21,769 nucleotides of DNA. Source: a virus. Positions 1-21,769 of this stretch are shown in pieces; the first letter of the stretch is position 1, and each line of letters starts with the position of its first letter. Both the position numbers and the translations under genes were made by a program. Below the pieces are notes generated by a model, which had not been told where the DNA came from, searched no databases, and was given only the letters and a program-made list of their open reading frames with translations. The stretch spans positions 1 to 21,769 of IMG/VR virus record IMGVR_UViG_3300028197_000682, one strand, 5' to 3'.

Positions 1-319
1 CATATTTGTCTTCTTCATCTGAGATGTCACTGACAACAAATCCGCCATCTGCATAAGCATTATTGATATGCTCAATATCATCTACACCATACCAACCTTC
101 AATCTCATTAGTATCTTCCATAATGCTTGGTGAGTCTGAATCAAGGTCCTCGTCATCGTCCCAATCACTTAATGAAAGTACATGCGGAATGAAACTTTCG
201 TATGAGCCTTCCTCTTCAATTTTAGGAAGCCAGTAATTGACAAATTCTGGATTAACACTTCCTACTGCAAGTTCTCCTCCATATCTGCCGCCGTCAATTC
301 TAAATTTATATTTTGCCAT
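1..319 (-). CDS. Acidic conserved-looking hypothetical protein (C-terminus outside window)
   Basis: An open frame starts with ATG at 319-317 and runs without a stop to the left edge, giving the first 106 residues. The start follows a good Shine-Dalgarno (CTGGAGAAAAAT before ATG), 13 nt after the stop of the upstream gene, so it is the last visible gene of the uvsW operon. The N-terminus is basic and glycine-rich (MAKYKFRIDGGRYGGELAVG). The rest becomes very acidic, with a DWDDDEDLDSD run near residue 55 and further D/E clusters up to the edge. There are no membrane segments or known catalytic motifs. I do not recognise a family. Acidic small proteins like this are common in T4-like phage early regions, but the role is unknown. 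The truncation is caused by the window, not by mutation. Confidence 0.8.
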   Translation of the reverse strand, partial: MAKYKFRIDGGRYGGELAVGSVNPEFVNYWLPKIEEEGSYESFIPHVLSLSDWDDDEDLDSDSPSIMEDTNEIEGWYGVDDIEHINNAYADGGFVVSDISDEEDKY

Positions 320-332
320 ATTTTTCTCCAGT

Positions 333-836
333 TTAATCTAACAAATTGCCAATATCAATCTCTTGTGGTATTTTGTTTGCTTCTTTAACAAACATTGCAC
401 ACGCAGGATTGCTAGTGTTCTCTAAAGGTGCTAACAACATGTGTCCATTCTTTAATTTTGGAAAGAACCATTTCACATCTTGAAAGATATTTGTAATCTT
501 AACTTCATGTGCTTCTAGTAATTTTCCACTTAATGGATTTAAGGTTGCTGTTAGGAACCCTCTATTATTTAAACTGGTAAGTGGTAATACTTCTATTCCA
601 CTCAAATCTTCATCTGTAATTGCAATACTCCAATCCATTGGCATTTGGATATTGTATTCGCCTATCTGCAAACATATTGCAGGAGCATAAAAACTCTCCA
701 AAAAGATTAAAGGTAAAAAATAGTAATCCATCCATTCAGGATCACTAGTATCAAATACGCCAAATCTAATATCATCTATTTCATCTGGTACATTATCTAT
801 TTCATATACGGTATTATCTACTGTTAATATTTTCAT
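333..836 (-). CDS. Hypothetical protein, 167 aa, downstream of uvsW
   Basis: Complete frame of 167 aa whose ATG overlaps the uvsW stop codon in an ATGA arrangement, which indicates translational coupling to the helicase. The protein is acidic in its first third (EIDNVPDEIDDIRFGVFDTS), then alternates hydrophobic and polar stretches typical of a small globular alpha/beta or beta-rich domain. It has no signal peptide, membrane helix, nucleotide-binding loop or metal-binding motif. I do not recognise the family. Position suggests a role linked to DNA replication or repair with UvsW, but this is only guilt by association. Being a real gene is well supported by the overlap, codon use like its neighbours and the SD-equipped gene that follows it. 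Confidence 0.85.
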   Translation of the reverse strand: MKILTVDNTVYEIDNVPDEIDDIRFGVFDTSDPEWMDYYFLPLIFLESFYAPAICLQIGEYNIQMPMDWSIAITDEDLSGIEVLPLTSLNNRGFLTATLNPLSGKLLEAHEVKITNIFQDVKWFFPKLKNGHMLLAPLENTSNPACAMFVKEANKIPQEIDIGNLLD

Positions 837-2290
837 TTATACTCCACTTTGGTAACTTGAAAAGGGAATCCTTGTTCTTTATAGAATGCTTTTCGTTTGG
901 TTAAATGTCGCTTACTATATTTTAGATTACTTGTGATGTCGACCACATTCAAATAATCCTTATCTTCTGCTTTACGGATTCCTCTACCGATACTTTGTAT
1001 AACTCTTACAAAACTTTTACCTGGCTCTAGAAGAACTAAGTTAAAAATTCTTGGTATGTTAATACCGACCGCCGCAACACCGTAAGTTGCAACTATTACT
1101 TTATTGTCCATCTCAGATACTTGGGCATATTCTGTTTGCCTATCTTTAACTTTCATATCTCCACTAATAAATACCCAGTCCGGATTCTTTTCTATTAAAA
1201 GTTCGCCGGTGGCTATTCTATCTATTAGAACAAGTGTATTACCAGAACCACTTAGTCCTTTAATAATATCACTTATGTGACTTACTCTGCCGTCGTCTGT
1301 TACAAGCCATTTAAGTTCTTGTGCATAGTTATTAAACCCTAACACACCGTCTTGTAATTGAAATATGTTAATGTCTAACTTTGCTAACACACCTCTGTCT
1401 TGTAATTCTTTACTGCTTAAATTTCCAGTAACTGGACCTAAGCAACATGTACAGCCAACTGCTTCATGCTCATCTTTTGGTATAGTACCTGTCAGTCCCC
1501 AACGAATAGGAACATTTGCAAATACGCCACCTAATAAATTTCTTAAAACATCCGCTTTTGCTTTGTGTACTTCATCTACCATAATGCAAACAACACCATC
1601 TAAGAACTGGTCAATAGGAAAGTCTGCTTCATACTTTTTACTTTTCTTTTCTAGTATTGCTAGACTTTGCCAAGTACATATTGTATGTGTTTTATCATAC
1701 TCTTTCCTATCGCCAAATAATACACCAACATCAAGACCTAAATTCTTATAGTCCCTTTCTGTTTGTACTACCAAATCTTTATTAGGAACAATAACTACAC
1801 TACGCCCATATGGTTCACATAAATCGCTTAAGGCGGCTGTTATGAGCGTCTTACCGGCGCCTGTAGCCACTTCCTGCAAACTCTGTGGGTTTGCAATAAA
1901 CTCGTTAATAACTTCAACTTGATAATCTCTAAGTATAATAGGTTCACCTTCTGCAGGATGTCCTTTGGGCCATGCTGTATTCTCATACCTTGTTTGCTCA
2001 ATAGGTTGAAAATTAAACTTCCATTCATCACGTTGATCCTGTATTTCAATTTCGTAACCATCTGCTTGTACAATAGGCAGTAACCTATCCAGCATGTTCA
2101 TATATGTTCTACCACCAATATCACAATACCTAACACAACCATCCCATCTGCCTAGTTTATAAGCAGGCATATGATATGCATAAGGTAAGAAATATTTACA
2201 AGCATCAGAAATTTTACGTCTAGTGCTTGGTGCTAATCCAACAAACTTTACGTTTACTTCATCTCTTATTTCTAGAACACATTTACCCAT
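833..2290 (-). CDS. uvsW: UvsW-like superfamily 2 DNA/RNA helicase
   Basis: A 485-aa helicase. In T4, UvsW unwinds R-loops, D-loops and branched DNA, converts origin replication to recombination-dependent replication, and rescues stalled forks. Visible motifs: N-terminal domain 1-110 with the family-typical PAYKLGRWDG stretch (42-51); motif I VATGAGKT (141-148); motif II DEVH (239-242); motif III GLTGT (265-269); motif V VGINIPR near 408; motif VI QSIGRGIRK (432-440). Length is close to T4 UvsW (about 500 aa). The ATG at 2290 gives the expected N-terminus but has no Shine-Dalgarno. A sigma-70-type promoter lies so close that the message would begin at or next to the ATG, suggesting leaderless translation. 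The gene overlaps the downstream 167-aa gene by 4 nt. Confidence 0.95.
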   Translation of the reverse strand: MGKCVLEIRDEVNVKFVGLAPSTRRKISDACKYFLPYAYHMPAYKLGRWDGCVRYCDIGGRTYMNMLDRLLPIVQADGYEIEIQDQRDEWKFNFQPIEQTRYENTAWPKGHPAEGEPIILRDYQVEVINEFIANPQSLQEVATGAGKTLITAALSDLCEPYGRSVVIVPNKDLVVQTERDYKNLGLDVGVLFGDRKEYDKTHTICTWQSLAILEKKSKKYEADFPIDQFLDGVVCIMVDEVHKAKADVLRNLLGGVFANVPIRWGLTGTIPKDEHEAVGCTCCLGPVTGNLSSKELQDRGVLAKLDINIFQLQDGVLGFNNYAQELKWLVTDDGRVSHISDIIKGLSGSGNTLVLIDRIATGELLIEKNPDWVFISGDMKVKDRQTEYAQVSEMDNKVIVATYGVAAVGINIPRIFNLVLLEPGKSFVRVIQSIGRGIRKAEDKDYLNVVDITSNLKYSKRHLTKRKAFYKEQGFPFQVTKVEYK

Positions 2291-2295
2291 AGTTT

Positions 2296-2325
2296 ATTAT
2301 ACTACCATCTACGTTGTATTGTCAA
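2296..2325 (-). promoter_or_regulatory. Sigma-70-type promoter for uvsW, inside the end of the receptor gene
   Basis: On the minus strand TTGACA (2325-2320), an 18-bp spacer and TATAAT (2301-2296). The -35 box lies in the codons for the last residues of the TonB-dependent receptor and its TAG stop falls in the spacer. The predicted start point is about 2289-2290, that is, at the uvsW ATG. Confidence 0.65.
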
Positions 2326-4002
2326 CTTAATTTCTCTACCCTGAGTACCATACCCTGGTAGAACCTCTGTGTCTTCGTCTAACACGTTGTTAAGATTAAT
2401 TGCTAATTGTACATTAGAATCAAATGTTTTAACATAGCCGAAGTTTAATTTTTCTAAGTCCTCTAATTCGTCTCCATCATACTCTCCAGGCTTTCTATCA
2501 TATGCACCTGTGTAAGTAGCATTTACATTGTGAGAACCAAAGTCTTGATTGTAACTTAATACTGCAATATACTTAGGCACTCTAGCCTGTTCTGTATCTG
2601 TGGCTTTTAGCATTACACCAAATGCTCCAAATGTTTGTGAGTATCTAAACCCTTTAGTTTGATATGCACCTGTATTAAGATATTTTGCATTGTTATAAAC
2701 AGTTGTGGTTGTTGACGTTGCATTTCCTTCTTCGTCAATATCTATTGTTACAACATCCTCAGAATATCCTGGCTGGTATTCTATTGCTTGTTCAAAGTCA
2801 TACATGAAAATACTTAAGACACCAAATCCTAATTCATACCCAACTGCTTCTTCTGGTAGTAAATCTAAGTTAGCATCAACATAACCATCTCCATTTATTT
2901 CGTATAAGTTTGGTCGTCTATAACTTGTACCAGCATTAAAAAAGAATTGATTCTTTTCAATACCAAATCTCATAGCATTCTGGTCTTCATTGCCAACTCT
3001 AAAACCAAAGTTATAATTTAAGGCAAACTCGGCATTGATATTTAAGTAAGCACCATAATTATCCCTTGTATGTTTTTCATTGTTTAAACTTTGATACTGT
3101 TCTTGGCTTCCGTCTACACCATATGCAATTTGCAGTTTTTGAGATAGGTTAGTTTGGTCTCCTATTCTTACATAGTCTGTACTACTCTCATTAGAGTAAG
3201 ACATCCAATCACCAGAATAATATTCTGATTGCTGATGCGTTCTACCTATAGTAAAGTACTCATTGTTAATAGCAACATTATATTTTTCACCGTCTTGTAC
3301 ACAATTATTTGTTGATGCAAAACTGGAATCAAAACAATTATCATAGTCGTATTCAAAGTTTGTAAACTTTGCTGTAATAGTAAAGTCCTGAACATCTACA
3401 TTAAGTTTAACATTTTTATTTGAATATGCATCAACTTCTGTGTTGTCATTCCTTGCTTGATTATCTACACCTAATTCTGTGTACTGTATCCAGTTTGTTG
3501 GTGCTAAGTTTAGGTACCTATGGCTATTACTTCCTGCACCCAATGTAAATCCTTTTGTAATAGTATCTTTAATTAATACAGTTCCAGCAATACTGCTTGA
3601 TCCGTATACAACACTATTAGGTCCTGAGATAATTTTTATATCTTCTCCAGTTACAACATCTACTCCAAAGTTATACCATGCTGACCCGGGCTCGTTTGAG
3701 GGTATACCATTTCTGTAAACTGTGGTGTGTATTGTTTGAGCACCACGTTCGTTGTAGCCTTGAAAGGCTCCGTATCCACCTGCTGTCCAAGTGTATGCTG
3801 GTAATACTTTTGTAATTAAATGTGTTTCCGTTAGTGGGTTTGTTTCTGTCGTTGTTACTTGTTGTGCTACTACTACAACTTCCTCTATTTCTTCTGCTTC
3901 TGCATTAAATGATATTGCCATTAATACCATAACTGCAAACACAAAATATAAAGGGCTAAAATTGATGTGGAAATTCCAGTCAATCTTGTTCTTGCTTTTC
4001 AT
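2302..4002 (-). CDS. TonB-dependent outer-membrane receptor (phage-encoded)
   Basis: A 566-aa TonB-dependent receptor. Such proteins import iron chelates, cobalamin, sugars or other scarce substrates across the outer membrane using TonB energy, and often serve as phage receptors. Visible in order: basic N-region and hydrophobic core (about 17-33) with an AEA cleavage site at 34-36; a TonB box EEVVVVA (40-46) right after cleavage; plug domain about 50-148 with the signature IKIISGPNSVVYGSSSIAGTVLI (in part) at 122-144; beta-barrel about 150-566 with alternating strands and many Y/N-rich loops; C-terminal GREIKLTIQRRW ending in the aromatic residue used for barrel assembly. C223 and C234 could form a loop disulphide. 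At 566 aa it is at the short end of the family (BtuB about 614). It has its own promoter and SD (CGGAGAATTTATG). Substrate cannot be read from sequence. Confidence 0.9.
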   Translation of the reverse strand: MKSKNKIDWNFHINFSPLYFVFAVMVLMAISFNAEAEEIEEVVVVAQQVTTTETNPLTETHLITKVLPAYTWTAGGYGAFQGYNERGAQTIHTTVYRNGIPSNEPGSAWYNFGVDVVTGEDIKIISGPNSVVYGSSSIAGTVLIKDTITKGFTLGAGSNSHRYLNLAPTNWIQYTELGVDNQARNDNTEVDAYSNKNVKLNVDVQDFTITAKFTNFEYDYDNCFDSSFASTNNCVQDGEKYNVAINNEYFTIGRTHQQSEYYSGDWMSYSNESSTDYVRIGDQTNLSQKLQIAYGVDGSQEQYQSLNNEKHTRDNYGAYLNINAEFALNYNFGFRVGNEDQNAMRFGIEKNQFFFNAGTSYRRPNLYEINGDGYVDANLDLLPEEAVGYELGFGVLSIFMYDFEQAIEYQPGYSEDVVTIDIDEEGNATSTTTTVYNNAKYLNTGAYQTKGFRYSQTFGAFGVMLKATDTEQARVPKYIAVLSYNQDFGSHNVNATYTGAYDRKPGEYDGDELEDLEKLNFGYVKTFDSNVQLAINLNNVLDEDTEVLPGYGTQGREIKLTIQRRW

Positions 4003-4054
4003 AAATTCTCCGGTTATGTTTTAGGTAAACCTTCCTCGGCTTACGTCTATTATA

Positions 4055-4082
4055 ATTATACGTCTTTACTGCCAAAAGTCAA
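4055..4082 (-). promoter_or_regulatory. Sigma-70-type promoter for the TonB-dependent receptor
   Basis: Minus-strand TTGACT (4082-4077), 16-bp spacer, TATAAT (4060-4055); start expected near 4048, giving a leader of about 46 nt. The -10 region is preceded by AAAGACG, the same 13-mer AAAGACGTATAAT as in the AAA ATPase promoter. The heptamer AGACGTA occurs twice here, 17 bp apart (4065-4059 and 4048-4042), which could be a repressor or activator site. Confidence 0.8.
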
Positions 4083-4104
4083 GTAAAAACATTAATTAAA
4101 TTTA

Positions 4105-4137
4105 TAAAAGGTGAAGCCCGGAGGATATCCGGGCTTC
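4105..4137 (-). terminator. Intrinsic terminator after the AAA ATPase gene
   Basis: Nine-bp GC-rich stem GAAGCCCGG / CCGGGCTTC (4113-4121 with 4129-4137), 7-nt loop, followed on the minus strand by ACCTTTTAT. It sits 1 nt after the pseudoknot and just upstream of the receptor promoter, so it separates the two transcription units. Confidence 0.75.
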
Positions 4138-4138
4138 G

Positions 4139-4187
4139 TGGTGCTCTAGTGGGGGATGACTAACGTTGAGCACCAGGGAACCGTTAG
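4139..4187 (-). ncRNA. H-type pseudoknot RNA element in the 3' UTR of the AAA ATPase mRNA
   Basis: Read as minus-strand RNA: stem 1 CUAACG (4187-4182) with CGUUAG (4165-4160), 6 bp; stem 2 UGGUGCUC (4175-4168) with GAGCACCA (4146-4139), 8 bp. Loop 1 is GUUCCC (6 nt), loop 2 is AA, loop 3 is UCAUCCCCCACUA (13 nt). All 14 pairs are Watson-Crick and the loop lengths fit a classic H-type pseudoknot. The terminator hairpin follows after one base, giving a compact RNA end of about 75 nt. The nine bases 4160-4152 (GUCAUCCCC) are complementary to GGGGAUGAC in the ATPase gene's own ribosome-binding region (5261-5253). It could be a 3'UTR-derived small RNA, an autoregulatory element, an exonuclease-blocking end or a ligand sensor. 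I recognise no described family. Confidence 0.6.
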
Positions 4188-4202
4188 CAATATATAATTA
4201 TC

Positions 4203-5249
4203 TTATATCGCTCCTGACATACAAGTAGTTTTGGCTAAACTTTTCCAGTTCTCAGAATCCATTTTTCTAAGGTCTGCAATCTTAAGAACCATTCTCAAAC
4301 TAATCTCCCTTAGTATGTTTTGGTTCTCAGTCATAAAGTCGATAACTTCTTTGTCACCATCTTTACCAAACTTGTATTCATCAAGCATACCGTCTTCGAC
4401 GATTTGGTTAATTCTAAGAAACTTATCTCTCTTAGAGTTCATTGTAAGATCCAAGTAGTGACATCTTGACATAAGTGCCGCCAAGTGATCCTTAATCTTC
4501 TTAGAACGAACGTTTTCAAAATCAACGTTAGTAATAAAGATACAACCACCTTTGAATTCAAACCTATCAGGAATACCTTCTCTACGAAGTGCTTGTGATT
4601 CTGACTTCCAAGTAATAGTTCTTTTCTTACCTGAGTCCAAAGTAGCCTTAAGCATGTTCAAACATACTTCATCAAACAACACACTATCACAGTCATCAAA
4701 TACAAGTATGTTACCTGCCGCTGAATTATTATATAGTGTTTGGAACAAACCAATTGGAGTAACTGAACCTTTAACAACTTCAGTCCTTGCAGGCTTACCA
4801 GCAACTTCTGTTAGCATGTCATAATCTTCTAAAACAGTTTCAACACCAAATGACTTACCAACTCCTGGAGGGCCACTTACTATCATACCACGTACTGTAC
4901 CTTCTGCTACAGCATGAGTCATACGATCCAAAATATCGAAACGTTCTCTGATACGTTCAATTGCTTGAACATCAGTTTCTTCCTTTTCTTCTTTTGGAGT
5001 ATTGTCTATTTTAGGCTGTTCAGCATAAACACTTGGAGTAACATACTCTAAGTCTTTTGTAGGATCTTCAATTAAAATCCTAATGCTTGAAAATTTCTCA
5101 CCCATTGCTTCACTACCATCAACGGTAATAAAAGCACCCTTTTTGCCAATGTTAAGTGGCTTAATGATTGGAAATACTGTATCAACGATTTCGTTTTTAC
5201 GGTAAGTACCAGTCTTAACCTTTACATAATTTAAAGTTTGTTTTGTCAT
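4203..5249 (-). CDS. AAA-family ATPase, 348 aa
   Basis: A cytoplasmic P-loop ATPase. An N-terminal domain of about 95 residues has no recognisable motif and ends in a charged linker (TPKEEKEETD, 84-93). The AAA core follows: Walker A GPPGVGKS (126-133), Walker B ILVFDDCD (181-188), sensor-1-like asparagine N241 in FITNVDF, and an arginine in ALMSRC (262) that could act as arginine finger. This organisation fits ATPases that remodel or load other proteins or nucleic acids. It is not the T4 clamp loader gp44 or helicase gp41, whose motifs differ. It is monocistronic, with its own sigma-70-type promoter, a leader with an unusual GGGGATGAC ribosome-binding region, a 3' UTR pseudoknot and a terminator. 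That suggests a separately controlled, perhaps abundant product. The exact role is unknown. Confidence 0.85.
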   Translation of the reverse strand: MTKQTLNYVKVKTGTYRKNEIVDTVFPIIKPLNIGKKGAFITVDGSEAMGEKFSSIRILIEDPTKDLEYVTPSVYAEQPKIDNTPKEEKEETDVQAIERIRERFDILDRMTHAVAEGTVRGMIVSGPPGVGKSFGVETVLEDYDMLTEVAGKPARTEVVKGSVTPIGLFQTLYNNSAAGNILVFDDCDSVLFDEVCLNMLKATLDSGKKRTITWKSESQALRREGIPDRFEFKGGCIFITNVDFENVRSKKIKDHLAALMSRCHYLDLTMNSKRDKFLRINQIVEDGMLDEYKFGKDGDKEVIDFMTENQNILREISLRMVLKIADLRKMDSENWKSLAKTTCMSGAI

Positions 5250-5252
5250 AAT

Positions 5253-5261
5253 GTCATCCCC
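5253..5261 (-). promoter_or_regulatory. Ribosome-binding region of the AAA ATPase, complementary to its 3' UTR
   Basis: The leader reads GGGGATGAC ATT ATG. Most other genes here use AGGAG-type sites. GGGGATGAC also holds an upstream ATG that gives a three-codon frame (ATG ACA TTA TGA) overlapping the true start. The nine bases are fully complementary to 4152-4160 in the downstream pseudoknot. Confidence 0.5.
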
Positions 5262-5311
5262 GACGTTTATGTTGTTGTTTAAGGAACCCTTTTCCCTAAC
5301 TCTTATATACT

Positions 5312-5339
5312 ATTATACGTCTTTTTGGACGGAAGTCAA
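5312..5339 (-). promoter_or_regulatory. Sigma-70-type promoter for the AAA ATPase
   Basis: Minus-strand TTGACT (5339-5334), 16-bp spacer, TATAAT (5317-5312), start near 5305 and a leader of about 55 nt. It shares AAAGACGTATAAT exactly with the receptor promoter at 4055-4067. Confidence 0.8.
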
Positions 5340-5341
5340 CC

Positions 5342-5366
5342 TTTTTACCAAAAAAAGTGGTAAAAA
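5342..5366 (-). terminator. Weak AT-rich hairpin after the exonuclease gene
   Basis: Stem TTTTTACCA / TGGTAAAAA (9 bp, 7-nt loop), starting 2 nt after the exonuclease stop. The stem is AT-rich and has no separate T-run after it, so termination is only possible, not clear. Confidence 0.35.
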
Positions 5367-5368
5367 AG

Positions 5369-5908
5369 TTAATCTTTTTTGATGTTTAGCATGAATAGGC
5401 AAGTTTGTAAGCATTTTGCCTGCCATTTGGCATCATCAACAGCACTATGTAATGCTTCTTGAACGCCTTTTCTAGGATCTACAGCCATTAAACTGAATAC
5501 AGTTCTGCTATCACGTATCTGCCAATATGCCCAATTTGTGTGAATATTAATCTGCTTATATAAGTTCTCTATTATGACCATATCAAATTGTGGGCCTTGA
5601 CACCAAATTTGTTCACAGCCTACTAGCCACTTATTAAGTGATGTAGCAAAATCGTTTAATTGTATTCTTCCTTCTTCTGCAAATGCAATATCTTGAATCT
5701 CTTGTGATTGTTTGCCCCACCATTCTATTGTGCCTTGGTCAACATCTCTGCCTAGTTCTGTTTGGGCATCAATATCAAGTTTAGCATCAAAGAACGTATG
5801 TGGTGCTTCGTTAGTGTAAGGATCAAACTTTACACCACCCACACTTAATACTACTGCTTCAGGCGTTGTAGCCAAAGTCTCAATATCTATCATTGCATGA
5901 GTTGTCAT
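5369..5908 (-). CDS. dexA: DexA-like 3'-5' exonuclease (DEDDh family)
   Basis: A 179-aa exonuclease of the DnaQ/RNase T superfamily, closest by motif layout to T4 exonuclease A (DexA), which degrades single-stranded DNA 3' to 5'. Motifs: ExoI DIET with D8 and E10; a TIEWWGKQS segment (60-68) shared with the DexA type; ExoII WCQGPQFDMVII with D109; ExoIII HSAVDDA with H154 and D159, the HxxxxD pattern of the DEDDh class. T4 DexA is about 227 aa, so this version is shorter, without the C-terminal tail. It lies 3 nt downstream of a 59-aa gene and should be co-transcribed from the promoter at 6144. No strong SD is visible, so translation may be coupled to that small gene. An RNA substrate cannot be excluded from sequence. 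Confidence 0.8.
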   Translation of the reverse strand: MTTHAMIDIETLATTPEAVVLSVGGVKFDPYTNEAPHTFFDAKLDIDAQTELGRDVDQGTIEWWGKQSQEIQDIAFAEEGRIQLNDFATSLNKWLVGCEQIWCQGPQFDMVIIENLYKQINIHTNWAYWQIRDSRTVFSLMAVDPRKGVQEALHSAVDDAKWQAKCLQTCLFMLNIKKD

Positions 5909-5911
5909 AAA

Positions 5912-6091
5912 TTATATTTGCCTTTCTTTGTTGTCAGCATACATAGTACTGAAAACTTTAAAGCCTTCAGTCACTGTATAAATTTCTTCGTTAAATACTC
6001 GCCTTTCAGCAGAGTTCATTTGATACCAACTTGTAAAGTTTTGGTCGAAAGTTAAACTCTCGTCATAGTTGAATGTGTCTAATGTAGCCAT
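5912..6091 (-). CDS. Small hypothetical protein, 59 aa
   Basis: A short frame of 59 residues starting MATLDTFNYDESLTFDQNFT and ending STMYADNKERQI. It is supported by a good Shine-Dalgarno (GGAGTACAAT then ATG), a strong promoter just upstream, and a stop only 3 nt before the dexA-like ATG. It is the first gene of a two-gene unit. The protein is soluble and slightly acidic with aromatic residues spread along it, and has no cysteine or membrane segment. I do not recognise it. A partner or regulator of the exonuclease is possible from the arrangement but unproven. Confidence 0.8.
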   Translation of the reverse strand: MATLDTFNYDESLTFDQNFTSWYQMNSAERRVFNEEIYTVTEGFKVFSTMYADNKERQI

Positions 6092-6115
6092 ATTGTACTC
6101 CTAAATGTAAAATAC

Positions 6116-6144
6116 ATTATACCGGATTTTGTGGTACAAGTCAA
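6116..6144 (-). promoter_or_regulatory. Sigma-70-type promoter for the 59-aa gene and dexA
   Basis: Minus-strand TTGACT (6144-6139), 17-bp spacer, TATAAT (6121-6116). It begins 5 nt after the stop of the metalloprotease gene. Start expected near 6109. Confidence 0.8.
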
Positions 6145-6149
6145 CCTAA

Positions 6150-6731
6150 TTATGCATCTAATTTTTCGAAGTACTGTTTGAACAGTCGTTCTTCCCAATA
6201 ATATGCTTCACGTTCCCAAGGTTGGTGACTGTAAGAAACTTTACTATAATCTGCTTTTTTCCATCTCATACTGCTACCAGATAGTTCACCAGATAAGAAC
6301 TGCTTTGCATGTATTAGTTCATGCGTTAAATTAATAAGTATTTCATCTCTCTCAAATACATACCCATTTGAAGTTCTTGCAAGTTCTATATCAATGTGGT
6401 GCTTATCGCCCCAGCAATATCCTCCTGCTTGTTCTTCTAGTGCATTATGGATTTGTACATCAACTGTGACATTGCGTCTTAGTTTTATAGGAATAATGTT
6501 CTCTAACATTAACTCTGATACTGATTCTACAAATCGCTTATTTTTGAACTGTCCTACTATACACACTTCAATCATATCTTGGTTTTCCACCCAGTTAGCA
6601 ATAGTGCTTATAATAGCATCTTCTGTGGGTTTGTCAACCTTTTTGTAAGTTAATGATTTTGAAGGAATTAACCGATTACTATGTCTTCCATTCCGGCTGT
6701 TCTGAGCCTTGTTATGTGACCTATTTGCCAT
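6150..6731 (-). CDS. SprT-like zinc metalloprotease
   Basis: A 193-aa protein with the zincin motif HELIH at 137-141 (inside LINLTHELIHAKQFLSGE) and a downstream acidic segment WEREAYYWEE (172-181) that can supply the third zinc ligand. The fold resembles short SprT/WSS1-type or phage-encoded metallopeptidases; in cells SprT-like proteases cut DNA-protein crosslinks. The first 31 residues are basic and low in complexity (many N, R, K, S, H), as expected for a nucleic-acid-binding tail. The ATG at 6731 lies inside uvsY, overlapping it by 64 nt, with only a weak AAGGGA site upstream. There is no other ATG before the conserved region, but a non-ATG start nearer the end of uvsY is possible. Context with recombination genes suits a DNA-repair or DNA-bound target. 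Confidence 0.65.
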   Translation of the reverse strand: MANRSHNKAQNSRNGRHSNRLIPSKSLTYKKVDKPTEDAIISTIANWVENQDMIEVCIVGQFKNKRFVESVSELMLENIIPIKLRRNVTVDVQIHNALEEQAGGYCWGDKHHIDIELARTSNGYVFERDEILINLTHELIHAKQFLSGELSGSSMRWKKADYSKVSYSHQPWEREAYYWEERLFKQYFEKLDA

Positions 6732-7129
6732 TGTTTAGTATCTAGTCCCTTCATTATACCTAGGTATTGATTCCTAAGTAGACTGTATTGATTGCAAAGG
6801 TGTGTTAGGTTAATAACACTATCTTCACTATCAACAAATTTTTCTGCGTCTCTACTACTTAGTGTTCTGTTATAGGATTCTAAATACTTTCTGAATGTTT
6901 TACTTCTTTCCTTACGAAGTTCAATATTCAAGTGTTCTAGGATTGCTTCTATTTCTTGTAATTGATTAAATCTATGCTCTGTAATGCCAGGTAGAGAAGC
7001 ACTAGATTTCTCTAGGCTCCCCTTTATACTGCATTCGTATTTGGCTTCTTGTAGTTCCTTTTCATAGTAATTAATTGATTCAACAATTTTACTTAAATCT
7101 TCTACTACCGAATTATACCAACCTGCCAT
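6668..7129 (-). CDS. uvsY: UvsY-like recombination mediator
   Basis: A 153-aa helical protein. T4 UvsY (137 aa) loads UvsX recombinase onto gp32-covered single-stranded DNA. The match is by pattern: N-terminal W, helical region with many E/K, central RKERSKTFRKYLESY, and a C-terminal half where long helices end in KQWQIGHITRLRTAGM, equivalent to the closing I-x-W-R-x-F-x-A-G segment of UvsY. The gene follows uvsX with one small gene between, as expected for this mediator. The start follows a purine-rich site (GAGGAATGGGATTAAGTT before ATG) and lies 3 nt from the upstream stop. The last 64 nt overlap the metalloprotease frame. Confidence 0.75.
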   Translation of the reverse strand: MAGWYNSVVEDLSKIVESINYYEKELQEAKYECSIKGSLEKSSASLPGITEHRFNQLQEIEAILEHLNIELRKERSKTFRKYLESYNRTLSSRDAEKFVDSEDSVINLTHLCNQYSLLRNQYLGIMKGLDTKQWQIGHITRLRTAGMEDIVIG

Positions 7130-7132
7130 AAC

Positions 7133-7369
7133 TTAATCCCATTCCTCGTCTTCGTCATCTTCGACATCGTTGCCAACATCATAGTGACCAATAACAGCGG
7201 CTTTAAGAGCTCCGTCAAATGTATGTGCTTCTTCCTCAATGCCAGACATATCACATTCTTCATCCATTACACGGACTAAATGTTCTGCGGCTTCTACTCT
7301 ATCCTTCTTCTGGATATAGTTTTTCATTGATTCCCATACACTAACTAATAATTGTATCTCAGGATTCAT
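7133..7369 (-). CDS. Small acidic protein between uvsX and uvsY, 78 aa
   Basis: A 78-aa frame whose ATG overlaps the uvsX stop (TAATG) and whose stop lies 3 nt before uvsY, so it is translationally coupled within the recombination operon. The first 40 residues look like two amphipathic helices (WESMKNYIQKKDRVEAAEHL and on). The C-terminus is strongly acidic (GNDVEDDEDEEWD). Such an acidic tail could bind a basic partner or compete with DNA for UvsX, UvsY or gp32, but that is inference. No known family is recognised with confidence. Confidence 0.85.
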   Translation of the reverse strand: MNPEIQLLVSVWESMKNYIQKKDRVEAAEHLVRVMDEECDMSGIEEEAHTFDGALKAAVIGHYDVGNDVEDDEDEEWD

Positions 7370-8475
7370 TATTCTAACTCCTCTATGTTGGGGTCGTCTA
7401 CCAAAGTTTCATCATCTACTAAGTCGTCGAAGTTTTCATCGCCAACAACTGGTATTTGATTCCACTCGTCCATAACTACTTGTAAACGTTCCTCAGTCCA
7501 CTGCTTTCTAAACTCTTTAATAATTTCGCCTGTAACAGGAGATGTATATTCAAGTTTATTACCAGTTTTTGTAACGATGCCTTTTGCTTCGAGCAATTCT
7601 AAAATACCTGAGTAAGGATTCATTCCTGTCTCATATGGTATCTTAACTTGTACACTTTCAAACGGTTTGCTGTAACGAGTTTTCATTACTTTACATGCCG
7701 CTCTAATACCTTGTACAGTAGTAGTTTTGTTACCATCCTCATCTTCTTTAAGTTTAAGTTTCTTCATTGCAACTACAATACTAGAAGCATATACAAAACC
7801 TTGTCCGCCGGATATTTTATCATCTGGATCAAACATATCTTGTGATGCGTATGTATGGTTAGTAGCAACAAGTCCGATTGGATGTGGTGCTAGTTGATTA
7901 ACTGTATTTCTAACTAAGGCTGTTAATGCCTTTGGTTTTCTACCCATATCACCTTTCATGTCACCTTTTTCAAATTGTGCAACATCAGTTGGTGTTAGTA
8001 ACATACCTAAACTGTCTACTACAAATAGCATTTTAGGTTGTTCATCGTATGGTAAGTCACCATAGTTAGATTTATAGTCTTTTACAAATTCACTGATTGT
8101 TTTAGCAACATCATCAATCATGCTAACACTAATTTTGAGAAGTTTCTCAGGACTAGTGTCTACATCTAATGCTTGTAGCCAATCTTCATCAAGTGCGTTT
8201 TCACTGTCAAATAGTACAACTTGACAGCCTTGGTCTTGTGCGTTTTTAACTAAATTACCTGAACAGATAAAACTTTTACCTGAACCAGATTCTCCTGCAA
8301 ATACACTTACCTTACCAAGTGGGACTCCTTTATGAAAGTCTCCACTTATTAAGTAATTTAAAGTATAGTTACCTGTTGATATCCAATCCTGTGGGTCATG
8401 AAAGCCAGCACTGATTCCAGTAATGCCTTTAGTAATGCCCGTCCTGAATTTAGTTAGGTCAAATGGTTTCTGCAT
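7369..8475 (-). CDS. uvsX: UvsX RecA-like recombinase
   Basis: A 368-aa RecA/Rad51-family recombinase that forms filaments on single-stranded DNA and carries out strand exchange for recombination-dependent replication. Visible: N-terminal FRTGITKGITGISAG; Walker A GESGSGKS (61-68); Walker B MLFVVDSLGM with D154 (149-158); the DNA-binding loop region with FEKGDMKGDMGRKPKAL; conserved GLVATNHTY and KISGGQGFVYASS (loop 2). The C-terminus is acidic (DDLVDDETLVDDPNIEELE), as in other UvsX proteins. Length is near T4 UvsX (391). The start follows an AAGGAG site. It lies 10 nt after gp32 in the same transcription unit. Confidence 0.97.
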   Translation of the reverse strand: MQKPFDLTKFRTGITKGITGISAGFHDPQDWISTGNYTLNYLISGDFHKGVPLGKVSVFAGESGSGKSFICSGNLVKNAQDQGCQVVLFDSENALDEDWLQALDVDTSPEKLLKISVSMIDDVAKTISEFVKDYKSNYGDLPYDEQPKMLFVVDSLGMLLTPTDVAQFEKGDMKGDMGRKPKALTALVRNTVNQLAPHPIGLVATNHTYASQDMFDPDDKISGGQGFVYASSIVVAMKKLKLKEDEDGNKTTTVQGIRAACKVMKTRYSKPFESVQVKIPYETGMNPYSGILELLEAKGIVTKTGNKLEYTSPVTGEIIKEFRKQWTEERLQVVMDEWNQIPVVGDENFDDLVDDETLVDDPNIEELE

Positions 8476-8485
8476 GTTAGTCTCC

Positions 8486-9511
8486 TTAAGAACGGTTTCT
8501 AATCATGTTTAGAATATCATCAGCACTTGGCTTATCGCCGCCTTCTGCAGGAGCACTTGCTACCGGTTGTGGTGCAGGTGTTGGTGCAGGAGTTTCAACT
8601 ACTGGTGCCGCTGTTTCAACAACTGCTTCTGCAGGTGCAGTTACAGGTGCAGTTACAGGTGCCACAGGAGCCGGAGCCGCCTGAGCTGGTGCTGTAGTTG
8701 TTTGCGTTCTAGCCGTGCTTGGTGTTTCTACTCCATATGGCTTATAAAAAGTTGCCCAACGTTCTGGATCGTATAACTCACCATCAACTGATGCTTGGAA
8801 CATTTCGCTAATTGCGTTAAGTTCATCTTGTCCAGGCTGTTTTGGTAAAAAGTCTGAAAGTGTATACAAGCCATTTGTATCAACAGCCGCTAGTTCAGTT
8901 TCATCTAATGCACGTTCTTTACGAGCCCATTTTGATGTACTGTAGTCAGCATATTGACCTTTGGTTGTTTTAGTAATTCTAAAATCAGTACCAGCAGTAT
9001 AGTCAGTTGGAATGTTTTCCATATCTGGGTCCATTAATGCTGATTTAATGATATTAAAAATCTGAGGTGAAATAACAAAACGTCTGATTGGATTTTCAGG
9101 TGCTGTTTCGCTAAGTGGGTTTTCAGTTACAAATCCTTGGAAAATGTAACTTCTTTTTTTCCAATATTTACGACCCAAGTCTTCAAGACTTGCATCTTTA
9201 AACCAAGGTCTTACCTCAGTTAATACTGGACAAGTTTCGCCGTACATTTCTGCACAAGGTACTTGTACTGTTACAGGTTTCATATCCCCACCTTTTACTC
9301 CAGGAAAAGTCAAACGAATCATTTGTCTTTCTACCCAGAAAAAAGTGTTATTAGTATCTGCGTCAGGCAAGAACCTCAATGTTGTTGAAGTGCCTTCGTC
9401 GATATTCCAGTGTGGATAAATGGCGTTGTCGCCGCCTGTTGATGAACTGTTATTTTTGGAGTTGTTCTCCATAGAAGCCAGTTTAGCTCTAATTTCTTGT
9501 AAAGATGCCAT
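8486..9511 (-). CDS. 32: gp32 single-stranded DNA-binding protein
   Basis: A 341-aa phage SSB that coats single-stranded DNA and organises replication, recombination and repair. Features: N-terminal LQEIRAKLASMENN, matching the basic cooperativity (LAST-like) segment; OB-fold core about 30-225, with aromatic and basic residues such as FFWVERQMIRL and KYWKKRSYIFQGFV (115-128). A Pro/Ala/Thr/Val-rich linker follows from about 265, with short tandem PVTA repeats, then a terminal GGDKPSADDILNMIRNRS. T4 gp32 binds zinc through one His and three Cys. Here only C86 and C94 are in the matching region and the only nearby His is H34, so the zinc site seems lost or altered. The start follows AAGGAG, and the leader begins with a hairpin that could mediate autoregulation. 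Confidence 0.92.
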   Translation of the reverse strand: MASLQEIRAKLASMENNSKNNSSSTGGDNAIYPHWNIDEGTSTTLRFLPDADTNNTFFWVERQMIRLTFPGVKGGDMKPVTVQVPCAEMYGETCPVLTEVRPWFKDASLEDLGRKYWKKRSYIFQGFVTENPLSETAPENPIRRFVISPQIFNIIKSALMDPDMENIPTDYTAGTDFRITKTTKGQYADYSTSKWARKERALDETELAAVDTNGLYTLSDFLPKQPGQDELNAISEMFQASVDGELYDPERWATFYKPYGVETPSTARTQTTTAPAQAAPAPVAPVTAPVTAPAEAVVETAAPVVETPAPTPAPQPVASAPAEGGDKPSADDILNMIRNRS

Positions 9512-9541
9512 AATAATTTTCTCCTTATATGTGCCATGTGT

Positions 9542-9569
9542 GTAAGAACTTCTGTGTTTGTGTTCTTAC
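9542..9569 (-). promoter_or_regulatory. 5'-terminal hairpin on the gp32 mRNA leader
   Basis: An 8-bp perfect stem GTAAGAAC / GTTCTTAC (9569-9562 with 9549-9542 on the minus strand) with a 12-nt A/C-rich loop. The predicted transcription start is about 9570, so the mRNA would begin at this hairpin. It lies about 30 nt before the gp32 ATG. T4 gp32 represses its own translation by binding a 5' leader structure; a similar use here is inferred. Confidence 0.55.
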
Positions 9570-9576
9570 TGGGTTT

Positions 9577-9605
9577 ATATTACTTTCTTTGTGCCATGAT
9601 GTCAA
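9577..9605 (-). promoter_or_regulatory. Sigma-70-type promoter for the gp32-uvsX-uvsY operon
   Basis: Minus-strand TTGACA (9605-9600), 17-bp spacer, TAATAT (9582-9577). It is the rightmost of the five sigma-70-type promoters in the window. Confidence 0.75.
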
Positions 9606-9650
9606 CCTTTTTATGCCTTTCGACACTAACCGCTGTCTTTGTTATAATAG

Positions 9651-9658
9651 TATTTATC
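9651..9658 (-). promoter_or_regulatory. Possible late promoter upstream of gp32
   Basis: GATAAATA on the minus strand, like the T4 late -10 element TATAAATA and identical to those before gp18 and gp19. It lies in a 9-bp AT stem (one mismatch) with 9668-9676, just after the preceding gene stops. It would give gp32 a second, late start. Confidence 0.45.
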
Positions 9659-9681
9659 TTATATTAGATAAAAACAGTATT

Positions 9682-10965
9682 TTATTGAACGAATGGTTCT
9701 GGAGACTTAACAAATGTTTCTATAAAGTCTTCATATTTTTGTTCTGCAGTTTTGTTTTCTGCCATTACAGGACCACTGTTTTGTGCAGATAGCAAACTTG
9801 CCTTAACTGCTCTGTATTCAAATTGATTTAAATCACCGCCATTTGATAACTTACTGCCAATACTTGATAAGTATCCGCCTAGTTTTTCACTAGTAGATGA
9901 TTGTCCTAATTGAGATACTTGATATCCTAATCTAGCATTAGGTGAATCAAATGTCATTATATCACTTTCTCTAATTAGAGATTTTGCATTTTCAAATGTT
10001 TCACTCTCAATAGCATTCATTATAAAACTTTCAAATGCAGATTGCTTGTTTACTAATTTGCTAAGTGTATCATGCACATTACCAACTTTGTCGTCGAAAT
10101 GTGTTTCTGTAAAATGGTCTTCTAAATTTACTTCATTAACTACTTCTACATCTAAGTCTTTTAAACTTTCTACAGCATTAGCATATGACTTTACGCCACT
10201 TAATCTTTTAAATGTAGTTCTTATGTTTTCTACATGCTCTGTAGCAAGTGATACATATTGTGTATTGTCTTCGTTAACTAAACCTTTTTTGTTTACATAT
10301 CTAATAAACTCTTTAAGTTTGCCAAAATCTTTACACATGTTTACAATGCTTTCGCCAACTGAATCATGCATTACGCCACCATTGTAAATATGTCTAGCCA
10401 TTGCTCTTGCACCATTTAAATTTTTACTTGGAAACAAGAAACGTTCTTCATTTGCTTGTATGAAAATCTTGCTGATGTTTCTACTTCTAGAACCACGTAC
10501 TTCTTCGTTTACAGGCTTAGAATGTTTTACAACTATCTTTACACTATCAAGTGGTTGATAACTTGTTTTTAGTGATCCTTGTACAGGACCTAAACTTGCT
10601 TCTTTAATTGCTTCTTCCATATTATTCTCTTTAGATACTTTGGCAATGTTTATTTTATCACTGCTTGGTTTTAATGTTTTACCAAATACTCTAAAATCTA
10701 AACTCATTAAATAATTCTTACTTAATTTTTTTAATTGATTTCTAAGTTGGTCAGTTTCGTCTGTATTTTTACTAACACTAAACCTAATTTGTTCTGTTGG
10801 AACATTAAGTGTAATTAATAAATCTGGCTGGTCAACGTAAAATCTAATTGCATCTGCAGGATCGCCGACTATATTACCTTCTTTGTCATAGGTGTCGACT
10901 TCGTATCCATATCCTTTTAAAAGATTAAATACTTTGTCTGCTATTGTTTTAACTGATATTGCCAT
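9682..10965 (-). CDS. Hypothetical protein, 427 aa, last gene of the late block
   Basis: A 427-aa soluble protein with no signal peptide or membrane helix. The first 110 residues look alpha/beta (MAISVKTIADKVFNLLKGYGYEVDTYDKEG and following, in part, with an IRFSVS strand). About 110-160 is a flexible linker. A distinctive middle region (about 165-245) includes FIQANEERFLFPSKNLNGAR and the helical KLKEFIRYVNKKG. The C-terminal half is helical, Ser/Asn/Glu-rich and ends EDFIETFVKSPEPFVQ. A good SD (AGGAGAG) lies before the ATG and it follows the sulfotransferase by 12 nt, so it belongs to the terminase transcription unit. No catalytic motif is visible. Position suggests a virion or packaging function, but it borders the replication block and could equally be DNA-related. 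Confidence 0.85.
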   Translation of the reverse strand: MAISVKTIADKVFNLLKGYGYEVDTYDKEGNIVGDPADAIRFYVDQPDLLITLNVPTEQIRFSVSKNTDETDQLRNQLKKLSKNYLMSLDFRVFGKTLKPSSDKINIAKVSKENNMEEAIKEASLGPVQGSLKTSYQPLDSVKIVVKHSKPVNEEVRGSRSRNISKIFIQANEERFLFPSKNLNGARAMARHIYNGGVMHDSVGESIVNMCKDFGKLKEFIRYVNKKGLVNEDNTQYVSLATEHVENIRTTFKRLSGVKSYANAVESLKDLDVEVVNEVNLEDHFTETHFDDKVGNVHDTLSKLVNKQSAFESFIMNAIESETFENAKSLIRESDIMTFDSPNARLGYQVSQLGQSSTSEKLGGYLSSIGSKLSNGGDLNQFEYRAVKASLLSAQNSGPVMAENKTAEQKYEDFIETFVKSPEPFVQ

Positions 10966-10977
10966 TAATGTTCTCTC

Positions 10978-11757
10978 CTATTTGTATTTATCATTTATAG
11001 TGTCTAAATAGGAATAATCATTTTGGTAGTAATTATATATCCACTCTTTAACATCTGCATTTACAGTATTATCTTGTATTAAAACGTTCCTTTCAGTAGA
11101 GTAAGTGGTAGTATAGTCCCAGTCAATGTCTACATTAAATTTGTTATTAAGGTAATTTGTGTCTTTATTTTTAATTGCATTGTAGTCTATTAATACAACA
11201 TTAAGACCTAACTCTTCCCATGCAGGTATTATATCCGCATAGTTATATTGTGTGTATATTAAACTAGATATATCTTTTCTTTTGCGCCTTTCCCATTGTG
11301 CTTGTTTGCGTTCCAATAGTTTAATGCCTTTTTCACTATTAAATAAGTGTGCTTCTTCATCAAATACATTACCTGTAAATGTTTTTGTATGTAGATACCA
11401 ACTAGTATGATTAATCATAGATATCCATGCTTCATACGGGTCACGTATTATAATATAAATAGACAAATCACATGTTTCATTTAATTCTTTTATAAAAGAT
11501 GTATTTCTATATGCTTGATACCATCCTAGTGAAAAGTCCATATAAGGCTTGTTTGATTCTTTAACTGTATTAATATATTCTTGTTTAGTTACATTTATAG
11601 GTTTACCTTTATATGTTAAAGGAAATTCTTCGTAAGGTTTTTCACACCATATAAATGTTTCTTTTAGTGGGTGGGTATTATGCGTTTGTTTTAAGTTTTG
11701 CCAAAGCCAAGTAGTTCCTGTTCTAGCCGGTCCTAAACATAACAATAGTTTTGACAT
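10978..11757 (-). CDS. Sulfotransferase-family protein
   Basis: A 259-aa protein with both PAPS-binding motifs of sulfotransferases: an N-terminal 5'-phosphosulfate loop in LLCLGPARTGTTWLWQNL (5-22; compare R-S-G-T-T/S) and a 3'-phosphate motif IIRDPYEAWISMINH (about 103-117) with the R-D-P core and following Ser. Many aromatic residues follow. Such enzymes move sulfate from PAPS to hydroxyl groups of sugars, lipids or tyrosine. There is no signal peptide or transmembrane segment, so it acts in the cytoplasm. Its ATG overlaps the gp17 stop (TAATG), tying its synthesis to the terminase. The target is unknown: virion glycans, host envelope sugars or a small molecule are all possible. It is the only clear metabolic-type enzyme in the late block. 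Confidence 0.8.
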   Translation of the reverse strand: MSKLLLCLGPARTGTTWLWQNLKQTHNTHPLKETFIWCEKPYEEFPLTYKGKPINVTKQEYINTVKESNKPYMDFSLGWYQAYRNTSFIKELNETCDLSIYIIIRDPYEAWISMINHTSWYLHTKTFTGNVFDEEAHLFNSEKGIKLLERKQAQWERRKRKDISSLIYTQYNYADIIPAWEELGLNVVLIDYNAIKNKDTNYLNNKFNVDIDWDYTTTYSTERNVLIQDNTVNADVKEWIYNYYQNDYSYLDTINDKYK

Positions 11758-13352
11758 TATAAAAATCCAATTGGCATAGGCTCATCGAATTCATCAAAAG
11801 GACCTTCGTCCCGCTCGCCTTTCTCAACTCCTATAGTTGAATTAACTACTGTAAAAATATCATCTTCAAAAGTTGCAATGTATGATATCATTCTACATGC
11901 TACAACTGTAGCCATTACTAAGTCATCACTCTCTCCTGGCTGTCCTGCAAAACTATTTCCTCGAGCAACAAACGTTTTAAGTTCTCCAATCAATGCTTTA
12001 CTATTAATTCTTAACTTTTCATTTTCTATATATCGTTTAATTTGAATACAGCCTTCAATTTTTGTTTTACTGCTTGTATGGAAACCTTTTCTGCCTTTTC
12101 TTCCTTGAACTTTTACAGGATCATGTAAAAATGTTCCTGGAAAGTTCTCTTCTCCAGTATCTCTAATAACAACTAATGCGGCTTCGCCAATACTATTATT
12201 TTCTACTGACCAATATATTTCTTTTGCTTCGTATTGTTGTATTTCTTGCAAAATTTCCATCATAGTTTTAACTTGCCCTTCAATAGGAGTTTTATTATGA
12301 CACCATTCTGCAACTTGCATCATGCTAGGGAGTTCAATAACTTGTATTGCTGAATTATCTCCGCCTGTTCCTGCACTAGGATCTAGTGCTACAACATACA
12401 TAGAATCTTTTTTAGGACGTTTATACCAACGGACTTGCCCCATTTTGTATAATGCATCTGTTGATTTCATATTAGATAGTTTTATAGCATCTATTAATGT
12501 TTCATTATATATGATAAATTCGCAATCATGTTCTCTTCTAAAACGTTCTTCTCCGATTCTACTGCGTTCTTCCATGGCCCATTCTTCAGTTCTATCTGGG
12601 TGTTGGTCCCATGTTGCCATATATCCTTTAAAACCGTTAATACCCACGTCAGATGGATTACCATATTCGTCAACAGTTTTAGTTGCTTGGTTCCAAATAT
12701 TTGCAAAAGTGTCTTCATCACTGTTAGGTGTTGATGTCATTATACATTTACCACCTGTACTAAGTGTAGGTGATAATGAAGTCCAAAACTCTTTGGCTAT
12801 TCTAGGTGGTACAAATGCAAACTCGTCTAAATAAATTAATGTTAGAGACATACCACGACCAGTATTTTCAGTTGTTGTACTACTAACTATACGAGAACCA
12901 TTATCGAATGATAAACTTGTTTTATTGTACTCAGAAACTCCTGCTCTAATGTAATCTGGTATGCTTTCATAAGCATATCTTATACGTTGCATGATTTCTT
13001 GAGCACCTGCCGCCTTGTGAGCCGCAACTAATATGGTGCTATCTGGTTTAAACATAGCAAACCATAGTAGATAACCTGCCGCTACAGTAGTTTTACCCAT
13101 CTGTCTGCCCAGCATGTTAATAGACCAACGGTATTTGTTGTAATTTGCTACTAAATCTTCTTGATAATCAAAAGGTTCAAATGCAATACCACCTTGTGTA
13201 GGGTGTTGTATTTGTACATACTTCTTCATAAAGTATAATGCACCGTCATTAGGATCACAGCAGGCTTGGAATTCTCTAAGCATGTCTTGGTCATATTGTA
13301 ATTTTTGATAAGCAGGTTTAACCAGCTCAGTATTGACTGTTCCTTTTGGCAT
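11757..13352 (-). CDS. 17: gp17 terminase large subunit
   Basis: A 531-aa packaging motor with ATPase and nuclease domains; it cuts concatemers and drives DNA into the prohead. Visible: adenine-binding EPFDYQEDLV (about 58-67); Walker A GRQMGKTTVAAG (81-93 region); Walker B LTLIYLDEFAFV (about 169-180, with D-E); coupling motif MTSTPNS; nuclease domain with VVALDPSAGTGGD (first catalytic Asp), YWSVENNSIGEAA (second acidic) and ESDDLVMATVVA (third Asp). Length is a little under T4 gp17 (610). The ATG at 13352 lacks a Shine-Dalgarno; a CATAAATA late element ends 6 nt before it, so the message may be leaderless. It ends by overlapping the sulfotransferase start. Confidence 0.96.
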   Translation of the reverse strand: MPKGTVNTELVKPAYQKLQYDQDMLREFQACCDPNDGALYFMKKYVQIQHPTQGGIAFEPFDYQEDLVANYNKYRWSINMLGRQMGKTTVAAGYLLWFAMFKPDSTILVAAHKAAGAQEIMQRIRYAYESIPDYIRAGVSEYNKTSLSFDNGSRIVSSTTTENTGRGMSLTLIYLDEFAFVPPRIAKEFWTSLSPTLSTGGKCIMTSTPNSDEDTFANIWNQATKTVDEYGNPSDVGINGFKGYMATWDQHPDRTEEWAMEERSRIGEERFRREHDCEFIIYNETLIDAIKLSNMKSTDALYKMGQVRWYKRPKKDSMYVVALDPSAGTGGDNSAIQVIELPSMMQVAEWCHNKTPIEGQVKTMMEILQEIQQYEAKEIYWSVENNSIGEAALVVIRDTGEENFPGTFLHDPVKVQGRKGRKGFHTSSKTKIEGCIQIKRYIENEKLRINSKALIGELKTFVARGNSFAGQPGESDDLVMATVVACRMISYIATFEDDIFTVVNSTIGVEKGERDEGPFDEFDEPMPIGFL

Positions 13353-13358
13353 ATTACT

Positions 13359-13366
13359 TATTTATG
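13359..13366 (-). promoter_or_regulatory. Late promoter element directly before gp17
   Basis: CATAAATA on the minus strand, followed by AGTAAT and the ATG. With T4 late spacing the start point falls at about 13352-13353, the ATG itself. Just upstream, a 7-bp stem AGTAAAA / TTTTACT (13369-13375 with 13383-13389) overlaps the previous stop codon. Confidence 0.5.
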
Positions 13367-13387
13367 TGAGTAAAAGCGAATGTTTTA

Positions 13388-14224
13388 CTATCTTTGACTG
13401 TTTTTAAGGTAGTCTCTAAGTTTGTCTCTGATAACACTTGTTAAAACTGCCTTATCTTGTGACATATTAGGATCAACATCTGTTTTAGGGAAGTTCATGG
13501 TAGGTTGGTTGCCATCATCTTCATCAGGAACTACAACTTCAGGTTCTTCTGCAGGTTGCATAGGGTCTTGGTCTGCATTCATATCTTTTGGTAAAGTTAA
13601 TCCTGCAAGTTTTAATACTTTTGAAAGTTCTTGCATGTTTTCTGCACTTGCTTCTATACTTACTGAACCTTTTTCTGTATTTTTATGTTGTTTAAATTCT
13701 ACTGAACCTTCTAATTGCTCAGGCTCATCTTCTGCTCCACATGGCATAGCCAATTCGTCTACTTCAACTTCATCTTCTTCAACAGATTCATACCCGCCAT
13801 GGTCTTTGTGTTCTGCATTATCAATTACGTCTTCTATGTAACCTTGAATAACTGTATCTCTGTCGTCATCCATATGTAAATTATGATCCATAGCATACTC
13901 AGTCATTTCCTGGTCAAGTTCTCTATCACTCATACCTAAAAATTCTGCTAATTCTGGCTCACCGCCATTTTCGTATGCGGCATATATTCTTTCAAATTCT
14001 GTATCGTAATGATTAGGTTCCATTGCTGGATCAAAACTTTCGGATTGTGCATCTGGTCCATAATCTTTAACAAGTTGGTCATAATCAAAACTATCACCAT
14101 ATTGTGCTTCAAATTCTTGTTTGCTCATATCCATAGCATCTTGAATAACATCTTTCATTCTGCCTTCTTCAATTGATGCTTCAATAATATTAAGTAGTTT
14201 CTTGTTTAAGTCAATGTTATCCAT
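13388..14224 (-). CDS. Acidic hypothetical protein, 278 aa, in the packaging block
   Basis: A 278-aa, strongly acidic protein. The N-terminal half is helical (KKLLNIIEASIEEGRMKDVI) and rich in D/E/Y. The middle has an acidic low-complexity stretch (SVEEDEVEVDELAMPCGAED). A compact segment GSVSIEASAENMQELSKVLK (187-206) followed by LAGLTLPKDM looks like a small beta-alpha unit. The tail is Pro/Asp-rich and then helical (VLTSVIRDKLRDYLKNSQR). There is an AGGA site before the ATG, 8 nt after the previous stop. Acidic helical proteins near terminase genes in T4-like phages are often head or scaffold components, but no specific match is claimed. Confidence 0.85.
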   Translation of the reverse strand: MDNIDLNKKLLNIIEASIEEGRMKDVIQDAMDMSKQEFEAQYGDSFDYDQLVKDYGPDAQSESFDPAMEPNHYDTEFERIYAAYENGGEPELAEFLGMSDRELDQEMTEYAMDHNLHMDDDRDTVIQGYIEDVIDNAEHKDHGGYESVEEDEVEVDELAMPCGAEDEPEQLEGSVEFKQHKNTEKGSVSIEASAENMQELSKVLKLAGLTLPKDMNADQDPMQPAEEPEVVVPDEDDGNQPTMNFPKTDVDPNMSQDKAVLTSVIRDKLRDYLKNSQR

Positions 14225-14232
14225 TTTAATTC

Positions 14233-14937
14233 CTAGTTACGTCTCGATGCTTGTGAAATAACGTCTGCTTGTTTGGCTTCTGGAGCCAATCCACCATGTG
14301 CTTTACCTGTAATGCTATCATGCATTGCATGTAAATCATCTCCCATTATCCCATCTTTACTAGGATAGTTACGGAAGTAGTCTGCGCCTTTTTCATTTTT
14401 AATTCTTTGTAATTCTGCTAAGAATTTGCTGTTGTATTCTTCGCCAAATAGTGGTCCATCTGTAATTCCATCTTGTTGTGCTTCATAATGGTCTTGGTCT
14501 GCTGAACTGTCTACTTCATCTAGTACTGCTTCTGGCGTTTCTACTTGTCTATCTTTATCGTTAGCAAGTCTTTCTTCTGCCATTTCACTTTCAATCCTTT
14601 TAGGATTGTCAACACCCATAACAATTACTCTTTCGTGGTCACAACCACATGCAACTGCAACGTAGACTTCTAATATTCTTTCGTTGACTGGGTATTTCAA
14701 TACTACATCTGTACTACATACTTCTGATGTAACACTGATCCCTTTAAGTCTTTTAAACTCTATTGGATTTTCTTGTATTGGTAATCTTTTCCAAGGAGTA
14801 GCACTAACTAAGTTATACTTTGCAAGGGCAGACTCTAATTTAGATAAGTCATCTGCACTACAATCTCTTGCTAACTTAATTCTATAGCCATACTCTTTGG
14901 TAAAAGATTCGTTAATTAATTCTTTTAAGTCTTTCAT
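14233..14937 (-). CDS. Hypothetical protein, 234 aa, late gene
   Basis: A 234-aa protein with two parts. Residues 1-115 look like a globular alpha/beta domain (YGYRIKLARDCSADDLSKLE, then beta-rich VTSEVCSTDVVLKYPVNERI) containing a C-G-C-D-H motif (about 102-106), which could bind metal. Residues 115-234 are charged and probably disordered (AEERLANDKDRQVETPEAVL), then LAELQRIKNEKGADYFRNYP. The start has a good SD (CAGGAG) and is preceded by two tandem GATAAATA late elements. It shares this promoter region with a divergent plus-strand small ORF. Function unknown; the strong late promoters and place between gp16 and gp17 suggest a structural or packaging role. Confidence 0.85.
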   Translation of the reverse strand: MKDLKELINESFTKEYGYRIKLARDCSADDLSKLESALAKYNLVSATPWKRLPIQENPIEFKRLKGISVTSEVCSTDVVLKYPVNERILEVYVAVACGCDHERVIVMGVDNPKRIESEMAEERLANDKDRQVETPEAVLDEVDSSADQDHYEAQQDGITDGPLFGEEYNSKFLAELQRIKNEKGADYFRNYPSKDGIMGDDLHAMHDSITGKAHGGLAPEAKQADVISQASRRN

Positions 14938-14959
14938 AGTTTAAAACTCCTGTTACACT

Positions 14960-14976
14960 TATTTATCATATTTATC
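14960..14976 (-). promoter_or_regulatory. Tandem late promoter elements for the 234-aa gene
   Basis: Two copies of GATAAATA on the minus strand (14967-14960 and 14976-14969), 9 bp apart. Start expected near 14954 or 14963, giving leaders of roughly 16-26 nt with an SD. Confidence 0.65.
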
Positions 14977-14982
14977 AAATTA

Positions 14983-14990
14983 TATAAATA
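14983..14990 (+). promoter_or_regulatory. Late promoter element facing right
   Basis: A perfect T4 late box TATAAATA on the plus strand, divergent from the tandem minus-strand boxes 7 bp away. It is followed by AAAGT and an ATG, so transcription would begin at or next to that ATG. Confidence 0.5.
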
Positions 14991-14995
14991 AAAGT

Positions 14996-15106
14996 ATGTG
15001 CATTAAAGTTAGAGAACCCCAAAATCCTATAGAAGGCGAATACACACTATGTAATAAAGGCGAGATTGCTGTATTTAAAAACGGTGAATGGGTAAGACCC
15101 AACTAG
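14996..15106 (+). CDS. Possible 36-aa protein on the opposite strand
   Basis: A plus-strand frame in the 165-nt gap between gp16 and the 234-aa gene: MCIKVREPQNPIEGEYTLCN, then KGEIAVFKNGEWVRPN. The sequence reads like a small folded beta domain, with a hairpin-like GEIAVFKNGEWVRP and two cysteines. It fills the gap almost exactly and stops in a CTAG palindrome that also holds the gp16 stop on the other strand. It has no SD but is led by a perfect TATAAATA late element, so it would be leaderless. It is the only plausible plus-strand gene in the window. Chance ORFs of this length are common, so support rests on the promoter, the fit and the protein-like composition. Confidence 0.45.
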   Translation: MCIKVREPQNPIEGEYTLCNKGEIAVFKNGEWVRPN

Positions 15107-15582
15107 TCTTCTTTAGTATTAATAATTTTTAATAGTTCGTTTCTATCTAAAGCCGCTTGTGGGCCTGAACTATCATCAGTTGAACCTGTATTAGTATCTA
15201 ATCTTGCTTTCTTAATCATCATATCAATTTGTTTTAATTTAGAATTAATTTTGCTGTCTTTGGCATCTAAGGCTGTTTTTAACATCTTAGCCGCACTATC
15301 AAATATACTTCCGGCATCTCTATCGCTTACATTCATACCTAAATTCATAAGTTGTTGGTAACTATCTACTGCCTGCTGAGCAATATCGTCCATATTAGTG
15401 TCATGTTCGTCTAAACCTTTAACATTTCTTAATGCGTTGTCTATTTTTTCGGCTGTTGTTAATGCTTTTTCTACATCTTCAACATCTATAACTTCTGCAA
15501 CTACATTCTGCTTTAACGGAACTGTATCTTCAACTTCTTCGATGGGTGGTAGGTTAAATTCTTCTTCTAACTTCTTAGTCAT
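15103..15582 (-). CDS. 16: gp16 terminase small subunit
   Basis: A 159-aa protein (T4 gp16 is 164 aa). It recognises phage DNA and stimulates the gp17 ATPase, forming rings. The N-terminus is acidic and flexible (EFNLPPIEEVEDTVP). The centre has two long helices suited to the coiled-coil oligomerisation core: DIAQQAVDSYQQLMNLGMNV, and FDSAAKMLKTALDAKDSKIN leading to KLKQIDMMIKKARL. The tail is polar, as in T4. The ATG lacks a clear SD and is preceded by GGTAAATA plus 5 nt, like the leaderless arrangement of gp17. Unlike T4, gp16 is separated from gp17 by two acidic genes and the plus-strand small ORF. Confidence 0.8.
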   Translation of the reverse strand: MTKKLEEEFNLPPIEEVEDTVPLKQNVVAEVIDVEDVEKALTTAEKIDNALRNVKGLDEHDTNMDDIAQQAVDSYQQLMNLGMNVSDRDAGSIFDSAAKMLKTALDAKDSKINSKLKQIDMMIKKARLDTNTGSTDDSSGPQAALDRNELLKIINTKED

Positions 15583-15587
15583 GCTAC

Positions 15588-15595
15588 TATTTACC
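15588..15595 (-). promoter_or_regulatory. Degenerate late element before gp16
   Basis: GGTAAATA on the minus strand followed by GTAGC and the gp16 ATG. It is one or two bases off the GATAAATA seen elsewhere. A terminator-like hairpin just upstream would make a fresh start here useful. Confidence 0.35.
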
Positions 15596-15611
15596 TATTG
15601 TAATATCTATG

Positions 15612-15654
15612 TTTAAAAAATTTGATAGTGAATTACTATATAATTCATACTATC
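15612..15654 (-). terminator. AT-rich terminator-like hairpin after gp4
   Basis: Stem GATAGT plus GAATTA paired with TAATTC plus ACTATC (12 bp with a 2-nt bulge, 5-nt loop; 15624-15635 with 15641-15654). On the minus strand it is followed by AAATTTTTTAAAC. It overlaps the gp4 stop codon. Confidence 0.5.
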
Positions 15655-16111
15655 TAGATTTTTTTCGAGGTTTTGTAGTACGTTTTGGTTTATTAAAAAT
15701 TTGTTCTTCAGTTATTACCTTAAAATGTATACCTTTTGCTTTACACCATTCTTGAGCGGCTGTCCACTTAGCGGCATTAACCATTGTTGCAAGTTTATCC
15801 CCTCTACCTCTTGCATTTTCTATAACTGTTTGACTTTTAGGTTTAATTTCTATGAGCTCAACTAATGTTTTACCATTTTTATCTTGGTATTGTACCATAA
15901 AGTCAGGTACATAATTTGTAATCTTACCTGTCATAGGATTCCTATAAGGTATTTTTACATTTTCACTTGCCCATTTTAGTATATTAGGATGACTATCGCA
16001 AAATTGCATAAATTTTGTTTCCCAACTGCTTCTAGCGAACGGTAACTTGCCGCCAATAAACTTATCTGGGTTTTGAGGTTGAAAAAGGCCCTGTGAATAT
16101 CTTGACGCCAT
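15650..16111 (-). CDS. 4: gp4-like head completion nuclease
   Basis: A 153-aa protein matching T4 gp4 (also called gp50, 150 aa) along its length. This head-completion protein is needed to finish filled heads before tail joining and has an endonuclease-like (TnsA-type) fold. Visible: N-terminal YSQGLFQPQNPDKFIGG; SSWETKFMQFCD with E31; WASENVKIPY; YVPDFMV with D70; LVELIEIKPK with E85, E88 and K90, which form an E...D...ExK catalytic pattern. The C-terminus is basic (KPKRTTKPRKKSR). A good SD (AAGGAG) lies before the ATG. It is followed directly by gp16, unlike in T4, where gene 4 lies elsewhere. Confidence 0.85.
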   Translation of the reverse strand: MASRYSQGLFQPQNPDKFIGGKLPFARSSWETKFMQFCDSHPNILKWASENVKIPYRNPMTGKITNYVPDFMVQYQDKNGKTLVELIEIKPKSQTVIENARGRGDKLATMVNAAKWTAAQEWCKAKGIHFKVITEEQIFNKPKRTTKPRKKSR

Positions 16112-16122
16112 GAAATTTCTCC

Positions 16123-16560
16123 TTAAGGTCTAATTACGTTTGCTATCTTACTCTGTTTGTTAGTTTTTCCAACTGTCAAACCTATAAGATTGCCTTTAGG
16201 TCTTATTTTATTTATGGCTTTATATGTATTTTCTGCTAATGTTATAGAACTTTCATTAAGTTCGAAGTATTCAATTGGATGAACACCTTGTTGTTTTGCA
16301 ATTTGTATTAATGCTACTGCTAATGTGTTTGCAGTTTTTTCGTTGAAGCCTATACTAGTAAGTCTATTATAGACCATATCAAGTTCATCTGCATTCATTC
16401 CTGCATTTTGTTCTTTTCCAAGCATAGCAGTTAGTATTTCTACACTTGCTTCTGGTAATGGAAAGTTTATTGTGCTGTTTTCTAAAAATTTAACAAGTTT
16501 GTCTTTTCTAACTTCGTAATTAACTTCATTACCGAATGTTTCGTATAAAGAAGTACTCAT
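16123..16560 (-). CDS. Hypothetical protein, 145 aa, tail/head completion block
   Basis: A 145-aa mainly helical protein whose ATG overlaps the stop of the tube-like gene (TAATG), so translation is coupled. Two helical segments (ASVEILTAMLGKEQNAGMNA and EKTANTLAVALIQIAKQQGV) are followed by a basic C-terminus (KAINKIRPKGNLIGLTVGKT). No metal or nucleotide motif is visible. Between a tube-like protein and gp4 it could be a tail or neck assembly factor. I cannot assign it to a T4 gene. Confidence 0.85.
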   Translation of the reverse strand: MSTSLYETFGNEVNYEVRKDKLVKFLENSTINFPLPEASVEILTAMLGKEQNAGMNADELDMVYNRLTSIGFNEKTANTLAVALIQIAKQQGVHPIEYFELNESSITLAENTYKAINKIRPKGNLIGLTVGKTNKQSKIANVIRP

Positions 16561-17738
16561 TATGTATCTCCTGGATCTTGAGGAATCATCATAACTCCTC
16601 CGCCTGGAGCCATAAATGCTCCGTATACTGTTTCATCTTGTTGTTGTGATTCGGCTGATGCTTGTTGTGATGGTACTTGTTCAGTATCGCCATCACCAAA
16701 AGAGTCTAAGAAATTAACTTGCTCTCTTCTTCCAGCATTATTTAAAAATCCTGCTTTTCTTTCTTTTAATTCTACTGGATATAAAGTATTTCCTCCAGTT
16801 GGGAATTCACTTTTACGGTCTTCCCTCAATAATCTCCAATTACTTTTGTTAGATGCTGAAAATCTTCCTAAGTCATCTTCACTAATCCAAGCATTTACAT
16901 CTGGATCTATTGTAAAGTTTTCATATACAATATTTAAGTTAATCATATTAGCACCTGAGTCTGAATAATCAATGCCGTCTATTTCAAAACTAGTAATCAT
17001 AGGATTGAATAATGTATATTTAATAACTTTTTGTCCGTGATATTGAACTATGTCTATACTTGTAATAAAGTTTCTTTCTGCACCCGGTTGTAAATTTAAT
17101 CCTGCGGAATTACTATCAAAAGGTCTATTAAAACTGCCTGATGTTCCTTCGCCATCACCTGAAGGTACTGCTTCTGGAACAACATCATATTTAATATTTT
17201 TCTTTTGAGACTCTTGCCCTTCTGTAACATCATACATATTAGTAGGGTTAGTAAATAAATGCGAATACATTCTCATTAACATTAGTACCCAAAGACTGTC
17301 TACAGTATCATAAACAGATATTGCTACAGGTTTATAGTCAACAGCACTAACTGTTATGCGTTTTCTATTGTATTGATTTTTTGTATCTACGGCAAACTCT
17401 GCAGAAGGTATAGTTGATGTTTTAACCATACTACTAAGTCTATTCTGGAATTCTACGTTGTTTAAAAAATCAAGATTGATGTTTGGGTTGAAGTTAAAGT
17501 TTACATAACCGTTAAACTTCTGACGTACTGGTGTGTTTGCTGGAGCAAACCTTTCTGCGTTCTTAAAATCGTTAAAAAATTTTCCTGAGTTGCCACCTTT
17601 TGGCTCAAAAGAAGGAGTAACCATTCCGTTAAACATTCCTTTTTTACCTGCATAGACATTATAGAGCCAATCAGGGACATATTGTCCCTGAAGAGCATTT
17701 TGAGCTATCGCATCTTTTAAATTTCTAGGTGTACTCAT
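16560..17738 (-). CDS. Tail-tube-like structural protein, possibly baseplate tube initiator
   Basis: A 392-aa protein directly after gp19. The middle has two blocks that look like a phage tube beta-barrel: RKRITVSAVDYKPVAISVYD with a following helix SLWVLMLMRMYSHLF (about 125-162), and FITSIDIVQYHGQKVIKYTL with TSFEIDGIDYSDSGANMINL (about 225-270). In T4, gp54 (320 aa) and gp48 are gp19-related proteins that start the tube on the baseplate. A similar role is plausible but the match is by pattern only. The C-terminus is Gln/Ser-rich (SQQASAESQQQDE) with Gly/Met/Pro at the end, likely disordered. The start has no strong SD and its leader (AATAGGGTAATAGTAG) closely resembles that of gp16. The gene overlaps the next one by 1 nt. 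Confidence 0.6.
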   Translation of the reverse strand: MSTPRNLKDAIAQNALQGQYVPDWLYNVYAGKKGMFNGMVTPSFEPKGGNSGKFFNDFKNAERFAPANTPVRQKFNGYVNFNFNPNINLDFLNNVEFQNRLSSMVKTSTIPSAEFAVDTKNQYNRKRITVSAVDYKPVAISVYDTVDSLWVLMLMRMYSHLFTNPTNMYDVTEGQESQKKNIKYDVVPEAVPSGDGEGTSGSFNRPFDSNSAGLNLQPGAERNFITSIDIVQYHGQKVIKYTLFNPMITSFEIDGIDYSDSGANMINLNIVYENFTIDPDVNAWISEDDLGRFSASNKSNWRLLREDRKSEFPTGGNTLYPVELKERKAGFLNNAGRREQVNFLDSFGDGDTEQVPSQQASAESQQQDETVYGAFMAPGGGVMMIPQDPGDT

Positions 17739-17778
17739 CTACTATTACCCTATTAGATTACAAGACTATGTAAAATAA

Positions 17779-18408
17779 TTATGAGGCGTCTGATTGATTT
17801 GAAAGATCCTGTACTGGGAATAATCCAGTTTCTAAGTCATTAACAGCACCGCTGTCGCCGGACACATGAATCGCATTATCATATCTGATTGTCATAGTAA
17901 TTTGTACTGGTTCATTTGTTGCATAGTCTGAATCACTGTAGTCTGCTTGTGTTAAGAAACAACCTTCTAAACTCCAGTATTCTGTTGCATCTGCTGTTTG
18001 ACCATCTAGTATTTCTACTGTCATATCAAATTTGTAGTCAGAACCTGCAATAGGACTCTTTTGTTCAAAATGGTTTAATTGTTTCATATTTTGAGCACCA
18101 ACTTGTTTTGTGACCGTACCTCTGATATCATCTCTTAGTACGACAGTGATTGGTTCCCAGGCATGTTTACCAGCGACATAAACTCTAGAGTTGTAACTAT
18201 CAATAACAACTTCTTCGTAAGCAACTTTAGGTCTAGTTACGTTCACAATGTTCTGCGTTAACTCTAGTCCTCTAGCACCTTCTCCGAAATTATTAGTAAA
18301 TTTAACTCTAAATCTAAATTTTAGTTTAGGCATTAAGATACCTGAACCAGAATCAGAATCAAAAGGAACACCAAATTTGCTTTTAGTCCTTACTATATTT
18401 TCTGCCAT
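17779..18408 (-). CDS. 19: gp19 tail tube protein
   Basis: A 209-aa tail tube monomer (T4 gp19 is 163 aa), which stacks as hexamers to form the inner tube for DNA passage. Visible: KLKFRFRVKFTNNFG, NIVNVTRPKVAYEEVVIDSY (the conserved tube strand with V-x-R-P), HAWEPITVVLRDDIRG, and YWSLEGCFLTQADYSDSDYA with VQITMTIRYDNA at the end, the typical C-terminal strand pair. The tail is extended by about 30 Asp/Ser-rich residues. A strong SD (AGGAGAAATAAAA before ATG) and a GATAAATA late promoter 59 bp upstream support high late expression. Confidence 0.93.
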   Translation of the reverse strand: MAENIVRTKSKFGVPFDSDSGSGILMPKLKFRFRVKFTNNFGEGARGLELTQNIVNVTRPKVAYEEVVIDSYNSRVYVAGKHAWEPITVVLRDDIRGTVTKQVGAQNMKQLNHFEQKSPIAGSDYKFDMTVEILDGQTADATEYWSLEGCFLTQADYSDSDYATNEPVQITMTIRYDNAIHVSGDSGAVNDLETGLFPVQDLSNQSDAS

Positions 18409-18466
18409 TTTTATTTCTCCTAAACCATATAACCAAAATAATTGTATTTGGCTTAATGTTACTACT

Positions 18467-18474
18467 TATTTATC
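18467..18474 (-). promoter_or_regulatory. Late promoter for gp19
   Basis: GATAAATA on the minus strand, start expected near 18461, leader about 50 nt. A small GTACC / GGTAC hairpin (18481-18503) lies between it and the gp18 terminator. Confidence 0.65.
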
Positions 18475-18513
18475 AAATCAGTACCAAAAAAATTAAAAGG
18501 TACTTTAATAAGA

Positions 18514-18544
18514 GTCAAAAAGAAAGGGCTAAAAAGCCCTTTCT
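18514..18544 (-). terminator. Intrinsic terminator after gp18
   Basis: Ten-bp perfect stem AGAAAGGGCT / AGCCCTTTCT (18521-18530 with 18535-18544), 4-nt loop, followed on the minus strand by TTTTTGAC. It lies 17 bp after the gp18 stop and just before the gp19 promoter. With poly-A on the other side it might also work on the plus strand, but no plus gene enters. Confidence 0.85.
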
Positions 18545-18560
18545 CAATGTTAATTTAAAC

Positions 18561-21350
18561 TTAACTATTAGCCGTAGAGCCCAAAGTATTTTGGATTCTA
18601 ATCGGAATATATATAAACTCAACTGCTTTGATAGGCTGTACAGCAATATCAATATACAATTCGTTTCTATCTATTCTTGCCGCTGTGTTATTTGTAGTAT
18701 CACAAACTGTGATAAAGTCAAATAGTCCACGTTGGATAACTAGTTGTTCTAATAATCCATCGACAATCGCTTTCGCTTTACTTCTAGTAATAGCATCGTT
18801 TGGTTCAAACAATAAAGGTTTAACCACGTCATCAAGTCTTTCTCTTATATAAACAAGTAATCTTGCAACGTTGATTCTATCCAATGCACTTGCAGTTGGG
18901 TTCAGAGTTTTCTGACCAAATACTGCTAGTCCTCTTCCTGGGAAAGAAGCAATAGGGTTAACTTTATTTTGATACAATGTATCTCTTTGACCTTCGTTTA
19001 ATGTTACACTAACATACTCACCTGTAGTAGGATCAACATATCCAACACTTGAAGCATTGTCTACTAATCCTCTTTGGTATCCTGCTGGTGCAAACCAAGG
19101 GAAAGAAACGTTATCGTTAAATGCTATAGTTCTTAAAGCAACATGTGAAGCAGGAACAACTACGTTAGTTCCGTCTAAGTTTGTTGCTAATGCACTAGGA
19201 TAGTAAACTGCCGCATAAGGTGAACTTGAAACAAGTCCATCTTCGCCGTTTTCACTAGCAGAATTGGCGTTACTCGCCCAGTTCGTAATACTAGTTGCAT
19301 CTGCTTTAAGTCTGAAAGGTGTATCACCAATTACAAAGGCAGTATTTCTTCTGTCTGTGCTTAGTGAAATCATTTCGTCTAGCATTTCTGGGAAACCTGG
19401 AGAAGCAATAACGTTAAATGCATTAATTTCACTTCTAATGTCATCATTTGAAGCAATAGCACTCTGCATCTTAGTTTTAACTAAGTTGTGAACTGCTTTT
19501 CTTAATCCATACATGTTACCGTCTGTTTTGTTTCCACTTGCATCTACCCAAACATTACCAATGTTTGTTCCGCTTGGTGTGTAGTTTAATCTATACACTT
19601 TAACGTTACCAGATGATGCACGTTTGTTCCAACCTAAAATACCACTTGGGTATTTAGAAGCCTGAGGAGCATCTGCATCCAAACTTCCTGAAGAAGATTG
19701 TCTGAAGTCTGCAAATACAACACCTTCAGCAGTTACTTGGTCTGTACCATCTACTGCCACCCATGCTGTTCCTGACCACTTGTTCAGTGCTGGGTAGTTT
19801 TCTGAATCATCAGAATCTAACCATACATCGCCTGCCACTAAAGCAGTACCATCTGATTGTGTAGTTGGAGCCGTTGCTTTCGCTTGAAAGTCTTTTGATA
19901 AAGTTACCCAAGTTGTTCCATTGTGCTCTAACAAATCAATGTTTGCTGTAGCAACTGTAGCCGGATACCAATAAGTACCGTCTGCTAATGAACCAGTTAT
20001 TTGAGTTTTACTTGCTTCGTAACTTAATGCCGCAAAGTTTGAATATGTAACACTTGCCGTAACCGCACCTGAACCAAATCCTACTGAACTTGGACCAAAG
20101 TCTGCGTGATTACTTTGTAATACAATATCTCTTCCTGTTGAAGAAGTCAACACGGCTTTTGTACCTGTTGAATCTAAACTTGCTGATACTTCTGAGACAC
20201 TAGCCGCCGCCAAAGCCGCGTTAATATCAAATACGGCATCTTCTGCCGTTGAAGTAGATGCAGTACCTGAAATGGTAGCCGCTAATGTTACAACAACTGT
20301 AGTACCATTGTAAACAATGTCAAAACTAGAGTTGCCTGAAACATCTAAGTTACTTATTGCTGAACCTGTAGCAACAACGGTAGTATTACCGTTATGTCTT
20401 TTTAGTTCGATTTCTGCTTCTGTAGAAGCATTGTTGAATATACCAACAAGGTTTCCAACAGAAACGTTTGCTGTTCCAATACTTGTATATGCCGCATCTG
20501 TGTTGGCATATAAAGGAGCACTTACTGAACTAAATGCTTTAGTTGAAGCACTATAAAGTTTAACACTCAAAGAAGCACCTGTATTAGGTGTTGATGTTTG
20601 AATGAAAATGTCTCCTGCTGATAAAGATGTTACTCCATCAGACTGTTTAGAAGGAACAGTTGTATGACTTGCGAATTGGAAGTCGCCACTTGTGGCAGAA
20701 TCCCAACTTGAAGTACCAATTTGGTACCAGTCATCACTGAATTTCTCGTAAAGTTTAACGTCAGTTGCAGTACCTGAGGCTGTGTTTGCCACTGCCGCAT
20801 AGTCACCGTTTAAGCCAAATGCTCTTTTCGGTCCGCCTGTTCCTGAATTTACGTTGATAGAATCTACAACACTTACGTCTTTCTTAACCCAAGCGGTTCC
20901 TGACCATTCTCTTAGTCCGAACAATGAACTTGCTGTATCTAACCAGTAAGATCCATCTGTTATTGCGCCTGTTGGTGCAGTTGAAGATGCTTTAAGTTCG
21001 CCTAAGTCGATGTCTGCTCTTAAGACGTATGCTCTGTTGGCAAGTCCTAAGAAACTGTGGGCCGCTAGTAGACCGTATTCGTTGAGATCATATCCATTTA
21101 ATGCAACAGAACCACTTGAATGAAATAATGGATTTCCAAAAGTCTGTAGTAGTTCACGTTGGCTTGTAATAAGTTTTAATTTACCTGCTGTTGCTTTAGT
21201 TGTATTTGATGCAGTTCCAGTACCGTCAGGCGTTGATTTGTCCTGAGCAGTCGCTACTATAATTAGAGGAACTGTTCCTGTTCCCGCCGAGGCGTAGAAC
21301 GATTCATCGGTAACACTAATGCTAACACCGGGTGATACTAATGTAGCCAT
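18561..21350 (-). CDS. 18: gp18 contractile tail sheath protein with large insertion
   Basis: A 929-aa tail sheath protein (T4 gp18 is 659 aa). The N-terminal arm and domain (MATLVSPGVSISVTDESFYA, with the sheath-type V-S-P-G-V) and the C-terminal core are well conserved: SPGFPEMLDEMISLSTDRRN region (650-669), FPWFAPAGYQRG (750-761), GRGLAVFGQKTLNP (806-819), and RINVARLLVYIRERLDD (825-841). About 440 residues between 120 and 560 are extra, Ser/Thr/Ala/Gly-rich and beta-type, with repeated modules ending W-x-G-T-x-W-V. These would project from the tail surface. The codon choice is biased toward few synonymous codons, consistent with high expression. It starts after AGGAGAATAAT, with a GATAAATA late promoter 39 bp upstream, and ends at a strong terminator. 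Confidence 0.95.
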   Translation of the reverse strand: MATLVSPGVSISVTDESFYASAGTGTVPLIIVATAQDKSTPDGTGTASNTTKATAGKLKLITSQRELLQTFGNPLFHSSGSVALNGYDLNEYGLLAAHSFLGLANRAYVLRADIDLGELKASSTAPTGAITDGSYWLDTASSLFGLREWSGTAWVKKDVSVVDSINVNSGTGGPKRAFGLNGDYAAVANTASGTATDVKLYEKFSDDWYQIGTSSWDSATSGDFQFASHTTVPSKQSDGVTSLSAGDIFIQTSTPNTGASLSVKLYSASTKAFSSVSAPLYANTDAAYTSIGTANVSVGNLVGIFNNASTEAEIELKRHNGNTTVVATGSAISNLDVSGNSSFDIVYNGTTVVVTLAATISGTASTSTAEDAVFDINAALAAASVSEVSASLDSTGTKAVLTSSTGRDIVLQSNHADFGPSSVGFGSGAVTASVTYSNFAALSYEASKTQITGSLADGTYWYPATVATANIDLLEHNGTTWVTLSKDFQAKATAPTTQSDGTALVAGDVWLDSDDSENYPALNKWSGTAWVAVDGTDQVTAEGVVFADFRQSSSGSLDADAPQASKYPSGILGWNKRASSGNVKVYRLNYTPSGTNIGNVWVDASGNKTDGNMYGLRKAVHNLVKTKMQSAIASNDDIRSEINAFNVIASPGFPEMLDEMISLSTDRRNTAFVIGDTPFRLKADATSITNWASNANSASENGEDGLVSSSPYAAVYYPSALATNLDGTNVVVPASHVALRTIAFNDNVSFPWFAPAGYQRGLVDNASSVGYVDPTTGEYVSVTLNEGQRDTLYQNKVNPIASFPGRGLAVFGQKTLNPTASALDRINVARLLVYIRERLDDVVKPLLFEPNDAITRSKAKAIVDGLLEQLVIQRGLFDFITVCDTTNNTAARIDRNELYIDIAVQPIKAVEFIYIPIRIQNTLGSTANS
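19671..20981 (-). repeat. Degenerate internal repeats in the tail sheath insertion
   Basis: Recurring modules at residues 124-156 (DGSYWLDT ... REWSGTAWV), 230-266 (SDGVTSLSAGDIFIQT), 455-484 (DGTYWYPA ... EHNGTTWV) and 493-533 (SDGTALVAGDVWLD ... NKWSGTAWV). The pattern is T-A-P-T, S-D-G-T, G-D-V-W-L-D, then W-S-G-T-A-W-V. They are divergent in DNA, so old or under selection for variety. Confidence 0.65.
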
Positions 21351-21388
21351 ATTATTCTCCTATTGTGATATGAATCTAATTATACGAA

Positions 21389-21396
21389 TATTTATC
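21389..21396 (-). promoter_or_regulatory. Late promoter for gp18
   Basis: GATAAATA on the minus strand; start expected near 21383 and a leader of about 33 nt with a good SD. The rest of the 119-bp gap between gp18 and the kinase gene holds only AT-rich sequence and a weak hairpin at 21439-21471. Confidence 0.65.
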
Positions 21397-21469
21397 AAAA
21401 AAACGTAAAAAAGGTATTATTACAAAAGGGGGTGCATGAAAATTTACCGAAAAAGATAAATACGGAATT

Positions 21470-21769
21470 TTATTGGTCTGGATTTATTTGAACGTGTACT
21501 TGTTCTACTTTAGTTTTAAGTGTTTCTAGGTCCGAATCGTTTTCTATTACATAATCGAACTCGTAACCTATCCAATTCCATTCACTTAAATGTACACTCT
21601 TATGTTGCGTTAGCATTTTATGTTGTGCTGGAACATGACCTATATTAGCCTGCGTTGCTGTGTAATACCAGTCTGGAAGTTCTCCACGTTTTACATTAAT
21701 TACAGCACCGCCTAAACTTTTAATTAAATCTAACTCATTAGTAAATCTAGCATCACTAATAACAACACA
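21470..21769 (-). CDS. 1: C-terminal part of a gp1-like deoxynucleoside monophosphate kinase
   Basis: An open frame from the right edge to a stop at 21472-21470 gives the last 99 residues. It begins CVVISDARFTNELDLIKSLGG, which matches the family signature of T4 gp1-type dNMP kinases (I-S-D-x-R-F-x-N-E, then a Gly-rich turn and a basic strand VINVKRG). It continues with HKSVHLSEWNWIGYEFDYVI and ENDSDLETLKTKV, the usual S-E ... D-Y-x-I-x-N-D pattern near the C-terminus. T4 gp1 phosphorylates dTMP, dGMP and hydroxymethyl-dCMP for phage DNA synthesis. The P-loop part lies outside the window. It is a nucleotide enzyme directly upstream of the tail sheath gene and separated from it by a late promoter. 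Confidence 0.65.
   Translation of the reverse strand, partial: CVVISDARFTNELDLIKSLGGAVINVKRGELPDWYYTATQANIGHVPAQHKMLTQHKSVHLSEWNWIGYEFDYVIENDSDLETLKTKVEQVHVQINPDQ

Follow-up and report, generated by a model that had tools for sequence, protein, structure and literature searches.

A TonB-dependent receptor of probable BtuB lineage encoded beside uvsW in marine phage genomes

Why would a bacteriophage encode an outer-membrane receptor of the TonB-dependent class, and what could such a receptor bring into the infected cell? The question is raised by an open reading frame in an IMG/VR virus record of 21,769 bases, the whole of which constitutes the window analysed here and which is probably a genome fragment of a jumbo myophage. 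The frame is located on the reverse strand (2302..4002), as are all further features given with window coordinates, and is complete from ATG to stop codon, coding for a BtuB-like protein of 566 amino acids as judged by Pfam and PDB profile searches, AlphaFold2 modelling and structure matches. It is preceded by a GGAG ribosome-binding site recognised by inspection (4008..4011). The translated product begins with a Sec-type signal peptide for export (residues 1-36; 3895..4002), which is clear and conserved across the family, albeit by inspection and alignment only, and is followed by a TonB box (IEEVVVVA, residues 39-46; 3865..3888), of which E40 and V44, together with the next residue Q47, are invariant across 45 aligned receptors. 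A plug domain (residues 61-146; 3565..3822) and a 22-strand β-barrel predicted from the AlphaFold2 model and structure matches (residues 151-566; 2305..3552) complete the protein, which ends in a tryptophan (codon 2305..2307) invariant in the 45 aligned members. The alignments furthermore delimit a span (3295..3459) in which the extracellular loops L2 and L3 are acidic and conserved, with the motifs RNDNxExD and YDYDNC...C, the latter with two invariant cysteines, in what is presumably the region of calcium binding in BtuB. This order of signal peptide, TonB box, plug, barrel and terminal tryptophan confirms the frame as a TonB-dependent receptor, and the initial annotation was thus correct in describing it as complete-looking. 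That annotation had also proposed searches with the Pfam plug and barrel profiles, of which the plug is matched above its gathering score (PF07715; E-value: 7e-8), as it is in 21/21 relatives scanned, but the barrel (PF00593) is not, so that Pfam finds the plug alone. NCBIfam and PHROGs searches of the receptor returned no match.

The genes flanking the receptor encode UvsW, an AAA ATPase, a DexA-type exonuclease, UvsY, UvsX, SSB, a T4-type TerL and a tail sheath protein. Profile matches and a survey of related loci identify a UvsW-like helicase (833..2290) as the fixed downstream neighbour of the receptor site and the AAA ATPase (phrog_1250; 4203..5249) as its usual upstream neighbour; an identification of the latter as the cobaltochelatase CobS has no NCBIfam support. 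TerL is closest to that of the PA5oct-group (58%) and Phosso (48%) jumbo phages, with an overall range of 44-58% identity, and UvsW has its nearest relatives in the same jumbo phages (56%). The phage was initially described as T4-like, but these two proteins place it near the PA5oct/Phosso/121Q jumbo phages rather than among T4-like phages in the narrow sense, although T4-type replication and packaging genes are nonetheless present.

Direct and alignment-based scans of IMG/VR recovered relatives of the receptor sharing 39-99% amino acid identity and place them on scores of contigs from marine viruses. With the UvsW protein as query, 80 loci were obtained, 79 of which could be judged; the receptor adjoins uvsW in 71 and is absent from eight, these counts not being deduplicated and including near-identical contigs. 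Two long contigs, of 216,820 and 250,519 bp, carry one receptor each, which is listed as two pieces of one frame in the former. A chimeric assembly of host and phage DNA, which the initial annotation had named as a possible refutation, is practically ruled out, as is host contamination: the same junctions of the receptor with phage genes are shared by many contigs that are independent of each other and come from different metagenomes, including the two long ones, the GC content of the gene (34.8%) matches that of the window (35.5%), and no evidence in support of a chimera was found. Among named phage records, tblastn matched the window receptor only to entries labelled 'Acinetobacter phage MD-2021a', which are bacterial chromosome contigs (with trpA, accD and other genes) and not phage. 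In six of the eight loci lacking the receptor, a gap of ~90-100 bp separates the AAA gene from uvsW. In the other two (L074:3036-3526 and L075:5507-5997) the terminator, a duplicated promoter and the first codons of the signal peptide are kept while the receptor is gone, apparently through deletion in place, which implies that the gene is dispensable. A further related frame (L022:9800-9968) stops early with an altered C-terminus (...TQGTEYYLH), possibly reflecting a frameshift or sequencing error.

The initial annotation had left the imported substrate open between iron, vitamins and sugars, a range that can be narrowed to the vitamin B12 receptor lineage by three lines of evidence. Firstly, a family profile compared against PDB sequences has BtuB as its sole significant match (E-value: 2.6e-7), followed by YncD (0.24) and PqqU (0.31). 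Secondly, cellular relatives are linked to B12 regulation. When searched by tblastn against a collection of plasmid records, which includes some whole chromosomes, the window receptor matches 13 records and the receptor of locus L087 matches 12, annotated as BtuB (many), as generic TonB receptors or not at all; E. coli FepA, as a negative background, matches 1,458 records in the same collection. In each of the five non-enterobacterial relatives examined, namely four of the generic TonB-receptor matches from the plasmid records and the Acinetobacter chromosome contig, a cobalamin riboswitch scoring 63-137 bits (RF00174; gathering score 31.5) is located directly upstream. One cellular relative has an ABC transporter and an adenosylcobinamide amidohydrolase gene downstream, and another is followed by yvqK, a gene with a B12-related annotation. 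Thirdly, in structure alignments with VIA-align, cobalamin transporters occupy places 1 to 15 (Z: 32.5-37), led by E. coli BtuB (Z: 37.0; rmsd: 2.4; 495 aligned residues) and including the BtuB types of B. theta (Z: 32.5-34.1), while the first non-cobalamin matches are the heme receptor ChuA (Z: 31.8) and then ZnuD (30.7). BtuB is among the smallest solved TonB receptors, which may favour it in this ranking, a bias that the sequence evidence does not share. These findings are good evidence of common ancestry between the phage receptor and the cobalamin receptors, and membership of the phage receptor in the BtuB lineage is very likely.

The same evidence does not, however, establish the present cargo. 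Overall identity between the phage receptor and BtuB is only 18-19%, such that the substrate could have changed. Among the BtuB residues which we take to contact cobalamin, R497 and Y531 are matched by R474 and Y508 of the phage receptor and S91 is likewise matched, while the other contact positions are replaced. Two scans of genome contigs did not reveal a cellular relative or donor, and those cellular matches that came from other searches have 22-25% identity across long alignments. A TonB-dependent importer of B12-receptor origin that now carries another ligand, such as heme, a metal chelate or another cofactor, would accord with this low identity and the partial sharing of ligand contacts, with the place of ChuA and ZnuD directly behind the cobalamin transporters, and with the metal need implied by the class I ribonucleotide reductase of these phages. 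We regard it as quite unlikely, given that every cellular relative examined is under cobalamin-riboswitch control and that no siderophore, heme or metal receptor was significant in the PDB profile search or so named among the plasmid-record matches.

The structural prediction rests on 45 sequences of the receptor's own family (pLDDT: 82.7; pTM: 0.80) and replaces a weaker model built from 21 sequences (pLDDT: 67.6). It has 22 barrel strands and a plug, as counted by hand from the DSSP line, with the plug seated inside the barrel (block pLDDT mostly 64-86). Relative to E. coli BtuB, a 17-residue gap spanning the first plug strand is present in every aligned family member, and the PF07715 match covers profile positions 31-107 only, with the N-terminal 30 positions unmatched. 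The concern that the barrel might prove incomplete is thus not borne out, and the plug is present and conserved, though without its first strand. A shortened plug that fails to seal, leaving a constitutively open pore that permeabilises the outer membrane, could be imagined from this family-wide loss of ~17 residues. It is very unlikely, since no part of the protein is better conserved or evolves more slowly than what remains of the plug, which is modelled in place within the barrel.

The receptor gene appears to constitute its own transcription unit. A σ70-type promoter (TTGACT-N16-TATAAT, 11/12; 4055..4082) precedes it, and a promoter of the form TTGACT/A-N16-TATAAT (at least 11/12) is found at most 100 bp upstream of the receptor in 24/24 loci inspected at the uvsW site, a sample that counts the window and includes some near-identical loci. 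The chance of such a promoter is 0.4% per 200 bp by simulation, and the strong promoter of its own that the initial annotation had ascribed to the gene is thereby upheld. Upstream of this promoter, a hairpin terminator following the AAA-ATPase gene (4113..4137) insulates the unit, while a consensus promoter (12/12) at the 3′ end of the receptor (2296..2325) is placed to serve uvsW. Cobalamin riboswitch control, which is common in cellular btuB genes but is a regulatory feature and not part of the BtuB family definition, is absent from the phage receptor: an Rfam scan at gathering level gave no family match for the window or for five related loci, and a permissive threshold upstream of the phage receptor gave no riboswitch and only a chance lncRNA match on the other strand (E-value: 0.54). 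As read from the sequence, the gene is intact and selectively maintained, with its own σ70-type promoter and an affinity to B12 receptors.

The explanation that we favour, and hold to be probable, is that the gene encodes an outer-membrane transporter of the cobalamin (BtuB) lineage that moves a corrinoid, transport and binding both being inferred. Little cobalamin is available in seawater, and many bacteria are unable to make it. The gene would be transcribed early by the host σ70 RNA polymerase, as inferred from the promoter type and the neighbouring genes, and its product would be inserted into the outer membrane by the host Sec and BAM machineries. Host TonB-ExbBD would energise the receptor through its conserved TonB box; a search of 11 related phage records found no TonB gene, which would leave the phage dependent on the TonB of the host. 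Cobalamin or another corrinoid would thereby reach the periplasm, with a host BtuFCD-type system completing uptake, and could supply B12 enzymes of the host, methionine synthase for example, and hence SAM. As no cobalamin riboswitch is present on the phage gene, import would not stop at B12 sufficiency, and this riboswitch-free copy suggests that the virus makes the infected cell import a scarce cofactor. Corrinoid import in infected cells, with substrate and effect inferred, is itself considered somewhat probable. The interpretation first placed on the locus is as such supported and sharpened.

A use for B12 can be recognised within the phage group itself. Each of the two long contigs with a receptor also codes for a radical-SAM protein that carries a B12-binding domain (L239:58-1908 on G012 and L240:1-1899 on G013), both proteins being related to the KedN5/TokK methyltransferases; the G012 protein matches the cobalamin-dependent methyltransferase TokK (E-value: 2e-81), and the B12-binding domain match of G013 falls under the gathering score. 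In these relatives, imported corrinoid may also feed the phage's own B12-dependent radical-SAM enzymes. An exclusive link between receptor and B12 radical-SAM proteins is unsupported, with PF02310 matches occurring in five of the eight related contigs without a detected receptor (G016, G017, G019, G020 and G026), a spread that suggests B12 use by the phage group rather than a specific pairing with the receptor. A few kb from the receptor, relatives furthermore encode an MTAN-type nucleosidase, adenine phosphoribosyltransferase (APRT), ThyX and SHMT, with MetK in some; the exact substrate of the nucleosidase is unsure because its NCBIfam match is below the curated cut-off. Clusters of such one-carbon/SAM-cycle genes are located downstream of the receptor site at L002:14421-17425, L011:12930-17698 and L098:9787-11408. 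A B12-dependent ribonucleotide reductase is ruled out as a consumer, as the phages carry the class I enzyme (NrdA and NrdB). This lack of B12 dependence weighs against B12 import, as do the low identity to BtuB, the replacement of several presumed cobalamin contacts, the missing plug strand, the dispensability of the receptor and the existence of relatives whose receptor lies at a second site without the promoter.

At this second site (L007, L009, L027, L040 and others), the receptor follows the MTAN-type nucleosidase gene and lies beside baseplate and gp46/gp47-type genes, according to our reading of the gene order, and in four loci examined no promoter of the uvsW-site type was found. The placement among early replication genes noted initially therefore holds for the uvsW site, with its UvsW, UvsX, UvsY and SSB genes, but not for the second. 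In a maximum-likelihood phylogeny of 45 receptors, four changes of site label are needed throughout the 5-95% bootstrap range, implying repeated movement of alleles between sites or lineages; none of the contigs covers both sites of one genome while having a receptor at the second. Receptor pairs sharing at least 66% identity have dN/dS values of 0.10-0.21, and the ratio reaches 0.31 in pairs close to synonymous saturation, compared to 0.03-0.09 for UvsW. Selection on the receptor is inferred from these ratios to be purifying, with no evidence of positive selection.

This mobility bears on the main alternative, in which a phage receptor variant would remodel the cell surface or mediate superinfection exclusion by blocking, replacing or acting as a decoy for the receptor used by rival phages or bacteriocins, with import secondary. 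TonB receptors commonly serve as phage receptors, and a porin gene is known from phage PA-2. Divergence of the receptor far outpaces that of the neighbouring genes (66% identity for L011, vs 95% for UvsW and 93% for the AAA protein), large insertions are concentrated in L4, L5 and L8, all extracellular loops, apart from one of 13 columns that falls in a periplasmic turn, and the receptor is variably present, with alleles at two sites and at least four switches on the tree. Mean pairwise identity is, however, highest in the plug (0.71, vs 0.52 in strands and 0.54 in loops), and the most conserved positions lie in the plug and TonB box, elements that a pure decoy could do without; the gene also remains of B12 lineage across deep divergence, and the dN/dS ratios give no evidence of positive selection. 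The conserved plug and variable exposed loops would fit a conserved ligand and energy function. Surface change against competing phages is thus considered unlikely as the primary role, but cannot be excluded and is compatible with import. Returning to corrinoid import, a broader scenario may be put forward, doubtful but possible, in which this marine jumbo phage group runs a B12 economy of its own: a riboswitch-free, minimal-plug receptor would feed SAM regeneration and methylcobalamin-dependent radical-SAM methyltransferases, while receptor alleles diversify between two sites under pressure from rival phages.

Comparison with known systems places E. coli BtuB (2gsk, 1nqh) closest, as the best profile and structure match, with a 22-strand barrel and plug, similar size, a TonB box directly after the signal peptide and common motifs through the plug and C-terminus. 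The phage receptor differs, beyond its low identity and lack of the first plug strand, in its C-terminal tryptophan (phenylalanine in BtuB) and in being phage-borne under a σ70-type promoter without an Rfam riboswitch match. The Bacteroides BtuB1/BtuB2/BtuB3-type receptors (8blw, 8bmx, 8p98) form the second-best structural group (Z: 32-34), but are longer and operate with surface lipoproteins. TonB-receptor annotations already exist in phages. The megaphage Mar_Mega_1 has an annotated putative SusC (PMC9723777), and this is probably the same protein as BFVD A0A8D9FQQ5 ('SusC [uncultured marine phage]'), the sole strong match in the viral structure library. It is likewise a TonB-dependent receptor encoded by a large marine phage, but has a carbohydrate-class annotation, 805 amino acids, 10% identity and a TM score of 0.52. 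The pelagiphage Polarivirus skadi, another marine phage with an annotation under the same family name, carries a 'TonB-dependent receptor' gene between tail-tube and capsid genes, which its authors took as a hint to the phage's receptor (PMC10504331). No report of a BtuB-type receptor in a phage was found in the open-access literature, subscription papers and preprints being outside this scope. If the favoured explanation is true, a widespread phage family that supplies its own B12-type receptor, one that escapes B12 repression by the cell, would represent a clear case of viral control over vitamin uptake, and would open to testing both the import of cofactors by phages for enzymes of their own and an influence of phage-carried TonB receptors on who else can infect the cell.

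Three minor features of these loci can be added. The n-region of the signal peptide carries a motif, D-x-NFH-I/L-N-F/M-SPLY (residues 8-19; window 3946-3981), with unusually high conservation among receptors that are ~50% identical, while some receptors have an entirely different n-region (MNFEEFFYKHILKI..., L076 and L098), so that an extended signal peptide or a swapped N-terminal module is possible. Between a head protein gene and TerL, the window encodes an orphan sulfotransferase-like protein (10978-11757(-); PF13469 weak, E-value: 0.034) without a PHROG or NCBIfam match. Beside uvsY, a putative zinc metallopeptidase (6150-6731(-)) is encoded, with weak SprT-like and M91 matches and a HELIH motif.
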